NCBI GenBank assembly: GCA_030680835.1
Contig: JAUXUD010000015.1
Coordinates: 1-64,000, forward strand
Source: Bacteroidota bacterium
GTDB taxonomy: Bacteria > Bacteroidota > Bacteroidia > UKL13-3
Reading direction: 5' to 3'
Length of the DNA stretch: 64,000 bases
Part shown: positions 1-64,000 of the stretch, piece by piece
Layout: the number at the start of each line of letters is the position of its first letter
How positions within the stretch are numbered: the first letter of the stretch is position 1
Position numbers and translations under genes: made by a program
Notes under the pieces: model-generated
What the model was told of the DNA's origin: nothing
The model's database searches: none
Seen by the model: the letters and a program-made list of their open reading frames with translations, nothing else

Positions 1-138
1 TATTAAGGCATACAAGCACTGCCTGTCCCCTTGGGTGCTTCGCAGCTTGTCATAGGTTATGCAGGTGATGAACTTCCACTCAGCAGCAACCTCCAGCATC
101 CTGTAAGCCACATTCCCGAATTCGCTCCAAGTATTCAC
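1..138 (-). CDS. Partial hypothetical protein at left window edge
   Basis: Reading the reverse strand gives an uninterrupted 46-codon frame running off the left edge. It begins at a GTG directly after an in-frame TGA. The peptide starts V-N-T-W-S-E-F-G and continues with normal composition (EVAAEWKF, ITYDKLRS, QCLYALI), which looks like real protein rather than a random frame. The GC content is visibly higher than in the AT-rich genes further right. I do not recognise the family. It could be the N-terminus of a gene or a broken fragment of a mobile-element protein. The GTG start is a guess forced by the upstream stop. Confidence 0.4.
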   Translation of the reverse strand, partial: MNTWSEFGNVAYRMLEVAAEWKFITCITYDKLRSTQGDRQCLYALI

Positions 139-448
139 TCATTCAGAAAAGAGGCTTCCAGTCTGACGGTTGCTATTGTTTAGGCGAGCCGTGCTCGCAG
201 TTCCCGGCTACGAGTTTGTCATGGTTTTTGTTCAAAAACAACGCCAAACCCTTGTGTTTAAACATAGGTCGCTCCCGTACTTCGTACTCTGTGCTTCCAC
301 CGGGAACTGCACTCGCGGGAGGCTCGCAAGCACATCATACGCAATTTCATTGCACCTAATCTTCCCACTGCACGCTGAGGGCTCCTTTACCAATTGTTTA
401 TTAATTATCTGTATTTTCATTACATTTGAAATAATTAACAATCATATT
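139..448. other. Gene-free stretch with repeat and inverted repeat
   Basis: About 310 bases between the reverse fragment and the first small gene. It holds the left copy of a 93-bp repeat (299-391). It also holds an inverted repeat: gcagttcccgg at 197-207 is the exact complement of ccgggaactgc at 300-310. The GC content is clearly higher than in the adjacent genes. A long frame does cross this stretch into the 449 gene, but its composition is not protein-like and the ATG at 449 is the better start. Confidence 0.5.
299..391. repeat. 93-bp dispersed repeat, copy 1
   Basis: This 93-base block reappears at 2075-2167 in the same orientation with only two differences by my reading (one A/G and one C/T). 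It is GC-richer than its surroundings and contains short palindromic stretches around ccgggaactgc and gcgggaggctcgc. The two copies bracket three small same-strand genes. That would suit a cassette-array recombination site or a small non-autonomous mobile repeat. I could not match it to a named family. Confidence 0.85.
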
Positions 449-718
449 ATGAAACAATTAGACTTAAACACTCAATCTACAAGGCAACTTCTTGAACTTT
501 TACTTGGAATTATTTTAAGAAATGCTGTTGAATCTGGTTTAACAGATAAAGAAGCACAGGATATTTATGTAAAAATAACTCACGCAATTAATAAAAATTG
601 CAAGACTGACGACAAATTTGCAAGTCTTGTTAATGAAATATTAAATGGTTGGTCGATACCATTAATTAACCATTTTGGAGTATTTATTCAACCAAAGGTA
701 GTATTAGGTAAAAATTAA
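449..718 (+). CDS. Small hypothetical protein (89 aa)
   Basis: I start this gene at the ATG at 449 (MKQLDLNTQS) rather than the far upstream ATG at 170. The upstream part crosses the repeat and translates to non-protein-like sequence. The 89-residue product looks mainly helical (TRQLLELLLGIILRNAVESG, then a second helix around KEAQDIYVKITHAI) with a short hydrophobic tail. No signal peptide or catalytic motif is visible and I do not recognise a family. The gene lies 28 bp before the next gene on the same strand, so the two may be co-transcribed. A short helical protein beside a possible nucleic-acid reader could be an antitoxin or partner protein, but that is speculation. Confidence 0.6.
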   Translation: MKQLDLNTQSTRQLLELLLGIILRNAVESGLTDKEAQDIYVKITHAINKNCKTDDKFASLVNEILNGWSIPLINHFGVFIQPKVVLGKN

Positions 719-746
719 TTTTATTGATTGTAATTAACATAAGTTT

Positions 747-1259
747 ATGACAAAGTATTTTTCATTTATTTCTCATGATGAAGCTGATGAAAGAGATTAT
801 TTTTATTCGCAAATTCAGCTTCCTTCAAAACTTCTTTCAATTGGTTGGGGTAAAATCAACCCTATTAATAAGTCAAAAGAAGAAATTAAACATTTAATTG
901 AAACCTTTTATCCTGATTTCAGAGGTACTGTTAATCCTGATAATGGTGCAAAGTCACTTTCAATGTTCACTAATCTTAATATTGGTGATATTGTATTTAT
1001 AAGAGGTAAAGCCAAAATTCTTGATTCTGTTATTATTACAGGTAAACCGGTTTTTGATACTATTTTAAATGATGGTTATTTTTTAAAAATTCCTTTTAAA
1101 CCATTTTTTGAAAATATAAGAATGGAAATAAATACAGTGAATATTCATCAGGATATTTATAACGAGGTTATTTTTGATGGTGGAAGAACATTGGTTCTCA
1201 GGGAAATTGGAGAAATTGCTGCTAAAAAACTCTTGGGAAGTATTTTTGGTATCATGTAA
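747..1259 (+). CDS. Hypothetical protein with possible PUA/EVE-like fold
   Basis: A 170-residue soluble protein. Residues about 30-36 read LSIGWGK. Around 77-97 there is an alternating strand pattern with NIGDIVFIRGKAKILDSVII. A GW patch followed by a 'GD-V-hydrophobic-G' strand is typical of small PUA/EVE-like beta-barrels that read modified bases, often found at the N-terminus of Mrr/McrB-type restriction proteins. This is a fold-level resemblance seen by eye, not a confirmed family. No nuclease motif is visible. It follows the 89-aa gene by 28 bp. A structured inverted repeat follows its stop, as if ending a cassette. Confidence 0.55.
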   Translation: MTKYFSFISHDEADERDYFYSQIQLPSKLLSIGWGKINPINKSKEEIKHLIETFYPDFRGTVNPDNGAKSLSMFTNLNIGDIVFIRGKAKILDSVIITGKPVFDTILNDGYFLKIPFKPFFENIRMEINTVNIHQDIYNEVIFDGGRTLVLREIGEIAAKKLLGSIFGIM

Positions 1260-1291
1260 ATTTTCTTGAAACAATAAAAAAGGGCGCAAAG

Positions 1292-1381
1292 AAAGCGGGC
1301 TTGCACAACCACAATATTTTAAAAGCAAGGCTATACAAGCGTCCCTTCACTCCAGCCTTGCTTTTTACCATCGCCCGCTTT
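1292..1381. repeat. Nested perfect inverted repeats between small genes
   Basis: Outer arms aaagcgggc (1292-1300) and gcccgcttt (1373-1381) are exact complements. Inside them, arms aaaagcaaggct (1321-1332) and agccttgctttt (1354-1365) are also exact complements. The result is a two-tier hairpin of about 90 nt. A simple terminator needs only one stem and a T-run. The two-tier imperfect palindrome recalls folded single-strand recombination sites such as integron attC, but the canonical core heptamers are not evident. It separates the PUA-like gene from the peptidase gene. Confidence 0.7.
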
Positions 1382-1439
1382 TATGAAGGCTTTCTTTTTT
1401 ACTGTTTTTTCTTTTAAAACTATTTATTTTAGTATAAAA

Positions 1440-2015
1440 ATGAAACGTATGAAGACCCATGAAAAAAAGAGACTTTCGAATGCATATCACGAGGCTGGAC
1501 ACGCAATAGCTTGTTTGGAATTAGGCATCCCATTCAAAGAAATATCTATTATCCCTAATGACGATACCGTTGGGCGTGTATTACTGTGCGAATGTGAATT
1601 AGTCCGACAATTGGAAGAGGATGATACTTCAATAGTGCGTCTTGAGGCTGAAAAATATATCGTTGCTTTGTTAGCAGGGTTAGCAGCTCAAACAAAATTC
1701 GATAGCAGCTCAAACAGAAAAATGGCAGGACAGGACATCAGTGTAAGTATACAGATAGTTAACAAATTATTCACCAGCCATAAAGTTGGAGTATCATTTT
1801 ATAAATTTATGACGGCACAAACTGAATCCATGTTTGATGATTTTCCTTCAAACGAATATCCCGATGCTACCACTGAAACACATGACTTAGAAAGCGATGC
1901 TTGGAAAAATGTTGTGCTGCTTGTAAAAACAATTTTAGAAAAAGACAAATTGAATTTTGAGCAACTGATTGAATTATTTCCGGAATATGAAAAGAATTTT
2001 GAAAACCTCTTGTAA
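1440..2015 (+). CDS. Stand-alone M41 (FtsH-type) zinc peptidase-like protein
   Basis: The 191-residue product from the ATG at 1440 carries YHEAGHAIA at residues 16-24, the HExxH zinc site (His17, Glu18, His21) in the exact context of FtsH peptidases. It is followed by PFKEISIIPN (31-40), also FtsH-like, and by AGQDI (96-100), where Asp99 is the plausible third metal ligand. The AAA ATPase module and membrane segments of FtsH are missing, so this is a peptidase domain alone. An ATG at 1383 is in frame but adds a Phe-rich stretch overlapping the inverted repeat, so I prefer 1440. Its function is unknown. It could be a cassette-borne protease effector needing a partner for substrate delivery. 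Confidence 0.75.
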   Translation: MKRMKTHEKKRLSNAYHEAGHAIACLELGIPFKEISIIPNDDTVGRVLLCECELVRQLEEDDTSIVRLEAEKYIVALLAGLAAQTKFDSSSNRKMAGQDISVSIQIVNKLFTSHKVGVSFYKFMTAQTESMFDDFPSNEYPDATTETHDLESDAWKNVVLLVKTILEKDKLNFEQLIELFPEYEKNFENLL

Positions 2016-2074
2016 GCCAATAATACAGCCATCATTTTAGGTTGTTCCCGTTCTTATCAGAATTCTTCTCTTCA

Positions 2075-2167
2075 ACCGGGAACTGCACTCGCGGGAGGCT
2101 CGCAAGCACATCATACGCAATTTCATTGCACCTGATCTTCCCATTGCACGCTGAGGGCTCCTTTACC
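2075..2167. repeat. 93-bp dispersed repeat, copy 2
   Basis: Same-orientation copy of the block at 299-391, 91 of 93 bases identical by eye. It lies 59 bp after the peptidase gene stop and closes the three-gene array. The flanking sequence upstream is only loosely similar (ggtcgctcccgt versus ggttgttcccgt), so the conserved unit seems to begin at accggg. Confidence 0.85.
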
Positions 2168-2720
2168 TTCCCACCGCACTGTTTATAAGGCAGGCCGAAA
2201 ACAATCACTTCATCTTTTCACAAACAGCCAAAAGGAAAGCAAAGGTATCGGGCTTCCATTGTCTTTCTGCACGGTAAAGAAAAAGGAGCAAAAAGAAAAT
2301 TAAGAGGTAATCAGTTTATTACTACAGGCAAATATTCTTTTTTCATCTGAACGAATTGTATGTTATATTTTTGCCGCATTGATTTGCTAAAATTACCGGC
2401 AGATCGAGTGCTAACATACAGTGATTCTGAATGACATTCGTTTAGCATGGTTTACAGTATCTGTTTATGTTTTAGTTGCCATTGCTAAGAAGCAATTTAA
2501 ACTTGACCAAAGCCTTTACGAAATTCCAACTATTATGCTTTATGTACAAAAATGTAACTGAGCCCCTTAATGGTGATATTCTTCTGATAAGAGCGACAGT
2601 TGCTCCCGAATTGAGGTGGTATAGTTAACATCTTCTTCTTTTTTCGTGAAATGGCCTTAAAAATTCCTTCAATTCTTTATGCCTGGTATTATTAAATAAC
2701 TGTTAATTAAAATAGATTTT
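2168..2720. other. Gene-free stretch
   Basis: About 550 bases with no convincing coding frame. The first part (to about 2310) is purine-rich and contains short matches to typical Bacteroidota intergenic debris. The rest is AT-rich. I see no tRNA, no long hairpin and no repeat beyond the block ending at 2167. It separates the cassette-like array from the T9SS operon. Confidence 0.4.
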
Positions 2721-2750
2721 TTTGCCAAAATCACATAATTGTATTTTTTT
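2721..2750 (+). promoter_or_regulatory. Possible Bacteroidota-type promoter
   Basis: TTTG at 2721-2724 is followed after 17 bases by TATTTTTTT at 2742-2750. This approximates the Bacteroidota -33/-7 pattern TTTG-N19-TAnnTTTG. It lies about 31 bases before the ATG at 2782. It would drive the four-gene T9SS/outer-membrane run. The region is AT-rich, so a chance match is possible. Confidence 0.35.
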
Positions 2751-2781
2751 ACTTACATTCGCTTCAACTAAATAAAAGAAT

Positions 2782-4434
2782 ATGAAAAATTACACCCAAA
2801 ATCCTAAACACAAATTAAAATTAATTGTATCTAAATCACTTTTTTTAATTTCCTTGTTATTTATCAGTTATTCGAGCCATGCTGTTGAGTGGACTATAAC
2901 CTCAACAAATGGAACAACAGAGTTTTGTTGTGATAAAGAATATGAATTTACATTAACTAAAACCTCAGAAGGTTGCAATTGTGATGATGATTTAACAAGT
3001 ACAAACATTACAGTAAATGGAGGAACAACACAATCCATTTCGAAAACTAGTGATGAGATTTATTCATTTAAAGTTAAATTTAATTGTGTAGAAGGAAGAG
3101 TTTTTAATTCAGCTACTATTACGATTACATGTAATGTTACTACTTATAATAATGAAGAACCACCTGAACCTACTACCTCTGTTTGTACTGTATTGTATCA
3201 TACAAACAATAAAATTATCCCTCCATTAATTTTAGAAAATAAAGATTTTGGGATTGATTGTAATCGAACATCAGCATTTAATCTTAATGTGCCTATTAAA
3301 TCAGGATTAGTGAATCAATATTCCTATGTTATTACATATACAGGGGACTTTACTGGTTCAGGCACTTTGAATGTTGGTTCAGAAACAATTTCTGTAACAC
3401 CCCCAGATGGAACAAGTGGTGGTACAGTTACATTTGTTGCACATGATCCCAACGGTTGCCAAACTGATAAAACTGGAATTGTAACAATAAAAAGAAACAA
3501 ACCTGCTCAACCTGGAATTCCAGTTCCAGAAAATCATGACCCTAATTGTCCCGATAGAATTTGGTGTTTTAATTCTACTAATAATAGCTTTGATTTTAAT
3601 GTCCCAACGGTTGAAGGTGGAGTTGAATATGAAGTAACTACTGATTGTGGAACTGCTATAACAATTACACATCCCAGTTCTACGATAAATAAATTTCATA
3701 TTGTGATTGATCCGGCCTTAGCAACACTTACTTGTAACATTTGTGTTCGTGCAAGAAATATTTGTAATCTTTGGAGTGATATTATTTGTTACCCAATCAC
3801 ATTTACTTCAGAAAGTCCAGGAGCTACTACCTTCACTTTAGAAGATCCAAATAAAGCGTGGTGGATATGTTGCCCAACATTTGAGTTGCCAAGAGGAACA
3901 TTTACTATTCCGATTAATAATTGTACAGTTGAAACAAAAATAATAGGGCCTGATGGTCAAACTTTAGAGACTTCTACCGGAACAAATAGTTTTATGGGTT
4001 CATTTGGTGATTATACAGCTAATAACAACCAATCATATTATACTAATTATTGCAATCCATTTGTAACAGCAACGTTTACTGTTCAGGTAACACTAACCAA
4101 CTGTATTGGAACCAGAACCAGTTCGATAGGATTTACAACACTGCCCGGTAGCGATTCACGATGTGGTAATCAACAAAACAAGAGAAATCCAATAGGTAAT
4201 AAATCTGAAAATGTTGGAGAATTTAGGTTTAATGAAGAAGGCGATAATATTACTTTCCAATATAATTATTTTGAAGCCACTGAAATAGAAATTTTCACTA
4301 TAGATGGTAAATCATTGGGGAAAAGTAATTCGAGCATTATTAAATTTCGTAAACCTTATAATTACACGGGTTATCTTGTTGCCGTAATTAAAGGAGATAA
4401 TACAATAATTTCAAAAAAACTATTTATAAGGTAG
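2782..4434 (+). CDS. Secreted Cys-rich protein with T9SS type A sorting domain
   Basis: A 550-aa exported protein. The N-terminal segment KLIVSKSLFLISLLFISYSS followed by HAVEW is a signal peptide. The long middle is Thr/Asn/Cys-rich beta sequence with many paired cysteines, suggesting disulphide-stabilised Ig-like modules. The last about 75 residues (EFRFNEEGDNITFQY, IEIFTIDGKSLG, GYLVAVIKGD, KKLFIR) have the strand pattern of a Por_secre_tail/T9SS type A C-terminal domain. It is therefore predicted to be moved across the outer membrane and anchored or released there. It is first in a tight run (7 bp to the next gene). The ligand or role is unknown. It may be an adhesin or matrix protein. 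Confidence 0.8.
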   Translation: MKNYTQNPKHKLKLIVSKSLFLISLLFISYSSHAVEWTITSTNGTTEFCCDKEYEFTLTKTSEGCNCDDDLTSTNITVNGGTTQSISKTSDEIYSFKVKFNCVEGRVFNSATITITCNVTTYNNEEPPEPTTSVCTVLYHTNNKIIPPLILENKDFGIDCNRTSAFNLNVPIKSGLVNQYSYVITYTGDFTGSGTLNVGSETISVTPPDGTSGGTVTFVAHDPNGCQTDKTGIVTIKRNKPAQPGIPVPENHDPNCPDRIWCFNSTNNSFDFNVPTVEGGVEYEVTTDCGTAITITHPSSTINKFHIVIDPALATLTCNICVRARNICNLWSDIICYPITFTSESPGATTFTLEDPNKAWWICCPTFELPRGTFTIPINNCTVETKIIGPDGQTLETSTGTNSFMGSFGDYTANNNQSYYTNYCNPFVTATFTVQVTLTNCIGTRTSSIGFTTLPGSDSRCGNQQNKRNPIGNKSENVGEFRFNEEGDNITFQYNYFEATEIEIFTIDGKSLGKSNSSIIKFRKPYNYTGYLVAVIKGDNTIISKKLFIR

Positions 4435-4441
4435 TCACCTT

Positions 4442-6553
4442 ATGTATAAAAAGATTTGGATATTGATATACATAGTAGGATTGTCCATTTGCACCAGTGG
4501 ACAATCCTATTTATCTAACTATCAAATAAGTTACTCAGGGGATTATATTGTTAGCGGAACAAACGGTGTAATTACTAAATTTTTTAACCCGAATTTCAAA
4601 AACGATCTTAATAACACCTATCAACATACTTACAATTCAATATCAAATAATAAAGGAAATTTGATTCTTTTTACTGATGGGTATCGCATCTTTAATTCAA
4701 GCGGCGTTCTCCTTGAGGGCTCCCTTAAACCTAATTTAAACCAAAGTATACCTAACTCTGTTATTGCACCAATACCAAATTCAAATGATCGTTTTTTGAT
4801 AATTACTTCTGTGTACTTTAATAGAAAACTTTATTTTCAAGAAATAATATTAAATTCTGAAACGGGCATCGGAAAGGTAATAAAAACAGACTCTATCAAT
4901 AATTTTGTTCCATTTAATTTAGGACTATATCAACACTGTAATCCTAATAAAAAATGGCTGATCATGTATGAACAGTTTAGCTATAGGGCTTTAGCATATG
5001 AAATTAATGAAAATGGTATTAATTTAACTCCAATAATTTCTAATTTTTATGTGTTACCTAACGTTGAAAAGGCGAATTTAATTTTTAGTCCTGATTCAAA
5101 AAAAATATTAATAAATTTTATTACTAAAGAAATGCCTTTAACGGGTGAATGGTATATAATTAAATTTGATCAAAAAACGGGTTTATTTTATGATCCAGAA
5201 GGGATTATGGTAATAAAGAATAATAATAATAACATACACCCCCCATTTTTACCATGCTTTTCACCAAAAGGGCAATATGTTTATTTCAAAAACTTAAAAA
5301 TTACGCAGCCTAATAGCCCAATAGGTTATTCAGAGATTTCCAGATATAGCATAAAGAATAAAACTTTTGAATTGGTATATCAGTCTGCGATTGGAATGTA
5401 TTTATTTGAAAACTACATTTATTCAATTTCTCAAAATAATCTAACTTATCTGGCAGGTAATTCATGGTTTAAAGCAACAACGGGAAACCACTCTACGATT
5501 GAAAACGGCAGATATTTTGGGGTATTTGATGCCGACAACTCTGATGCTAAAAAAGTTGTAATAAAGGATTATTTATCCAAATCTGACACTGTATTAATCC
5601 GTTTAAACTATAGTAACCCTATCTTTAATTATAAACCTTTTGATGATGCCGATTTAAATATTTCAACTGCGTGTAAGGGCTCGCCTAGCATCATGAAAGT
5701 TAATACAAGTACTGAAATTGATGCCATAACCTGGGATTTTGGAGACGGCATTATTCAAAATGAGTTAGGCACTTCTGTTCAACATTATTATCGGGATACG
5801 GGTAATTTCTGTATTAAGTCAATAATATTTTCATGTGGACGAATAGATACTTTAAGGAAAGATATTTTTATTGAACAAGCACCTGATCTCAGTGGGTTTA
5901 AAGATACTGCCATTTGTACCGGGTCATTTATTATATTTTCAGTAAATGGAAATGGTAAAATTAAATGGAATAACGGAGACACAACTCCGATTATAAAAAC
6001 AGGTGCCGAGGGATTATATACTGTAACACTAAGTAATGCCTGCGGAATATTCCAAAAACAAGCTAGGGTTACATTAATTAAACCTTTTCAATCGATTCCA
6101 GAAAAAGAAATTATATTATGTAAGGAAAATGAATATTTAAGCCCTGTTCAAACAGCACCTAATTACACATGGAATACGAATGAATCTACCCGTGAGATTT
6201 TGGTAAGACAGCCAGGTAAATATTGGGTAAATATGGATAACGGTTGTTTTACAACTCAGGAGCAATTTATTGTTATCAAAAATGACAAACCTGGAAACAT
6301 TACTTTTCCAAATGCTGTTACTGTGAATGGAGATGGATTAAATGATGTCTGGCTACCCATTTTTATAAATATGGAAAGCGTAGAATTTAAGATTTATAGC
6401 CGTTGGGGAGAATTGTTATTTGATTCACCAGATGGAAAAACGCCATGGATACCGGAAAAATATGCTCATGGAGTATATTTTTATATGTGTAATTACAAAG
6501 AATTTTGCACTGAATCTAAGTTATCAAAGGGCAATGTAACAATACTTAAATAA
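4442..6553 (+). CDS. PKD-domain protein with T9SS type B (CHU_C) C-terminus
   Basis: A 703-aa secreted protein. The signal peptide is MYKKIWILIYIVGLSICTSG. The N-terminal half has propeller-like blades (FSPDSKKILINF, FSPKGQYVYFKN). A PKD domain around residues 425-475 shows ITWDFGDGI and HYYRDTGNFCIK. The C-terminus has FPNAVTVNGDGLNDVW and VEFKIYSRWGELLFDS, the hallmark of the gliding-motility-associated CHU_C/T9SS type B sorting domain. It is likely a large cell-surface protein, as in Flavobacteria gliding or adhesion loci. The next gene starts directly after its stop, which is consistent with the frequent pairing of type B cargo with an outer-membrane partner. Confidence 0.88.
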   Translation: MYKKIWILIYIVGLSICTSGQSYLSNYQISYSGDYIVSGTNGVITKFFNPNFKNDLNNTYQHTYNSISNNKGNLILFTDGYRIFNSSGVLLEGSLKPNLNQSIPNSVIAPIPNSNDRFLIITSVYFNRKLYFQEIILNSETGIGKVIKTDSINNFVPFNLGLYQHCNPNKKWLIMYEQFSYRALAYEINENGINLTPIISNFYVLPNVEKANLIFSPDSKKILINFITKEMPLTGEWYIIKFDQKTGLFYDPEGIMVIKNNNNNIHPPFLPCFSPKGQYVYFKNLKITQPNSPIGYSEISRYSIKNKTFELVYQSAIGMYLFENYIYSISQNNLTYLAGNSWFKATTGNHSTIENGRYFGVFDADNSDAKKVVIKDYLSKSDTVLIRLNYSNPIFNYKPFDDADLNISTACKGSPSIMKVNTSTEIDAITWDFGDGIIQNELGTSVQHYYRDTGNFCIKSIIFSCGRIDTLRKDIFIEQAPDLSGFKDTAICTGSFIIFSVNGNGKIKWNNGDTTPIIKTGAEGLYTVTLSNACGIFQKQARVTLIKPFQSIPEKEIILCKENEYLSPVQTAPNYTWNTNESTREILVRQPGKYWVNMDNGCFTTQEQFIVIKNDKPGNITFPNAVTVNGDGLNDVWLPIFINMESVEFKIYSRWGELLFDSPDGKTPWIPEKYAHGVYFYMCNYKEFCTESKLSKGNVTILK

Positions 6554-7141
6554 ATGAATAAGTTTAATTTACTGTTAATTTTTTCATTAATATTCAATGT
6601 TAACTCAAATGCTCAGTTTCAAAAAGAAACGCAATTGGTTGGTTTTGATTTTGATTTTGGTCAATCATTTAATCTTACCAATAATAATGAATCAGGATTA
6701 TTTCTAAACCCAACACTAAAATATGCTTATTTTTTAAAAAAGAACATAGCTGTGGGAATAAATTTAGATTTGGAATATTCTAGTGCATTCAATTTTAATT
6801 GGGCTGTAGGTCCGAATTTAATTATTACAATTCCATTTAAAGGGGATGCCTTTTTTGTGGAATCAGCTTACTCATTAAGTAGTAGTTCATACAAAACGAA
6901 TAATAAGGCAAAATTAATTTGGGCACAAAGAGAAAATAGGATTGAACTTGGTCCAGGATATATTTTGATGCTTTCAAAAGCAACTTTAATTCGAATTAGT
7001 ATGCCGATATCTTTTTCCTGGTATAATTTAAATGAGTCGGCAGGTATGTACCCCTTAAATTATAAATGGGTCACAGGAATAAATGCAAGTTTGAAGGCGG
7101 GGTTTTACTTCTTAATTTTACCAAAGAATGAAAAAAAGTAA
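6554..7141 (+). CDS. Outer-membrane beta-barrel protein
   Basis: 195 aa with a signal peptide (MNKFNLLLIFSLIFNVNSNA, then Q) and alternating amphipathic strands (NNESGLFLNPTLKYAYFL, IAVGINLDLEYSS, AFFVESAYSLSSSSY) ending in LKAGFYFLIL. This pattern fits a small 8-strand barrel of the OMP_b-brl type. The ATG is immediately after the stop of the T9SS type B gene. It may serve as outer-membrane anchor or partner for the preceding surface proteins. It is shorter than PorP/SprF (about 300 aa), so I do not call it that. Confidence 0.7.
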   Translation: MNKFNLLLIFSLIFNVNSNAQFQKETQLVGFDFDFGQSFNLTNNNESGLFLNPTLKYAYFLKKNIAVGINLDLEYSSAFNFNWAVGPNLIITIPFKGDAFFVESAYSLSSSSYKTNNKAKLIWAQRENRIELGPGYILMLSKATLIRISMPISFSWYNLNESAGMYPLNYKWVTGINASLKAGFYFLILPKNEKK

Positions 7142-7814
7142 ATTACTTTTAATTTCTTTTCTTTTTTTGTTTTTTGGACAAACTATGACCTATGGACAAA
7201 TAAAAAAGGGAACACTACTTGCGAATGGTGGTTTTATTTTCCAGTTTTCAAAAAAACAATCACATTTAGCCAATGATAAATTTTTTCAGGATGCTCTTGT
7301 AAAAAAGTCTCAAGTCTTAGATTATAATATTGAATTAGGCTTTGATCGTTTCTTTACAGACAAATGGTCTTCCGGGATTTCAATCATGCATGGATATTAC
7401 ACTTTTAGTGATTATTATTCTAAAATAGATAATCTGCAGATAGAAAGGGTTCATTCAATTAAAATCCGTGCTTTTAGTTATGGCACTAAATTTACAACAA
7501 ATCGTTATTTTGAATTTAAGCCGAATAATTATTTCTCAATAGGAGGATTTATTTCTTATTTTTACTATACATCTAATGAAAAATCACAAAGTGATTTTTT
7601 CACGGCAGTTCCAGATAAGTCCATACTTTCAAATAATTCTAACTCATTCGGATATTCAATTGGCTTATTGCCCGGATATTTGAAATGGGTTAATTCAAAA
7701 ATAGCTATACAGTTCCAATTACCAATATCATGGTCTTACCATAACAGACCAAATCAAAACACTGAAATAATTAATATTGGCTTATCAATTGGTATTAAGT
7801 ATATCATAAAATAA
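7128..7814 (+). CDS. Outer-membrane beta-barrel protein
   Basis: 228 aa. The signal peptide is KSKLLLISFLFLFFG followed by QTMTYGQ. Strand-rich barrel sequence follows: FDRFFTDKWSSGISIMHGYY, YFSIGGFISYFYYTS, SFGYSIGLLPGYLKWV, and a final strand IGLSIGIKYIIK ending in aromatic/hydrophobic residues. It overlaps the previous gene by 14 bp, so the two barrel proteins are translationally coupled. It is the last gene of the operon and is followed by a strong hairpin. Confidence 0.7.
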   Translation: MKKSKLLLISFLFLFFGQTMTYGQIKKGTLLANGGFIFQFSKKQSHLANDKFFQDALVKKSQVLDYNIELGFDRFFTDKWSSGISIMHGYYTFSDYYSKIDNLQIERVHSIKIRAFSYGTKFTTNRYFEFKPNNYFSIGGFISYFYYTSNEKSQSDFFTAVPDKSILSNNSNSFGYSIGLLPGYLKWVNSKIAIQFQLPISWSYHNRPNQNTEIINIGLSIGIKYIIK

Positions 7815-7908
7815 ATCTAATTAGTATTTTTCCTTAAATGTTTGCATGTTTTAAAATAAGTGTTGCATAAATATTTAATTTATAAATATTCAACTTATAA
7901 GAAAATAA

Positions 7909-7936
7909 AAAAGCTGTTCCAAATGGGACAGCTTTT
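7909..7936. terminator. Bidirectional terminator between convergent genes
   Basis: aaaagctgttcc (7909-7920) pairs with gggacagctttt (7925-7936), with one G-T pair and a 4-base loop. T-rich sequence follows on both strands. It sits between the forward barrel gene (stop 7814) and the reverse RadC-like gene (stop 7943), so it can end both transcripts. Confidence 0.85.
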
Positions 7937-7942
7937 CATTTT

Positions 7943-8617
7943 TTATTTATAAATCAACCCATCATCAGCAAAACTGTAATAGTTCCGGCCTCCAATAATT
8001 ACATGGTCCCCAATGTAAATATCAAGGTTTCTACCCCCTTCACATAATTTTCTGGTAAGAAATACATCTTGAGAGCTTGGCTTTACGCTTCCTGAGGGAT
8101 GATTGTGACAAAGAACAATTCCACAAGCCCTGTGTTCAAGGGCACTCCTGAAAACCATTTTTGCATCAACAACCGTTCCTGCCGCTCCACCGATACTCAA
8201 TCTTGCAGAACCAATTACCGAATTATTCCTCCTTAGAAATAATAGCCAGAACTCCTCATGTGGCAAGTCTGAAATAAGGGGTGAAAAGTAGTTAAACACT
8301 TCCAAGCTTGTATTTACACAAATGATATCCCTAACCGCTTCATTATTCCTCCTTCTACTAAGTTCAATGGTTGCCATAATCATCAGGGCTTTGCCTTGTC
8401 CGATACCATTTAACTGTATAAGGTCATGCATATTTTTACGACCAAGATCAAGCAGGCTGTGGTTCGCAGAGGCAAGTACACTTGCACTCCCTGAACCAAT
8501 GATGCAATCAAGTAATTGAGCATTGGTATAGGTTCGTATATCAAAGCCAAATAAAGTGTGGGGAGAGCGATCAGTTACCTTAAAAGGTGCCGGAAAATCA
8601 ATCATGTGCTGTTTCAT
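7943..8617 (-). CDS. RadC-like JAB/MPN domain protein
   Basis: 224 aa from the ATG at 8617. An in-frame ATG at 8647 lies deeper inside the upstream gene. After a helix-hairpin-helix region (NGIGQGKALMIMATIELSRR) comes the JAMM metal site: LCHNHPSGSVKPSSQD. It provides His-x-His, Ser and Asp ligands. RadC-family proteins keep this fold and are not proven to repair DNA. Mobile-element copies usually sit with ArdC-type genes, as here. The start codon lies 20 bp inside the end of the ArdC gene, so the two are co-expressed. The likely role is accessory to entry or maintenance of the element. Confidence 0.88.
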   Translation of the reverse strand: MKQHMIDFPAPFKVTDRSPHTLFGFDIRTYTNAQLLDCIIGSGSASVLASANHSLLDLGRKNMHDLIQLNGIGQGKALMIMATIELSRRRNNEAVRDIICVNTSLEVFNYFSPLISDLPHEEFWLLFLRRNNSVIGSARLSIGGAAGTVVDAKMVFRSALEHRACGIVLCHNHPSGSVKPSSQDVFLTRKLCEGGRNLDIYIGDHVIIGGRNYYSFADDGLIYK

Positions 8618-9506
8618 CTTGCAATACTTCCTGTTCAGCCGGAGCAATATTTAAAATGAAGTCAACCGCTTTCTGAGCAAGGCCACTGGCATAAATGATA
8701 AAGCGTTTGTCACTCTTTAATTTCGAAAGCCAACCTTCAATGTAGGCTACATTGTTGCTGAAATTCTTTAGGGTCATGCCACAAAATGAATTAAGATAAC
8801 AGGCTCCAATTTCTGCAACCAGTTCCTCAATAGAGTATTCATCACCACCCATTGCAGCCTGTTGTACCATTTCTTTGCGGTCTAATCTGGTCTTGTGACC
8901 AGTTGAATGAACCAGTTCATGGAATAAGGTATCGTAATATGCCTCTGAATCCTCAAAGGAACCAATCTTAGGCATATTAATGAAATCAAATAATGGATGA
9001 TAATACGCCCGGTTTTCCTTGAATTTAATAGTAGGTCGTTTAGGCATTTGTTCTACTATCAAATCACAAGTTTCAAGGGGTGTATTTTCTGTAACCAATT
9101 CACTGGAATCAGGAAGTAGGTTTTCCGGCATATCTTCACATTGTTCAATGTTAAATACAAGGTAATAACGGAGCATTGGTTTTGATTTAGTTCCTACTGG
9201 ATCTGTTTCTTTTGGTTCAGGCCAGTTCCAAAATACTACAGGACTAGCTTTTTCACCCTGCTTAATATTACCACCGGCTGCTTTCACCTGCTTAAAAGTC
9301 AAAAAGTAGTTTTGTTTGTACCCAAGTGATAGTAATAGCCAAATGTTAACCCCACGATAGTTTTTTTTGCTAATTAAGTTACAGGGAAAACCGGATTCCG
9401 CCCAGGTTTGTCTCCAAGGAATTTTCCCTTTTTCAAGTTGCTCAATAATGCGTGATGTAATAATTTCATACACGTCTTGCTTTGGTTTTGTTGCATCTGT
9501 TGTCAT
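8598..9506 (-). CDS. ardC: ArdC-type antirestriction protein
   Basis: 302 aa. The N-terminal region (YEIITSRIIEQLEKGKIPWR, then YRGVNIWLLLSLGY and KQGEKASPVVFWNW) is the ArdC ssDNA-binding domain. The C-terminal zincin-like domain has DTLFHELVHSTGHKTRLDR with HExxH plus a downstream His-rich site. ArdC proteins bind single-stranded DNA and protect incoming plasmid DNA from restriction. Length and domain order are standard. It is transcribed with the RadC-like gene downstream. A palindromic operator-like motif lies 78-104 bp upstream of its start. Confidence 0.9.
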   Translation of the reverse strand: MTTDATKPKQDVYEIITSRIIEQLEKGKIPWRQTWAESGFPCNLISKKNYRGVNIWLLLSLGYKQNYFLTFKQVKAAGGNIKQGEKASPVVFWNWPEPKETDPVGTKSKPMLRYYLVFNIEQCEDMPENLLPDSSELVTENTPLETCDLIVEQMPKRPTIKFKENRAYYHPLFDFINMPKIGSFEDSEAYYDTLFHELVHSTGHKTRLDRKEMVQQAAMGGDEYSIEELVAEIGACYLNSFCGMTLKNFSNNVAYIEGWLSKLKSDKRFIIYASGLAQKAVDFILNIAPAEQEVLQDETAHD

Positions 9507-9583
9507 ACGTTTTGTTATTAAATTGTGAAAGAATCAAAATGATTTACTTTCATTGTAGCCAAAAGATTTGGGAGCCATAAGTA

Positions 9584-9610
9584 ACTGGATTTCCATATAA
9601 ATAGGGAAAT
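9584..9610. promoter_or_regulatory. Operator-like motif, copy A
   Basis: ACTGGATTTCC then an AT-rich spacer and GGGAAAT, upstream of the ardC start. The left arm is identical to copy D (18198). The right arm is shorter. See the other copies at 10418, 11542 and 18198. Confidence 0.6.
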
Positions 9611-9628
9611 TGACAACTAACTAATAAA

Positions 9629-9656
9629 AAAAGCAACCCTCATTTGGGTTGCTTTT
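9629..9656 (-). terminator. Rho-independent terminator of the methyltransferase-like gene
   Basis: aaaagcaaccc (9629-9639) pairs exactly with gggttgctttt (9646-9656). On the reverse strand the stem is followed by a T-run. It lies 10 bp after the stop of the 9666-10367 gene. Confidence 0.85.
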
Positions 9657-9665
9657 GATTAATTG

Positions 9666-10367
9666 TTAAACTTGTGAACTTACTCTTGCTTTCTTGGCTT
9701 GCAAATAAAGTTGATAATGTTCCCAGGCGTGTGATTTCTTTGGGTCAAGATTGCGGACTATCCCCATTGGAAGAATTGAAATATGATAACTTTCCTTAAA
9801 GGTATAGCCATTACTTTGGTCAACCCAAAGCACTTCTGACTTATTATGAAAGTTAAAGAATAGATTAAGAGTTGTCATCATAATGAAATCAAAATCATAT
9901 TCAACTCCCATAAGTTCAAATTGCGGATTATTCTTACCGGCTGTGGCAAGCATAATCCGTCCGCTTCTGCATCCCACGTCAAGCAGTCCAATAGGCCAAT
10001 GTTTCAGAATTATTTCCAAACCAATCTCATGTGATGGAAAAACTTTCTGACATTCTTTCCAGGATAAGATTCTCTTTTCCTCACGTTTGGTAATATGAGT
10101 TTCGTAGAACTCACCTAAAACATCATTACCAAATTCAGATCCTCTCCGTTCAGTAATTTCAATCATTAAATGGTGTAAGATTTTCGGAAACATATCTTTA
10201 ATATCCTTTTCAGAATATCGAGAGTAAGCTTCCATTGATAACGTAACAGAGGGGTTACGAACAAAGGCACAGAGGGTAACGGTCAGGAAATCCCTAAAGG
10301 TCTCGTGAACATTACATTTCTTGGCAAGTTCAAGCATTGAGCTTTCAAAGGTTGTTTTTACTGTCAT
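9666..10367 (-). CDS. Degenerate N6-adenine methyltransferase-like protein
   Basis: 233 aa. Residues around 105-110 read LGEFYE, the entry motif of HsdM-type N6 methylases. GLLDVGCRSGRIMLATA matches the SAM-binding motif I, and FELMGVEYDFDF matches the acidic ribose-binding strand. The catalytic (N/D)PPY/F motif is absent: the expected place reads SILPMGIVRN. The protein is also much shorter than HsdM. I infer a SAM-fold protein that has lost or altered methylation activity. Such proteins recur in Bacteroidota mobile elements beside ArdC. Operator copy B lies just upstream. Confidence 0.65.
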   Translation of the reverse strand: MTVKTTFESSMLELAKKCNVHETFRDFLTVTLCAFVRNPSVTLSMEAYSRYSEKDIKDMFPKILHHLMIEITERRGSEFGNDVLGEFYETHITKREEKRILSWKECQKVFPSHEIGLEIILKHWPIGLLDVGCRSGRIMLATAGKNNPQFELMGVEYDFDFIMMTTLNLFFNFHNKSEVLWVDQSNGYTFKESYHISILPMGIVRNLDPKKSHAWEHYQLYLQAKKARVSSQV

Positions 10368-10417
10368 GGTACATGGTTTGTATCCATATTAACCCAAAAA
10401 AGTGATTCAATTAAGGT

Positions 10418-10449
10418 ACTGGTTTTCCCTATATTTAGGGAAATCTGGG
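10418..10449. promoter_or_regulatory. Operator-like motif, copy B
   Basis: A 32-base copy: ACTGGTTTTCC, a central CTATATTTA, then GGGAAATCTGG. It is a near-palindrome of the same length as copy D. It ends 51 bp upstream of the methyltransferase-like gene start (10367), a natural position for a repressor site. Confidence 0.65.
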
Positions 10450-10457
10450 GATAACTC

Positions 10458-10925
10458 TTAAGTGACCATAGTAGCCAATACAGCCTCAAAAATCTTCACA
10501 TAGTAGACTTTCTTAACTTTTTGAGTTTTAGCAAATACTTTTGATAATTCCGGATATAGAGCAAGAACATATTGCATTAATTCCTCTTTATTCTTAACAT
10601 CACAAAAGTTTTTCAAATCGGCAATGGTATAAGTATTAACCTGTATATTTATCTTCTCACACAGGCTTAAAAGCGCATCAGTGAGCTTTTCTATTGCTGG
10701 TGAGCTTCTGGATAGTTCCGGCACTTTTAATGCAACAAAACTCACAGAATGGTCTTTTATGTATCTTTCAATAGTTTGAATAATAATTCTTAACTTCATA
10801 TTTGTCCATGAACCCTCAAAATTCTTTACCTGCCAATCTTCAAGGAATGAGCCTTTAACTAAAGCCATTCCCATAAGTTGTGTACCCACACTAAGACCGA
10901 GAATATTGTTTTTTTGATTTTGCAT
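10458..10925 (-). CDS. RuvC/RNase H-fold-like protein, probably catalytically altered
   Basis: 155 aa. The first strand ILGLSVGTQLMGMALV mirrors the RuvC opening (ILGIDPGxxxTG), and VSFVALKVPEL mirrors the second acidic strand. The first catalytic Asp is Ser here. The last helix (YYVKIFEAVLATMV) lacks the paired acidic residues of active RuvC. I infer a RuvC-like fold with a modified or lost nuclease site. It overlaps the upstream 79-aa gene by 35 bp, so it belongs to the same transcript. Confidence 0.5.
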   Translation of the reverse strand: MQNQKNNILGLSVGTQLMGMALVKGSFLEDWQVKNFEGSWTNMKLRIIIQTIERYIKDHSVSFVALKVPELSRSSPAIEKLTDALLSLCEKINIQVNTYTIADLKNFCDVKNKEELMQYVLALYPELSKVFAKTQKVKKVYYVKIFEAVLATMVT

Positions 10926-11130
10926 TGCCTGTGACGAGAAAAATATAATAAGCTGCTCGACTATTTTTAATTCTGCTACTTGGTAAACTCAGTACGTATT
11001 CAAGTTTTTCCCGTAAGAAGTTTTCAGAATACTGTTTTACTAAGTCCTCATGATACGAAACCCAATCCAAATCATCTAACTTCTTTGCTATTTCAAATGC
11101 TAATTCTTTTTGATATTTTGTTAATTCCAT
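10891..11130 (-). CDS. Small hypothetical protein of the mobile element
   Basis: 79 aa, highly charged and helical (KELAFEIAKKLDDLDWVSYH, then REKLEYVLSL, then SRAAYYIFLV). No motif is recognised. The 35-bp overlap with the RuvC-like gene implies translational coupling and a shared function, perhaps in element replication or recombination. It lies 61 bp downstream of the XRE regulator gene on the same strand. Confidence 0.6.
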   Translation of the reverse strand: MELTKYQKELAFEIAKKLDDLDWVSYHEDLVKQYSENFLREKLEYVLSLPSSRIKNSRAAYYIFLVTGNAKSKKQYSRS

Positions 11131-11191
11131 AAGTTATACAAAACAACTAAAGCCGTTTCGTTATCGTTATTTTTTAATTAAAATAAAATCG

Positions 11192-11503
11192 TTATCGCGT
11201 TCGTTTCCGTTTATGTTTTTTGAAATTTTCTTTTTTGTTAATAATCACAGCTTTTTGAGGAGGAGGTACTAATAAAGAGCGGTGCATTTGCAACCGTTCG
11301 AAATACAGTTCCTCTATTAGGGTGTTATAGATAACACATAGCTTTAGCAAATTATCAAGATTTGGAACAATTTTTCCTTTCTCCCATTCGGAAATGAGAT
11401 TAGTTTTTTTCATTCTAAGTTTTTTGGCCAGTGATGTTTGCGTATATCCATGTATGATCCTGAACTTTTTAAGCCTGTTTGGTGTACGACCTTTTAGTAC
11501 CAT
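11192..11503 (-). CDS. XRE-family transcriptional regulator
   Basis: 103 aa. A helix-turn-helix at about residues 12-65: RLKKFRIIHGYTQTSLAKKL, then TNLISEWEKGKIVPNLDNLL. The basic C-terminal tail (NFKKHKRKRTR) may add DNA contacts. It is the first gene of the reverse cluster. Operator copy C lies 39-71 bp upstream of its start, so self-repression together with control of the three other operator-bearing promoters is a reasonable inference. Confidence 0.85.
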   Translation of the reverse strand: MVLKGRTPNRLKKFRIIHGYTQTSLAKKLRMKKTNLISEWEKGKIVPNLDNLLKLCVIYNTLIEELYFERLQMHRSLLVPPPQKAVIINKKENFKKHKRKRTR

Positions 11504-11541
11504 GTACTTAGCATATAAATTAATAAGATAGAAAACACGGC

Positions 11542-11574
11542 ACTGGATTTACCTTTATGTATGGAAATATGGGG
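11542..11574. promoter_or_regulatory. Operator-like motif, copy C
   Basis: ACTGGATTTACC, AT-rich centre, then ATGGAAATATGGGG. It is the most diverged of the four copies but lines up with the same two arms. It lies just upstream of the XRE regulator gene. Confidence 0.5.
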
Positions 11575-11746
11575 ATAAGCTGTATATACACAAAAGAAAA
11601 ACACGACAAACCAATTGAGGTGTTTTTGCCATTCAGTTAATAATTCCAGCCTGCTGTAGTATTTTTATTGTAACATACAAATTTAGAAATGCTCTAATTC
11701 ATTCAATTCTTATGCTTATATTGCTAATAAAACAATTCGAAGTCTT

Positions 11747-11754
11747 AGTTTTGT
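11747..11754 (+). promoter_or_regulatory. Possible -7 box for the TIR gene
   Basis: TAGTTTTG fits TAnnTTTG and lies 25 bases before the ATG at 11780. No good TTTG -33 box is at the ideal distance. A TTG occurs about 22 bases upstream. It would drive the TIR/Ntn pair. Confidence 0.35.
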
Positions 11755-11779
11755 AAATAATTAATGATATAATTTCCCA

Positions 11780-12628
11780 ATGGCAACCCTAAAAGAATAT
11801 TTTGATACAGATTTTACACATGATTTGAACGCAAGTAAACTTTTTACGTTCATCGCACCTAATGGAACGACTAAAACAGAAGTACCAGTAAGGGTACATC
11901 TAGACTTCGATGCAAATGCCAAATATCTTTCTTGCTTTATTCCAGACACCATAAATCCAATCGCAATTTTTTGGATTTTAATTAAAGATATTGAGAAAAT
12001 TATAGCCATAAGTGATGCTGCAGAGGTTCAAGCAGGATTACCTGGCGAAAAAAGGATTACGTCTAAAGAACTCAAGTTTGCAGGAAGATTCTTTTTATAT
12101 AGTGAAAAAGATATTGATGCTCTTGTTCTAGAAGAAGCTCAAAAAACCGTTACGGGACAAGGAATATTTTTGCAATTCAGAGGTCCAGAATTCGCATTAG
12201 AAAGATCTAAAATAGAAAGACCATTTGCATTTATTTGTCATGATTCTAGAGATAAGGAGGACATTGCAAGGCCCATTGCTATCGAATTAACTAAATCTAA
12301 TTGTCCAGTCTGGTATGATGAATATTCATTAAAAGTTGGCGACAAATTAAGGGAATCAATTGAAAAAGGAATTAAAGAATGTAAAAAATGTGTTCTTATT
12401 TTATCTCCTAATTTTTTATCAAAAGGAGGCTGGACTAAGACTGAATTCGATTCTATTTTCACACGAGAACTAATTGAAGATACTGATTTAATTTTACCCG
12501 TTTGGGCTGGAATTAGTTCAAAGGAAGTATATGAGTTCTCTCCTTCACTTGCTAATAGGGTTGGGATAAAGTTTGATTTGGGAGTAGAAGAAGTTGTTAG
12601 AAAGCTTCGAGATTCAATAACAAAGTAA
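11780..12628 (+). CDS. TIR-domain protein, putative NAD-consuming defence effector or sensor
   Basis: 282 aa. The C-terminal TIR domain (about 147-282) shows ERPFAFICHDSRDKED (strand A and box 1). WYDEYSLKVGDKLRESIEKG follows, in which Glu181 of WYDE aligns with the catalytic glutamate of NADase TIRs (SARM1/AbTIR type; known family fact). Then come CVLILSPNFLSKGGWTKTEF and LILPVWAG. The N-terminal 145 residues are a separate beta-rich domain I do not recognise, with a hydrophobic stretch IAIFWILIKDIEKII around 61-75. No transmembrane helix is certain. It is followed after 48 bp by a proteasome-like hydrolase gene on the same strand. Together with nearby integrases, this suggests an antiphage cargo module. 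Confidence 0.88.
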   Translation: MATLKEYFDTDFTHDLNASKLFTFIAPNGTTKTEVPVRVHLDFDANAKYLSCFIPDTINPIAIFWILIKDIEKIIAISDAAEVQAGLPGEKRITSKELKFAGRFFLYSEKDIDALVLEEAQKTVTGQGIFLQFRGPEFALERSKIERPFAFICHDSRDKEDIARPIAIELTKSNCPVWYDEYSLKVGDKLRESIEKGIKECKKCVLILSPNFLSKGGWTKTEFDSIFTRELIEDTDLILPVWAGISSKEVYEFSPSLANRVGIKFDLGVEEVVRKLRDSITK

Positions 12629-12676
12629 CTATGCTGTTGCAAATCCCTCATTTCTTATTTATTTAATGTATTTAAA

Positions 12677-13357
12677 ATGATAAAAAGCTTAATATTTGGA
12701 ACAACCATAGTTGTTATATCAGATACGACTGAAATCACAATTGTGGCTGATAGCAAGATTCACGATCACAACAAAACCAAGATAGAACCCTTATGTAAGG
12801 TATATCAATTTGGCGATATTATTTTTTGTCATGCAGGAATCATGAACGGAAATAATTTTAGTATTGCTCAAATAGTAAAAGAAACATTTACCTCAAGTTC
12901 AGGCACTCTTGAAAAGATACTTGAACTAATACAAGATATTACCAAGGAAACAGTTCTTCCTGTTTTTCAGAAGATTTTTATGGAGGACAGAAAGAATTTT
13001 GACCTTCATTTAAAGAATAAACCAATAATTCAAATGGCATTTTCCTTTTGGTATAAGAGCAATCCTCACTTTTTTTTAATGATTTTCGAACCAGTACTAA
13101 ATGGTGGAACGGTTGAAATAAATGTCCATAGGGATAGTGTTTCTGAACCCAGCGATTTTTATTTAGGACATTTCGACAATATTAACGAGTATATTCAAAG
13201 AAATCCAAGTTATAAGAAGGACAGGGACACTATTGCAATTGCAAAGGAACTAATTGGCTTAGAAATTAAAGCTATGCCTGATAAAGTTGGTGAACCTTTA
13301 ACTGTTGTGAAAATAAGCGGTAATGGAATCGAATGGGTTGAAGCGGGAGCCTGTTAG
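12677..13357 (+). CDS. Proteasome-type Ntn hydrolase, partner of the TIR protein
   Basis: 226 aa. After eight residues (MIKSLIFG) the chain reads TTIVVISDTTEITIVADSK. Taking Thr9 as mature Thr1, Asp25 falls at position 17 and Lys41 at position 33, exactly the Thr1/Asp17/Lys33 triad of proteasome beta subunits and HslV. Gly8-Thr9 would be the usual autoprocessing bond. HAGI (52-55) matches the conserved Gly loop near position 47. The end GEPLTVVKISGNGIEW resembles the final strands of beta subunits. Length also suits the family. It is encoded 48 bp after a TIR gene on the same strand. I infer a stand-alone threonine protease or amidase acting with the TIR protein. No ATPase is adjacent. Confidence 0.75.
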   Translation: MIKSLIFGTTIVVISDTTEITIVADSKIHDHNKTKIEPLCKVYQFGDIIFCHAGIMNGNNFSIAQIVKETFTSSSGTLEKILELIQDITKETVLPVFQKIFMEDRKNFDLHLKNKPIIQMAFSFWYKSNPHFFLMIFEPVLNGGTVEINVHRDSVSEPSDFYLGHFDNINEYIQRNPSYKKDRDTIAIAKELIGLEIKAMPDKVGEPLTVVKISGNGIEWVEAGAC

Positions 13358-13442
13358 TTAGTATTTCTGTCTTAAATTGCTTTAATTTTTTAGCTATTTA
13401 GTTAAATATAGAATCAATCAGCCAATATTTAAGGAAAAATTC

Positions 13443-14342
13443 CTATCTTATACACTCATTCAACGGATGTTTAGTTATTTGTGACCGCAAGTGCTCTGCA
13501 CTGGCATATAAATAAATGGTAGTGGTTTTAATGTCACTATGACCCATCATTCGAGAAAGACTATAAATATCACAGCCACCCTCAAGCATTAATGTTGCAA
13601 AAGTATGCCTTAACTTATGAACCGAAAATTTTAAACCAGAAGATTTTCTTATTTGCTCCACTAATTTCTTAAGCCCAGAATCTGAAAACCTATTATCTCC
13701 CCTCAACGAAGTGAAAAATTCCGGACAAGTTTTATTTAACCTTCTTTTTTCAACTACATATCTCTTTAAGCTCTGAGCTAGAGTATGGCTCATTGGAATA
13801 ATCCTGTCCTTATTACCCTTGCCCTGTCTAACAAAAATACTTAAGTTCTCAATATCCACGTCAGTATTTTTCAAATTAAGAAGCTCTTGTTTCCTTAATC
13901 CTGCAAAAATAAACATTGAAAAAAGAGCGTGATTCCGGTAACGCAAATAGCTGTACTCATATGGGTAATTATAGACAATCTCCAAAAGCCTCATAGTTTG
14001 CTGTTTATTCAATTTTGGAGGTAAACGCTTTTCAAGTTTTGGTTTTTCAATACCCTCAATTGGATTTTTATCCATATATCCCTGGGTAACACACCACCGA
14101 AAGAAAACCAGTAATGATTTATGAAAACAGATATAGGTATTGGTTTGCCAATGCCTCTGTGTCCTCCCATACAAGAATAAAGCCCTTAGATTGGCATCAT
14201 TGACCTGGCTAATATCAGTGATTCCTGATTGCTTGCAATAGTAATTAATAACATACTTGTACCTACGAACTGTATCTTTTGAATACCCACGCATATAGCA
14301 CGAATATTCAAAAAACTTCTGGGAAAGGATAATAATATCCAT
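13443..14342 (-). CDS. Tyrosine recombinase (site-specific integrase)
   Basis: 299 aa, the usual XerC/D-like size. The N-terminal core-binding domain (SCYMRGYSKDTVRRYKYVIN) is followed by the catalytic domain. It has Arg in AGLRKQELLNL, Lys in GKGNKDRIIP, HKLRHTFATLML (His and second Arg), MGHSDIKTT (His) and the nucleophile Tyr in TTIYLYA. All catalytic residues are present. It lies about 150 bp from a truncated tRNA-Lys, a typical attachment-site partner. It points toward the TIR/Ntn genes, which may be its cargo. Confidence 0.93.
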   Translation of the reverse strand: MDIIILSQKFFEYSCYMRGYSKDTVRRYKYVINYYCKQSGITDISQVNDANLRALFLYGRTQRHWQTNTYICFHKSLLVFFRWCVTQGYMDKNPIEGIEKPKLEKRLPPKLNKQQTMRLLEIVYNYPYEYSYLRYRNHALFSMFIFAGLRKQELLNLKNTDVDIENLSIFVRQGKGNKDRIIPMSHTLAQSLKRYVVEKRRLNKTCPEFFTSLRGDNRFSDSGLKKLVEQIRKSSGLKFSVHKLRHTFATLMLEGGCDIYSLSRMMGHSDIKTTTIYLYASAEHLRSQITKHPLNECIR

Positions 14343-14734
14343 AAAAAATAATTCATATTGAATGAAATATACTTTTCCAAAATGTAGCCATAGGCCTGTT
14401 TACTTCAGGAGGTGCCCGCTTGCTACCCTTTTTGAAGTTCCATTTTCCAAAATACCATTACAAATTAAGGCTTTTTGTGAGTTCAGTAACAGTTTTACCT
14501 ACGACCATCTCCTTAAAAGGGAGCTGCTCTACCGACTGAGCTACGAGGGCCTTGTAAAATAAGGCTATAATGTGAATTGGGGGGGCCTAAACTAGGGTTT
14601 TTGAAGGGCCTGTTTACCACCTACCAGAACCAGTATGAATTACATCAGAAAAGCGTATTTTGTCAATATTTTTAACTAATAAAGTAACGACTTATAGTAT
14701 AATGCCCGAAATGGTTTAATTAGTCAAATCATAT
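14343..14734. other. Gene-free stretch containing a tRNA remnant
   Basis: About 390 bases between the integrase start and the AAA ATPase stop. It contains the broken tRNA-Lys (14497-14551). An 11-bp direct repeat ggcctgtttac occurs at about 14394 and 14607, flanking the tRNA remnant, and could be a junction scar. I see no protein-coding frame that is convincing. Confidence 0.5.
14497..14551 (-). tRNA. Truncated tRNA-Lys(TTT), lacks T-loop and 3' acceptor
   Basis: The reverse strand reads GGCCCTCG (acceptor 5' strand), then TAGCTCAGTCGGTAGAGCA (D arm), then CTCC-CTTTTAA-GGAG (anticodon stem with TTT anticodon), then ATGGTCGTAGGT (variable loop and T-stem 5' strand). The sequence then departs from a tRNA: no TTCGA T-loop and no complementary GAGGGCC. 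The 5' 55 nt are therefore tRNA-Lys and the 3' end is missing. It is non-functional as it stands. An integration or deletion at the T-loop, the commonest crossover point for tRNA-targeting integrases, explains it best. Confidence 0.75.
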
Positions 14735-17071
14735 TCATAGACAGTTTTTTAATAAAATATCATAATGTTTTGGATCAGACAGTTCGATAGTTTTCAGCAC
14801 AATACTTACTGCTTCAATACACTCTTGTTTATCTGTGTGTTCGATTGCACTTACTGGATTATAATTGTGAGAAAATTCATTAATAAGCTTGTAAACCTTG
14901 GCACATTCAATGGCAGATATATGTTCCTTCGATGCATTAATCTCACTGATAATTAGTTCCATCTTTTGTTTTTGATCCCTGCTGTCCGGGACTTTAAAAT
15001 CAGCGAAAATATCAAAAAATCTCCTAGCGATATTTCCTATAGAATAAAGATCAGCGAAGTCAGGAGTTGATTTTATAAATTTATTTAGGCAACTAAATAG
15101 AAATTGATATTCGGATTTATATTTACCTAATGTTTTATCAAGCAAACCAATAGATGCCTTTCTTACGTTATCCTCTGTGTAGTTATTTATCATATAAAAT
15201 TCACAAGGCATTGGCTTAATTGGCTTTCCCTCGTTGGATAATTTATAATTAGCCTTGTTTGTATTTGAATTTTTATTAAAGAACCATTCTTTGGTTAGAT
15301 TAAAAAAATGGAAATTATGAGTTGAAATAAATAGCTGTCCTACGTCAGTAAAATGAGTATTAATCAAACTAAAACAATGATAAATAAAATTTGAATCAAA
15401 ACTTGAAATAGGATCATCTATAAAGATTATTCCATTATTTATCTTAAAGTCATTTTCCTCTACCTTGACGATAAAATAGGAAAATGCAATTGCTGTTTTT
15501 TCTCCTTCACTCAAGTTTTTAGCCGCTATGCCATTCCTTGTGATTACGTATCCCTTTTTAGTTTCATCTAAATCCAAAACTATTTCTTCTCTTCCAAAAA
15601 ATTCCCTCAGATGTTTGTTTATTTTACCTATTGCTTCACCTATTTTAGAATTTTGTTTTTCCAAAATTCCGGTTTTCTCCAAATTAATATTTAGCTTTTC
15701 AGAAGCCTCCTTTTCAACTTTGCCACAATCAGTAAACTCTTTGACCATTTTTTTGTAGTCCTCTTTAACTAGCGCGGTGGAAATGGTATGTAATTCAAGG
15801 CTTTCTCGTGCTTTTTTGACCTCCTCGGAATGATTGTTCACTATCTCATTGTGTTTAAGAATAATCTCATTAAGATTTTCAATTTCATTGTTAATGTTTA
15901 GAACATAATCACCAGGTTCTTTTATCATTTCCTGTAAATCTTTATCAAATGGATTTACATTTTTAAGCTCCAAAAGGCTTTCGACATCATATAAAAGCCA
16001 ATCATTGTGTTTTTTAATATTTTCGTTAATTCTATTAATTAACAAATCAAATTGTGGCTTTAAGTCTGGGTTTAGATCACTATTCTCGATATAGCTGTAG
16101 CTAATAATTAGTTCCTTGTTTTTCTTAATTGTATATTCAATAGTGCTTTGTAACTCGGTGTAATCTTTACTAAAATGACGAGACAAGGAATCGAACAGTT
16201 GATTGGTAATAGGATTTTGGCAAAATAAGCAAGTCCCGAATTCGTCCTTTGATTTATGAATCTCAAATCCAGTTTTAACCCAATTATTTAAATCAATATC
16301 AGTCTTTAATCTTTCAAGCGTTTCAGAAACAACTTCTTTTTCTAAAAGTCCTTTCGCTTTAATGTATACATCCTTTAAATTATTGCTAGGTTCAACGGGT
16401 ATTTTCTTAAACAATGGAATCTGATTTCTTGGTTTGCTTTTGCAGATTTGCTCAAATTTATTTTTAATTTCTTCGGATAGCTCTTTATCCTCAAATTTAT
16501 CAATACCAATTTCGATTATTTTTGCTTCGGCTTTCGCTTTATTGTAAGTTTTGTCAAATAAAATATTAGAAATCTCTCTCCCAACCCCTGTTAAAAAGCC
16601 ATTTTTTATTTTCTCCTTTTCGACTTTGTTTATTTTTGATAACTCATACTCTTTTTTTAAAGTTGTGAATTTAGCCTTTAAATCTTCCAATTGTTTCTTG
16701 CTCTCAATATCCTCTTCACTCAAATAAATAATTGCGTTGCAATACTCGGATGGCTCAAATGATATATTATCCGAAATGAAATCTTGGTTGAATACCTTAA
16801 TTTGGAGATTATTGCCCTCAATATGGGAACTTTTAATTGTCAATCCTGAATTTGTAGAAATCTCAAATTCACCATTTTCTGGATAATTCTTAAATATCTC
16901 ATCATCATATCGAATTTCTTTTTCACAGCTTGAAAACACTCTGGATAACGTTGATTTTCCACTCCTATTCCAACCATATATCAAGTTAAATCTTTTGAAT
17001 TCCGGTAATGCGCCCCAGGTAAAATCTTGGTAGATGCCAAAATTCTTGAGCTTATTTATTTTTGTTATCAT
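14735..17071 (-). CDS. AAA_13-type ATPase with zinc hook (RloC/PrrC-like)
   Basis: 778 aa. Walker A GWNRSGKST lies at residues 33-41. Long coiled-coil arms meet at CLFC (Cys281/Cys284), a CxxC zinc-hook-like apex as in Rad50 and RloC. The ABC signature LSEGEK is near 520 and Walker B IIFIDDPISSFDS near 549. The C-terminal about 180 residues hold NIARRFFDIFADF and KLINEFSHNYNP, the pattern seen in AAA_13 proteins. In PrrC/RloC the tRNA-cleaving site uses Arg, Glu and His. Here Arg and His are present, but the Glu position seems to be Asp. I therefore infer a defence ATPase, with anticodon-nuclease activity possible but unproven. It is a single-gene unit between two recombinases. Confidence 0.8.
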   Translation of the reverse strand: MITKINKLKNFGIYQDFTWGALPEFKRFNLIYGWNRSGKSTLSRVFSSCEKEIRYDDEIFKNYPENGEFEISTNSGLTIKSSHIEGNNLQIKVFNQDFISDNISFEPSEYCNAIIYLSEEDIESKKQLEDLKAKFTTLKKEYELSKINKVEKEKIKNGFLTGVGREISNILFDKTYNKAKAEAKIIEIGIDKFEDKELSEEIKNKFEQICKSKPRNQIPLFKKIPVEPSNNLKDVYIKAKGLLEKEVVSETLERLKTDIDLNNWVKTGFEIHKSKDEFGTCLFCQNPITNQLFDSLSRHFSKDYTELQSTIEYTIKKNKELIISYSYIENSDLNPDLKPQFDLLINRINENIKKHNDWLLYDVESLLELKNVNPFDKDLQEMIKEPGDYVLNINNEIENLNEIILKHNEIVNNHSEEVKKARESLELHTISTALVKEDYKKMVKEFTDCGKVEKEASEKLNINLEKTGILEKQNSKIGEAIGKINKHLREFFGREEIVLDLDETKKGYVITRNGIAAKNLSEGEKTAIAFSYFIVKVEENDFKINNGIIFIDDPISSFDSNFIYHCFSLINTHFTDVGQLFISTHNFHFFNLTKEWFFNKNSNTNKANYKLSNEGKPIKPMPCEFYMINNYTEDNVRKASIGLLDKTLGKYKSEYQFLFSCLNKFIKSTPDFADLYSIGNIARRFFDIFADFKVPDSRDQKQKMELIISEINASKEHISAIECAKVYKLINEFSHNYNPVSAIEHTDKQECIEAVSIVLKTIELSDPKHYDILLKNCL

Positions 17072-17221
17072 AAATACGTATATATTCTCTTAATTTAACT
17101 ACTTTGAAACTCCATAATAGCACGAATTATGGTCGCTTTCTATACTGACTCCTTATCTTACAAATTGTAAACTTAAATTAAATAAATTGGATTTTACCTT
17201 TTTTAACCATTCACATCAGCT

Positions 17222-18157
17222 CTATATCAATTTATCAATACTCATATTTTCTATATCTCCCCTCATTTCAGAGGTCGGAAGACATCGTAAATATTGCATT
17301 GTCATTGAAATATCTGAATGTCCAAGTAACTGTTTTAACTTTGCAATATTATTACTTGTTTTTAGAAAATTAACAGCAAATGTGTGTCGAAATTGGTGAA
17401 GGTGAAAATGCACCCCAGAGGATTGAATTAACCTTGTTACCAGATGCTTCAATCCATCATTAGTGAGTTTTTCATCTCGGTTTGAGGAAACAATTAAATA
17501 AGGGGTTGTATAATCCTTTCTCTCTTTAAGATAATCCTTTAAATACAGTATCAATTGAGAATGCAATGGAATATACCTGTTAAGTTTAACTTTTGAAGTT
17601 TCAGCACGAACAGTAAGTGTTTTTCGTTCAAAATCAATATCCCTTACTTGTAAAAAAACAAGCTCATTCCTACGCAATCCACAGAATAAAAGGAAATGAA
17701 AGATCACCAAATTCCTTTTAAATACAAGGATATTCTTATCCGAATTAATCAAGATGGCTGTTAGTATTTTCTCAATTTCTTCCTTTTTTAAGAACTTTTT
17801 ATCTTCATAAACCGGAGTAGGATATTTCAATTCATTCAAAGGGTTCGCTCTGATATATCCTTTCATTTTAAGCCACTCAAAGAAGCTATTAAGCTTACTC
17901 CAATAAGTAGCAACAGTTGATTTCTTTATGCCTATTTTAATAGTTCCTTTTCCTACAATCCTTTTCCTTTGGTCAAGTATTCTAAAAAACTGTGTTAATG
18001 CTGATGTACTCAGTAATTCCAAAGAAATATTTGGTTGTATCTTCATAAACAAAATAAAAGTTTGTCTATATCCTCTCAGGGTTTCAGGGCTTGATTTTTT
18101 AACGAATTCACATTCATACAAAAATTCATCAAAGAGTTGGGATAATTCTTTTTTCAT
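17222..18157 (-). CDS. Tyrosine recombinase (site-specific integrase)
   Basis: 311 aa with complete catalytic set: FCGLRRNELVFLQV (Arg), Lys in TSKVKLNRYIPL, HQFRHTFAVNFL, LGHSDISMTMQYL (His and Tyr). The N-terminal SAM-like domain begins LFDEFLYECEFVKKSSPETL. It differs clearly from the integrase at 13443. Its start lies 41 bp from operator copy D, which also faces the divergent ATPase gene at 18270. Expression of this integrase and of the mobilization ATPase may therefore be switched together. Confidence 0.93.
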   Translation of the reverse strand: MKKELSQLFDEFLYECEFVKKSSPETLRGYRQTFILFMKIQPNISLELLSTSALTQFFRILDQRKRIVGKGTIKIGIKKSTVATYWSKLNSFFEWLKMKGYIRANPLNELKYPTPVYEDKKFLKKEEIEKILTAILINSDKNILVFKRNLVIFHFLLFCGLRRNELVFLQVRDIDFERKTLTVRAETSKVKLNRYIPLHSQLILYLKDYLKERKDYTTPYLIVSSNRDEKLTNDGLKHLVTRLIQSSGVHFHLHQFRHTFAVNFLKTSNNIAKLKQLLGHSDISMTMQYLRCLPTSEMRGDIENMSIDKLI

Positions 18158-18197
18158 CTATCCTTATTATTATTTAATTACAAATCATTTGATAGAT

Positions 18198-18229
18198 ACT
18201 GGATTTCCAACTATTTAGGGAAATCCAGT
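18198..18229. promoter_or_regulatory. Operator-like palindrome, copy D (divergent promoter region)
   Basis: ACTGGATTTCC (18198-18208) and GGAAATCCAGT (18219-18229) are exact complements, 11 bp each, 10-base spacer. This is the most perfect of the four copies. It sits midway between two divergent genes, 41 bp from each start codon (integrase 18157 and ATPase 18270). Confidence 0.7.
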
Positions 18230-18269
18230 CACTTATGACCCCCTATTTGTTTTCATATACTGTTCATAT

Positions 18270-19577
18270 ATGGAAAGCGTTCAGAAACAAATCACACCCA
18301 TAGGCAAGGTTAATTTCAGAAATGATGAAAGAATTTTCGGGATTTATGACAAGGACCGCTTAGGTCATATTTATGCTATCGGTAAGACAGGCGTAGGCAA
18401 GTCAACATTGCTCTTAAACATGGCTGTGAGTGATATAGAGCATAATAACGGATTCTGCATCATTGACCCCCATGGAGATATTGCTGAGAGCATTTTAGAC
18501 TATATTCCGCAGGACCGGATTGAAGATGTTATTTATTTCAATCCAGCAGATATTGAATATCCAATAGCATTTAATCCATTAAAAAACGTCCACCCGGATT
18601 TTCATCATTTGGTGGCCTCCGGTTTAATTTCCACTTTCAAGAAAATCTGGGCAGACAATTGGGGGCCAAGATTGGAGCATATTCTCCGATTCTCACTATT
18701 AACCCTGCTTCAATTCAAGGAAGGCACCCTATTGGATATTCAACCTCTTTTAACTGATATAGAATTCCGGAATAAGGTACTTACACGAATCACAGACCAA
18801 TCACTATTAGTCTTTTGGTACAATGAGTATGACAAATTTTCAAACAGTTTTAGAGCCGAAGCAATCTCACCAATTTTAAACAAGATTGGAATTTTTTCTT
18901 CCAGTTCATTACTCCGTAATATTGTTGGCCAAAAGGCCCGGAGTTTTCATATTCTAAAGGTAATGGATGAAGGAAAGATTTTAATTATTAACTTGGCTAA
19001 AGGCAAGCTGGGTGAAGATGTATCAGCCCTATTAGGTAGCCTCATGGTTACCCAGATTCAACTTGCTGCCCTTTATCGGGCAAGACAACTTGAACATACC
19101 CGCAGACCTTTTTTTCTATATATTGACGAATGCCATTCCTTCATAACCGGATCAATTTCCGATATTCTTTCCGAATCCAGAAAATATGGATTAAGCCTAT
19201 TTCTAACCCACCAATTCATTGACCAGCTTTCTGATGAAATCAGATCTTCCATATTTGGTAATGTTGGAACAATGATTGCTTTTCGGGTAGGCTCAAATGA
19301 TGCTACTATACTTTCAAAAGAATTTCTTCCGGTATTTAATGAGATTGATTTGATTAATCTTCCAAGATATTCAATGTATCTAAAGCTAATGATTAACGGG
19401 GCAACCTCTCAACCCTTTAGTGCAGATACTTTAGCACCTAAAACCATCTCCACTTCATTTAAGAATGAAATTATTCGATATTCTCAACTAATGTTTGGAA
19501 ATAAAAAAATGCAATCCATCGAGAAACAATTAGGAAAAGGAGAAGTAAAACAGGATAATTTATTTAGCAAAACATAA
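18270..19577 (+). CDS. HerA/VirD4-like conjugative ATPase
   Basis: 435 aa. Walker A GKTGVGKST is at residues 38-46, followed by GFCIIDPHGDIAESILDYIP, a hallmark of VirD4/TraG- and HerA-type DNA motors. Walker B is FFLYIDECHSFI near 282-293. ESRKYGLSLFLTHQFIDQL matches the sensor region. There are no transmembrane helices, unlike classical VirD4, so it is probably a soluble DNA pump or second coupling ATPase. The element also carries a membrane-type coupling protein at 23370. The two may act in different steps of transfer or belong to merged elements. Confidence 0.85.
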   Translation: MESVQKQITPIGKVNFRNDERIFGIYDKDRLGHIYAIGKTGVGKSTLLLNMAVSDIEHNNGFCIIDPHGDIAESILDYIPQDRIEDVIYFNPADIEYPIAFNPLKNVHPDFHHLVASGLISTFKKIWADNWGPRLEHILRFSLLTLLQFKEGTLLDIQPLLTDIEFRNKVLTRITDQSLLVFWYNEYDKFSNSFRAEAISPILNKIGIFSSSSLLRNIVGQKARSFHILKVMDEGKILIINLAKGKLGEDVSALLGSLMVTQIQLAALYRARQLEHTRRPFFLYIDECHSFITGSISDILSESRKYGLSLFLTHQFIDQLSDEIRSSIFGNVGTMIAFRVGSNDATILSKEFLPVFNEIDLINLPRYSMYLKLMINGATSQPFSADTLAPKTISTSFKNEIIRYSQLMFGNKKMQSIEKQLGKGEVKQDNLFSKT

Positions 19578-19690
19578 TTTTTTCATACATTTGATTAAAG
19601 AAAGTTCCAAAAGTTCAAGAGGAACTATTCATTCGAGTTTATTTTTGATTTAGTTTTGCTTTAAAATTTTAAATAAATAAAGAGGTAAAG

Positions 19691-20293
19691 ATGATTGAGT
19701 TCAAAGAAGAATTTGTATTTAAAGGTGACACCTCATTGGTTTTATATAAAGATTCAACCTCAATCGTTTTTATTATTATCAAAGAATTCGAAATTGACAT
19801 TAAGAAAAAATCTGGGAGAAAGAGGTTTTGCAATCTTTTTAAACAATTCTATGAGTTTTTCATGGAAGATTTATTTGATGCCTGTGATGATGAAACTATA
19901 GATAGTCTCGATGAAATATTACCTACTCAACAAATACCAAAGGATAAGAAATTAATTTTAAAATTTATTAATGATTTACAAATAAATAAGGATGAAATTT
20001 TCAGAAAATCTTATCTTAAATTCAAAAGTGAAGCTTTGAAAAGTGATTTAATTGAGCATAGAGACAATATAGATGATAGTGTTGGAGATTTAGAGGAGAA
20101 TTTTCTAGAGTCTATCGAGGCCAATACTCCAACTTCTGCAACTCTAGGTTTATTTAGTATTTTATTTTCAAGTTCATATAGGTATATGTCTGATTATGAA
20201 GTTAAATTAGCAGTAAAAAAGAAAATTATTATTTGGGTTCTTATATTAATTATTGGAATTGTTTTTGCCTATTTTTTATCAAAATTACTTTAA
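19691..20293 (+). CDS. Hypothetical tail-anchored membrane protein
   Basis: 200 aa. The N-terminal part is soluble and charged (EFKEEFVFKGDTSLVLYKDS; GRKRFCNLFKQFYEFFMEDL). A single hydrophobic helix ends the chain (IIIWVLILIIGIVFAYFLSK), so it should be inserted by its C-terminus and face the cytoplasm. No catalytic motif is seen. It lies 4 bp from the next small gene and probably forms a two-gene unit. Base composition is lower in GC than the ATPase before it. It may be accessory cargo, perhaps a membrane-associated defence or surface exclusion component, but nothing in the sequence proves this. Confidence 0.6.
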   Translation: MIEFKEEFVFKGDTSLVLYKDSTSIVFIIIKEFEIDIKKKSGRKRFCNLFKQFYEFFMEDLFDACDDETIDSLDEILPTQQIPKDKKLILKFINDLQINKDEIFRKSYLKFKSEALKSDLIEHRDNIDDSVGDLEENFLESIEANTPTSATLGLFSILFSSSYRYMSDYEVKLAVKKKIIIWVLILIIGIVFAYFLSKLL

Positions 20294-20297
20294 AAAT

Positions 20298-20642
20298 ATG
20301 TTAGATTTAATTAGAAGAATTAGCAATAGGAATGCGATTGTTGTTACCGAACGATTGTTAGAAAGAAAAGATATGGAAAAACACAATCTCGGTGAAACTA
20401 AACTGGATTCCGTATTATATGGATTTGCAAAAACCGTTTACACATCATTAATAACAGAGAGTGCTGATGGTTTTGAAAAATACCAAAAACTTCGCTTTTT
20501 CTTAGATAATATTGAGTCAAATGAGCAATTTATTGTTAATTATTTAAAATCTACCTTATGGGACTATAATAGAAGGGTTGAAGATGAAATTGAACGCACC
20601 TGGAAAGAGGCTGGTGACCTTATGAATAAGATTGGAAAATAA
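20298..20642 (+). CDS. Small hypothetical protein
   Basis: 114 aa from the ATG at 20298, 4 bp after the preceding stop. An upstream in-frame ATG at 20253 would overlap the neighbour and adds a hydrophobic, unlikely segment. The product is charged and helical (RNAIVVTERLLERKDMEKHN; VEDEIERTWKEAGDLMNKIG). No family recognised. Tight spacing suggests it works with the tail-anchored protein. Confidence 0.55.
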   Translation: MLDLIRRISNRNAIVVTERLLERKDMEKHNLGETKLDSVLYGFAKTVYTSLITESADGFEKYQKLRFFLDNIESNEQFIVNYLKSTLWDYNRRVEDEIERTWKEAGDLMNKIGK

Positions 20643-20754
20643 ATAATATCACTTTTTAAAAGCTTTTTTTTCTGAATCCAGTAAATATGCTTTAGGAGTT
20701 AAATTACCTGCTAAAAAAGTTTCCTATGCATCTTATACTTTTAATCGAGGGAGA

Positions 20755-20797
20755 AATTTTATACTGGATCCTTTCGAAAAGGATTGAGTATAAAATT
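20755..20797. repeat. Long near-perfect hairpin
   Basis: aattttatact (20755-20765) pairs exactly with agtataaaatt (20787-20797). The interior (ggatcctttcgaaaaggattg) continues as a second stem around ttcgaa. This gives about 43 nt of almost continuous helix. There is no T-run on the forward side beyond AT-rich sequence. It could be a protein-binding palindrome or a structured RNA element. Confidence 0.6.
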
Positions 20798-21079
20798 ACG
20801 GAGGAGATTATTAAACAAAGGGCATTTAAAAAAGAGTGGTAACTATAAGGCACCTGTCTTTTTTAATAGTTCCTTTGTATATCCTGCATTTAAAACTAAA
20901 AAACTTTGCTCACCTTATTTGAAAACGGTTTTTATGAGTGATACAAGAACGAATAAATACCGTTGAGAATGTGGTGAAAGCAAATCAATGCAATGGGTTG
21001 GTTTTGTAACAATATGGCTAAAAGCCTTTTTGGAACAAACCAAACCAGAAGCCCAGAAAAACAAATAATTTGACATAAA

Positions 21080-21110
21080 AAAACGGAGCCGATTAGTCGA
21101 ACTCCGTTTT
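21080..21110 (-). terminator. Terminator of the 21176 lipoprotein gene
   Basis: aaaacggag (21080-21088) pairs with ctccgtttt (21102-21110). On the reverse strand the stem is followed by TTTT. It lies 66 bp past the stop of the reverse lipoprotein gene. Confidence 0.7.
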
Positions 21111-21175
21111 AGCCTATGAAACAAACCCACAATTCTACCCCTAGATTGCAGGCTAAGCGCGAATGTAATAATAAC

Positions 21176-21808
21176 CTAGAAGTTTTCCCCATCTAATCTC
21201 CACCCATCATCAAATTTAACAAATTTGGCTTTTCTGGCTTCCGACTGTCCAATTTGATATTTACTTCCTAATACTTCACCAACTGGTGTAATTACTGAAA
21301 CACTCCTGGTATATTCGACACTAGCACTATTGTTCGCAGGGTCTTCAAGTATACCGGTAATTTCTCCCAAACCCCATTGAGCAACCTCTAAACTCATATT
21401 ATACCCATTAGTACTGCCAAAATATCTCATTCCCTCCTCTGTTATAGAACCCACAAAACCAACATCTCGTGGTTCATTATTTACATTTCTTTGTACCATA
21501 CTAAAGGTTACCCATCCTTTTTCTTCAAGCTTCTTAAAGATTGCTAAGTCATATTGCCAACCCCCGCCATCATTTTGATAGTGAACGAAATCCCAAATAG
21601 ATAAAGGATATTTAGTTCTTAAAATTTCCTCAGCTTTGCTCCTAGATAATTTCCCGTCATCTTGCACAACAGCAGGTTTATCCTCCTGGGCTGGTTGGCT
21701 CACCTGTGTTTGTTCCTCGGCATTACTTTTTGGCAAGGTTCCGGTATCACACGAGTAAAATCCTATCGTAAGAACCGAAAATAGAATTGAAAATATTGTA
21801 TTTTTCAT
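21176..21808 (-). CDS. Predicted lipoprotein, unknown function
   Basis: 210 aa. Signal sequence MKNTIFSILFSVLTIGFYSC ends in a lipobox with Cys20, so the mature protein should be lipid-anchored. A Gln/Glu-rich linker (NAEEQTQVSQPAQEDKPAV) leads to a mixed domain (SRSKAEEILRTKYPLSIWDF; GGWQYDLAIFKKLEEKGWV; FVKFDDGWRLDG). No enzyme motif is visible. It lies in the mobile element downstream of another exported protein gene on the same strand, so both may be cargo for the cell envelope. Confidence 0.65.
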   Translation of the reverse strand: MKNTIFSILFSVLTIGFYSCDTGTLPKSNAEEQTQVSQPAQEDKPAVVQDDGKLSRSKAEEILRTKYPLSIWDFVHYQNDGGGWQYDLAIFKKLEEKGWVTFSMVQRNVNNEPRDVGFVGSITEEGMRYFGSTNGYNMSLEVAQWGLGEITGILEDPANNSASVEYTRSVSVITPVGEVLGSKYQIGQSEARKAKFVKFDDGWRLDGENF

Positions 21809-21895
21809 ATTTGATATTTAAACCTACTCGTCTGGCTTTTCGGATTACGCCCCATACTTCTTAAAAGGGTGTTCTGGTTGTCCCTTCTTAAATTA

Positions 21896-22465
21896 CTATC
21901 TTAGCTTTATATACAGTTCACTTTTGTAGGTATCCTTTAATAAATACCAATTTAATTCGACCATACACATTTCCGCATTATTAGAACCAACTCCTTTTAT
22001 CCTCAGTACCTCAATTAGAACGGCTTTGTCATCTCGCGACCTACAGAAATAAAGATGTCCCTCCTGAGCATTAACATATCGACCTTCTCCTATTGGTTCT
22101 CCATTGAATGCCGGAAAATCCATATCAATTATAGCTTTACTTCCAGCTTCTTTGGTCATTAAAACCATCTTTTTCCCTAAATCAACCATATCGCCACTAT
22201 ACTGTTTGTTATTTACGATTGAGGGAGTCGCCCATAGCCTCCCATTCTCTAAAAGAAAGTCGGCATTGGATAATGACGATGCCTTATTTTCCCAGTCAGA
22301 GGAGTATAAAATAATTGTTTGATTTTGAATGTTCACTCCATTCACATCACAAAATCCGATTTGCCGGTGGTTGTTAATAAAAGTTTCACCGAAGCCAGGA
22401 GTATCCTTTTTTATTGAAAAGGAAGTGAATAAAGTAACCAGTAGTAGCAGTGTTATTGTTTTCAT
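21896..22465 (-). CDS. Secreted hypothetical protein
   Basis: 189 aa from the ATG at 22465, which places the signal peptide (MKTITLLLLVTLFTSFSIKK) at the N-terminus. An ATG at 22486 would prefix seven extra residues. The mature chain has mixed strands (RQIGFCDVNGVNIQNQTIIL; GEGRYVNAQEGHLYFCRSR; VELNWYLLKDTYKSELYIKL) and two cysteines. No family recognised. It is transcribed toward the lipoprotein gene 87 bp downstream. Confidence 0.6.
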   Translation of the reverse strand: MKTITLLLLVTLFTSFSIKKDTPGFGETFINNHRQIGFCDVNGVNIQNQTIILYSSDWENKASSLSNADFLLENGRLWATPSIVNNKQYSGDMVDLGKKMVLMTKEAGSKAIIDMDFPAFNGEPIGEGRYVNAQEGHLYFCRSRDDKAVLIEVLRIKGVGSNNAEMCMVELNWYLLKDTYKSELYIKLR

Positions 22466-22548
22466 AGATTTAAAATTAAGAAACAAATATAAAAATAAGT
22501 AACATATATGTTAACAATAAGTCACAATTATTTTTCCACTTTTCGTCA

Positions 22549-22788
22549 ATGGATGAAAAGCTATTCCTAAAGAAATTGGGACAGAACATCAGGAGAATAC
22601 GAAAAGAAAGGAAACTTACACAAGTTGAGTTAGGCTATAGATGCGATTTTGAAAGACCAAGCATGAACCGTATAGAAGCCGGTAATACAAATCCTACTGC
22701 ATTAACTTTAAAAAAACTGGCAGAAGCTTTAGAAGTTTCAATTGAAGAATTCTTCAAATTTGAAACAAAAGAAAAATCTAAAAAATAA
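22549..22788 (+). CDS. XRE-family small regulator
   Basis: 79 aa, essentially a single Cro/C1-type helix-turn-helix: LGQNIRRIRKERKLTQVELG, then RPSMNRIEAGNTNPTALTLK, KLAEALEVSIEEFF. Such minimal repressors often control transfer genes. It sits at the edge of the candidate oriT/iteron region and 445 bp before the mobilization operon's small membrane gene, on the same strand, making it a likely regulator of that operon. Confidence 0.85.
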   Translation: MDEKLFLKKLGQNIRRIRKERKLTQVELGYRCDFERPSMNRIEAGNTNPTALTLKKLAEALEVSIEEFFKFETKEKSKK

Positions 22789-22798
22789 ATTTTTACCA

Positions 22799-23125
22799 GG
22801 GGTTCGGGGCAGGATGCCCCGCAAGATACTGTGTTCCGCCAATGAAACAGCTCACTGTTCATGGCGGAACACAGTATCTTGCACCCTAAAAATTCTACTG
22901 TTCAAGTCCTAACAATTTCTTTTTTCCCTATTGATATTTTCTGTTCAATTAGCAATTTGTTTCCAATCATTTTGTTCAAGTAGCAACATATTTCAACTCA
23001 ATTTTGTTCAACCCGAACAATCATAATTTTTGATTTAATTTATCTCTGTCTTAGTACCAATACTTAAGTCAATATTTCAGTTCATTTAAACATTATTTTG
23101 TCATGCTGTTCACCTGCTGAACATG
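22799..23125. other. Candidate oriT/iteron region upstream of mobilization genes
   Basis: Gene-free from 22789 to 23232. It contains a small hairpin ggggca-gga-tgcccc (22806-22820). A perfect 21-bp inverted repeat follows (22821-22841 with 22862-22882, 20-base spacer). Then come four repeats beginning TGTTCAA (or TGTTCA) at 22899, 22942, 22973 and 23005, two of them continuing with TAGCAA, spaced 43, 31 and 32 bases. A tgttca-cctgc-tgaaca palindrome lies near 23107. A strong inverted repeat plus iterons beside coupling protein, MobC-like and relaxase genes is what an origin of transfer looks like. No nic site could be identified by eye. Confidence 0.5.
22821..22882. repeat. Perfect 21-bp inverted repeat
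   Basis: Arms 22821-22841 (gcaagatactgtgttccgcc plus a) and 22862-22882 are exact complements around a 20-base spacer. There is no following T-run, which argues against a simple terminator of the XRE gene. It is more GC-rich than its surroundings. Likely a protein-binding palindrome, possibly for the relaxosome. Confidence 0.85.
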
Positions 23126-23232
23126 TTGATTATCAATCAATGACAGATTGACTAAAGCCATTCCATTGGCATAGGAATTGAAAATCTTTCTTCATTATCT
23201 GAATTCCTTTTCACTTTAACCCAATTAAATTA

Positions 23233-23355
23233 ATGCACATACTTGGTCAACTATTTAAATACATATTTCTGCTTATCCTAATTGCTTTTGAACTCTCTTT
23301 TGAGCTATTACTTGCTCTCACAAAAGCCTTAAAGGGTATGCTTGATAAAAAATAA
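23233..23355 (+). CDS. 40-aa membrane peptide preceding the coupling protein
   Basis: ATG at 23233 opens a 40-codon frame: MHILGQLFKYIFLLILIAFE, then LSFELLLALTKALKGMLDKK. It is one hydrophobic helix with a basic C-terminus. It ends 14 bp before the coupling protein gene. The hydrophobic, amphipathic composition and operon position suggest a real small membrane protein, perhaps a partner of the coupling protein. The N-terminal helix of the coupling protein is itself similar in character (FLLWFLTWLFESLEVLIQSK). Confidence 0.5.
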   Translation: MHILGQLFKYIFLLILIAFELSFELLLALTKALKGMLDKK

Positions 23356-23369
23356 ATAATAACATACAT

Positions 23370-24827
23370 ATGAAAAAAATATCATTAAATATAACGCAAT
23401 TTAGCATCGGAACAGGAAAATTTTTGCTTTGGTTTTTAACCTGGCTCTTCGAATCACTTGAAGTATTGATTCAATCTAAAACCCCTCAAAAGGAAAGTTA
23501 CGAAGCAACCTTTTTGCCATCATATGAATTGCTATCTTCTTTTAATAAGGGCTTTTGTCTAACGGGTATTAAGTCATTAACTGTTAAAGATTCATACCAG
23601 CACTCCCTCGTTATCGGTGGTTCAGGCACCGGCAAAAGCACTGTGGTGATTATACCTTCAATATATTCTATGACGAAACACGGCCACAGCTTAGTCATCC
23701 AAGATCCATCCGGTGAACTTCATCAGGCAACAGCCGGATATTTAAAAAACCTTGAATATGATGTATTGGTATTGGACTATAATAAGCCTGAAATGTCAGA
23801 TGGCTATAATCCATTGGAACGAATTAAAACGAATTCAGATATTTTTAAAACAGCAACTACTTTGGTTCAAAATAGTCTGGGCAAATCTGGAACTGATGCT
23901 TTCTGGAATTCACAAGCCGTGAGCTTCATTTCCCTGATGATTGCCATTCTAAAAAAACAGGATGCCAAATACCAAACATTAACCAATGTAAAGCACTTGG
24001 TAGATTCCTTCTTAAGTGAGACCGAAATGATGGATAGGCTGGTAGCCGGTTGCTGTGATCCGGCTACTCTTAAGGAGTATAAATCATTCCTCGTAACAGA
24101 AAAAAAGGTGATGGCAAATATCATTAGTACATGTCGGAGTACGTTACAATTATTTTCAGATGAATCGGTACAATTAGTTACATCGGAGGACACCATTAAT
24201 TTCAATAAATTCAGGGAGAAGAAAACGGCATTATTCATAATGAACAAAACTGCTGATCTCTCATATTATGCACCTTTAACATCAACTTTTTTCCTTCAAT
24301 TTTTTAATCATATAATGAACCAGCCTATCCCTGATAATAAAGCACGTAGCATTTTTCTGCTAATTGACGAAACCAGTTCATTATTTCTACCCGGTACATT
24401 ACAAATCGCTTTAGCCAATTTAAGGAAATATAAAACAGGCTTAATGCTTGTCATTCAGGACTTTAACCAACTTATTCACCTTTACGGCAAAAATGAGGCA
24501 GAAGCAATCAGGGCTAACTGTTTTGCTACTATTTATCTAACTGCTCAGCCGATTGAAACCTGCCAAACTATAGAGGCTATGCTCGGAAAACGAGAATATG
24601 ATGACAAGGACGGACACAAACAAACACGTGCATTGCTCACAGCCGATGAAATCAGAACAATGGACAAAGACCATGCTTTGATTTTCTGTGGAGCACATAG
24701 AGCAATTCACGCATATATGAAGCCATATTACAAACGCTTACAATTCTCAAAATACAGTAAAATACCTGTACCAGATATGAATCGTAACCTAATGCCATTT
24801 TCAACAGTTCCAGTTATCGGACAATAA
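23370..24827 (+). CDS. VirD4/TraG-type coupling protein (T4CP)
   Basis: 485 aa. A hydrophobic helix (FLLWFLTWLFESLEVLI, about 18-34) precedes Walker A GGSGTGKST at 83-91. SLVIQDPSGELHQATAGYLK follows, the conserved T4CP motif. Walker B is FLLIDETSSLFLPG near 329-342, then RKYKTGLMLVIQDFNQL. It would dock the relaxase-DNA complex to a type IV secretion channel. Only one membrane helix is evident rather than the usual two, and the upstream 40-aa peptide could supply the other. It heads the mobilization operon. Confidence 0.9.
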   Translation: MKKISLNITQFSIGTGKFLLWFLTWLFESLEVLIQSKTPQKESYEATFLPSYELLSSFNKGFCLTGIKSLTVKDSYQHSLVIGGSGTGKSTVVIIPSIYSMTKHGHSLVIQDPSGELHQATAGYLKNLEYDVLVLDYNKPEMSDGYNPLERIKTNSDIFKTATTLVQNSLGKSGTDAFWNSQAVSFISLMIAILKKQDAKYQTLTNVKHLVDSFLSETEMMDRLVAGCCDPATLKEYKSFLVTEKKVMANIISTCRSTLQLFSDESVQLVTSEDTINFNKFREKKTALFIMNKTADLSYYAPLTSTFFLQFFNHIMNQPIPDNKARSIFLLIDETSSLFLPGTLQIALANLRKYKTGLMLVIQDFNQLIHLYGKNEAEAIRANCFATIYLTAQPIETCQTIEAMLGKREYDDKDGHKQTRALLTADEIRTMDKDHALIFCGAHRAIHAYMKPYYKRLQFSKYSKIPVPDMNRNLMPFSTVPVIGQ

Positions 24828-24834
24828 CAGAATA

Positions 24835-25254
24835 ATGAAAATTAAAAGTAAAGCATTATACGAATATCTTTTAAAAGCCGGTGTTCTCAATAGCTCACCG
24901 GAAGAAATTACTATTGCCAAAAAGGAATACAGGAAATCTTACCGGAATGTTTGGATGAAAAACAAATCAAAACTATCCCGTGAACTACGTATTGTATATA
25001 CCCTGCGAGAATACAGAGATTTAAAAGTATATGCCAAATCTATTGGTACTTCACCAACAGCCCTGTGTAAAACCCTAACCACCTCTGTAATGCAAAATAA
25101 AAATGTCATACCTAATAAAGAACAGTTAAATGAGCTGTTACAAGGTATCAGTATGACCTTAAATATTGCTTTCAAAATGAAAGCTAACCTGCAACTTATC
25201 GAAGAGCTTCAAGAAGTTGAAACTAAACTTCTCAATTACCTTAAAAATAACTGA
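24835..25254 (+). CDS. MobC-like relaxosome accessory protein
   Basis: 139 aa, lysine-rich and helical: EEITIAKKEYRKSYRNVWMK, then LRIVYTLREYRDLKVYAKSI and SPTALCKTLTTSVM, a ribbon-helix-helix-like layout. The C-terminus is a coiled coil (LQLIEELQEVETKLLNYL). MobC-type proteins bind oriT and help the relaxase nick. It lies 7 bp after the coupling gene and 2 bp before the relaxase, an arrangement typical of Bacteroidota mobilization operons. Confidence 0.75.
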   Translation: MKIKSKALYEYLLKAGVLNSSPEEITIAKKEYRKSYRNVWMKNKSKLSRELRIVYTLREYRDLKVYAKSIGTSPTALCKTLTTSVMQNKNVIPNKEQLNELLQGISMTLNIAFKMKANLQLIEELQEVETKLLNYLKNN

Positions 25255-25256
25255 CT

Positions 25257-26114
25257 TTGATATATAAAATACTTACACGGTCAACACCCTCATTTCAATC
25301 CCTCATTACTTACATTTCAAAAGAATCTAAGAATACGGAGCCAGAAATATTCACCCATAACTTAAGGTCAGATGGATTGGATATTGAAGGATTAACAAAA
25401 GAATATTTGGTAAATGAATCATTCCGGGCATTTCACAGAAGTGACCAAAAATATTTAAACCATGAAATTTTAAGTTTCCACGATGAAGATACAAGTAAAA
25501 TCACCCCAGAACTATTACAGGATATAGCACAAAAATATATCGCATTGCGAGGAAATGAAGGGGTATATTATGGTGCAGTTCACAGGGATCAAAACCACGC
25601 CCATATTCATTTTGCTGTATCTGGTTTAAAATATCGCACTGGTAGGTCACATCATATACCGAAAGATAAATTACAGGAATTAAAAATTGAACTTCAAGCA
25701 TATCAGAAAGAAAAATACCCCGAATTATCTAAAAGCCTTCCCAAACATGGGAGAGGTAAAGAATATTTAACAGATAGACAATGGTATGCCAATCAAAAAG
25801 AAAAGAGAAATATTCAAAAGGATGATATGAGAGATACTATCCTATCAAGCTTTGAACAAGCAAAAACACAAAATGGGTTTTTAGAATTACTCCGTGATTC
25901 CGGATTTCATCATTATGAACGCAAAGGTATTGCCCAGGGAATTATTTCCCCAGACGGAATGAAATTCAGATTCACCCGGTTAGGAATTACACCTGAACAA
26001 TTCAAGGGATTACCAGTTGACCAAACAGAAGAGCTTAAAGCATTGAGCGAAATAGAATCATTGCGCCAACAGCACACTGTTAGCAAAAATTCAAAGGAGG
26101 AAATAGAACGATGA
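25257..26114 (+). CDS. Relaxase (MobA/VirD2-type mobilization nuclease)
   Basis: 285 aa, starting at TTG (25257), 2 bp after the MobC-like gene. Near the N-terminus Tyr19 (SLITYISK) is the probable nucleophile. The metal-binding 3-His motif is HRDQNHAHIHF at 109-119. It is preceded by YYGAVHRD and followed by AVSGLKYRTG, both typical of Relaxase family (PF03432). It nicks oriT and pilots DNA through the T4CP. It is short compared with relaxases that carry helicase domains. The stop overlaps the next ATG by 4 bp (ATGA). Confidence 0.92.
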   Translation: MIYKILTRSTPSFQSLITYISKESKNTEPEIFTHNLRSDGLDIEGLTKEYLVNESFRAFHRSDQKYLNHEILSFHDEDTSKITPELLQDIAQKYIALRGNEGVYYGAVHRDQNHAHIHFAVSGLKYRTGRSHHIPKDKLQELKIELQAYQKEKYPELSKSLPKHGRGKEYLTDRQWYANQKEKRNIQKDDMRDTILSSFEQAKTQNGFLELLRDSGFHHYERKGIAQGIISPDGMKFRFTRLGITPEQFKGLPVDQTEELKALSEIESLRQQHTVSKNSKEEIER

Positions 26115-26425
26115 ATACTGAATACCAAAAATATCTATTTAAAGTAGAACTGGATGCTATTCGTGAAAAGAATTCAAGAATAAAGCGAATAGAAAAGATA
26201 ATCCAGTATATGGAAGAACAAGGTGCCAGGGTTAATTCAACAATTTACGACTTTCATGGGGTAAACAGCGATTATGACTATATAAATCAACTTAGACACG
26301 ATTTATGGTGTTCTCAAAGAGATATAAAGGAATACGAACAAATGATTGAAGATTATGAAAATGAAATGTCAGGCTTATCCTCTGATTCCGATGGCTCAGA
26401 TATCACTTATGACTTAGATCGTTAA
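26111..26425 (+). CDS. Coiled-coil hypothetical protein of the mob operon
   Basis: 104 aa, ATGA-coupled to the relaxase gene. Heptad-rich helices (YLFKVELDAIREKNSRIKRI; DIKEYEQMIEDYENEMSGL) and an acidic, Ser/Asp-rich tail. No motif recognised. Translational coupling implies a stoichiometric partner of the relaxase, possibly a relaxosome scaffold. Confidence 0.6.
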   Translation: MNTEYQKYLFKVELDAIREKNSRIKRIEKIIQYMEEQGARVNSTIYDFHGVNSDYDYINQLRHDLWCSQRDIKEYEQMIEDYENEMSGLSSDSDGSDITYDLDR

Positions 26426-26450
26426 TAAACACTTTAAACAAATAAATAAA

Positions 26451-27014
26451 ATGAAAAAAACAATTAACAAAACCTCTATCAACCAGGTTGAGAAAGGCCC
26501 AAAAAACCAAAAGATTTCTAATGAAAAAGAAACTCCATTTAACACTGAACCCAATAAGGAAAGTGTTAAAAAACGTCCTTCAGAGATTGCCCGTGAACAA
26601 CTCAAAGACCAATCGGAAAAGCTTAAATCCCTTGTAAAAGAAGGCCAGTTTGAAACTATCAATGATGCACTGATTGAAACAGTTTACAAAAACAAAGCCA
26701 ATCAAGATTTCAAAAGTTACAAGGAATGGAAAAAGGAAGGCTATCAGGTTCGCAAAGGTGAAAAGGCCTTTGTACTTTGGGGAAGACCCAAAGAACTCTC
26801 ACCGGAACAATTGGCTGAAAACAAAAATCCTGAGTTGAATAAGGACAATGAAAAAGAAGTCCCTACCTTTTACCCTATGGCCTATGTATTTTCAAATGCA
26901 CAGGTTGATGTAAAAGAACGTGAAATCGAAAATTCAACTTCTGAAAAAGCTATTTCCGATATCCAAAACTTACGTCAATCCATTGAATATAATGATCCAG
27001 AAATGAGCCGTTAA
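26451..27014 (+). CDS. ArdC-like ssDNA-binding domain protein
   Basis: 187 aa. After a Lys/Glu-rich N-terminus, residues about 80-115 contain FKSYKEWKKEGYQVRKGEKA followed by FVLWGRPKE, the ArdC N-terminal ssDNA-binding pattern (compare KQGEKASPVVFWNW in the ArdC at 8598). The zincin domain of ArdC is absent. Likely to coat or protect transferred single strands. It is in the mobilization operon, 25 bp after the coiled-coil gene. Confidence 0.75.
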   Translation: MKKTINKTSINQVEKGPKNQKISNEKETPFNTEPNKESVKKRPSEIAREQLKDQSEKLKSLVKEGQFETINDALIETVYKNKANQDFKSYKEWKKEGYQVRKGEKAFVLWGRPKELSPEQLAENKNPELNKDNEKEVPTFYPMAYVFSNAQVDVKEREIENSTSEKAISDIQNLRQSIEYNDPEMSR

Positions 27015-27025
27015 TTTTAATAGCT

Positions 27026-27940
27026 ATGAATATAAACACTGAAAGGACAGAGGCGGAAAAAGCCCTAGAGGAAATACAAAATATCCGTAATCCAAATCAA
27101 AATGTTAAAACAAAACAACGGTTTGAAGAAAGCCTAATTATTGATAACCTCGCCAAAATCGAGGCTATCAATAAACGTGGAAAATTCCTGGAGGAACAGA
27201 TAAGAGAAAATCCGTTTGACTTATTAGTAGTAGCCTGGGAACTCGAACTTGCGAAGCTTTCATTCGAAGAAGATAAATTACTCAAGAGAAATCAAAAACT
27301 CCATAAGAGGCTAGGTACGAAGCCACAGGAAATAAACTCCACACCGCTTTCACCACAAATAAGAAATTATCCAACCACCGGATATGTTCCAATCTCAATG
27401 TCGTCATATTTACTAATGGATATTGAAATGTCAGACATCGAAAAGAAGCTCGAAAACATATATACACGTAAGGATAATCTGTATATGTTAATCCAGCAAA
27501 GCGAAACCGGTATTGCAGATTCGAAAATTAAAGACGAACTCAATGAACTAATTCTGGTCGAGGCATCTTTATTATCCCAAATCGAAGAACGGAGGTTATC
27601 GAAAGAAATGCTATATATTTTAAATAAGGAACACAAATCAAATTCGAAAGAAGATGAGTTTAAAAATCCACAAGCAAGTAGCAGTAAGGATAGTCATAAG
27701 CTCGTTTCTTTTGAGGAAATTCAGGAGCCTCAAAATAGCTCCAACGAAATAGATAAGGATGATCGAATTGAGGAATTAGGTTCTAATTCAGGTAATTCAA
27801 TTCCTGATGAAGTACCGTTAAATGATTCGGAAGAAATAGAAGCTTTTGAGGAAATTCAGGATTTTCGGGACAGCTTGGAAAGTGATTTGGATATGTCTTA
27901 CGAGGAAACCCAAAATATAGGTTATGATAGAGACACCTAA
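27026..27940 (+). CDS. Coiled-coil protein with acidic repeat tail
   Basis: 304 aa. The N-terminal two-thirds is coiled coil (EKALEEIQNIRNPNQNVKTK; WELELAKLSFEEDKLLKRNQ). The tail has acidic repeats with the same core: SFEEIQEPQNSS, AFEEIQDFRDSL, YEETQNIG, which also echo ALEEIQNIRN at the N-terminus. No enzyme motif is seen. It lies 11 bp after the ArdC-like gene and is last in the mobilization operon. Possibly structural in the relaxosome or an adaptor. Confidence 0.6.
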   Translation: MNINTERTEAEKALEEIQNIRNPNQNVKTKQRFEESLIIDNLAKIEAINKRGKFLEEQIRENPFDLLVVAWELELAKLSFEEDKLLKRNQKLHKRLGTKPQEINSTPLSPQIRNYPTTGYVPISMSSYLLMDIEMSDIEKKLENIYTRKDNLYMLIQQSETGIADSKIKDELNELILVEASLLSQIEERRLSKEMLYILNKEHKSNSKEDEFKNPQASSSKDSHKLVSFEEIQEPQNSSNEIDKDDRIEELGSNSGNSIPDEVPLNDSEEIEAFEEIQDFRDSLESDLDMSYEETQNIGYDRDT

Positions 27941-28089
27941 ATAATAGTCAAGACTTTTTATGAATAGATTAGCCATAGTTTTATATGTGAAGGTACAAAA
28001 ACCTCAGTAGTAATTTTATTATTTATGAAAGTGGTTTCCAAATGTTTTATATATATTTACACATTCTATTTATCAAACAAGGTTAGTCT

Positions 28090-29139
28090 ATGAGATATAG
28101 AAATTATATGTTGTTATGGTCAATTGGGCTAATGTTAGCCATAGGCTTTGCAATGTACGAGTATCAAGTATGGGATGAAATTAACAGAGGTAAGGTTAGT
28201 ATTTATACCTCAATTTTGAATTCTTTTGAGAAACTTACATCCGAAAATATTACAGAGAGCAAAAAATACCTTTCAATAATACTGCTTATTGAAATATCTA
28301 TCTTTGGTGCAGGGTTAATTATCCTCCTTCCCGTCATACTTCTTACCACTAGGTTGATAGGATCAAAGGAATTAAGGCATTTACGCATGTTAATTAAAAG
28401 TAATCTTAATAAATACAAAACAGATCCAGAATATAGGAATAGAGCGGCTCTCAATCTTCTATTTTCTCATACTTTAAAAAACACTATTAATAGCAGTTTA
28501 TTTAAATACATCGTAGCTTCGGATAAAATACCGATTGAGGAAAGATTTAATTTTTTTTCTAATCAAAGCAGGTTTTTCTCAGACTTGTACAATTATTCCT
28601 CAGAACAGTTTATCAGCCTTAGAGACGAAATAGAATTTGTAAAATTATTCTGTAGCCTATTTGAGGAATTAAAGATTGAAGTTGAAGTAAAAATAAAAAA
28701 CATTGAAAATATTGAAAATATTATGGTTCCTCCTTTGCTGACCCTAAATATTATTGAAAATTCGATAACTAAAGGATTTAAAAGAGACAATAAAAGTAGT
28801 AACAAAATTTTAATTAAGATTAAGATGAGAACTGACAGTCTTTTTGAAAAGCCTGTTAATTGCTTTGATATTTCAATTATTGATAATGGTATTGGCAGTA
28901 AATCTTATGAATTAATCAAAGAGAGTATTCATAGAAATTTAGAATCCATACCAAATTCAGGCAAAGGTCTAACTAATTTACAAGAGCGGATCAATGCCTT
29001 CAATGCATCTCAAGGTAGAGTGATGATAGACTTGACCTCAAATGAGATTAGCACTGATTATGAACGATCGAAATATGGGTTTAGCACAGGATTAATTACA
29101 AAAATTAGTTTAATAAATTATGAATATTTTAATAGTTGA
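28090..29139 (+). CDS. LytS-type sensor histidine kinase
   Basis: 349 aa with two N-terminal membrane helices (LLWSIGLMLAIGFAMYEYQV; IILLIEISIFGAGLIILLPV) and a short extracytoplasmic loop. The His_kinase (PF06580) core is recognisable: LLFSHTLKNTINSS in place of the usual PHFLFN box, ISLRDEIEFVKLFCSLFEEL, VPPLLTLNIIENSITKGF, ISIIDNGIGS and GKGLTNLQERINAFN. The phosphoacceptor motif is diverged, so activity needs checking. It overlaps the LytTR regulator by 20 bp. It presumably senses an envelope signal and controls the element or a host gene. Confidence 0.8.
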   Translation: MRYRNYMLLWSIGLMLAIGFAMYEYQVWDEINRGKVSIYTSILNSFEKLTSENITESKKYLSIILLIEISIFGAGLIILLPVILLTTRLIGSKELRHLRMLIKSNLNKYKTDPEYRNRAALNLLFSHTLKNTINSSLFKYIVASDKIPIEERFNFFSNQSRFFSDLYNYSSEQFISLRDEIEFVKLFCSLFEELKIEVEVKIKNIENIENIMVPPLLTLNIIENSITKGFKRDNKSSNKILIKIKMRTDSLFEKPVNCFDISIIDNGIGSKSYELIKESIHRNLESIPNSGKGLTNLQERINAFNASQGRVMIDLTSNEISTDYERSKYGFSTGLITKISLINYEYFNS

Positions 29140-29827
29140 CGATAATGTCATTCAACCCATCAAGTTTACTTTAAACATATTATTGCGAGAGTTCAAATTA
29201 ATCGAAGGACATTACACTTTTTTCGAGTGTATAAACCCAGATGAAGCAGATCAAATATATAGAAGTAATGAAATTGACATGGCTTTCATTGATTATGATT
29301 TAAATAATATTCGTACCGGCTTAGAATTAGATATTGTCAGAGATAATACTTTATCACCAGTAAAAAAGAATGTGGTGTTTATTATTTCTGATTATTATAA
29401 AGATTTTAAACCGGAAATAAAAAACGTAATAAACGGATTTTTAAAAAGTGAACTTAGTGACTTTGCAAAACAAAGAATATTATTTAAGAGTATCTTTGAT
29501 GAGTTTGAATTGAATGGGAAATTAGTTAAGTTAATGACATCGGTTTCAGAGCATGGGTATATAAAAACCCAGGATATTATCTTAATAACTTCGATGGATG
29601 GAAAGTTGTACTTATATACTACTAAGGGTATTATAAGATATATCTATGATCCGAGTGTATCAAAATTATTTAAAAGATTTAAGATTCAGCAGAATGGATT
29701 GGTTCAAATTAATAAAAATACTATCGTCAATAAAAGTTATTTTAAGCAAGATAATTCTTTTTTTACTAGTGCTCAAATTAACTGTGTGAACTTAGAAGTC
29801 ACTCCTATATATAAAAATATTCTATAA
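29120..29827 (+). CDS. LytTR-family response regulator
   Basis: 235 aa. Receiver domain: ILIVDDN with Asp7/Asp8, phosphoacceptor Asp58 in MAFIDYDL, FIISDYYK. The C-terminal LytTR DNA-binding domain (about 140-230) shows YIKTQDIILITSMDGKLYLY, FKIQQNGLVQINKNTIVNKS. Pairs with the overlapping LytS-like kinase. The receiver lacks the usual Lys-Pro turn (GFLKSELSD instead), a mild divergence. Target genes are unknown. The membrane protein operon at 30470, after a structured leader, is a candidate. Confidence 0.82.
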   Translation: MNILIVDDNVIQPIKFTLNILLREFKLIEGHYTFFECINPDEADQIYRSNEIDMAFIDYDLNNIRTGLELDIVRDNTLSPVKKNVVFIISDYYKDFKPEIKNVINGFLKSELSDFAKQRILFKSIFDEFELNGKLVKLMTSVSEHGYIKTQDIILITSMDGKLYLYTTKGIIRYIYDPSVSKLFKRFKIQQNGLVQINKNTIVNKSYFKQDNSFFTSAQINCVNLEVTPIYKNIL

Positions 29828-30244
29828 AACAAGAATTTTTTTTGTATAACAGCAATTTGCCCCCCTTTTTTTTCCGAAAACCACTTACAAAATCATTTCT
29901 TTAATTTTTTTTAGGGTCAATATAACTTGCATCTTGAATTTGATGAATAAGTCTACTTCCTGGCTTTTTCACTTATTCAAAAGAAGGTTTTAGGGTTTTT
30001 ATACTTGGCGGTGAATAATATAGTAATTACTGCTAAAAGGAAAACCTGCCAAAAGTGCTAGTAACACTCCGGCAGGCATAAAATTCTGGAACCTGTTTAT
30101 TAACGAACAAAATAACAAGCTCCATTACAGACAGCATAATATAATCTGCTGTTTTTGGCAATACTTTGTCCTATATAAACGGGTTTCAGATAATATTTCT
30201 GGAACCCGTTTTTTATTCTCAATTTTCAATAAGCGTTTAAAATT
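29828..30244. other. Gene-free structured stretch
   Basis: About 415 bases with three hairpins in the last 200. They are cctgcc...ggcagg (about 30045-30076, with agtgctagtaacact inside), acagca...tgctgt (about 30130-30152), and the strong stem at 30178-30210. No coding frame is convincing. The set could be a leader or small RNA upstream of the 30470 operon. It could equally be stacked terminators. Confidence 0.45.
30178..30210 (+). terminator. Strong hairpin with T-run
   Basis: aacgggtttcaga (30178-30190) pairs with tctggaacccgtt (30198-30210) with one G-T pair and a 7-base loop. It is followed by TTTTATT. A good intrinsic terminator on the forward strand, 350 bp after the LytTR gene. Confidence 0.8.
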
Positions 30245-30457
30245 ATGGCTATAAATCCTGATCTGCCTTTCTACATACTACAAAACTCGAGTAACTGGGT
30301 TCCTCGCTTAACCCACAATAAAAACCAGGTCAATCACCTGCGAAAGCCTGTTCATCCTTATGGTTGGGGCTTTTTACTGCTACTTAATTTTCACCAACAA
30401 AACAATAAAAATTATGAAAACAAAAAATCAATTAGAAAAAATCAACCTCACTATTAA
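30245..30457 (+). CDS. Doubtful small ORF (70 aa)
   Basis: An open frame from ATG 30245 to 30457, 12 bp before the 30470 gene. The peptide (MAINPDLPFYILQNSSNWVP, later HPYGWGFLLLLNFHQQNNKN) has no recognisable fold and ends in a basic, Asn-rich tail. It follows a terminator directly, so it could be a leader peptide of the next operon or just an open frame. Confidence 0.25.
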   Translation: MAINPDLPFYILQNSSNWVPRLTHNKNQVNHLRKPVHPYGWGFLLLLNFHQQNNKNYENKKSIRKNQPHY

Positions 30458-30469
30458 ATCAAAACCAAT

Positions 30470-31561
30470 ATGAAAAAAATTGCGAAGCCGTACTGCAATC
30501 CAAAATTGGATGCACGCGTTAAAAAAGAACTTAACCTATTCGAGACCCTTGTCGAAATTAATGCCAGAGTAGGTGGACTATCTGAATTCTCTGAACGTAT
30601 TGCTAATTCTACTTACTCCTACAAAGAGTGCCACTTGATGCACCTCAACCTTATCATGGATGTAATAAAAACAGAACAACCTTACACAACTGAATTTGAA
30701 ATGAACGCCAGCAACGAAGCATTGAAAAGGCAGAAATATGACCACATTAACGAAACGGGCGTTCTGGAAACCACAGTTGCTAAAAATAAATCTAACAATA
30801 GCGGACTATCACCTGTATTTAATTTCCTGAAAAAGCCTGCTGTATTTGCATTGATCTTCTCTTTGACCGAAGGACTCGGAATGTACCCCATACTCGATGA
30901 CTTAGGATTTGGTATTATACTGTCCACAATTTTATCAATCGTCTTTGGATTATTAATGTATGTTTTAGCGCACTATATCGGCAAGTCACTCAAGAAAAGT
31001 GATGAAGAACCCCAAAAGAAATTGATGATAACAGTTTCCTGCGTTGCACCAATTGTCATTTTTTTCTTTTTAGTTGCCCAGTATCGCACAGATCATTTAG
31101 CAAACCTGGACTGCGCAGATTGCGACCACATCATTGTCTCACCATGGTTAATCTTCATCTTTTCAACCCTGTTTTTTATAGCATCAATTAGTTTGTCATA
31201 TTTTAATTCATCGGATGATAGTTATGGCATTATTGGACCTGATTATAACCAGTTGAAGAAAGACCAAAAAAATGATGAGAAAAGAATTGGAGAGATAATC
31301 GAAAGCGATATAAAAATGACGAAGGAGAATATTGAGTTAAACATTGATGCGAAAGCTAAAAATGAATATTTAAAGGGACTAATCAATCAAATAATGATCC
31401 ATTCAGAGCAACAATACGAGAACTATAAGAAAATTTTTAGGCGGCATAAACCGAAAGGAATGATTGATTGCTTTTTGGACTACTACCCACATAAATGGGT
31501 GATACCACATTTTGAACCCTTAACTGAAAACGGAGGACAGTATGGAAAACATATTAAATAA
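30470..31561 (+). CDS. Polytopic membrane protein, unknown function
   Basis: 363 aa. A cytoplasmic N-terminus of about 120 residues leads to four hydrophobic segments (FALIFSLTEGLGMYPILDDL; GIILSTILSIVFGLLMYVLA; LMITVSCVAPIVIFFFLVAQ; WLIFIFSTLFFIASISLSYF). A charged C-terminal coiled coil follows (QLKKDQKNDEKRIGEIIESD). A CADCDH motif in the loop before the last helix may bind a metal. It overlaps the following exported-protein gene by 20 bp. Probably an element-specific envelope factor. Confidence 0.65.
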   Translation: MKKIAKPYCNPKLDARVKKELNLFETLVEINARVGGLSEFSERIANSTYSYKECHLMHLNLIMDVIKTEQPYTTEFEMNASNEALKRQKYDHINETGVLETTVAKNKSNNSGLSPVFNFLKKPAVFALIFSLTEGLGMYPILDDLGFGIILSTILSIVFGLLMYVLAHYIGKSLKKSDEEPQKKLMITVSCVAPIVIFFFLVAQYRTDHLANLDCADCDHIIVSPWLIFIFSTLFFIASISLSYFNSSDDSYGIIGPDYNQLKKDQKNDEKRIGEIIESDIKMTKENIELNIDAKAKNEYLKGLINQIMIHSEQQYENYKKIFRRHKPKGMIDCFLDYYPHKWVIPHFEPLTENGGQYGKHIK

Positions 31562-32252
31562 GCTATTCCTGTGCATCTCTTGCCTTGCTATCTTTTCTTC
31601 TGATAGCAAGGCGTCAGAGGCAAACATTAAACTCCTTTATGATATTACAGACCCTCTTGTAAGGAAACCATTACTATCGGATATTTTAACACTTTCCAAG
31701 CTTGATGAAGACATATGGCAGAAATTAACTGTTGGCATTGAAGCAATCACCGACCTGCATAGTTCCGATCAGTGGGAAATTGTATTACCGGAAGCAAATC
31801 ATTTGTTTGTTAGTAAAAGGTTCCGAATGATTGCAATTGACAACTTTAAACGGAGAATCGTTCAACGCCTCGCATATTTAGATAGCTTAAGTAAAATTCG
31901 CACCTTAGGCCACTCTATAATTTATCCCAAAATAGTAAAAGAGGCCAACAGGCTTAGTAAAATTAATCAAAACTGCTACCTGTTAATTTACTCTGACCTT
32001 ATGATTAAAGACTTATCCGCTAATTTCTACAACAAGGACACTTTTGAAATGCTAAAAAAGCAACCATTAACCATCAAGAAACTATTAGCCCAGGAAGCAA
32101 AGCTTGATGATTTAAAGGGTGTAAAAATATATTTTTTGTTCAAAGCCCATAGCTATGAAGAAAGCAATCGTTACCAAATTGTACTGGCTTTTATTTCTGA
32201 TATTTTGAATGAAAAATCTACAACTATTCAAACTGAATTACCAATCAAATAG
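31542..32252 (+). CDS. Exported hypothetical protein
   Basis: 236 aa with signal peptide LNKLFLCISCLAIFSSDSKA. The mature part is helical (DILTLSKLDEDIWQKLTVGI; RRIVQRLAYLDSLSKIRTLG) with a later strand/helix region (VKIYFLFKAHSYEESNRYQI). No motif recognised. The 20-bp overlap with the membrane protein suggests they form a membrane-periplasm pair. Confidence 0.6.
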   Translation: MENILNKLFLCISCLAIFSSDSKASEANIKLLYDITDPLVRKPLLSDILTLSKLDEDIWQKLTVGIEAITDLHSSDQWEIVLPEANHLFVSKRFRMIAIDNFKRRIVQRLAYLDSLSKIRTLGHSIIYPKIVKEANRLSKINQNCYLLIYSDLMIKDLSANFYNKDTFEMLKKQPLTIKKLLAQEAKLDDLKGVKIYFLFKAHSYEESNRYQIVLAFISDILNEKSTTIQTELPIK

Positions 32253-32267
32253 CGCATAGCATACCAT

Positions 32268-32543
32268 ATGGAAACAACTGTACTAGTAATGACCAGAGAA
32301 GAACTTGAGGCGTTTAAAAAAGACCTCATAGCCAGTATTAAGGAGATACTCTGCAATAATTCTGTTGATAACCGTAGGTATATAAAAGCAAGAGAATTAC
32401 GTGCCATGCTTCAAATTTCGGAAAACTCATTGCGTGCATTAGTTGTGTCAAATGACTTGCAACGAATACGGCTGGGGAAGAGTTATTATTTCGATCGAGA
32501 TCAAGTTTTAAAACTTCTAGAGAGAAACAAGTCAAGTGACTGA
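32268..32543 (+). CDS. Excisionase-like helix-turn-helix protein
   Basis: 91 aa. An N-terminal helix (EELEAFKKDLIASIKEIL) and an HTH_17/MerR-like domain: YIKARELRAMLQISENSLRA, LGKSYYFDRDQVLKLLE. Small proteins of this type in Bacteroidota elements act as excisionase or regulator. It overlaps the next gene by 8 bp. Confidence 0.75.
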   Translation: METTVLVMTREELEAFKKDLIASIKEILCNNSVDNRRYIKARELRAMLQISENSLRALVVSNDLQRIRLGKSYYFDRDQVLKLLERNKSSD

Positions 32544-32829
32544 CCCACTAAAAATACTGACCTTGGGTTTACATCAAATAACCAATATGCCGGGATCTAC
32601 ACCTCTGCATATTGCATTATTCATGGCGATCTTTTCAGATTGGGAGATGCAGAAGTATCCACCTATGATAACAACGAGTAGAAAGCGTTTAATGAATCTG
32701 GCGCGAATAAAATCACCCATTAGCTATCACCGGGTTATTACAGTATTAATCGACAGTGGACTTATCGAGTATGTGCCTAGTTATGACCCATATCAGAAAA
32801 CGAAAATAAAATTTAATATATTAATTTGA
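32536..32829 (+). CDS. Winged-helix-like small protein
   Basis: 97 aa. The sequence TPLHIALFMAIFSDWEMQKY, then LMNLARIKSPISYHRVITVL, IDSGLIEYVP has a winged-helix pattern (recognition helix followed by a beta wing). It is typically found just after the HTH/excisionase gene in Bacteroidota mobilizable elements and may be replication- or transcription-related. It is the last forward gene of the element here. Confidence 0.6.
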   Translation: MTDPLKILTLGLHQITNMPGSTPLHIALFMAIFSDWEMQKYPPMITTSRKRLMNLARIKSPISYHRVITVLIDSGLIEYVPSYDPYQKTKIKFNILI

Positions 32830-32901
32830 TTTTTGAATCTAACCACCACGCACCCTCCCTTTTATTACTTTTACAAAATCCGAAAACCAAGCGCTATTTA
32901 T

Positions 32902-34842
32902 TTACTCCAAAATTTCAACTGGAATTGTTGAATTTTTTTTTAGCTGTTTTCTTATTTGTTTCTGAGCATTTTTCTTATCTTTTTTTGCAAATGTGTTATT
33001 TGGATTAGTAGCCAAGACCTTATTGAAGCATTCTAAAGCCTCAAAATACCTATTTTGTTGCATTAAAATCATACCTTTAGTGTCGAAAAAAGATATATTA
33101 CTGGGATCTTTTGCAATTTCATAATTGCATATCGAAATTGCATGATTATATGATTTAGTTGCATCTATCAAATTGCCTTTTTCCTTGTAAATGTTTCCTT
33201 TCATGCGCCAAGCGGCGAGTGAATTTGAATCAATGGCAATTATTTTATTAAACCATTTCAATGCATCATCAAATTTGCCGTTATTTTGTAAAGCGCTAGC
33301 CTTTGACCACAACACCTCAACATTAACGGAGTCAATAGCAATAGCATTATCAAAACAGATCAAAGCTTTGTTCAATCTATGTTTCCTCAAATAGATATTA
33401 CCTCTGGCCTTCCAAACACACTGAGGACACGGTGAATAAAACACCGATGCACTATCAAAACAGGTCTTAGCCTTAAAAAACCTACCTTTTGCGAAAAGAA
33501 TATTCCCTTTATATTGCCATGCATAATAGTCGGCTGGATCAGTAGCAATTACACTATTAAAACAATTTAGAGCTTCATTCAGATATTTCCGAGCCTCTTT
33601 TCGTTCTTTTCGCTGAAAATGAATAAAGCCTCTGCCATATAATGCACTGCAAGTGTGTCCAAAAGAATCTATTGCAATAATTATATCATAGCATTTCAAA
33701 GCTTCATCTAATCTATTTTGTTTTTGATAAATTAGTGCTTTTTTGCCCCATATGTCGCATTTGGTGTAGTCCGATGCGATTATTTTATTGTAGCATTTCA
33801 ATGCTTCTTCTAGCTTGTTTTGCTTAGATAAAAGATCACCTTTACAGTCCCAAGCATAATAATTAGTCGAGTCAATAACAATGGCCTTAGTTAAACACGT
33901 TAGTGCATCATCTGGCTTATTTTGTACATTTAAAACTTCACCTTTGTTGCTCCAAAACATTGAATTATTAGAATCTATAGATATAACTCTGTCAATACAA
34001 CTTATTGCTTCCTCTAATTTGCTTTGGGAATAAAAAACGTAGCCCATTCCATTCCATGCTCCTATAGTCTGCGAGTCAATTTCGATAGCCTTTCTGTAAC
34101 ACTTTATTGCTTCCTCCAACTGGCATATACTTTGTAAAGCATGCCCTTTTCCACACAAAGAAGCAATATCCTTGGGATTAATATCAATTGCTTTATTGAA
34201 GCATTTAAGTGCAGATTTAAATTTATACTGTCGTAATAAAATCTGACCTTTCCAACTCCAACCTCCATGGTAGTTAGAATCTATTAAAATAGTTTTATCA
34301 TAAGCTTCAAATGCTTCATCTAATTTGTTTTGTATTTGTAAGATGTAGCCCCTATAACTCCACGCTACTATATTCAATGAATCAATGGCAATTATTTTGT
34401 TATAACAAATAAGTCCACTATCAAGTCTATCCATCTTAGAATAGATCAAAGCTTTTTTAAGTAATATTTCAACGTATACATGCGCATGTTTACGCTCAAT
34501 GATTTCTATGGTTGCCACTGCCCTTTGGAATTCCCTTTTTTCAGATAGTATTGAAGCTTGATTTAAAAGATTTTCAACCTCTTCATTAAGTATTTTGACT
34601 ATTAGGATTGTATCTCTCTGATTTTGTAGTTTTTTTAGTTGTACAAGTTGTGCTTCTAATATTGTATTTTGGATAACCGCCTTATCGTATCTTTCTCCAA
34701 AATCAACTCCATAGGTAATGTTTACTGGTCCATTATTTGTGATAATTGCTGGACTGTTCTTTCCCCGAGTTGCAGTGCTTTTCTGAGCCAATGGGAATAA
34801 TGGAAGAAAAAGGGTTGTAATAAATAAAGCTAAAATTTTCAT
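32902..34842 (-). CDS. Secreted TPR-repeat protein
   Basis: 646 aa. Signal peptide MKILALFITTLFLPLFPLAQ. Residues about 20-55 carry GKNSPAIITNNGPVNITYG, a motif shared with the neighbour gene product. A heptad segment (VQLKKLQNQRDTILIVKIL) leads to about fourteen 34-36-residue TPR units (e.g. LEEAIKCYRKAIEIDSQTIG; LDEALKCYDIIIAIDS). It is predicted to be periplasmic or surface-exposed and to bind a protein partner. It overlaps the upstream gene by 4 bp (ATGA), so the two are expressed together. It may be cargo of the element or host DNA flanking it. Confidence 0.8.
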   Translation of the reverse strand: MKILALFITTLFLPLFPLAQKSTATRGKNSPAIITNNGPVNITYGVDFGERYDKAVIQNTILEAQLVQLKKLQNQRDTILIVKILNEEVENLLNQASILSEKREFQRAVATIEIIERKHAHVYVEILLKKALIYSKMDRLDSGLICYNKIIAIDSLNIVAWSYRGYILQIQNKLDEAFEAYDKTILIDSNYHGGWSWKGQILLRQYKFKSALKCFNKAIDINPKDIASLCGKGHALQSICQLEEAIKCYRKAIEIDSQTIGAWNGMGYVFYSQSKLEEAISCIDRVISIDSNNSMFWSNKGEVLNVQNKPDDALTCLTKAIVIDSTNYYAWDCKGDLLSKQNKLEEALKCYNKIIASDYTKCDIWGKKALIYQKQNRLDEALKCYDIIIAIDSFGHTCSALYGRGFIHFQRKERKEARKYLNEALNCFNSVIATDPADYYAWQYKGNILFAKGRFFKAKTCFDSASVFYSPCPQCVWKARGNIYLRKHRLNKALICFDNAIAIDSVNVEVLWSKASALQNNGKFDDALKWFNKIIAIDSNSLAAWRMKGNIYKEKGNLIDATKSYNHAISICNYEIAKDPSNISFFDTKGMILMQQNRYFEALECFNKVLATNPNNTFAKKDKKNAQKQIRKQLKKNSTIPVEILE

Positions 34843-35273
34843 TTTTTACTTTTATTATTTATACCCTTTGTTTCGCTCGTGCCATAATTAATATTAATGT
34901 CCCCATTGTCTGAAGATATAGCTGGACTATTATTACCTTTGGTTTCGAATATTATATCTTGTCTGTTTATTACGCCAGAATCATTGTTTAAATTTCGAAA
35001 TGGCATCAATTCTTTCGATTTTTCCTTCTCGTAAATAGTCGGTTTATTGTTTTCTATAATGAAGCCGGTGATAATAGCCGTAATTGAAATAATAAAAGAC
35101 AAAGCAATTATTCTATTAAACATCTGCATTTTAAGCCTGTTGGATGTAACCGTGGAAGCTTTTTTTAAAACAGGGTAAAGTAACATACAAAACAACATTG
35201 CAATAAAACCAATTAAAACCATCGGGCTATGCAAATATGCGGGCCAGCCATTGAAATTTAATGCGTTACTCAT
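34839..35273 (-). CDS. Two-helix membrane protein with NSPAI motif
   Basis: 144 aa. Two transmembrane helices (MVLIGFIAMLFCMLLYPVLK; IIALSFIISITAIITGFIIE) and a soluble tail containing GNNSPAISSDNGDININYG, which matches the start of the TPR protein (GKNSPAIITNNGPVNITYG). The gene is ATGA-coupled to that protein. I infer a membrane anchor interacting with the TPR protein, perhaps by the shared motif forming matching beta structures. Family unknown. Confidence 0.65.
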   Translation of the reverse strand: MSNALNFNGWPAYLHSPMVLIGFIAMLFCMLLYPVLKKASTVTSNRLKMQMFNRIIALSFIISITAIITGFIIENNKPTIYEKEKSKELMPFRNLNNDSGVINRQDIIFETKGNNSPAISSDNGDININYGTSETKGINNKSKK

Positions 35274-35649
35274 TTTTTCAAGTGTTACTTAATTTATACT
35301 TTAGTTAATCGATATATTCTTAATTAATATACTTGCAACCTACTTAAGATAATTCTGGTAAGGGGTGGAAGACTTTCGTAACTCAAAATAGAAGAAAATA
35401 ATCGAATTAACCAAAATTCCTTTGAAATCTAATTCTTCAAAAACCGATTATCACGGGAGCTATCAACCATTTGAATGTCGAAAATTAAATTAATTGAGTA
35501 GTTTGATTTCCAAAAGTAAACGCTTAAATTTGCCATTGAAAAGACTGAACCTCCATAAATTTCACCACCAAGGTAAATTCGTGAGTAGCCAATTCAGGCA
35601 CCAAGATATTTGTAGAAATAAGTAAGGTTGTGGCGATTAGGTTCGAAAC

Positions 35650-35664
35650 CCTCTCTCACCACAA
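35650..35664. repeat. Left attachment core (attL) of the 4.9-kb element
   Basis: CCTCTCTCACCACAA occurs here and again at 40540-40554 in direct orientation, bracketing the integrase gene and its neighbours. The preceding bases TTCGAAAC look like a tRNA T-loop and 3' end (tRNA-Ser-like), a usual target of tyrosine integrases. Confidence 0.75.
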
Positions 35665-35678
35665 TTAAAATATATAAG

Positions 35679-35711
35679 GCCTTGAATATTAGATTATTCA
35701 AGGCTTTTTTT
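35679..35711 (+). terminator. Terminator just inside the left end of the small element
   Basis: gccttgaata (35679-35688) pairs exactly with tattcaaggc (35695-35704), followed by seven T. Such a terminator right after a tRNA-like 3' end suits an att site in a tRNA gene. Confidence 0.85.
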
Positions 35712-35723
35712 ATTTGTTTACTT

Positions 35724-35739
35724 AAACTATACTGAAACT
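35724..35739. repeat. Possible integrase arm site, left
   Basis: aaactatactgaaact, repeated identically and in the same orientation at 40406-40421. It lies 59 bp inside the left core site. Confidence 0.55.
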
Positions 35740-35805
35740 TATACTGCTTTTTCTATTATTCTATACTAATTTTCAATACAAAATTATCGGTGGTAATTTC
35801 TCTCT

Positions 35806-36135
35806 TTATTTTTTCTTTCTAAAATAAAAATAATACACACTTCCAGACGACCCATTTGAAATTGGGAAGGCATTTACAAACTCCCAACCCAAGGATGCTG
35901 TATAGTTTATTGCCTGAATTGGTCTTTTAAATACTTTATTGTCTTCTCCATCTTTTATATAACGATCTGGAACGACTTGTTTCATCTCTTCAACTGTATA
36001 TTCTCCTGAATCTAAAATAGCTTCAACCTTTAAGGAAAATGCTTTTGCCACACACATCAATTCAGCATACTTGTATTCTTGTGCCTTAACAAAAAAAGTT
36101 GATAGTAATAAAATACTAAATGTAAATATTTTCAT
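35806..36135 (-). CDS. Small exported protein of the satellite-like element
   Basis: 109 aa with signal peptide (MKIFTFSILLLSTFFVKAQ). The mature part ends with LGWEFVNAFPISNGSSGSVY and YFYFRKKK, typical of small Bacteroidota envelope proteins with a DUF-like 'GWE' strand. No enzymatic motif. Presence of exported cargo on such a compact element suggests a host-surface or superinfection function, as yet unproven. Confidence 0.6.
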   Translation of the reverse strand: MKIFTFSILLLSTFFVKAQEYKYAELMCVAKAFSLKVEAILDSGEYTVEEMKQVVPDRYIKDGEDNKVFKRPIQAINYTASLGWEFVNAFPISNGSSGSVYYFYFRKKK

Positions 36136-36157
36136 ATTTTTAAAATTTTTAAAAGAA

Positions 36158-36481
36158 TCAATTAATTTTTAAATCATAGTTAATTCCCAAATACCCATTA
36201 CTCTGAGTCATGCTGCAAACCTGAACCCCTTCTACATTTACTTTTAAAAATATTGGCATGTTAGTAGACCCCCATACTTTTATTTTATATGTTTTCCCTT
36301 CAACCAAATTAGCAGCATAAGGTAAAGCAATATTTACACTGTCAATTGATGCTGGAAGCGTACAATTAATAGTAACTATCTTTGTTTTTATTGGTGTAGA
36401 AGGGGTATTATTATTGGTAGCTTTTTTACAAGAAACTACAACAATAAACAGTATAATGAAAAAGGCATATTGATTTTTCAT
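36158..36481 (-). CDS. Small lipoprotein of the satellite-like element
   Basis: 107 aa. NQYAFFIILFIVVVSC is a lipoprotein signal with Cys18. A Thr/Asn/Lys linker (KKATNNNTPSTPIKTK) and a beta-rich domain follow (VNIALPYAANLVEGKTYKIK; MPIFLKVNVEGVQVCSM). No family recognised. It is 22 bp from the other exported gene and likely co-transcribed. Confidence 0.6.
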   Translation of the reverse strand: MKNQYAFFIILFIVVVSCKKATNNNTPSTPIKTKIVTINCTLPASIDSVNIALPYAANLVEGKTYKIKVWGSTNMPIFLKVNVEGVQVCSMTQSNGYLGINYDLKIN

Positions 36482-36522
36482 AAATCAAAGTTATTCAATA
36501 AATTAAAATTTCCAACCCGGAT

Positions 36523-36747
36523 TCATTCTTTCAAGCTTATATCAATGTCCGGGAATATTGGGGATTCCCTTATATCTTTCCATTGCTCCCAGTATGCATC
36601 TAATGCTTTTAAGAAATCATTTGTGCTATTATAATCTTTCAGGAAAATAACTTTCAATGCTAATCTAACTAATTCCTTAGCTTGAACCACTGTCAACTTG
36701 TTATCAATAATAAATTTTCTCAGTTGACTATAATTTTCAATCAGCAT
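36523..36747 (-). CDS. Small hypothetical protein following the TerS-like gene
   Basis: 74 aa from the ATG at 36747, which is 4 bp past the stop of the TerS-like gene. An ATG at 36780 would overlap that gene by 29 bp. Helical and charged (YSQLRKFIIDNKLTVVQAKE; STNDFLKALDAYWEQWKDIR). No motif recognised. Its coupling to the TerS-like gene suggests a shared role in packaging or control. Confidence 0.55.
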   Translation of the reverse strand: MLIENYSQLRKFIIDNKLTVVQAKELVRLALKVIFLKDYNSTNDFLKALDAYWEQWKDIRESPIFPDIDISLKE

Positions 36748-36751
36748 AATT

Positions 36752-37168
36752 TTATAAAATTTGCATTCCTGTAATTTCAAAAGGTTTAAAAGTAGTTTGC
36801 TCTATTTGTGCTTTATCAGTCATTCCCAATCTGTTTTTTGCATAGAATATGCCTTTCCCTTCATTTGCAACTATATCGATGGCAAGGGCTTTAAATACCC
36901 CCTCAATGTTTTTTATAGTGTCTAACTTGTCCTGATCCTCTCCATTTAACCAATTGTAATAAGTGGACCTGCAAATAGTAGGCTTGCCCTGTTTTGGAAT
37001 CCATATTTTCAGAAAGTAATCAATGGTAGGGATTTGCCTGTCTGAAATATTAACAAGCTTTCCTGATGCCGTTGGATGCTCTTTTTTAAAATTTATACAA
37101 TCTTCAATGTATTTATAGGAAAGTTCTTCCAGCTCTTCCGGTGTAATATTAGTTTTTGGGGTTGCCAT
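36752..37168 (-). CDS. Terminase small subunit-like/HTH protein
   Basis: 138 aa. After LSYKYIEDCINFKKEHPTAS there is PTIDYFLKIWIPKQGKPTIC, RSTYYNWLNG (a helix-turn-helix placing), then IEGVFKALAIDIVANEGKG, IFYAKNRLGMTDK. The last part closely resembles the conserved end of small terminase / gp3-like DNA-packaging proteins (an alanine- or asparagine-rich helix ending in xxFxLKNxxGWxDK). I infer packaging-site recognition. With no large terminase nearby it would act with a helper phage enzyme. It could instead be a simple regulator. Confidence 0.55.
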   Translation of the reverse strand: MATPKTNITPEELEELSYKYIEDCINFKKEHPTASGKLVNISDRQIPTIDYFLKIWIPKQGKPTICRSTYYNWLNGEDQDKLDTIKNIEGVFKALAIDIVANEGKGIFYAKNRLGMTDKAQIEQTTFKPFEITGMQIL

Positions 37169-37210
37169 GTTTGATTAATTTTGTCAATTGAAACATCTTA
37201 CTATAAGCAT

Positions 37211-38140
37211 TTATCTGTAATATCTTTTTGCAACCTTTATTTTTTTGTCAAGTTCTCCCACTAAATCTGATGAAGTGGTTATGTCCGGTGTTTTGCAAAG
37301 CTCTTTGATTTCCTTTTTTAACCTGGAATAATATTCTGGCTTATCAAAGGCGTTTTTTGCTCTCAAATTTTCAATTTCCTGCATTATTTTATCTTGACCA
37401 ATCATATTGACTGCCATCAGGTTTATTTGCTTCCAAAAGTCTTTAGGACTATTCATGTCTGATAAATTAAAATTAATTGAATGTAGTTTATTTATTGCTT
37501 CATATTCCGCCTGCCATCGGTCAAACATACCCATATAAAATTTCTCATCAAACAAGGTGCTTGCTATTACTTCTGGTAGGTTAAATTGCTTAGGTAGTCT
37601 GCTTGTAAATCTTATTTCATATCTCAAAACATTCCCTCCATCCCAAACATCTGGCAGGCTTAATCCTTTTGCTTTGCCCTCAGCTATTTTGTTGTAAAAT
37701 AGCTTTTGCCTTAATCCATTGGAATAGTAAAGACTTTTTGCCTGAGGTAGCCTATTGTAATGCTGGCACTCACCTAAATACTTATAATAGGCCTCTGGCT
37801 CATAGTCCATCAGGAAATTTTGAGCAAAATCAATCCTACTTACTTTGGCTTGGTCAATTGGCAAATAAAGTTTATCTGCCATTTTATCAAAAGCTCTGGC
37901 ACTGTCGGACCGGGTTAAGGTGTGGAAGTTATCAGGTAGAAAATATTTTGCAAGGCTGCCCTTTAAAGATATTCCCTGTCCTGAAATAGTCACTTTGTAA
38001 TTATCTAAATTCCCACTAATATAAACCTGACCATCTTCTTTTTTATGTTCTGTTATATCGGATAAGTTCAGTATTGTTTTGGAAAAATCAAAGCCCCCTG
38101 CCCGGTCCATTGCTAACCATAAATTGATAGTATCATACAT
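37211..38140 (-). CDS. Phage/plasmid replication initiator (gpII/CRI-like)
   Basis: 309 aa. The opening MYDTINLWLAMD is the entry motif of filamentous-phage type replication proteins (Phage_CRI). Later stretches match too: VSRIDFAQNFLMDYEPEAYY, LRQKLFYNKIAEGKAKG, GGNVLRYEIRFTSRL. Proteins of this kind nick DNA and start rolling-circle replication. The element could thus replicate after excision. Catalytic Tyr candidates lie in YYKYLGECQHY but I cannot settle which is used. Confidence 0.78.
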   Translation of the reverse strand: MYDTINLWLAMDRAGGFDFSKTILNLSDITEHKKEDGQVYISGNLDNYKVTISGQGISLKGSLAKYFLPDNFHTLTRSDSARAFDKMADKLYLPIDQAKVSRIDFAQNFLMDYEPEAYYKYLGECQHYNRLPQAKSLYYSNGLRQKLFYNKIAEGKAKGLSLPDVWDGGNVLRYEIRFTSRLPKQFNLPEVIASTLFDEKFYMGMFDRWQAEYEAINKLHSINFNLSDMNSPKDFWKQINLMAVNMIGQDKIMQEIENLRAKNAFDKPEYYSRLKKEIKELCKTPDITTSSDLVGELDKKIKVAKRYYR

Positions 38141-38176
38141 TGCTAATTGAATAAAATTGTCAAGTAAAACAACTTA

Positions 38177-38719
38177 CTATAAGACAAGTCCTTCATACAG
38201 ATAATAAGATTTTGCTTGCGCTCTCAATGTCCTGATCTCATCATCAAAGCCGCCATCAATCATTTTTTGATAGTAACTGCTTATTAAATTTCTGCCATCA
38301 GGAATGATAAACATTCCTATTTCTGAATAGTCCTTATTAATTAAAAACAGATAACCATCATTCCTAAAAGGAAATAGCGGGTTTGGGCTGCCATTAGCCA
38401 ATAAACGGTTTGCATTTGGATAGCCATATCCTATTTCTGGATAGTCTATATCTTCAATAAAAATACTGCTCAAATTTAAACTGTCTTTAGTTAAACTCCA
38501 TTCTGCAAGTCTTTTGCTATCGGTGTTCACAAAGTCCCGGCACGGTGTTTTGTAAAAGAATAACTGACCTTTTGAATTGACAAAATTTGTCAAGCCTTGA
38601 TAATTTCCTGCCACTTTATCGGAAAAGGAAATACAATCTAATCTGGCTTTGCTTTTTATTTTGTTGCTGGCTCTTACTTGATCTGGAAGCGATACCAATT
38701 GGTAATAAGTCCCAATCAT
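38177..38719 (-). CDS. Hypothetical protein between Rep and excisionase genes
   Basis: 180 aa, soluble. RLDCISFSDKVAGNYQGLTN, then KTPCRDFVNTDSKRLAEWSL, PNPLFPFRNDGYLFLINKDY, IPDGRNLISSYYQKMIDGGF. No motif I recognise. It overlaps the upstream excisionase-like gene by 4 bp and precedes Rep by 36 bp, so a replication or control role is likely. Confidence 0.6.
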   Translation of the reverse strand: MIGTYYQLVSLPDQVRASNKIKSKARLDCISFSDKVAGNYQGLTNFVNSKGQLFFYKTPCRDFVNTDSKRLAEWSLTKDSLNLSSIFIEDIDYPEIGYGYPNANRLLANGSPNPLFPFRNDGYLFLINKDYSEIGMFIIPDGRNLISSYYQKMIDGGFDDEIRTLRAQAKSYYLYEGLVL

Positions 38720-39015
38720 TTCACAGCCTCCTTTGCATGAACCGATTTGGTAACATAGTGTTCATTCAGGAATGCTTCCAGGTCTGCCCTTTTTACCCAA
38801 ATTTTTGAACCAAATTGAATAAATGGAATTGTTCCTTTGTCCCGGTATGTTTGCCAGGTCTTTAGGCTGATGCCCAAAAGTTTTGGAATTTTCTTTGATT
38901 CAATGAAGCTGGCTGCAAGGTCCTGCTCTGTTTTGTTTTGAATTGCTTCTTTGATTTCTGTGATCTCAGAAGTTAATTTTTCAAATTTTTCTGCCTCTAA
39001 TACAATGAAGTTCAT
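38716..39015 (-). CDS. Excisionase-like HTH protein
   Basis: 99 aa. The N-terminal helix (AEKFEKLTSEITEIKEAIQN) and an HTH_17 domain (FIESKKIPKLLGISLKTWQT, YRDKGTIPFIQFGSKIWVKR, ADLEAFLNEH) make this an excisionase/AlpA-type regulator. It is similar in plan to the 32268 gene of the larger element. It lies next to the integrase gene, upstream of the Rep module on the same strand. Confidence 0.82.
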   Translation of the reverse strand: MNFIVLEAEKFEKLTSEITEIKEAIQNKTEQDLAASFIESKKIPKLLGISLKTWQTYRDKGTIPFIQFGSKIWVKRADLEAFLNEHYVTKSVHAKEAVK

Positions 39016-39133
39016 TTTTACTATTCTTTACTATAAAGTAGAGAAATGTGAAAATTTTGCTTTTTTGGCAAAGAAAATCTATGTAATTAACTGAATAAGA
39101 GTGAAGTAATATTTAGGTAAGAAATCTTAACTT

Positions 39134-40366
39134 TTAGAAATCCAACCCTTCATTCAGGGCCTTATCTGAAGTTTCTGTATCAAATCCTTTCAAATACCTT
39201 TCAGTTATCTTTATGTCAGAATGCCCCAATAGATTTTTAATGTCGTATACAGAAGCTCCCTTGCTTCTAAGTATATCAGCAAATGAATGCCTGCTTAAAT
39301 GAAAGGTCATTTTCTTTTCAATCTCTGCAAGCTTCTGAATTTTTTTAAGGTCCACATTTATCATAGCATTTTTACTGCCTATCTGGCTTTGCAAGGTCTT
39401 TAAATCAGCATCCTTAACCCAACTATCAAATATTGGAAAAACAAATGAATCAGGCCTGCTTGTTGGATTCCGGTATTGTTCCAAAATTTCTAATGCTTTT
39501 GGAATTAAATTTATTGAATGTCCTTTTTCAGTTTTATCCATAATAAATGAAAGTCTTCCTTCCTGAATATTATCCCATTTAAGCTGGGCAATATCTGAAA
39601 ACCTTGTTCCGGCTGCATAGAAAGCAAATAGGAAATAGTTTTTGGTATGCCATAAGCTTGAACCCTTTTCCAGTTCCAAACCTTCAAGATTTTTTACTTC
39701 CTGAATTGATAATTTCATTTTCACAACTTTAAATTCAGATAGCTTTTTTACATAAAATGGGTTTTTCCCTTCATACCTTTCTTCTTTTATGGCTTCATAT
39801 AAAATTGTCCTAATAGCTCTTAAATTGCTTATTGCAGAATTGCTATTCAATGCACCCTTATCCCTTTTACTGTCCATTAAATAGGCTTCAAACCTATTCA
39901 GGAATGATACATTGAGTTCAGTAAACAAAAGGTCCTGCTTATTTAGGAATTCTTTTAAGTTATTTAGCTTTGAGGTAAGATGCTTATGATAGGATATTGA
40001 CTTTGTATTTTTAAATTGAACCAGCTTTTCTTCAAAGTAATCAATAAAGCTCCCTGTATCCTTGAACCTGATTTCAGAAATTATCCTTGAAAGTGAAGGG
40101 TTGTTAATGGTTTTATTTGTGTTGCTCAAAGCCTCTTTAGCTTCTTTAATTTTTTTTTCAAGGTCTGAATTTAATTTTGAATAATCAGGGTTTGACCTTC
40201 TAATCCATTTGCCGAAATCAGCCTTTTTATTAAAATGTTCAGCAAAAACAAAAATGCCTGTTGAAATTCTTTTTAATTTTTTGCCCTGTGTAATTCTTAA
40301 CAGGATACTTGAAGTTTTATCCTGCTTTGGCCGGTTGTTTAATTCCAGTTTGAAAGTAATATTCAT
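39134..40366 (-). CDS. Tyrosine integrase with arm-binding domain
   Basis: 410 aa, the long Bacteroidota type: arm-binding N-terminus (LELNNRPKQDKTSSILLRIT), SAM-like core-binding domain (SFIDYFEEKLVQFKNTKSIS), and catalytic residues in AGTRFSDIAQLKWDNI (Arg), TEKGHSINLIP (Lys), HLSRHSFADILR (His, Arg), LGHSDIKITERYLKG (His, Tyr). All are present. It is the terminal gene of the element, close to the right att core, and would recognise the 15-bp core plus the arm-type repeats. Confidence 0.95.
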   Translation of the reverse strand: MNITFKLELNNRPKQDKTSSILLRITQGKKLKRISTGIFVFAEHFNKKADFGKWIRRSNPDYSKLNSDLEKKIKEAKEALSNTNKTINNPSLSRIISEIRFKDTGSFIDYFEEKLVQFKNTKSISYHKHLTSKLNNLKEFLNKQDLLFTELNVSFLNRFEAYLMDSKRDKGALNSNSAISNLRAIRTILYEAIKEERYEGKNPFYVKKLSEFKVVKMKLSIQEVKNLEGLELEKGSSLWHTKNYFLFAFYAAGTRFSDIAQLKWDNIQEGRLSFIMDKTEKGHSINLIPKALEILEQYRNPTSRPDSFVFPIFDSWVKDADLKTLQSQIGSKNAMINVDLKKIQKLAEIEKKMTFHLSRHSFADILRSKGASVYDIKNLLGHSDIKITERYLKGFDTETSDKALNEGLDF

Positions 40367-40399
40367 TTTTTTTGTCCTCTTTTGAAGGCAAATATAGTA

Positions 40400-40421
40400 T
40401 TACTGAAACTATACTGAAACT
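40400..40421. repeat. Possible integrase arm sites, right (tandem)
   Basis: tactgaaact occurs twice in near-tandem (ttactgaaact-atactgaaact), overlapping aaactatactgaaact at 40406-40421, the exact sequence seen at 35724. It lies upstream of the integrase start, about 120 bp inside the right core. Confidence 0.55.
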
Positions 40422-40539
40422 AAATTTACATTTAATTACTTTCTATTACATTTATGTTATCTTTGGTATATACTGTAAACATTGGTAAAATGTAGATTTA
40501 TTATCTAAAAGGATAAAATGAAATATAATACTTGTGTTA

Positions 40540-40554
40540 CCTCTCTCACCACAA
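40540..40554. repeat. Right attachment core (attR) of the 4.9-kb element
   Basis: CCTCTCTCACCACAA, exact copy of 35650-35664 in the same orientation. Unlike the left copy it is not preceded by a T-loop-like sequence. Confidence 0.75.
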
Positions 40555-40571
40555 AGAAAAAACAAAACTTA

Positions 40572-40634
40572 AGCGCTCTCATTATAAGATTTAATCAAGC
40601 CCCGCTTGAAATTAAATCTTATAATGAGAGCGCT
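40572..40634. repeat. 24-bp perfect inverted repeat hairpin
   Basis: Arms 40572-40595 (agcgctctcattataagatt plus taat) and 40611-40634 are exact complements. The loop holds a second small stem tcaagc-ccc-gcttga. Outside the arms, aaaaaacaaaac and gttttgtttttt are also complementary, so the outer parts can form an alternative pairing with the gagcg/cgctc sequences. It is a very stable structure 18 bp outside the att core, probably a terminator or chromosomal repeat. Confidence 0.85.
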
Positions 40635-40865
40635 GCGACGTAGGAGCGTTTTGTTTTTTATTTGTAAGGCTCCCCCTCCGGGTTCATTGAAACATCAACA
40701 ATCTATTCAGCTAATACGCATCCAGCATATAGTCGGACAGTTTTGGAGTGGGAAAAAGTGTTTGTTCTTCCTGGATTTTAAAGGATTAAGGACTGTGAAT
40801 ATTGATATTGAAAAGGTATTAACCTTGCGGTAAAAAGAACAATTCTTGATGCATTTTATTCTTAT

Positions 40866-40918
40866 ATAACCCAAAATAATGAAATATAGAGTTATATTTG
40901 TTTAACATAACCCAAAAT
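40866..40918 (+). promoter_or_regulatory. Fic gene promoter with direct repeats
   Basis: ataacccaaaat occurs at 40866-40877 and 40907-40918. Between them is TATATTTG (40893-40900), a full match to the -7 box TAnnTTTG, 27 bp before the ATG at 40928. The direct repeats flanking the -7 box are placed as an operator would be. Fic protein autoregulation through its C-terminal winged helix is a fair inference. Confidence 0.5.
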
Positions 40919-40927
40919 TGGATTATT

Positions 40928-41995
40928 ATGAGCAAACTTGAGCTATTGCCCCCAAAAGGGAAAATTGAAACAAAAACTGTGCTTAAAAAGGCAGCCGAAG
41001 CCCATCGTTATCTGGCAGAATTGAAGGGTGTTGCACATTCTATTCCCAATCAAAACATTTTAATTGATACACTCACCTTACAGGAAGCACGTGAAAGTTC
41101 TGCAATTGAGAATATTATTTCAACATTTGATGATGTCTATCAATCCAATTCTAATAGTTATATTTCATCTGCTGCTAAAGAAGTGCATGCTTATTCCAGC
41201 GCATTAAAAGTCGGATTTGAATTAGTGAAGAAAAATGGACTACTTACTTCAAACCACATTTTAAAAATACAAAGTACAATTGAAAATAATAAGGCGGGTT
41301 TTCGAAAACTTCCAGGAACAAAATTGTTTAATGAGTCAACCGGAGAAACTGTTTATACACCCCCACAGGATTATGATACTATTGTTGATTTAATGAGCAA
41401 TTTACAAAATTATATCAACAATGATGGACTAACTGATGTAGATCCACTAATTAAAATGGCAGTCATCCACCATCAATTTGAGAGCATACATCCATTTTAT
41501 GATGGTAATGGAAGAACAGGAAGAATTATTAATATTCTTTTTCTTATTAAAAATGATTTGCTTTCCTTGCCCATTCTATATTTGAGTCGTTATATTATTA
41601 AACATAAGGCGGATTATTACCGGTTACTGCAAGAGGTGCGAAACACAAAGGATTGGGAACCCTGGATTTTGTTTATGCTCGATGCCATTGCTGAAACTTC
41701 TAAAAGTACCATTCGTATGATTAATGGAATTGCCTTGGCAATGCAGCAGTATAAAGGACTAATCAGGGACAAAGCAACTAAAATATATTCACAGGATTTA
41801 TTAAACAACCTCTTTCGTTACCCTTACACTAAAATAGAATACCTCATGAATGATCTCAGTATAAGCAGAAATACTGCAATTCGATATTTGGAAAAACTGG
41901 AAAAACTGGATTTGATTACAAAGAAAAAAGTGGGCCGGGATAATTTTTATGTCAACAAATCACTGCTTGATATTTTGATCAATCCTAAATATTAG
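40928..41995 (+). CDS. Fic-domain AMPylase with inhibitory motif and winged helix
   Basis: 355 aa from the ATG at 40928. An upstream ATG at 40898 lies inside the promoter box. Residues 57-62 read SSAIEN, the inhibitory (S/T)xxxE(G/N) helix of class II Fic proteins. The catalytic motif HPFYDGNGRTGR is near 187-198. The C-terminus (YPYTKIEYLMNDLSISRNTA, IRYLEKLEKLDLI) is a winged helix. Fic enzymes attach AMP to target hydroxyls. The built-in Glu keeps it off until released. It may be a self-regulating toxin-like module. It is just outside the satellite-like element, next to its right att core. Confidence 0.93.
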   Translation: MSKLELLPPKGKIETKTVLKKAAEAHRYLAELKGVAHSIPNQNILIDTLTLQEARESSAIENIISTFDDVYQSNSNSYISSAAKEVHAYSSALKVGFELVKKNGLLTSNHILKIQSTIENNKAGFRKLPGTKLFNESTGETVYTPPQDYDTIVDLMSNLQNYINNDGLTDVDPLIKMAVIHHQFESIHPFYDGNGRTGRIINILFLIKNDLLSLPILYLSRYIIKHKADYYRLLQEVRNTKDWEPWILFMLDAIAETSKSTIRMINGIALAMQQYKGLIRDKATKIYSQDLLNNLFRYPYTKIEYLMNDLSISRNTAIRYLEKLEKLDLITKKKVGRDNFYVNKSLLDILINPKY

Positions 41996-42166
41996 TGTTT
42001 TGATTTTTCCAATCCTCTCAAAATGAAATTTTCTATTGATTTGCAATAATGTGGAATTTTACCAAGTAGATATTCACAAATTGTAAGCCATCGGAAGGCT
42101 TGCCGAGAAACAAAAACAGAGCGAATAAAGAGTGTGATTTGAGTGCCCTGCCAGGCACCCATAAAA

Positions 42167-42193
42167 AAGCCCGGATCAAATAGGTCCGGGCTT
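42167..42193 (-). terminator. Terminator of the LruC-domain gene
   Basis: aagcccgga (42167-42175) pairs with tccgggctt (42185-42193). On the reverse strand the stem runs into TTTTTTAT. It lies 21 bp past the stop at 42214. Confidence 0.88.
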
Positions 42194-42213
42194 CTTTTAA
42201 AGATATAAATAGA

Positions 42214-43605
42214 TTAATATAAATTCGTAGCGTTTCTATAACCCGGTAGGTTTAGATACCAGTCTGGGTAGAGCGAGCCATTGCTTTCGGCCCATGCGGC
42301 GAATTTAAGATGGGTAAGAATGATGTCGGTTTTTTCTTTCGGATAAGCAAAAGATTCAGGGATATGAATAGCCCATGGAATATTGGATGAGGTAACATAA
42401 TATTTTCCTGTTCCCGGATTACTTGCATCTTCAAAGGAGCCAAACAAAGAATTATTCATTAAGCTGGTAGGTGTATAATTTGGCAGATGCACTTCATGGC
42501 TTCTAACCTGATTTACAAAAATGAAAGGATTAAAGCTGTTAATTCCCATGTCGGCAATAGTATACGTATTTGGTTGAACCGAAATACTTAAGGTAACGGT
42601 TACCGGAGTAACATATGGAGATCCTGTTGTAGTGTTCACGCCAATGCCGCTTCCCGGATGTTGCATGATTGAGTAGTTGTTATCGAAGGCAATAAATGTG
42701 GGTTTGCTTTGTGCATTTTCCAAACCATTACTACCCAGTGAAACAATGTTGCCACTGATTTGCATACCTGTAACTGATAAATGAGACTGGTTTATGGCAT
42801 TCGGCAACTGGAAACCAAATCCGTTTTTATAACCAGCACCAAATGCCTTAACAGTAAATCCTGCTATAATATCAATTACTTTATTGTTTGAGTTGGTCAC
42901 TGTTTTTATTGAATATTCAATAACCAAATCATTAAAATCATAATCCCCTTTGCTTGGCCACAAATCTTCATAAGCAAGGCTTCCTGTTTTATAATTATTG
43001 GTGCAACGAGCAGGATCGGTAGGATAAGAATCTAAACTATCAACGCAACCATCGTTATCGGTGTCAACCGGAGCGGGAGCGCAACCTGTATTATTACAAG
43101 TCATTACATAAGTAAAATCCGCTACGGTAAATGTAACTATATTTCCTGATGAAGCAGCTTTGGCGCTCACTTGTTGTTGTTGCAAAGCACCACTAATCGT
43201 ATAAGTAATCCTCACAGATCCGGCCTGCCCGTCTCCGATATTATCCGTTCCATCAAATTTAAATCCCTGGAATGGATCTGAACCCAAATTTGGACCGAGA
43301 ACTAAATTGGTGTAGGTAAATCCTCCGCTTAACACAGTGCGGCTAATTGCAGAATAAGTTCCGGGAGTTGCCTGAATGGAGAGATGTGACAATTCAGCAC
43401 AAGCACTTCCGCTGCAACCATTGTGGGTTAGAATTAACTGAATTGTATAAGTACCGTTGCAATTGTTAACCACACTTTCAATGGTAGTGGTATATCCCAT
43501 ACCATTTGTTTTTGTAATACTGCATATAGCCGCAGCTTTTTGAGTAAAAGCAAGCAGGGCAATTAAAGTAAGGCCGGCCGCTATGGTTCTGTTAAATAAT
43601 TTCAT
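42214..43605 (-). CDS. LruC-domain secreted protein
   Basis: 463 aa. The signal peptide (IAAGLTLIALLAFTQKAAA) is followed by a Cys-containing beta-rich region. DTDNDGCVDSLDSYPTDPAR is a calcium-binding thrombospondin-3-like repeat, then LAYEDLWPSKGDYDFNDLVI is the signature of the LruC domain, followed by about 220 residues of that domain (GYKNGFGFQLPNAINQSHLS; ANYNAT-type end). LruC proteins are surface or secreted proteins, function unclear. Co-directional with an upstream lipoprotein gene (9 bp gap), so likely one operon. Confidence 0.85.
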   Translation of the reverse strand: MKLFNRTIAAGLTLIALLAFTQKAAAICSITKTNGMGYTTTIESVVNNCNGTYTIQLILTHNGCSGSACAELSHLSIQATPGTYSAISRTVLSGGFTYTNLVLGPNLGSDPFQGFKFDGTDNIGDGQAGSVRITYTISGALQQQQVSAKAASSGNIVTFTVADFTYVMTCNNTGCAPAPVDTDNDGCVDSLDSYPTDPARCTNNYKTGSLAYEDLWPSKGDYDFNDLVIEYSIKTVTNSNNKVIDIIAGFTVKAFGAGYKNGFGFQLPNAINQSHLSVTGMQISGNIVSLGSNGLENAQSKPTFIAFDNNYSIMQHPGSGIGVNTTTGSPYVTPVTVTLSISVQPNTYTIADMGINSFNPFIFVNQVRSHEVHLPNYTPTSLMNNSLFGSFEDASNPGTGKYYVTSSNIPWAIHIPESFAYPKEKTDIILTHLKFAAWAESNGSLYPDWYLNLPGYRNATNLY

Positions 43606-43614
43606 GGTTCGAAC

Positions 43615-43998
43615 TTAATTAAATTGGTAAGAAATATTTTCAGAAGTCAGGTCAATAGAAATCTTTTGACCCATATAAAGCAAAAAAATATTCTTTTGGG
43701 TTGTAGGCACACTTATGGTTGTTTTGTAAAGTTCATTGGTTTTTAGCATGCTCTTTTCTAAAATTTCCCCCGAAGGAGTAATAATCATAACCTGGCTGTT
43801 TGCATAACCGGTTAAGTTAAGATTCACTTCCTGCGTGGTTTTCCAATCAAATTTCTGATCCACTTTTAATTCACTGGTGCTTGTAGCTGCTGTATGTTTA
43901 TCGGCTACTTTAGAATCTTCATAACGATCCAGCAGGTCCTTTTTGCAAGAAGTTCCCAGTAATGTAATCATAAAAGCTATTGCAAATAATTTTTTCAT
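43615..43998 (-). CDS. Small lipoprotein upstream of the LruC protein
   Basis: 127 aa. MKKLFAIAFMITLLGTSC is a lipoprotein signal peptide with lipobox LGTSC (Cys18). A KDLLDRYEDSKVADKHTAAT linker leads to a single beta-sandwich-like domain (FDWKTTQEVNLNLTGYANSQ; MIITPSGEILEKSM). Nine bp before the LruC gene. Such pairs of anchored lipoprotein plus LruC protein suggest a surface complex. Confidence 0.65.
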   Translation of the reverse strand: MKKLFAIAFMITLLGTSCKKDLLDRYEDSKVADKHTAATSTSELKVDQKFDWKTTQEVNLNLTGYANSQVMIITPSGEILEKSMLKTNELYKTTISVPTTQKNIFLLYMGQKISIDLTSENISYQFN

Positions 43999-44167
43999 AA
44001 CCGTGTTTGTTTGTTCGAATAGAGTATGGCAATTACCATACAGTTATTACAAACGCCTAAAATACAGTTAATTATAGAATATACTACAACTATTTGTAGT
44101 TCATAATGGGACAAATAGGTCCATTTTCTCATTTTAAGACATCATTTTAATGACTACATTCATCTTA

Positions 44168-45151
44168 TTATTCAGGCACCGTTTCTCCCGGAGGAAATGC
44201 AGTACGAACAATTTTATTGCCTACGGGTGCTAAGGTTTTCAGGTAACGATAAAGCGCTTTTAATTCCAGTTCATTCATGCGCGAAAAGGAGCCCCAGGGC
44301 ATTTGCGAGCCTGAATATACCCTGCCTGCACGAAACCGGTCGATGAATTTTTGTTCGTCCCAATTGGCCATTAATCCTGTTTCCGGATCGGGAGTGAGGT
44401 TGGGTGTTATAAAAGTAAATCCTTCTGAAAAATCATCAACCGGAAATTGCATGCCACCCGCAAAAGGCTCACCAATAAATTCTCCGGTTTTTAAATCGCG
44501 CTTGGTATGGCAGCCCACACAATTGGATACCTTATGCGCCAGGTAAGCTCCGTATTCAACAGTTGAATCGATTTTAACTGATTTTGGAGGTGTAGAAACC
44601 GGCGGATTGGGTTTAACCACTCCCAGATTAATTAATACTTTACCCAGAAATGAATATTCGGTGGGTTTGATTTCGTTTTTTACAGGTTCCTGCGAACGTA
44701 AAAAGGAAATCAATGCGGTTACGTCCTCATCGCTCATTTCATTAAATGGCATAAATGGAAACATGAGTTTATTGCGATGATTTACTGAATAACGCATTGC
44801 CCTTACGAGCTCACCGTCTGAAAACTTGCCGATACCTGTTTCCATATCCGGAGTCAGGTTAGGCGCCCTGAATGTTCCGGGTGGAATATGTAATTCCCAT
44901 CCCCCCGACAATGGCATTTCAATACCTTTATCAATTTCTGTTTTTCTGCTCATGGGAGTATGGCACGAAGCGCAATGAGCCGGACCAAAAGCAAGATATT
45001 TTCCCCTGGCAATTACCGCAGAATCTGCGCTTGCTTTGGCTTCAGGCACAGGCATTTCAAAATCCTTGTTCCCCGAAATGAGAACGAATAGGACAAATAG
45101 AATAATCAGGCTTACAAGTACACCCAGAATTTTAAAAATCACTTTTTTCAT
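44168..45151 (-). CDS. Diheme c-type cytochrome
   Basis: 327 aa. The N-terminal membrane segment KILGVLVSLIILFVLFVLIS anchors it, and two haem sites follow: CASCHTPMSR and CVGCHTKRDL, each in a repeated domain containing the PNLTPDxETG pattern (APNLTPDMETGIG; TPNLTPDPETGLM), typical of diheme cytochromes accompanying alcohol dehydrogenases or oxidases. It should be periplasmic, transferring electrons. Close to the System II maturase (46077), which would attach its haems. Confidence 0.9.
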   Translation of the reverse strand: MKKVIFKILGVLVSLIILFVLFVLISGNKDFEMPVPEAKASADSAVIARGKYLAFGPAHCASCHTPMSRKTEIDKGIEMPLSGGWELHIPPGTFRAPNLTPDMETGIGKFSDGELVRAMRYSVNHRNKLMFPFMPFNEMSDEDVTALISFLRSQEPVKNEIKPTEYSFLGKVLINLGVVKPNPPVSTPPKSVKIDSTVEYGAYLAHKVSNCVGCHTKRDLKTGEFIGEPFAGGMQFPVDDFSEGFTFITPNLTPDPETGLMANWDEQKFIDRFRAGRVYSGSQMPWGSFSRMNELELKALYRYLKTLAPVGNKIVRTAFPPGETVPE

Positions 45152-45253
45152 GGTTTGGTTTTTTATTTTTTAGGTTAGAAAATAATTTTAAAAAATAAAA
45201 ATAACCAATAAGCTGATAATTAAAAGAGGGGGTACATGTTTATGTAATTACTT

Positions 45254-46003
45254 TTATTTCACAATTCCGTCTTCCAGCAGGATCGCATATACATATCCGG
45301 CTCCGAAATCCTTGTTTAAAACAACGGTTCCTTCGCAGGTAATGATGTCTCCGATTTTTACTTCATGAGATGAAGTAATGGTCAGGTCAAAGCTTCCTTT
45401 ATAATCAGTACCATCCTGAATATGTATCCAATTTCTGTCCATAATTTCAGGGCTATATTTGGCTACCTTTCCATTAACAGTTACTTTTTTACCTGCATAC
45501 TTTTCTTTATTCGCAAACAGGTCGGCAATTGAAATGATTCCTTTATCGGGTTCAATTTTTACAGCAATTTTTTCTGTAGTAATTGCAGCACTTCCGGCAT
45601 GGGGCTGGTTATCCTGCAATGCTTGTGGGTTGCCTTGCTGCACAGGTTGCGGATTTCTGTGTTTAATATCACCGCTTACTTCTTTTGAAGGAGGGTCAAT
45701 ACTTACCTTTTCCACAAAATATACAACTGGAAAAGTTCTTCCCAATTCCTTACTCACAAAATTTTTCATTTCCATTTCATTTACATAATAATAGGTCTCA
45801 CCTATTTTAACTTCAGTAAGGGGGAATGCAAGCCATTTTTCAGTGCCATTTTCATCTACGCGCAAATAGGTATACATGCTGGTATTAATTTTTTCAATTG
45901 CAATTACCTTATGCACATTGGGATCAGTAGTTGCTGCATTGTTACTTTGCTGACAACCAAATGTCATGATTGTTAAGCCGATAATAAAAAGTATTGTTCT
46001 CAT
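45254..46003 (-). CDS. Lipoprotein with OB-fold domain
   Basis: 249 aa from the ATG at 46003, which puts the lipobox MTFGCQQ right after the signal peptide. The ATG at 46075 would add 24 basic residues before it. The C-terminal OB-fold (about 160-245) reads SIADLFANKEKYAGKKVTVN, GKVAKYSPEIMDRNWIHIQD, GDIITCEGTVVLNKDFGAGY. It resembles DUF4920/NirD-like OB domains. The gene is 73 bp from the CcsBA gene on the same strand and may assist haem handling or metal/redox sensing; this is inferred only from position. Confidence 0.72.
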   Translation of the reverse strand: MRTILFIIGLTIMTFGCQQSNNAATTDPNVHKVIAIEKINTSMYTYLRVDENGTEKWLAFPLTEVKIGETYYYVNEMEMKNFVSKELGRTFPVVYFVEKVSIDPPSKEVSGDIKHRNPQPVQQGNPQALQDNQPHAGSAAITTEKIAVKIEPDKGIISIADLFANKEKYAGKKVTVNGKVAKYSPEIMDRNWIHIQDGTDYKGSFDLTITSSHEVKIGDIITCEGTVVLNKDFGAGYVYAILLEDGIVK

Positions 46004-46076
46004 TTTGATTTTGTTGATTATGTGTAAAATAAATTTTTTTTGTTTTGTATGATCCCTGCTTTTAAATTGCTTCAAA

Positions 46077-49000
46077 TTATTCAGTCGATGCTTCTAACAT
46101 ACTTGCTTCTTTTTTTCTCAGGTATCGGTCTTTAAGTCCGGCGCCAATAATCAGGGCAATTAATGACAAAATTAATATCCAGCCCCAGATTGGAAACATG
46201 GGAGTATCTCCGGTACCGTAACTATGCATTCCTTTCGAAAAATAATAATTCACCCCAATAAATGTCATCATTACACTACCAAAACCAACAACTGAACCCA
46301 CGGTGAAAAAATAATCTCCGCGCAATTTATCGACAAGCCTTAAATGAACCACGATTGTATACACAATGGTTATAATCAATGCCCATGTTTCTTTCGCATC
46401 CCAGCCCCAATACCGCCCCCAGGATTCGTTTGCCCATACCCCTCCCAAAAAGGTTCCGATGGTTGCTAAAAAAAGTCCAATGGTAATATTCATTTCATTT
46501 ATGTTCGATAACTCTTTTATTAGTAAACCAAATCGGGTGGTATTATTCAGGTTTCTGAAAACGTACAGACTGAGGATAAAAATTCCGAGGATAAATGCCA
46601 ATCCTAAGAATCCGTAACTTATGGTTAGGGTAGCCACATGAATGATTAACCAGTATGATTTTAAAACAGGTTGCAAATTTGTAATCTGGGGATCATAACT
46701 GCTGTGACTGGCTGTCATTAATGCAAAAAAAGCCAGCAATGCAGTAGCAGCCAAAGGTATTTTAGAGTATCTGGCAAAACTGAATCCTGCCAGAATTCCT
46801 GCCCATCCTACAAATAATAAAACTTCATAACCATTGCTCCATGGAGCATGACCTGAAAGATACCAACGGAGTCCCAAACCAAATGTATGATACAAGAATG
46901 CAGCAACAAGTATAAAGCGGAAGAATTTCAGTGAAGCTGAAATGAAATGATTTCTTTTTTCGATAAAATTTTCAACATAAGCCAGGATAAGTAAAACCAC
47001 TGCCAGTATCCCATATATATTTCTCAGTGCAGTAAAAATTCCGGCTTTGTTATAAAATATTTCAAATTTCACCTGATTTTGTGAAGGGATTAAATCGGCT
47101 ATTGCACTGTTGCGCTGTATTTCCTCTATATAACCCAGAATCCTGTTGGCCCTTGAAAAATCGCCATCAGCTGTGGCTGTATAAGCTGCGTTGAGGTAGG
47201 ATCCCATAAAATTATTATAATTCAGCTGGGGTATTCTAAGATCTTTTAATACATTCATATTATCTTCAATAAGTACCTGTGCCTGCGGGTCTATCCAACT
47301 GATCCAAACCTTGCTATCGGGAACGGGCTCAGGAAAAATCCTGAGCAGGGAACCCTGGGTTAGCATGATAAATATTTCGAGGCGCTCACTTACTTTAATA
47401 ATTTCTTTATCAAATGGGTTTTGTTCCTGCGGTTTTTTTCTAAAAGCAATTTCTGAAAATTCCTTTAACTTAAAATTCTGATCTTTATCTGCCAGGTCAT
47501 GGTATGAAGCGTATTTACCTTCAATACCCAGCTTATCGCTTACTGACTTTTCACGTACGTAAATTATTTTTTGGTTTTTCCAGAACACAGGATCCAGGGT
47601 TATGTCAATAAATACCTGCATGGCATCCATTTCGCCTTTCTCTGCATATTGGAATTTATCTTTTCTCGAAATTTTATGTAATACATCATACGCAAGTGTA
47701 TGAACCGGTTCAGAGCGTCCGTCAAAGGTTTGAACAATGAGCTGTCCCAATTTCTCTGCATGCTCTTTACTTACGGGTTTGCGAATCACTTCCTGTGAAC
47801 TCACCAAACTACTTAAGCCTAAAATGAAAAATAAGGTTAATGCTCCATTCATACGCATCTTTTTTATTTCACGGATATTTCTGCTCAGTATCTGGAATCT
47901 GGAATTTCTGTTAAACAGGGTAAGAACAAATCCAAGACTCATCAGGAAATATCCCAGGTAAGTTATCCAGGTTCCCCAAAAGTCGTGATTCACAGATAAA
48001 ATTGTTCCTTTTTCATCACTGTCGTAAGATGACTGAAAAAACCTGAACCCATCATAATCGAGTATATGGTTCATAAATATCCTGAAATTTTGTACGATAC
48101 CTGCTCTTGAATCCCTAATGGTAACCTCGCTGGCATATGATGATGGGTTACTGGAGCCCGGGTATCTTTCAAGAATAAAATCATTGAGAAAAAGAGAAAA
48201 GGGCAATTTAATTTCCTGTTCACCATAACCCATTAGCAAGGTGATTCCTTCAATATTTGCATTTTGCATCTCGGCATTTCCATCGGCACCTATAATTAAA
48301 GGTACTTCATAGGATTTGTTTTTAAAATTTACATCCGCAATCAACGCAGATAATGCATTTTGAGCAGGGGCTCCTTCAACCAGTTGCTGCTTTGCTTTTT
48401 TGTATCCGTTATGAAAAATGAATTTAAAAGAATTATCCGGCGAACTGAACTGAATATTAGAACTCATTTCAAATGATGAGTCTGCCGGTATCACTTTTTC
48501 AGCCATATCGGGAATTGAAACCGTATTTAATGCAAATGATGCCTGAACAAAATATTTACCCTCTTTTTCAAAAAAATGGATATCCGCCTTTTCCTTTAAA
48601 TTATTAAATGTCAGTTTATAACTGCATACACCTGAGATTTCCTTATCTTTAATAAAAACATCTGATTCACTGCCATGATCCAAAACGTTCAGTTTAATGA
48701 CATCAACACCTCCTTCAACATTTTCAACATAAGTCATGCCCGGGTTCATTAAATAATTTTTATAGTTAATTTTCAGATCTCCATCCTCTTTGGTATCAAT
48801 CGACTTTTTAAATTTAATATCTGATGAATGATTTAAGTTTAGGGGGATATCATAACGCATTTCGCTTCCTTTATCCAGTGCAAGTATTTTTAAAACTTTT
48901 TGCTGGGTAACAATAATATTCGACGACTGACCCTCCCGGATATGCATCATTCCTTCATAACCAAAATACCGGGTAACCCCTGCACCTATTATAATTACAA

Positions 49001-49256
49001 TAAAGGCAGAATGAAACAAAAATCCTGCAAATTTCTTTTTCGACAATAAATTATATCTGTTAATATTCCCTATAAAATTTATAGCAAGTAGTACCATTAT
49101 CAATTCGAACCATAATGTACCATAAATAAAACGATACGCAGTAGGTGTATCAAACTTGTCTTCGATAAACGTAGCTGTGGCCATAGCAACTGCAAAAACA
49201 AGCAACAATATTAAAGTTGCTTTGGCGGAGTAAATCAGGTTTAGAATACTTTTCAT
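46077..49256 (-). CDS. ccsBA: Fused cytochrome c maturation protein CcsBA (System II)
   Basis: 1059 aa. The N-terminal ResB half begins with LIYSAKATLILLLVFAVAMA and more helices (FAGFLFHSAFIVIIIGAGVT), with a large periplasmic loop. The C-terminal CcsA half (about 760-1059) contains GLGLRWYLSGHAPWSNGYEV (haem-binding His), IIHVATLTISYGFLGLAF and WGRYWGWDAKETWAL near 945 (WWD motif). It exports haem and ligates it to CxxCH apocytochromes. ResB/CcsA fusion and size (about 1000 aa) are normal for Bacteroidota. Its placement beside several cytochrome genes indicates dedicated maturation of these products. Confidence 0.93.
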   Translation of the reverse strand: MKSILNLIYSAKATLILLLVFAVAMATATFIEDKFDTPTAYRFIYGTLWFELIMVLLAINFIGNINRYNLLSKKKFAGFLFHSAFIVIIIGAGVTRYFGYEGMMHIREGQSSNIIVTQQKVLKILALDKGSEMRYDIPLNLNHSSDIKFKKSIDTKEDGDLKINYKNYLMNPGMTYVENVEGGVDVIKLNVLDHGSESDVFIKDKEISGVCSYKLTFNNLKEKADIHFFEKEGKYFVQASFALNTVSIPDMAEKVIPADSSFEMSSNIQFSSPDNSFKFIFHNGYKKAKQQLVEGAPAQNALSALIADVNFKNKSYEVPLIIGADGNAEMQNANIEGITLLMGYGEQEIKLPFSLFLNDFILERYPGSSNPSSYASEVTIRDSRAGIVQNFRIFMNHILDYDGFRFFQSSYDSDEKGTILSVNHDFWGTWITYLGYFLMSLGFVLTLFNRNSRFQILSRNIREIKKMRMNGALTLFFILGLSSLVSSQEVIRKPVSKEHAEKLGQLIVQTFDGRSEPVHTLAYDVLHKISRKDKFQYAEKGEMDAMQVFIDITLDPVFWKNQKIIYVREKSVSDKLGIEGKYASYHDLADKDQNFKLKEFSEIAFRKKPQEQNPFDKEIIKVSERLEIFIMLTQGSLLRIFPEPVPDSKVWISWIDPQAQVLIEDNMNVLKDLRIPQLNYNNFMGSYLNAAYTATADGDFSRANRILGYIEEIQRNSAIADLIPSQNQVKFEIFYNKAGIFTALRNIYGILAVVLLILAYVENFIEKRNHFISASLKFFRFILVAAFLYHTFGLGLRWYLSGHAPWSNGYEVLLFVGWAGILAGFSFARYSKIPLAATALLAFFALMTASHSSYDPQITNLQPVLKSYWLIIHVATLTISYGFLGLAFILGIFILSLYVFRNLNNTTRFGLLIKELSNINEMNITIGLFLATIGTFLGGVWANESWGRYWGWDAKETWALIITIVYTIVVHLRLVDKLRGDYFFTVGSVVGFGSVMMTFIGVNYYFSKGMHSYGTGDTPMFPIWGWILILSLIALIIGAGLKDRYLRKKEASMLEASTE

Positions 49257-49433
49257 AAAGGGACAATCATTAACTCAAATTAAAATCCAAATTTCATTTG
49301 CTCTGCCCATTCAAAACCAGGGTATTAATCCAAATTTTTGAATGATTTTATCAGAGCCGGCGCAAATTTACAAATATAGGTTTGCTAAAAAACTGATTTT
49401 TGTACGGATTCAGACAAAGTTATCCTGAAATAA

Positions 49434-49463
49434 AAAGCCCTGTTGAAAAATCAACAGGGCTTT
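49434..49463 (-). terminator. Terminator of the 49501 gene
   Basis: aaagccctgttga (49434-49446) pairs with tcaacagggcttt (49451-49463), 4-base A loop. The reverse strand continues TTTTTATTT. It lies 38 bp past the stop. Confidence 0.9.
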
Positions 49464-49500
49464 AAAACAAAGGAAAACAACTACACGCTGATTCGATTTT

Positions 49501-50388
49501 TTAATAGAACAGTATTTTTTGAACGCTATTTAAATTCTCATTGTTTACTCTGATGAAATAAATACCCGGTTTAACTTTCCCTGATAAATCAAAGCTTAAA
49601 TTTTGTTCACCTGCATTTAGATTTTCATTCAATAAAGTAATTACTTGTTTGCCATCAATAGAATACAGCGTAACGCTTGTTTTAACTGAGGCGCTATTAA
49701 TAAAATTAATATTAATTCTATCGTTGGCAGGATTTGGAAAAACAGTAACAGCTTTCGGCATAGAAATTTCTGAACCACCTACGGATGAACCTTCAGTAAT
49801 TACGTATGCGTTCAGATAGGTAGTATCATTCAACGAAGTAGTGTCGTCATTGGATGTAAGGGAACTGAAATAAAAGGTAACGGATCCCGTTCCTTTTGCG
49901 GGTGATCTCCATTTATACTCATACTCTTTTTCTCCGCCTGTAGGGGTACCCACTCTATGGTTGATATAATATCTGCCAGAAGCACTGTGAAAGAAAACTT
50001 TGGTCTCACTGGTATCATCCGGAGTTATGGTTCCAACCATTTTATTGGAATCATTTTTAAGCACGGTTGAAGAAAAACCAACAGAATAATTACTTTTAAA
50101 TTTGAATTTTATTTTATAATCTGTATCCGGCAGGTATGACTTTTGGCCGGTACCAAAAGTAAAGATTCTTTTTATACTGTCGTTTGTTACCGGGGTAACA
50201 TCGGTATGGCATTGCGAACAGTCTTTGCGCGTGGTAACACCAGGTCCGGGAACATCCCAGGCCCTGTTTGTGAGTGTATAATTGATTAGCTTGGTAAAAG
50301 CATCGCCGGAAATTAAAATTGCTGCAATTACTAAAGGCAGCACATACATTAGTTTACTTTTTTTCATCGTTTTTTTATTAATTGTCAT
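49501..50388 (-). CDS. Monohaem T9SS-sorted surface protein
   Basis: 295 aa. Signal peptide MKKSKLMYVLPLVIAAILIS (this ATG is at 50367; the in-frame ATG at 50388 adds seven residues). TTRKDCSQCHTDVTP near 50-60 contains a CxxCH haem site. A reelin-like/choice-of-anchor beta sandwich follows (YKIKFKFKSNYSVGFSSTVL; YKWRSPAKGTGSVTFYFSS). The end VFPNPANDRININFIN and KPGIYFIRVNNENLNSVQKI are a T9SS type A domain. A haem protein on the cell surface; possibly a terminal element of the electron chain encoded around it. Confidence 0.85.
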   Translation of the reverse strand: MTINKKTMKKSKLMYVLPLVIAAILISGDAFTKLINYTLTNRAWDVPGPGVTTRKDCSQCHTDVTPVTNDSIKRIFTFGTGQKSYLPDTDYKIKFKFKSNYSVGFSSTVLKNDSNKMVGTITPDDTSETKVFFHSASGRYYINHRVGTPTGGEKEYEYKWRSPAKGTGSVTFYFSSLTSNDDTTSLNDTTYLNAYVITEGSSVGGSEISMPKAVTVFPNPANDRININFINSASVKTSVTLYSIDGKQVITLLNENLNAGEQNLSFDLSGKVKPGIYFIRVNNENLNSVQKILFY

Positions 50389-50390
50389 AA

Positions 50391-50424
50391 TTAATAAGCT
50401 GCAACCAAAGTTGCAGCTTATTAA
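50391..50424. terminator. 15-bp stem between two T9SS/cytochrome genes
   Basis: ttaataagctgcaac (50391-50405) pairs exactly with gttgcagcttattaa (50410-50424), 4-base loop. It lies 15 bp after the stop of the 50440 gene, in the right place for its terminator. The T-run is weak, so it may also be a processing or attenuation hairpin. Confidence 0.6.
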
Positions 50425-50439
50425 TATTTTTTGTTTATT

Positions 50440-52257
50440 CTATTGGATTGGATTGGCTTTCATATAAGCAATTGCATTCGTTAATAATGCATTTGTATAT
50501 TTGGGATTATGAATACCGCCACTGGATTCTCTAACGCAGGCCTGGAAAATCATGTAACAGGCAAATTGGCCATTGGTCATATTTGGCCATTTGTAAAAAC
50601 CAGCACCCGGACTTGCGTTTGTGGCTTTAAATTTTCCTGTTTTATTTTCGGTTGCATCATAAATGTCAGGATATCCGGTATAATGTTTGGTACTCCATTT
50701 ATACCAAAGATTTCCTTCTTCTTTTTCTTCATTAAATGGAATTGTATCCACATTCATCAGATACATACCATTAACTTTCAGTAATTCTCCCAATGAATCC
50801 AGTTTTGCTTTATGATTTGCTCTTGTTGCAAGTAAAAAGCTTTGTGATGCACTCATGTTTCTGAATACTGAAGTACCGGATGTTTGATCATGACAATTTA
50901 CCACGTTACAACCTTTGTAGCTTCTGTTTGCGCTGAAAGTATGACTGCCGGTAGAATAGATTTGTATTTCACCTGTTGAAACATCGGAACCTGTAGTTGG
51001 AGTTGCCATATGACACATTACACAGGATGCCTCTGAATTATGTGCGGAGTTTTGGTAAGGGGTACTGCCTGCTATTTCATTGGGTCCGAATCCCACACCC
51101 AGGAAAATATTACCAGGCCAGCCGTAGTGACCACCTGTTCTCCAGCCCATACTTAATTTATTTCCACCTGCTGCAGTTGATTTTGTACTGTCCCAGATTA
51201 ACTGTGACGGGTTAACCAATAAACTGTCCAAAACATTATTACCTATTCCTGCAGTTGTATTATATGTTAAAGGACGTGCCTGATGGCAGGATACACAAGT
51301 GTGACTTTTTTTATCCTGATCAATTTTCCCCCATTTGGCATTCCATGGACTTGCCCATAAAACAATGGCAACAGAATCTCTGTAATTACTAGCCTGACTG
51401 GTTCTTAGTGCCATGGAATCAGCTACTGCTCCGCTATGACAGGTAAAGCAGGATATTTTACCCGGTGAGGCAGGCAAAGCCGAAGAGGCCGCAGGAGACG
51501 CACTGAATGAATATGTATATTTACCTCCAGCGAACGTATATGTAGGTACTGCGTTATTGTCCATTCTGTTATCGAAACCTTCATTAGAGTGGCAATATGC
51601 ACAGCTTGCATTCTGACCTGCATATAAGTTATGATTGCGTTTAGCATGCACCGAATACTGATAAGAATCTTTATACCTGTCCCGTTTTTGTGCAAATGAT
51701 CCTTCATAAGACGGTCCGTTAATATCATGATTATGGCATTGATTACAAGTGGCAACACCTGAAGGACCCTGAGGTCCCATTGGGCCCACTGCACCTGCAG
51801 GACCAGCAGGACCTGTTGGACCGGCAGGACCAGGAGTTGAGCTGCCGGATGTGGCAGAATACAGAGAATAAGGAACACTTAACAATTGGGAGGTATTGGA
51901 AATTGTGTAATTGGTTCCTCCAGCAGGGTCGGTTTCAGTTTTAATAAAATACGGTCCTGAAGCCCAGTTAATGGTTGTAATATTACCTGTTACAACAGTT
52001 CCGCCGCCTATTTCAACAGTGGCCAATCCATTTGCATTGGTAGTAGGAGTTTGGGTTTCTGCATAAATTACGGTTCCTGTTGCTGAACCTTGTAAAATAC
52101 TAACCTTCATTCCGATTGCTGTATTTACCACAAGGGCAAAACTGCTGTTTCGCACAACTGCCTGATAACTCATTTTATGCGGCGATTGGGCCGATAAAAA
52201 GTTAGAGGCAAATAGCATAATCGCTATAATACTGAGTGTTTGTTTAAAGTTTTTCAT
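50440..52257 (-). CDS. Six-haem cytochrome with collagen-like segment
   Basis: 605 aa. Signal peptide TLSIIAIMLFASNFLSAQSP. An N-terminal Bacteroidota repeat domain (SYQAVVRNSSFALVVNTAIG; IISN-type end SQLLSVPYSLYSAT) precedes collagen-like triplets (GPAGPTGPAGPAGAVGPMGP) at about 146-172. Then come haem sites CNQCH, CAYCH, CFTCH, CVSCH, CVMCH and one spaced variant CNVVNCH (CX4CH). It lacks a T9SS tail. Probably a secreted or surface haem conductor. A close paralogue is at 52946; N-terminal halves nearly identical, haem halves diverged. Confidence 0.88.
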   Translation of the reverse strand: MKNFKQTLSIIAIMLFASNFLSAQSPHKMSYQAVVRNSSFALVVNTAIGMKVSILQGSATGTVIYAETQTPTTNANGLATVEIGGGTVVTGNITTINWASGPYFIKTETDPAGGTNYTISNTSQLLSVPYSLYSATSGSSTPGPAGPTGPAGPAGAVGPMGPQGPSGVATCNQCHNHDINGPSYEGSFAQKRDRYKDSYQYSVHAKRNHNLYAGQNASCAYCHSNEGFDNRMDNNAVPTYTFAGGKYTYSFSASPAASSALPASPGKISCFTCHSGAVADSMALRTSQASNYRDSVAIVLWASPWNAKWGKIDQDKKSHTCVSCHQARPLTYNTTAGIGNNVLDSLLVNPSQLIWDSTKSTAAGGNKLSMGWRTGGHYGWPGNIFLGVGFGPNEIAGSTPYQNSAHNSEASCVMCHMATPTTGSDVSTGEIQIYSTGSHTFSANRSYKGCNVVNCHDQTSGTSVFRNMSASQSFLLATRANHKAKLDSLGELLKVNGMYLMNVDTIPFNEEKEEGNLWYKWSTKHYTGYPDIYDATENKTGKFKATNASPGAGFYKWPNMTNGQFACYMIFQACVRESSGGIHNPKYTNALLTNAIAYMKANPIQ

Positions 52258-52260
52258 TTC

Positions 52261-52752
52261 TTAATATGATTTTATAATTTTAAAAGTTTTGATTTCCTGA
52301 TTTCCTTCATACACTTTGAGAAAATAATGTGCGGATGCCAAATGCGCTGCCTCAATTTGTGTGTCAACCGATTCGATTTTGTTTTGTGAAAGCAGTTTCC
52401 CGTTTGCATCAAAAAGTGCATAGCTCATATTTTTCCATTTGTTGCTTTCAACTTTCAGGGTAAAGCTGTTTACCGCAGGATTTGGAAATACTGAAGCCGA
52501 TAGATTAATTCCGGTTTCTTTCTCACCGATACCGGTAACAACTGAAATCTCGTAAGGCTGCTGCAAACCCTGAATGAGGTTGCGGGTGGCAGACGAAGGA
52601 GACGCATAAAAAATCTGACCCATGCTGAAGCTGACGCTGCCGCCGGTTCCGCTGGCATTTCCGCCAGCAGCAACATTGCCCCGCTGGGCGAAAAGTATTG
52701 TTGTTCCCAACCCAAGAAAACAACAACATAAAGTGATCATCGCTTTTTTCAT
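52261..52752 (-). CDS. Small T9SS-sorted protein, copy 1
   Basis: 163 aa. Signal peptide with TLCCCFLGLGTTILFAQRGN, a Gly/Ser-rich short segment (GGNASGTGGSVSFSMGQIFY; ASPSSATRNLIQGLQQPYEI), and a T9SS type A tail (VFPNPAVNSFTLKVESN; HYFLKVYEGNQEIKTFKIIK). It precedes the six-haem gene on the reverse strand by 3 bp, so both are one operon. Nearly identical to the protein at 54716 (a few substitutions). Likely a surface partner or scaffold for the cytochrome. Confidence 0.85.
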   Translation of the reverse strand: MKKAMITLCCCFLGLGTTILFAQRGNVAAGGNASGTGGSVSFSMGQIFYASPSSATRNLIQGLQQPYEISVVTGIGEKETGINLSASVFPNPAVNSFTLKVESNKWKNMSYALFDANGKLLSQNKIESVDTQIEAAHLASAHYFLKVYEGNQEIKTFKIIKSY

Positions 52753-52896
52753 AAATTAAAAATCATGTAGTGGTTTCACGCTAATTTTAGTAAATTAAAA
52801 CAGAGCAATAATAATTTTTCGTCAAAAAACCGAAAATGACATGAGTCATAAAAAAAAATGACCAATGTTAATTAATTACCGGAGCTTTTATTACAA

Positions 52897-52929
52897 AAAA
52901 AAGGCTGCAACCAGGTTACAGCCTTTTTT
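52897..52929 (-). terminator. Terminator of the second six-haem gene
   Basis: aaaaaaggctg with aacc pairs with ggtt and cagcctttttt across a one-base loop, with one C-A mismatch. The reverse strand has a T-run. It lies 17 bp past the stop of the 52946 gene. Confidence 0.75.
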
Positions 52930-52945
52930 AAAATTTCAATTTAAT

Positions 52946-54712
52946 TTATGGTATTGGATGGGCTCTCAAATACCAGATTGCATTTCGAAGTAATGCGTTT
53001 GTGTATTTTGTATTATGGATACCGCCACTATATTCCTTTATAGCAACAGAAAACGCCTGCATTGCTGCAAATTGTCCATTGGTCAATGTTGGCCATTTAT
53101 ACATGCCGGCAGCCGGGTTTGAATTATTCACAACAAACTGTCCCTGTGCGGTACCAATATTTATTCCACCGTCAAAATGAAGTGTGGTAAACTTATACCA
53201 AAGGTTATTGCGTGTTATTCCATCAGCAGCTAATGAAGTATCAATTATCATCATGTATTTTCCTTTTGACATCAATAATCCGGCTAAGGTATCCAGATTT
53301 GCTTTTTGATTGTTCTTGGCAGTTGTTACTTTGGAAGAGGTAGCTGTAAGTGGTGACGAACCGTGGCAGTCAATGGTATTACAACCTCTGTAATTATTTA
53401 CCGCATTAAATGTGTGACCTCCGGCCGGTACTTCATTTGTTACATTTGGAGGAGCCATATGACAATTCTGGCATGAAGCTTCGGCGGTATGTGCCGAGTT
53501 TTGGTAGGCAACAGGAGCACCCGGAATTTCAATCGGACCATAACCTTTACCTGCTAATACGGCACCAACCCATCCATAGTGGCCAATTGATCTTGAAGTA
53601 AGTGTAACTTTATTGCCAGTTGAAGCTGTTTTGGTACTGTCATAAAAGATTGAATCCAGTTTGGTTGCCAAATCAGGATAATCAATTGAAGAACCGTTTC
53701 CGGAAGTTGTATTCTGGGTAATTGGTCTTGGTTGGTGACAACGTACGCACAAATTGCTCTTGCTGTTATCCTGTGTAAGATTTATATATTTTACTTTACC
53801 TGGCATTGCATAAAAAAGCATTTTAACCGAATCGGTAGTAACTAAGGCCATAGAATCTGCGGGGTTGCCTTTATGGCAAGTGAAGCATGATATATGTGTA
53901 GGTAAACCGTTCATAGCAGACGATGCTGAAGCAGGAGCTGAAAAGGAGAACGCGTAAGGGCCCGGTGCTGTTCCTGTGTATGTAGGTTGAAGATTGGTTG
54001 CAATTCTGCTTGTGAAACCCTCATTGGAATGGCAAGGTGCACATGATGCGTTTGTTCCTTCACCCATTGCCAGTTCTTTACCTTCACCATGTTTTGAAAA
54101 TTCATAAGCATAAGAGGCCTGATCGCGCTTTTCTGCAAAAGAGCCGGCATATCCGCTGCTTGAACCTTTATCATGTTTATGGCATTGCTGGCAATTGGCA
54201 ACACCTGAAGGACCCTGAGGTCCCATTGGGCCAACTGCACCTGCAGCACCTGCAGGGCCGGCAGGACCTGTTGGACCGGCTGGACCAGGAGTTGAGCTGC
54301 CGGATGTGGCAGAATACAGAGAATAAGGAACACTTAACAATTGGGAGGTATTGGAAATTGTGTAATTGGTTCCTCCAGCAGGGTCGGTTTCAGTTTTAAT
54401 AAAATACGGTCCTGAAGCCCAATTGATGGTTGTAATATTTCCGCTTACCACAGTACCGCCGCCTATTTCGATAGTGGCCAATCCATTTGCATTGGTAGTA
54501 GGAGTTTGGGTTTCTGCATAAACAACGGTTCCTGTTGCTGAACCTTGTAAAATACTAACTTTCATTCCAATTGCCGTATTTACCACAAGGGCAAAACTGC
54601 TGTTTCGTACAACTGCCTGATAACTCATTTTATGCGGCGATTGAGCCGATAAAAAGTTAGTGGCGAATAGCATGATCGCTATAAAACTGAGTGTTTGTTT
54701 AAAGTTTTTCAT
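52946..54712 (-). CDS. Six-haem cytochrome with collagen-like segment, paralogue
   Basis: 588 aa. Same plan as the 50440 protein: signal peptide, N-terminal domain almost residue-for-residue the same (SSFALVVNTAIGMKVSILQG), collagen-like GPAGPTGPAGPAGAAGAVGP, then haem sites CQQCH, CAPCH, CFTCH, CVRCH, CQNCH and the spaced CNTIDCH (CX4CH). The haem halves are related but clearly diverged. No T9SS tail. It is 3 bp from its own small T9SS partner gene (54716). Probably a tandem duplicate with different redox or binding properties. Confidence 0.88.
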   Translation of the reverse strand: MKNFKQTLSFIAIMLFATNFLSAQSPHKMSYQAVVRNSSFALVVNTAIGMKVSILQGSATGTVVYAETQTPTTNANGLATIEIGGGTVVSGNITTINWASGPYFIKTETDPAGGTNYTISNTSQLLSVPYSLYSATSGSSTPGPAGPTGPAGPAGAAGAVGPMGPQGPSGVANCQQCHKHDKGSSSGYAGSFAEKRDQASYAYEFSKHGEGKELAMGEGTNASCAPCHSNEGFTSRIATNLQPTYTGTAPGPYAFSFSAPASASSAMNGLPTHISCFTCHKGNPADSMALVTTDSVKMLFYAMPGKVKYINLTQDNSKSNLCVRCHQPRPITQNTTSGNGSSIDYPDLATKLDSIFYDSTKTASTGNKVTLTSRSIGHYGWVGAVLAGKGYGPIEIPGAPVAYQNSAHTAEASCQNCHMAPPNVTNEVPAGGHTFNAVNNYRGCNTIDCHGSSPLTATSSKVTTAKNNQKANLDTLAGLLMSKGKYMMIIDTSLAADGITRNNLWYKFTTLHFDGGINIGTAQGQFVVNNSNPAAGMYKWPTLTNGQFAAMQAFSVAIKEYSGGIHNTKYTNALLRNAIWYLRAHPIP

Positions 54713-54715
54713 TTC

Positions 54716-55207
54716 TTAATAGGATTTTATAATTTTAAAAGTTTTGATTTCCTGATTTCCTTCATATACCCTGAGAAAATAATGTGCAGGTGCCAAATGC
54801 GCTGCTTCAATTTGGGTGTCAACTGTTTCGATATTGTTTTGTGAAACCAGTTTCCCGTTTGCATCATAAAGTGCATAGCTCATGTGCTTCCATTTGTTAC
54901 TTTCAACTTTCAGCGTAAAGCTGTTTACCGCAGGATTTGGGAATACTGAAGCCGATAGATTAATTCCGGTTTCTTTCTCACCGATACCGGTAACAACTGA
55001 AATCTCGTAAGGCTGCTGCAAACCCTGAATGAGGTTGCGGGTAGCAGACGAAGGAGACGCATAAAAAATCTGACCCATGCTGAAGCTGACGCTACCGCCG
55101 GTTCCGCTGGCATTTCCGCCAGCAGCAACATTACCCCGCTGTGCGAAAAGTATTGTTGTCCCTAATCCAAGGAAACAACAACATAAAGTAAAAATCTTTT
55201 TTTTCAT
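54716..55207 (-). CDS. Small T9SS-sorted protein, copy 2
   Basis: 163 aa, nearly identical to the 52261 protein. Differences are few (e.g. signal start MKKKIFTLCCC versus MKKAMITLCCC; a Lys-His near the end of the central part). Signal peptide, Gly/Ser stretch and T9SS type A tail are the same. Together with the adjacent six-haem gene it forms the second unit of the tandem duplication. Confidence 0.85.
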   Translation of the reverse strand: MKKKIFTLCCCFLGLGTTILFAQRGNVAAGGNASGTGGSVSFSMGQIFYASPSSATRNLIQGLQQPYEISVVTGIGEKETGINLSASVFPNPAVNSFTLKVESNKWKHMSYALYDANGKLVSQNNIETVDTQIEAAHLAPAHYFLRVYEGNQEIKTFKIIKSY

Positions 55208-55423
55208 AAAGTATAAATCAATTGATGGCCCTTAATTAATTTTATTAATATAAAACCAGAGCAATAGTAATTTTTCGGTAAAAAACTGAAAATGATATGA
55301 GTCATAAAAAAAAATGACCTTAATTGAAATGTCAGAACATGATAAAAGTCATAAAATAAATTGGGCTCTGAGATTTTAAACAAATGGGATTCCCATTGTG
55401 TAAGACGGTCTGCTTTAAATAAA

Positions 55424-56443
55424 TTATTCCACAATGATTTTTGTGCTCAGATTATTTGTATCGGTATAAACTTTTAACAAATAAATTCCTTTAGCAAAAC
55501 CTTCAAGGTTTAACTGAATATTTGTATTTTCAGTATGTGTTTCCAGCATTAATTTTCCTGATAAATCAAACAGCTGAATAATTTTGTTACCTGATAATTT
55601 ATAAAATTCTAATGTTAAAATCCCGAAGGATGGGTTTGGATAAACTGCATACGATTCATTGTTGTCACTTAAATAATTCAATCCTGTAGTATTCCGGTTC
55701 TGAATGATGTAAACATTTTTAGTAACCGTACCGGCACTTGCGGTTATCAGGGCATTCCTTTCAGTTCCTGTATTAAATGCTGAAGTGATTGCAAAACTTC
55801 CATTGCCCGAACCCGAAATCGGATTCACCGTTGCCCATGTTTGATTGCTTACAACTGTCCAGCTTCGGTTACTGCTTACAGTTATACTTGAAACATTTCC
55901 GGCAAAGGGCGAAAAAATGGTATCAATGTTGAGCAGCAAACTATCGGGTACTACAACACCCGTTGCTGTAAAACTATCCGCTTGCAGCAAACTCCATTGA
56001 TTGAGAGAATCCGCAATCCGAATATAAATTTTATGCTGACCTAAACTTAAACCGGTAAGGGAGGCGATAAACGTTTGATTGATGTTGTCAGCGGGATTCA
56101 TCAAAATCGAAGTCCCCTTTCCAACTCCGGGATCTGTATCAAAAAAATATTCAGCTTTATTGAGGTTTGGCAAGCCTGAAAAATCGCTGTTATAGATGGG
56201 TGCACTTTGCAAATGACTCCAATGGTTCAGTGAATCTTTTACGCGCACATAAAATACATGAAATCCTTTACTGACCGTTGAAAGTGGAATTGATAGTGCA
56301 ATATCTGTGGCGGGTGTAAAACTGATTGCTGTTCCGTTTCCTTTTCCGGGATCTGTATCAAGGAAATATTCAGCTACGGTAATATTTTGGGCTTTCAATG
56401 CAAACTGCATTAAAAGAAACAAACAAACGATTGTATGTTTCAT
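55424..56443 (-). CDS. BACON-domain T9SS-sorted surface protein
   Basis: 339 aa. Signal peptide MKHTIVCLFLLMQFALKAQ. Two N-terminal repeats (ITVAEYFLDTDPGKGNGTAI; NKAEYFFDTDPGVGKGTSIL), each ending in a WS-type strand. A BACON domain follows (SSNRSWTVVSNQTWATVNPI, SGSGNGSFAITSAF). The C-terminus (YAVYPNPSFGILTLEFYKLS; GKLMLETHTE; GIYLLKVYTDTN) is a T9SS type A domain. Probably a polysaccharide or surface-binding protein. It is co-directional with the beta-helix gene 1 bp upstream (same operon). Confidence 0.85.
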   Translation of the reverse strand: MKHTIVCLFLLMQFALKAQNITVAEYFLDTDPGKGNGTAISFTPATDIALSIPLSTVSKGFHVFYVRVKDSLNHWSHLQSAPIYNSDFSGLPNLNKAEYFFDTDPGVGKGTSILMNPADNINQTFIASLTGLSLGQHKIYIRIADSLNQWSLLQADSFTATGVVVPDSLLLNIDTIFSPFAGNVSSITVSSNRSWTVVSNQTWATVNPISGSGNGSFAITSAFNTGTERNALITASAGTVTKNVYIIQNRNTTGLNYLSDNNESYAVYPNPSFGILTLEFYKLSGNKIIQLFDLSGKLMLETHTENTNIQLNLEGFAKGIYLLKVYTDTNNLSTKIIVE

Positions 56444-56444
56444 A

Positions 56445-57458
56445 TTACAGGTGCGATTTGGCTTTGATGATAATATTCAGATTGCTGCCACCTGAAGGCG
56501 GTACGTTTAATTCGTACACAGCAGGGATGTTGGCCATACCTGATAATATATATGCCGAAGGACCCCCAAAAGGACCGCTGTCGCCTCCACCGTTTGCAAA
56601 TCCAATTGCCGGAGAGCCTGTTTTTAGTTGATACTTACCATCAGTGCTGCCTGTTAACATAAATACATTTGCCATGCTTATGATGTTTACTTTATTCAGC
56701 AGTGTATCTATACTCACTTCAGCGGATCCATTGCTGTAGGTTCTTCCACTATAGATATTATTCTGTATTAATGTATTATTAAATGTTGAACCCGAACTTC
56801 CGGTACTGATATTGTAATTTGAATGGATATTGTTTTTAAATGAACCGTTTTTCATATACACAACTCCAGTAATATAATTATTAATAACGGTATAATTACT
56901 TCCCGTATTTAAATACAAAGCACCGATTATTATATTATTGGTAACATTTACATAAGTTGCATTGCCGCTATACGTTTGTACATAACCTCCGGCAACATAA
57001 TTCTGGTTGATTATAATATTTGAAATACTGCTATTCTGACTGTCATTCACCATAATTCCATTGTTTAAGAGATTTCTGCTCACTGTAATATTGCTGGTTC
57101 TGATAACAACCTGCCCAATATTGAGACCCATGATGACGGACCCTCCGGAGTTGGGCCTGAAATAAATTACATTGAGGGAAGCCGCAGTATAATTTGATTG
57201 TGTTTGGGGATTTTGAACTAAAAAATATCCCGGACCTATTATGGTTAATTTCTTTGTTAAATATAAATCACCATAACCAACAGAAGATCCATACAGGTAA
57301 ATGGTGTCGCCCGCCAATGCTGCATTATAAGCCCCTTGTATCGTGTTAAAATCGGCTAAAAAGCCCGCCACATTACTTACATGCCAAACGGTTCCAAAAA
57401 CATTCAGATTTGCTAAAATCAGCAATGAAGTAAGAAGAAATTTGTTAAGTGTTTTCAT
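56445..57458 (-). CDS. Secreted right-handed beta-helix protein
   Basis: 337 aa. Signal peptide (LNKFLLTSLLILANLNVFGT), then repeated short strands with Asn ladders (NIIINQNYVAGGYVQTYSG; VNVTNNIIIGALYLNTGSN; YTVINNYITGVVYMKNGSFK), the pattern of a pectate-lyase/beta-helix fold. No T9SS tail and no clear catalytic Asp cluster; the C-terminus ends in basic KSHL. It could bind or modify surface glycans. One bp before the 55424 gene. Confidence 0.75.
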   Translation of the reverse strand: MKTLNKFLLTSLLILANLNVFGTVWHVSNVAGFLADFNTIQGAYNAALAGDTIYLYGSSVGYGDLYLTKKLTIIGPGYFLVQNPQTQSNYTAASLNVIYFRPNSGGSVIMGLNIGQVVIRTSNITVSRNLLNNGIMVNDSQNSSISNIIINQNYVAGGYVQTYSGNATYVNVTNNIIIGALYLNTGSNYTVINNYITGVVYMKNGSFKNNIHSNYNISTGSSGSTFNNTLIQNNIYSGRTYSNGSAEVSIDTLLNKVNIISMANVFMLTGSTDGKYQLKTGSPAIGFANGGGDSGPFGGPSAYILSGMANIPAVYELNVPPSGGSNLNIIIKAKSHL

Positions 57459-57783
57459 AATATTTTGATTGAGTGGTTTTGTTTTATTATTAATCTTAAA
57501 AACCTGATGCCAATCAAAATTTGATTCCTAAAACTAATACACAAAACTATATCCTAAATCAGCATATATGGCCCCTTCAAAATATGATTAAAATCATGCT
57601 TACCGTTCTGTAAAAGTTTAATTTTCAAATTAGTACTTTGATATATAGCGATATTTGCCTGTTATATAAAACCAGCTTAATTCCTCAAAACGTTACCTAA
57701 ATCATTTTACTTATTCATAAAAATAAATAAATTGCCCTGCGCATAGGGATTCTTATTATTATTTTTGGTTCAGCCCATATCAG
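57459..57783. other. Divergent intergenic region
   Basis: About 325 AT-rich bases between the reverse beta-helix gene and the forward electron-transport operon. It must hold both promoters. A gatatttg near 57650 partly matches a -7 box. No hairpin, repeat or RNA gene is evident. Confidence 0.4.
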
Positions 57784-58626
57784 ATGTCGAAATTAATACA
57801 CGCTATTTACATTTATAGCATGGCTCTTATGGTAATCGCAATAACTATTTTTATTGGATTATATGGTTATGCGTATTATCAGATTCCGGTTCAGGAAAGA
57901 TTTTACCATCCGCACTATGATTGGTTCAAACCATCTGGTATTTTCGGACATGGATTGGGTATTATTGGAACCCTTATGATTTTATTTGGAGTTATGATAT
58001 ATATCGCCCGAAAAAAGTATGGCTTTATGGAAAAATATCTGCGCCTGAAATATTTACTTGAATTTCATATTTTTCTTTGTTCCCTCGGTCCGGTTTTAAT
58101 TTTATTTCATACCAGTTTTAAATTTGGGGGAATTGTTTCCATTGCATTCTGGAGTATGGTAGCAGTGGTGTTAAGCGGCATCATAGGCAGATTTATATAT
58201 ATCCAGATACCGAGAAGCATTGAAGGAAGAGAACTGTCACTGAATGAAGTAAAGGAAACTCAAAAATCTATTATAGGCAAGCTAAAAGATTTTGAACAAA
58301 TAGGAATCGATATTGAACAGCTTATCGGTTTAAATTCACAGATAGGCGGTATGGGGCCTGTTGCTTATCTGAAACGAACACTCGCCTTAATGGATCTAAA
58401 GAAAAAACTTGAACAAAAAAATATTTCGAAAAAGCAATCCCGGCAATTTGTAGAATTTGTAAAACAGGAATGGATTATAGCGGGCAGAATAAACCGGCTG
58501 AACCAGATGCAGAAACTGTTTAAATACTGGCATGTGGCACACAAACCTTTTGCATTGATTATGCTGGTGATTGTTGTGATTCATGTTTTAATTACGGTGG
58601 CTTTTGGCTACAAATGGATTTGGTAA
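57784..58626 (+). CDS. Membrane b-type cytochrome-like protein
   Basis: 280 aa with about five membrane helices (YSMALMVIAITIFIGLYGYA; GIIGTLMILFGVMIYIARKK; FHIFLCSLGPVLILFHTSFK; IAFWSMVAVVLSGIIGRFIY; FALIMLVIVVIHVLITVAFG). Paired His in EFHIFLCSLGPVLILFHTSF and KYWHVAHKPFALIM/VIHVL could ligate two haems b. A soluble loop (190-230) faces one side. I infer a quinone- or oxidoreductase-linked membrane electron carrier. It overlaps the next gene by 13 bp and starts the electron-transport operon. Confidence 0.72.
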   Translation: MSKLIHAIYIYSMALMVIAITIFIGLYGYAYYQIPVQERFYHPHYDWFKPSGIFGHGLGIIGTLMILFGVMIYIARKKYGFMEKYLRLKYLLEFHIFLCSLGPVLILFHTSFKFGGIVSIAFWSMVAVVLSGIIGRFIYIQIPRSIEGRELSLNEVKETQKSIIGKLKDFEQIGIDIEQLIGLNSQIGGMGPVAYLKRTLALMDLKKKLEQKNISKKQSRQFVEFVKQEWIIAGRINRLNQMQKLFKYWHVAHKPFALIMLVIVVIHVLITVAFGYKWIW

Positions 58627-59960
58627 TGGGTTTAACAATTGAAGAAATAAGTATCTACTTTATTACTGCTCTTTTTTGTATTGGAGTGGTTTTATTTTAC
58701 CTGAAATCAGGAAAAAAAGAATCCAGAAGAATTAAACAAAAAATTGAACTCGCCAAACAGGAGGGTCGGTTTGAACCGGTATCCCTGCATCCGTATATTG
58801 ATTTAAATATATGTATCGGGAGCGGAGCCTGCATTAAAGCCTGCCCAGAAAAAGATATTATTGGTATTGTTGATGGCAAAGCCATGGTAGTAAATGCCAC
58901 AAGCTGCATTGGCCACGGGGCTTGTTTTCATGCCTGTCCGGTTGAGGCCATTTCACTCAGAATCGGTACAGAACAAAGGGGTGTAGAATTGCCTCATGTG
59001 GATCAAAATTATGAAACCAATGTTCGGGGTATTTTCATTGCCGGGGAACTCGGAGGTATGGGCTTGATTAAAAACAGTGTGGAACAGGGCAGGCAAGCTG
59101 TAGAAAATATTGCCAAAAGTAGTAAAGTAAAAAAAGAAGGTGTTTTGGATTTGGTTATTATTGGAGCAGGGCCTGCAGGAATATCGGGCGCACTAACCGC
59201 TAAAAAGCTAGGTTTATCTTTTACTGCTTTAGAACAGGATACTTTAGGAGGAACTGTTTTTACATTTCCGAGAACAAAAATTGTAATGACCAATCCCATG
59301 GACTTGCCATTGTACGGAAAAGTAAAACTCTTTGACACTTCCAAACAGGAATTGCTGAATATCTGGAAAGATGCATTGTCAAAAAACAAGATAGAAATCT
59401 GTGAAAATGCAAAAGTTGAAAAAATAATACCCCATGAAGATTTTACTTTTAGCGTGATAACTCTGGATGGAAAAGCGTATACCTGTAACCATGTACTGGT
59501 GGCAATCGGGCGTCGCGGGTCTCCCAGAAAGCTGAATGTTGAAGGAGAAGATTTACCAAATGTGGCTTATCGATTGTTGGAACCGGAGCTAATTTCGGGC
59601 AAAAAAATAATGGTAGTAGGTGGCGGTGATTCTGCTGTAGAATCGGCACTATTATTGATGGATCAAAATGAAGTGAGTCTTTCCTATCGCAAAGATCAGT
59701 TTGCACGACTGAAACCTAAAAATACAGAAAGAATCATGGATGCGCAAAGGGAAAAGAAGGTAAATATCCTTTTCGGTTCAGAGCTTGTTTCAATCAGCAT
59801 GCAAGAAGTTCAATTAAAATTTGATACAAATGGTACAGTAACAAACATACCGAATGATCTGGTTTATATTTTTGCAGGCGGCGAACTGCCTTCTGCATTC
59901 CTAAAAAATGCAGGTATCGAAATAAGCAAAAGATTCGGTCAAATTGTAAAGAAACATTGA
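58614..59960 (+). CDS. Ferredoxin-FAD/NAD(P)-type oxidoreductase
   Basis: 448 aa. An N-terminal membrane helix (ISIYFITALFCIGVVLFYLK), then two Fe-S-like motifs: CIGSGACIKACP (67-78) and CIGHGACFHACP (98-109). In each, the usual second Cys is replaced by Ser70 or His101. Next is VIIGAGPAGISGALTAKKLG near 170 (FAD) and MVVGGGDSAVESALLL near 340 (NAD(P)), as in thioredoxin-reductase-type enzymes. It probably moves electrons between NAD(P)H and the membrane/haem chain. It overlaps both neighbours (13 bp and 4 bp). Confidence 0.85.
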   Translation: MDLVMGLTIEEISIYFITALFCIGVVLFYLKSGKKESRRIKQKIELAKQEGRFEPVSLHPYIDLNICIGSGACIKACPEKDIIGIVDGKAMVVNATSCIGHGACFHACPVEAISLRIGTEQRGVELPHVDQNYETNVRGIFIAGELGGMGLIKNSVEQGRQAVENIAKSSKVKKEGVLDLVIIGAGPAGISGALTAKKLGLSFTALEQDTLGGTVFTFPRTKIVMTNPMDLPLYGKVKLFDTSKQELLNIWKDALSKNKIEICENAKVEKIIPHEDFTFSVITLDGKAYTCNHVLVAIGRRGSPRKLNVEGEDLPNVAYRLLEPELISGKKIMVVGGGDSAVESALLLMDQNEVSLSYRKDQFARLKPKNTERIMDAQREKKVNILFGSELVSISMQEVQLKFDTNGTVTNIPNDLVYIFAGGELPSAFLKNAGIEISKRFGQIVKKH

Positions 59961-61573
59961 AGTCTTCTTTATACATATCAACCCTCTTCATTACATTCCT
60001 GATAATAGGTATAAGTGGAAACGTATACGCCCAGTTATCTCCCGGTGAATTATCGGCTAAACATGCCGAATTTGAAGGACTTTCAAATTGCACCCAATGT
60101 CATAGTATTGGAAGTGGTGTACCTGATACCAAATGCCTGGATTGTCACAAAGAAATCAAGCTGCTGAAAACACAAAACAGAGGCTATCATGCATCTTCAG
60201 AAGCTAAAAATAAAAAGTGTGTGGAGTGTCATAGTGATCATCATGGCAGAAACTTTGATATGGCAAAATTTAATGAAAAAACATTTAATCATTCACTTGC
60301 AGGTTATAAACTTGAAGGAAGTCATACAAAAGTTAATTGCAAAGATTGCCACAAATCCGAATTTATTAAAGATGCAAAACTTTCAAAACGTAGCAGAACT
60401 TTTCTGGGTTTAAGTCAGAAATGTATCATCTGCCATGTTGACTATCATCAGGGTACATTGAAGGAAAATTGTGCTGCTTGTCATAACCTGATTAAATTCA
60501 GACCTGCACCCAAATTTAATCACGATGCCGCAAGTTTCAAACTGATTGGGGCTCATAAAAAAATAAGCTGTATTGCGTGCCATAAAGTAATCAAACAAAA
60601 CGGAAAAGATTTCCAGCAATTCACCGAATTAAAACATGCAAACTGTATCGATTGCCATCGGGATATTCATGATGGAAAATTTGGAATCAACTGTATGAAA
60701 TGCCATAATGAAAATTCATTCCGGGAACTGAAACAAACTTCCGGTTTCAACCATAATCAAACGCGTTTTCCACTCACCGGCATGCATACAGATTTACAAT
60801 GCAGGCAATGCCATAAATCCAATTCATATACTAAGACCATCAAATTTAATTCATGTACTGATTGTCATAGTGACTATCATAAAGGGGAATTCAAACGCAA
60901 GGGCAAAATAATGGATTGCAAAGAATGTCATTTGCTCACACAAAAATTTAATATTACCAGCTATACTGCCGGGCAGCACAATTCAGGAAAATTTCCTTTG
61001 CAAGGAGCTCATTTGGCAACCCCCTGCATTTCGTGCCATAAATATAAGGGGGGCTGGAAATTTGCCGGCATCGCAACAATGTGTACCGATTGCCATACCA
61101 ACCCGCACGATAACCAAATGAGCAAAACATATTATGAAGATTCAAAATGCATGAACTGCCATAATGAAAACAACTGGAATGAAATCAATTTTGATCATAA
61201 AAAAACCAAATATGAATTGGAAGGAAAACATAAACAGGCCACATGCAGAACTTGTCATTATCCCATAAGCAAACAAGAAAATAAAGTTACACAGAAATTT
61301 AATTCCCTCACGAATGATTGTTCAATTTGCCATCAGAATGTACACGGAAACCAATTTGTAATTAATAATAAAACCGATTGCAAACGATGTCATGGCAAAT
61401 CAACAGCATGGGAAGCCAATCTTTTTGACCACAATAAAACCCGGTTCCCGCTTGATGGAAAACACCAGCAGCTACCTTGTAAATCCTGTCATAAAAATAA
61501 AGCGGATACCGGAAATTCAGTTTTAATTGAGTATAAATTAAATAAATTATCATGTATAGACTGTCATTCCTGA
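59957..61573 (+). CDS. 20-haem c-type cytochrome
   Basis: 538 aa, starting at TTG (59957), overlapping the previous stop by 4 bp (TTGA). Signal peptide LFITFLIIGISGNVYAQLSP. I count 20 CxxCH motifs. Six repeats of the plan FxHxxxxFxLxGxH followed by CxxCHK recur (e.g. FNHDAASFKLIGAHKKISC). Seven sites read CxxCHxxxH (e.g. CTDCHSDYHK). It is predicted periplasmic or outer-surface and to form a long haem wire. It overlaps the next cytochrome by 22 bp. CcsBA at 46077 would mature it. Confidence 0.9.
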   Translation: MKSSLYISTLFITFLIIGISGNVYAQLSPGELSAKHAEFEGLSNCTQCHSIGSGVPDTKCLDCHKEIKLLKTQNRGYHASSEAKNKKCVECHSDHHGRNFDMAKFNEKTFNHSLAGYKLEGSHTKVNCKDCHKSEFIKDAKLSKRSRTFLGLSQKCIICHVDYHQGTLKENCAACHNLIKFRPAPKFNHDAASFKLIGAHKKISCIACHKVIKQNGKDFQQFTELKHANCIDCHRDIHDGKFGINCMKCHNENSFRELKQTSGFNHNQTRFPLTGMHTDLQCRQCHKSNSYTKTIKFNSCTDCHSDYHKGEFKRKGKIMDCKECHLLTQKFNITSYTAGQHNSGKFPLQGAHLATPCISCHKYKGGWKFAGIATMCTDCHTNPHDNQMSKTYYEDSKCMNCHNENNWNEINFDHKKTKYELEGKHKQATCRTCHYPISKQENKVTQKFNSLTNDCSICHQNVHGNQFVINNKTDCKRCHGKSTAWEANLFDHNKTRFPLDGKHQQLPCKSCHKNKADTGNSVLIEYKLNKLSCIDCHS

Positions 61574-62580
61574 TTATCATCTTTATTCTTGCCGGCAGTT
61601 TAACCGGGCAGGAACCTAAGACTCATGGTCCTGATTTTAAGATGGACTGTAAAGCATGTCACAATACCAGTGGTTGGAAAGTTGACTTATCGAAAATCAA
61701 CTTTAGCCATGATAACACAAAATTTAAATTAAGGGATCAGCACGCAGTTGCTGACTGCAAAAAATGTCACAAATCATTAATTTTTACCGGTGTAAAATCA
61801 GCGTGTAACTCTTGTCACAATGATATGCATAGCATGTCGGTAGGGAATGATTGCATACGCTGTCATACAACCCAAAACTGGCTGGTAAATAACATTCCGC
61901 AACTGCACGAACAAAACGGATTTCCTTTGGCCGGTGCACATACTGTATTATCGTGTATCGATTGCCATAAATCGGAAACCAATCAGCGCTGGGATCGGAT
62001 TGGAAATGATTGTGCATCGTGTCATTTAAAAAATTACAATGCTGCAACAAGTCCAAATCACAAAGCCGGGGGGTATTCTACCCATTGCACGGATTGTCAT
62101 GAACCCATTTCTATGACCTGGGGAGGTGGAAATTTTCACTTTTTTTTCTCCCTAACGGAAGGCCACAATATCAAGGACTGTACAAAATGCCACGACCCCG
62201 GCAATTTTAAGGCTGTAAGTTCCGAATGTGCTTCATGCCATTTAAAGGATTACAACAATACCACAAATCCGAAGCATGCCAGCTCTGGGTTTGGTACCAA
62301 TTGTATAATCTGTCATACAACCCGGCCCGGATGGAAACCTGCTCAGATGGCCAATCACGATCCGGTTTTCTTTCCTATTTATTCAGGCAAACACGCGGGT
62401 AAGTGGGGGGCTTGTACCAGTTGCCACCTGAACCCAAATGATTATAAACAGTATAGCTGTTTAAATTGTCATGAGCATAGCAATCCAACTGAATTAGCCA
62501 AAGATCATAAAGACGTTGCAAATTATATTTTCCAGAGCACTGCCTGTTACAATTGTCATCCGAAAGGCAGTGAAAAATAA
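61552..62580 (+). CDS. 13-haem c-type cytochrome
   Basis: 342 aa. Signal peptide RLSFLIIIFILAGSLTGQEP. Thirteen CxxCH motifs (CKACH, CKKCH, CNSCH, CIRCH, CIDCH, CASCH, CTDCH, CTKCH, CASCH, CIICH, CTSCH, CLNCH, CYNCH). The same FxHxxxxFxL.xxH - CxxCHK unit as in the 20-haem protein occurs at the N-terminus (FSHDNTKFKLRDQHAVADC). ATG at 61552 lies within the end of the previous gene. It precedes the barrel gene by 13 bp. It likely continues the haem chain toward the outer membrane. Confidence 0.88.
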   Translation: MYRLSFLIIIFILAGSLTGQEPKTHGPDFKMDCKACHNTSGWKVDLSKINFSHDNTKFKLRDQHAVADCKKCHKSLIFTGVKSACNSCHNDMHSMSVGNDCIRCHTTQNWLVNNIPQLHEQNGFPLAGAHTVLSCIDCHKSETNQRWDRIGNDCASCHLKNYNAATSPNHKAGGYSTHCTDCHEPISMTWGGGNFHFFFSLTEGHNIKDCTKCHDPGNFKAVSSECASCHLKDYNNTTNPKHASSGFGTNCIICHTTRPGWKPAQMANHDPVFFPIYSGKHAGKWGACTSCHLNPNDYKQYSCLNCHEHSNPTELAKDHKDVANYIFQSTACYNCHPKGSEK

Positions 62581-62593
62581 ACTGAATGGACCA

Positions 62594-64000
62594 ATGACCC
62601 GGATACTATTTTTGTTTCTAACTCTATTTTGCGGTCTGCAAATTTATGCGCAAGCTCCATTTCCTGTTGAGGGGAAAGTTTCATTTGTTACCCAGAGTTC
62701 GGTTTATGTGAAGTTCGGCAATACCGAACCGATAAAAGCCGGAGATACCCTGTATATAAAACAATCCGGAACAGCTCATTATTTGCCTTGCTTAAAAGTT
62801 AATGCCAGGTCATCAACTACATGTGTAGCAAACAATTTTTCAGGAATAAGCTTTCAGGCCGGACAAATTGTTTATTCATTTCAATTGGTTCAACCCGAAA
62901 AAATAAAACAGAAAACAGTGCCTGAAATAGGCAAACAAGCAGCATTCACGCCTGATACCCCTGAAAAAATCGCGTTAAAAAAAAATACACCCCAAATACA
63001 CGGCAGGATAGGTATTTCAAATTACAGTAATTTTTCAGCATCAGACAATAAACAGGGGCACCGGCAGGTGGGTTCACTATATATGTATGGCAGCAATTTA
63101 GGCCATTCCCGGGTTTCAGCTGAAACCAACATTATTTATTCACGGGTTCATCCTGCAGCACCTTCTGAATATACAAGTACTCAGTCTATGCTCAGGATTT
63201 ATGGACTCTCAGTAAAATATGATTTCAAAAAAGGCGGTGGAATCATTGCGGGTAGAAGATTCAATGACCATCTTTCGTCAATGGGTGCCATTGATGGATT
63301 GCAAATTGAAAAATCGTACCGGAATTTATTTGGAGGGATCGTAGTTGGTTACCGGCCTGATTTGTTTTCCTATGCACTCAACAGCGACTTGTTTCAATAT
63401 GGATTTTATTTTGGACACAAATTGAATAAAGGGGGTTACAGTGCAACTACTGCTTTAGGTTATATTGAACAAACCAATAAATTCAAGACCGACCGGAAAT
63501 ATGCTGCATTTCAGCATTCCGGCAGCTTCAAAAAAATCAGTTTGTTTGCTTCATCAGAACTGGAGTTGTATAATCCAACTTTAAATAAATTACGCCTCAG
63601 CAGTCTGTATGTTTCGGCCAACTATGAATTAGGTAAAAAGTCGGCATTGATGCTTTCGTATGATTCGCGTAAAATGATTGTATTTTATGAATCTTATTTT
63701 TATGATTTAAGTAGTTATTTGAACAACGACATTGCAATGAATGGACTTCGCCTCAGATGGAGTTTACAATTATGCAAAAATATCTATACGAGTATAGGTG
63801 CTGCAATCCGGTATCAGTCGAACGGTGCCAATAAGTCTGATAATTATAATGTCTCGGTATCGTGGAATAATATCCCCTTAATTCATGGTAATATTTCACT
63901 TTCCGGCAACTCAAATTTATCCGGATCCATTGAATCGCACATGGGTGCCATTAATTATTCAAGAGATTTTTTTTCGCAAAAGATTCAAGTGAGTATATTT
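62594..64000 (+). CDS. Outer-membrane beta-barrel (porin-like), partial
   Basis: The frame from ATG 62594 stays open for 469 codons to the window end, so the gene is incomplete. Signal peptide ILFLFLTLFCGLQIYAQAPF; a small N-terminal domain to about residue 130; then repeated amphipathic strands typical of a large barrel (LGHSRVSAETNIIYSRV; MLRIYGLSVKYDFKKGGGII; FGGIVVGYRPDLFSYALNSD; FQYGFYFGHKLNKGGYSATT). Position last in the cytochrome operon suggests an MtrB-like role (a sheath for a cytochrome wire) or a pore. Sequence does not resemble MtrB to me; this is an analogy. Confidence 0.7.
   Translation, partial: MTRILFLFLTLFCGLQIYAQAPFPVEGKVSFVTQSSVYVKFGNTEPIKAGDTLYIKQSGTAHYLPCLKVNARSSTTCVANNFSGISFQAGQIVYSFQLVQPEKIKQKTVPEIGKQAAFTPDTPEKIALKKNTPQIHGRIGISNYSNFSASDNKQGHRQVGSLYMYGSNLGHSRVSAETNIIYSRVHPAAPSEYTSTQSMLRIYGLSVKYDFKKGGGIIAGRRFNDHLSSMGAIDGLQIEKSYRNLFGGIVVGYRPDLFSYALNSDLFQYGFYFGHKLNKGGYSATTALGYIEQTNKFKTDRKYAAFQHSGSFKKISLFASSELELYNPTLNKLRLSSLYVSANYELGKKSALMLSYDSRKMIVFYESYFYDLSSYLNNDIAMNGLRLRWSLQLCKNIYTSIGAAIRYQSNGANKSDNYNVSVSWNNIPLIHGNISLSGNSNLSGSIESHMGAINYSRDFFSQKIQVSIF

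Follow-up and report, generated by a model that had tools for sequence, protein, structure and literature searches.

A putative trans-envelope electron conduit of Bacteroidota with a multihaem cytochrome of variable length

A five-gene set that is found widely in the phylum Bacteroidota probably encodes an electron conduit running from the inside of the cell through both membranes, and one of its cytochromes occurs in many lengths that differ by whole three-haem units. The set (genes A–E) was analyzed in a stretch of 64,000 nucleotides, herein called the window, that comprises positions 1 to 64,000 of contig JAUXUD010000015.1 (assembly GCA_030680835.1, Bacteroidota bacterium). Its features are compiled in the table.

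Table. Coordinates of the gene set and of associated features within the window.
Feature	Position	Strand	Length	Description
Gene A	57784–58626	+	280 aa	Putative inner-membrane b-type cytochrome; five hydrophobic segments (grouped from calculated windows)
Gene B	58614–59960	+	448 aa	Putative membrane-anchored Fe-S/FAD oxidoreductase; N-terminal hydrophobic segment, two ferredoxin-like motifs, apparently circularly permuted thioredoxin-reductase/YpdA fold
Gene C	59957–61573	+	538 aa	20-haem c-type cytochrome; TTG start, signal-peptide-like start
Gene D	61552–62580	+	342 aa	13-haem c-type cytochrome; fixed N-cap, one three-haem unit (31-16-25 spacing), fixed C-cap
C/D overlap	61552–61573	+	22 bp	Start codon of D lies out of frame across the Cys codon of the last CxxCH of C
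Three-haem unit of D	62086–62304 (approximate)	+		Haem 7 (residue 179) to haem 10 (residue 251)
Gene E	62594–64000	+	529 aa (full gene)	Predicted outer-membrane β-barrel with small N-terminal β domain; cut by the window edge, ends at contig position 64183
Gene F	45254–46075	−		Homologue of the lipoprotein that directly follows E in Bacteroidia relatives (E 4e-48, matched at 45260–45952)
ResB-CcsA fusion	46077–49256	−	1059 aa	System II cytochrome c biogenesis

The preliminary description of the locus, namely five forward genes with overlaps of 13, 4, and 22 bp, a 13-bp gap before the barrel gene, and 33 CxxCH sites in two adjacent genes, is confirmed. The 40 cysteines of C and the 26 cysteines of D are exactly two per motif. 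A chance accumulation is excluded, since the whole window read in six frames contains 50 CxxCH motifs in 127,996 codons, 33 of which are located in these two genes. The overlap between C and D is conserved as well, amounting to 22 bp in 39 and to 25 bp in 15 of 59 C–D pairs.

The five genes are co-conserved. A scan confirmed 455 relatives, of which 80 loci were read, nearly all titled as Bacteroidota; absence from other phyla is thus not shown. Among the testable loci, B is present in 73 of 75, C in 64 of 65, D in 48 of 48, and E in 36 of 38. Two loci show no B, one has C at a distance of about 5 kb, and in the two loci lacking E a second D runs off the sequence. In a sample of the phylum, 33 of 395 genomes contain E at an E-value up to 1e-6. 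Besides the window's own, 30 of these were inspected and 28 were testable, of which 26 carry A–E together, 15 in the order A–B–C–D–E and 11 in the order A–C–D–E–B. Of the two exceptions, one has no A that was found and the other only A and a fragment of E. Within the class, the operon is patchy: A was found over its full length in 4 of 295 genomes (own included), with weaker or partial matches in 10 more, and E in 3 of 295, with one additional marginal match containing internal stops.

Gene A exhibits six histidines (6, 95, 109, 250, 253, and 267) that are invariant in 81 of 81 sequences. Herein, H95/H109 and H253/H267 form two pairs with a spacing of 14, as in a two-haem cytochrome b, from which the binding of haem b is inferred. 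A has no NCBIfam family and only a subthreshold Pfam match (E 0.07), and its profile found nothing useful among solved structures. Gene B contains the FAD and NAD(P) dinucleotide motifs of YpdA/thioredoxin reductase flavoproteins, its best match being TIGR04018 with 146 bits (cut-off 339.9). Residues 179 to 441 match YpdA 1 to 265, and the preceding residues 125 to 169 match YpdA 266 to 312 (E 0.0011) and the end of Pyr_redox_2 (E 0.014). Based on these weak but consistent matches of the moved segment, the C-terminal FAD segment appears to be placed in front of the core. In contrast to the reductases that use it, B contains no CxxC pair, and it is fused to a membrane anchor and a two-cluster ferredoxin domain. 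Six cluster cysteines and H101 are conserved in 73 of 73 sequences and S70 in 71 of 73. The ferredoxin motifs lack the usual second cysteine in both clusters (Ser70, His101), so that cluster type and potential are uncertain.

In both cytochromes, conserved further histidines equal the haems in number: 20 in C (34 sequences) and 13, all invariant, in D (27 sequences, the window D plus 26 of 52 complete D genes). This leaves no obvious open catalytic haem and is consistent with wires rather than reductases, although the assignment is based on sequence only. The alternative raised in the preliminary description, a haem-based reductase for a periplasmic substrate with an unrelated barrel, is thereby weakened. 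This alternative, or that of a redox-buffer pathway of A–D, could draw on the missing family assignment of E and on weak matches of C and D to periplasmic cytochrome families such as DmsE and HmcA. However, E follows D in 36 of 38 testable loci and lies with D in the phylum loci. In addition, the distances of E follow those of B (r 0.80) and C (r 0.68) beyond 500 permutations in 39 loci, though vertical descent alone would also account for this. We consider this alternative very unlikely.

Unforeseen in the preliminary description, D ranges from about 10 to 73 haems in steps of three, whereas its partner C and the barrel stay nearly constant. The haem number equals 1 mod 3 in 51 of 52 complete D genes of the 80 loci and in 29 of 33 of the phylum loci, together 80 of 85. 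Two of these 33 (with 7 and 9 haems) are cut by a contig end; without them, the total is 79 of 83. The other departures are 9 (a second D), 18, and 38 haems in the phylum loci and 39 (a second D) in the 80 loci. Most forms contain 1 to 21 repeats between the N- and C-caps. Two Arenibacter strains possess nearly the same D except for three three-haem units (25 against 16 haems). For C, 20 haems are found in 22 of 28 ORFs of the phylum loci, the remainder having 19 (two), 23, 16, and, for one C split into two ORFs that was still counted as present, 5 and 14. The profile of D weakly matches the dodecahaem built of c7 three-haem repeats (PDB 3ov0, probably GSU1996; E 4.6e-4) and a sixteen-haem cytochrome (PDB 1z1n; E 1.7e-11), with which it shares the three-haem repeat architecture, but D differs from these by its specific caps, its repeat number, and a linked barrel. 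An AlphaFold model of D (pLDDT 48.8, pTM 0.21) was not usable, and no statement on its shape rests on it.

As the window copy of E is truncated, a full-length relative was modeled (pLDDT 86, pTM 0.65), yielding a barrel in which we counted 22 strands, preceded only by a small β domain of about 70 residues. E has no Pfam or NCBIfam hit at E up to 1 and is not a TonB-dependent receptor by sequence. The modeled barrel does superpose on siderophore receptor barrels (Z about 20), which reflects a shared barrel size and not membership. The top Foldseek hits are usher barrels. Together with the variable length of D next to an E that stays near 530 aa, this could be taken to mean that D is an exported haem filament or an electron-storage capacitor, with E being an usher-like export or anchoring pore rather than an insulating sheath. 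Capacitor-like roles have been speculated on for large Saprospiraceae cytochromes (PMC11495043). Since usher, siderophore-receptor, and porin barrels all score similarly, the hits only indicate a large barrel, and this reading appears unlikely.

We favor, with moderate confidence, a trans-envelope conduit, in line with the preliminary description, which had proposed a Bacteroidota conduit with an NAD(P)H/FAD oxidoreductase wired in. Herein, B, anchored in the inner membrane with its FAD/Fe-S domain in the cytoplasm, would oxidize NAD(P)H and pass electrons through its iron–sulphur centres to the b-haems of A. A would carry them across the inner membrane to the periplasmic C, and C would hand them to D, whose conserved caps would dock in and through E, so that electrons reach the outside of the outer membrane. 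The likely sink would be an extracellular oxidant such as Fe(III)/Mn(IV) minerals, humics, or another cell. Topology, electron direction, donor, the passage of D through E, and the sink are inferences. The need for an extracellular sink is not obvious, since the genome also has three COX1-family genes and the named relatives include marine genera that are presumably aerobes. The same parts could also work in the opposite direction, bringing electrons from Fe(II), sulphide, or a partner cell inward, with A–B reducing NAD(P)+ or a cytoplasmic acceptor. Anatomy does not fix direction, the COX1-family oxidases could use incoming electrons, and Mto/Pio conduits appear to run inward. However, NAD(P)+ reduction from high-potential donors would be uphill, no coupling machinery is among the five genes, and the named relatives seem to be mostly heterotrophs, which makes electron uptake unlikely.

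Like the MtrCAB, MtoAB, and PioAB conduits, the set combines a multihaem cytochrome gene with an adjacent gene for a predicted outer-membrane barrel, and the shortest regular forms of D have 10 to 13 haems. However, E does not match MtrB_PioB (PF11854), which is absent from the genome, and no MtrB chain was found in a profile search of PDB sequences at E up to 1. With 22 modeled strands, the barrel is narrower than that of MtrB, which probably has 26 strands. C and D reach 50.5 and 24.1 bits, respectively, against a cut-off of 192.2 for TIGR03508 (DmsE/MtrA). In addition, electrons would be provided by a flavin/Fe-S/b-haem pair, and D is length-variable. The OmbB–OmaB–OmcB and ExtABCD conduits of Geobacter presumably also comprise a barrel and cytochromes in one operon; in the present operon, no extracellular multihaem lipoprotein of the MtrC/OmcB type was seen, and the inner-membrane donor genes are included. 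From the same phylum, large multihaem cytochromes of Saprospiraceae (PMC11495043) and an anode-enriched cluster of six multihaem cytochromes plus a barrel (PMC8258643) are known, but the b-cytochrome/flavoprotein/20-haem/D/barrel set, the step of three, and the conserved order are not described in the sections of these studies consulted. It is possible, though somewhat less likely than not, that the set represents a phylum-wide, NAD(P)H-fed conduit independent of quinol and unrelated to Mtr/Pio, in which evolution adds or removes whole three-haem units between fixed docking caps while the barrel stays constant. Many marine flavobacteria and Saprospiraceae not usually counted as electroactive would then carry an extracellular electron pathway.

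Gene F follows E in 29 of 32 testable loci, although the profile was built from such neighbors, and was found in only 2 of 35 loci searched beyond the 80; hence, it is not a constant part outside Bacteroidia. In the window, it is located about 12 kb upstream of A beside the ResB-CcsA fusion. A tblastn search with the latter protein revealed a homologue downstream of E in 18 of 24 testable loci, placing cytochrome c biogenesis near E in these relatives.

The operon lies on a 72,777-base contig (contig 16) of a 4.30-Mb genome that is 99.84% complete, of which the window covers bases 1-64000. The barrel gene, seen cut off by the window edge in the preliminary description, is completed on this contig and encodes 529 aa. 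The five forward genes, A to E, overlap by 13, 4, and 22 bp and show a 13-bp gap. C contains 20 and D contains 13 CxxCH motifs, and both proteins have exactly two cysteines per motif.

Coordinates of features within and near the operon
Feature	Location	Strand	Description
Gene B	window 58614-59960	+	Fe-S/FAD protein
Gene E	ends at contig position 64183	+	barrel
Homologue of F	window 45254-46075	-	lipoprotein
Two proteins with five CxxCH motifs each	window 50440-52257 and 52946-54712	-	short collagen-like Gly-Pro repeat in each
Proteins with type IX secretion tails	window 49501-50388, 54716-55207, 55424-56443		
Sensor kinase and response regulator pair	L002:7702-9658		downstream of E
Pyridine-nucleotide-disulphide oxidoreductase	L002:9862-11562		with a rhodanese domain

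A has no NCBIfam match and only a subthreshold Pfam match. Its hydrophobic segments can be grouped into five membrane helices, and six histidines are invariant in 81 of 81 sequences. These include two pairs with a spacing of 14 residues (H95/H109 and H253/H267), as expected for two b-haems stacked across the membrane, although haem binding is inferred. B has an N-terminal hydrophobic stretch followed by basic residues, two ferredoxin motifs, and an FAD/NAD(P) core. The core (residues 179-441) matches YpdA positions 1-265, whereas residues 125-169, located in front of it, match YpdA 266-312 (E-value 0.0011) and the end of Pyr_redox_2 (E-value 0.014). The matches of this short segment are weak one by one but agree with each other; hence, B appears to be a circular permutation. 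It contains no CxxC. Six cluster cysteines and His101 are invariant in 73 of 73 sequences. Both ferredoxin motifs lack the usual second cysteine, its place being taken by a serine in the first motif (Ser70, 71 of 73) and by His101 in the second, meaning unusual cluster ligands.

In C, 20 further histidines are conserved in at least 97% of 34 sequences, compared with 20 haems. In D, 13 further histidines are invariant in 27 sequences, compared with 13 haems. This predicts bis-histidine ligation throughout and leaves no obvious open catalytic haem, although the pairing itself was not seen; the two proteins thus resemble wires rather than enzymes. In 54 of 59 C-D pairs, D starts 22 or 25 bp before C ends, with its start codon lying out of frame across the cysteine codon of the last CxxCH of C. 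This suggests coupled translation of the two cytochromes.

The barrel was modeled on a full-length relative from Maribacter sp. isolate Ww89 (locus L093), which is 36% identical to the truncated window copy in the alignment of E. The model (pLDDT 86, pTM 0.65) shows 22 long strands, as counted by eye, after a small N-terminal β-domain. The E of the window has no Pfam or NCBIfam match at E-values up to 1, and the profile has no solved relative. Structure searches returned many large barrels with similar scores, including ushers, siderophore receptors, and porins.

A scan of species genomes with A confirmed 455 relatives, of which the best 80 were retrieved; nearly all of these are titled as Bacteroidota and one only as "bacterium." Named carriers include Maribacter, Arenibacter, Lutibacter, and Yeosuana. 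Among the loci with enough DNA downstream, B follows in 73 of 75, C in 64 of 65, D in 48 of 48, and E in 36 of 38, with a second D running off the end of the retrieved DNA in both E misses. In an even draw of 395 genomes of the phylum, 33 have E at an E-value up to 1e-6, 31 of them being labeled as outside the class of the window. Of the 30 that were retrieved besides the window's own, two end at a contig edge. Of the other 28, 26 carry all five genes, 15 in the order of the window and 11 with B after E; in one of the 26 (locus L153), C is split into two ORFs. Within the class, the operon is patchy, with A over its full length in 4 of 295 genomes and E clearly in 3 of 295. It also seems to decay in some genomes, as illustrated by an isolated E copy with stop codons in its match (locus L163 of genome G515) and by a locus with only A and an E fragment (L173 of genome G405). 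A smaller two-gene relative was found in seven loci (L026, L027, and L029-L033). It comprises a b-cytochrome of about 190 to 215 aa and an 8- to 12-haem cytochrome, in four of them just after a membrane-protein–like ORF of 161-162 aa, without B or E, and is a possible ancestor or cousin of A-C.

In the 80 loci, a lipoprotein, F, follows E in 29 of 32 testable ones. Its homologue in the genome of the window lies about 12 kb upstream of A, beside the ResB-CcsA cytochrome c biogenesis gene. A homologue of that biogenesis gene lies downstream of E in 18 of 24 testable relatives.

The haem number of D varies in steps of three. Complete D genes in the 80 loci carry 13 to 73 haems, and 51 of 52 counts are 1 modulo 3. 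In the loci of the phylum draw, this holds for 29 of 33, with regular minimal forms of 10 haems, which have a shorter N-cap, and a maximum of 61. The total is 80 of 85, or 79 of 83 without two genes that are cut by a contig end. If counts were random, the binomial chance of 80 or more of 85 would be about 3e-32, a value that ignores relatedness. Short-read assembly could miscount repeats but would not by itself keep the count at 1 modulo 3. Arenibacter echinorum and Arenibacter sp. F20364 have nearly the same D except for three units (25 against 16 haems). In one genome, the operon is broken by two contig ends inside haem repeats (loci L024 and L007). Herein, ORFs with 21, 33, and 22 haem sites are seen, the first two being cut by the ends, so that D is very long or duplicated. 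In contrast, C has 20 or 23 haems in 62 of 63 complete genes, with one of 26, and 20 in 22 of 28 ORFs of the phylum loci, and E stays near 530 residues.

The electron chain is taken to run from NAD(P)H via B, A, and C to D in E and on to the outside. It rests on composition, gene order, and conservation, whereas topology, direction, donor, threading, and sink are inferred. The genome contains three COX1-family genes, so the organism probably can respire oxygen as well. The operon of the preliminary description, which proposed a Bacteroidota conduit with an NAD(P)H/FAD oxidoreductase wired in, is real and a better finding than stated there. It is a conserved, sequence-distinct candidate for a functional kind that is already known, with the apparently permuted flavoprotein and the length-variable wire as new traits. 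Saprospiraceae cytochromes with very many haem sites have been reported, with speculation on extracellular transfer or a capacitor role (PMC11495043). Also reported are an uncharacterized Bacteroidetes cluster of six multihaem cytochromes and a barrel on an anode (PMC8258643), as well as Ignavibacteria cytochromes of up to 40 haems and OmbB-like conduits (PMC7399161). Among the passages seen in these and other open-licence papers (PMC11475568, PMC6295460, and PMC12977616), none describes this five-gene set or the step of three, although the set may be listed among the over two thousand multihaem neighborhoods in the supplements of PMC11475568.

In the window, the two proteins with five CxxCH motifs and a collagen-like repeat lie among proteins with type IX secretion tails and are possible extracellular cytochromes beside the conduit. 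In locus L002, a sensor kinase and response regulator pair, identified by reading the translations, lies downstream of E and is followed by the rhodanese-domain oxidoreductase; regulation is possible.
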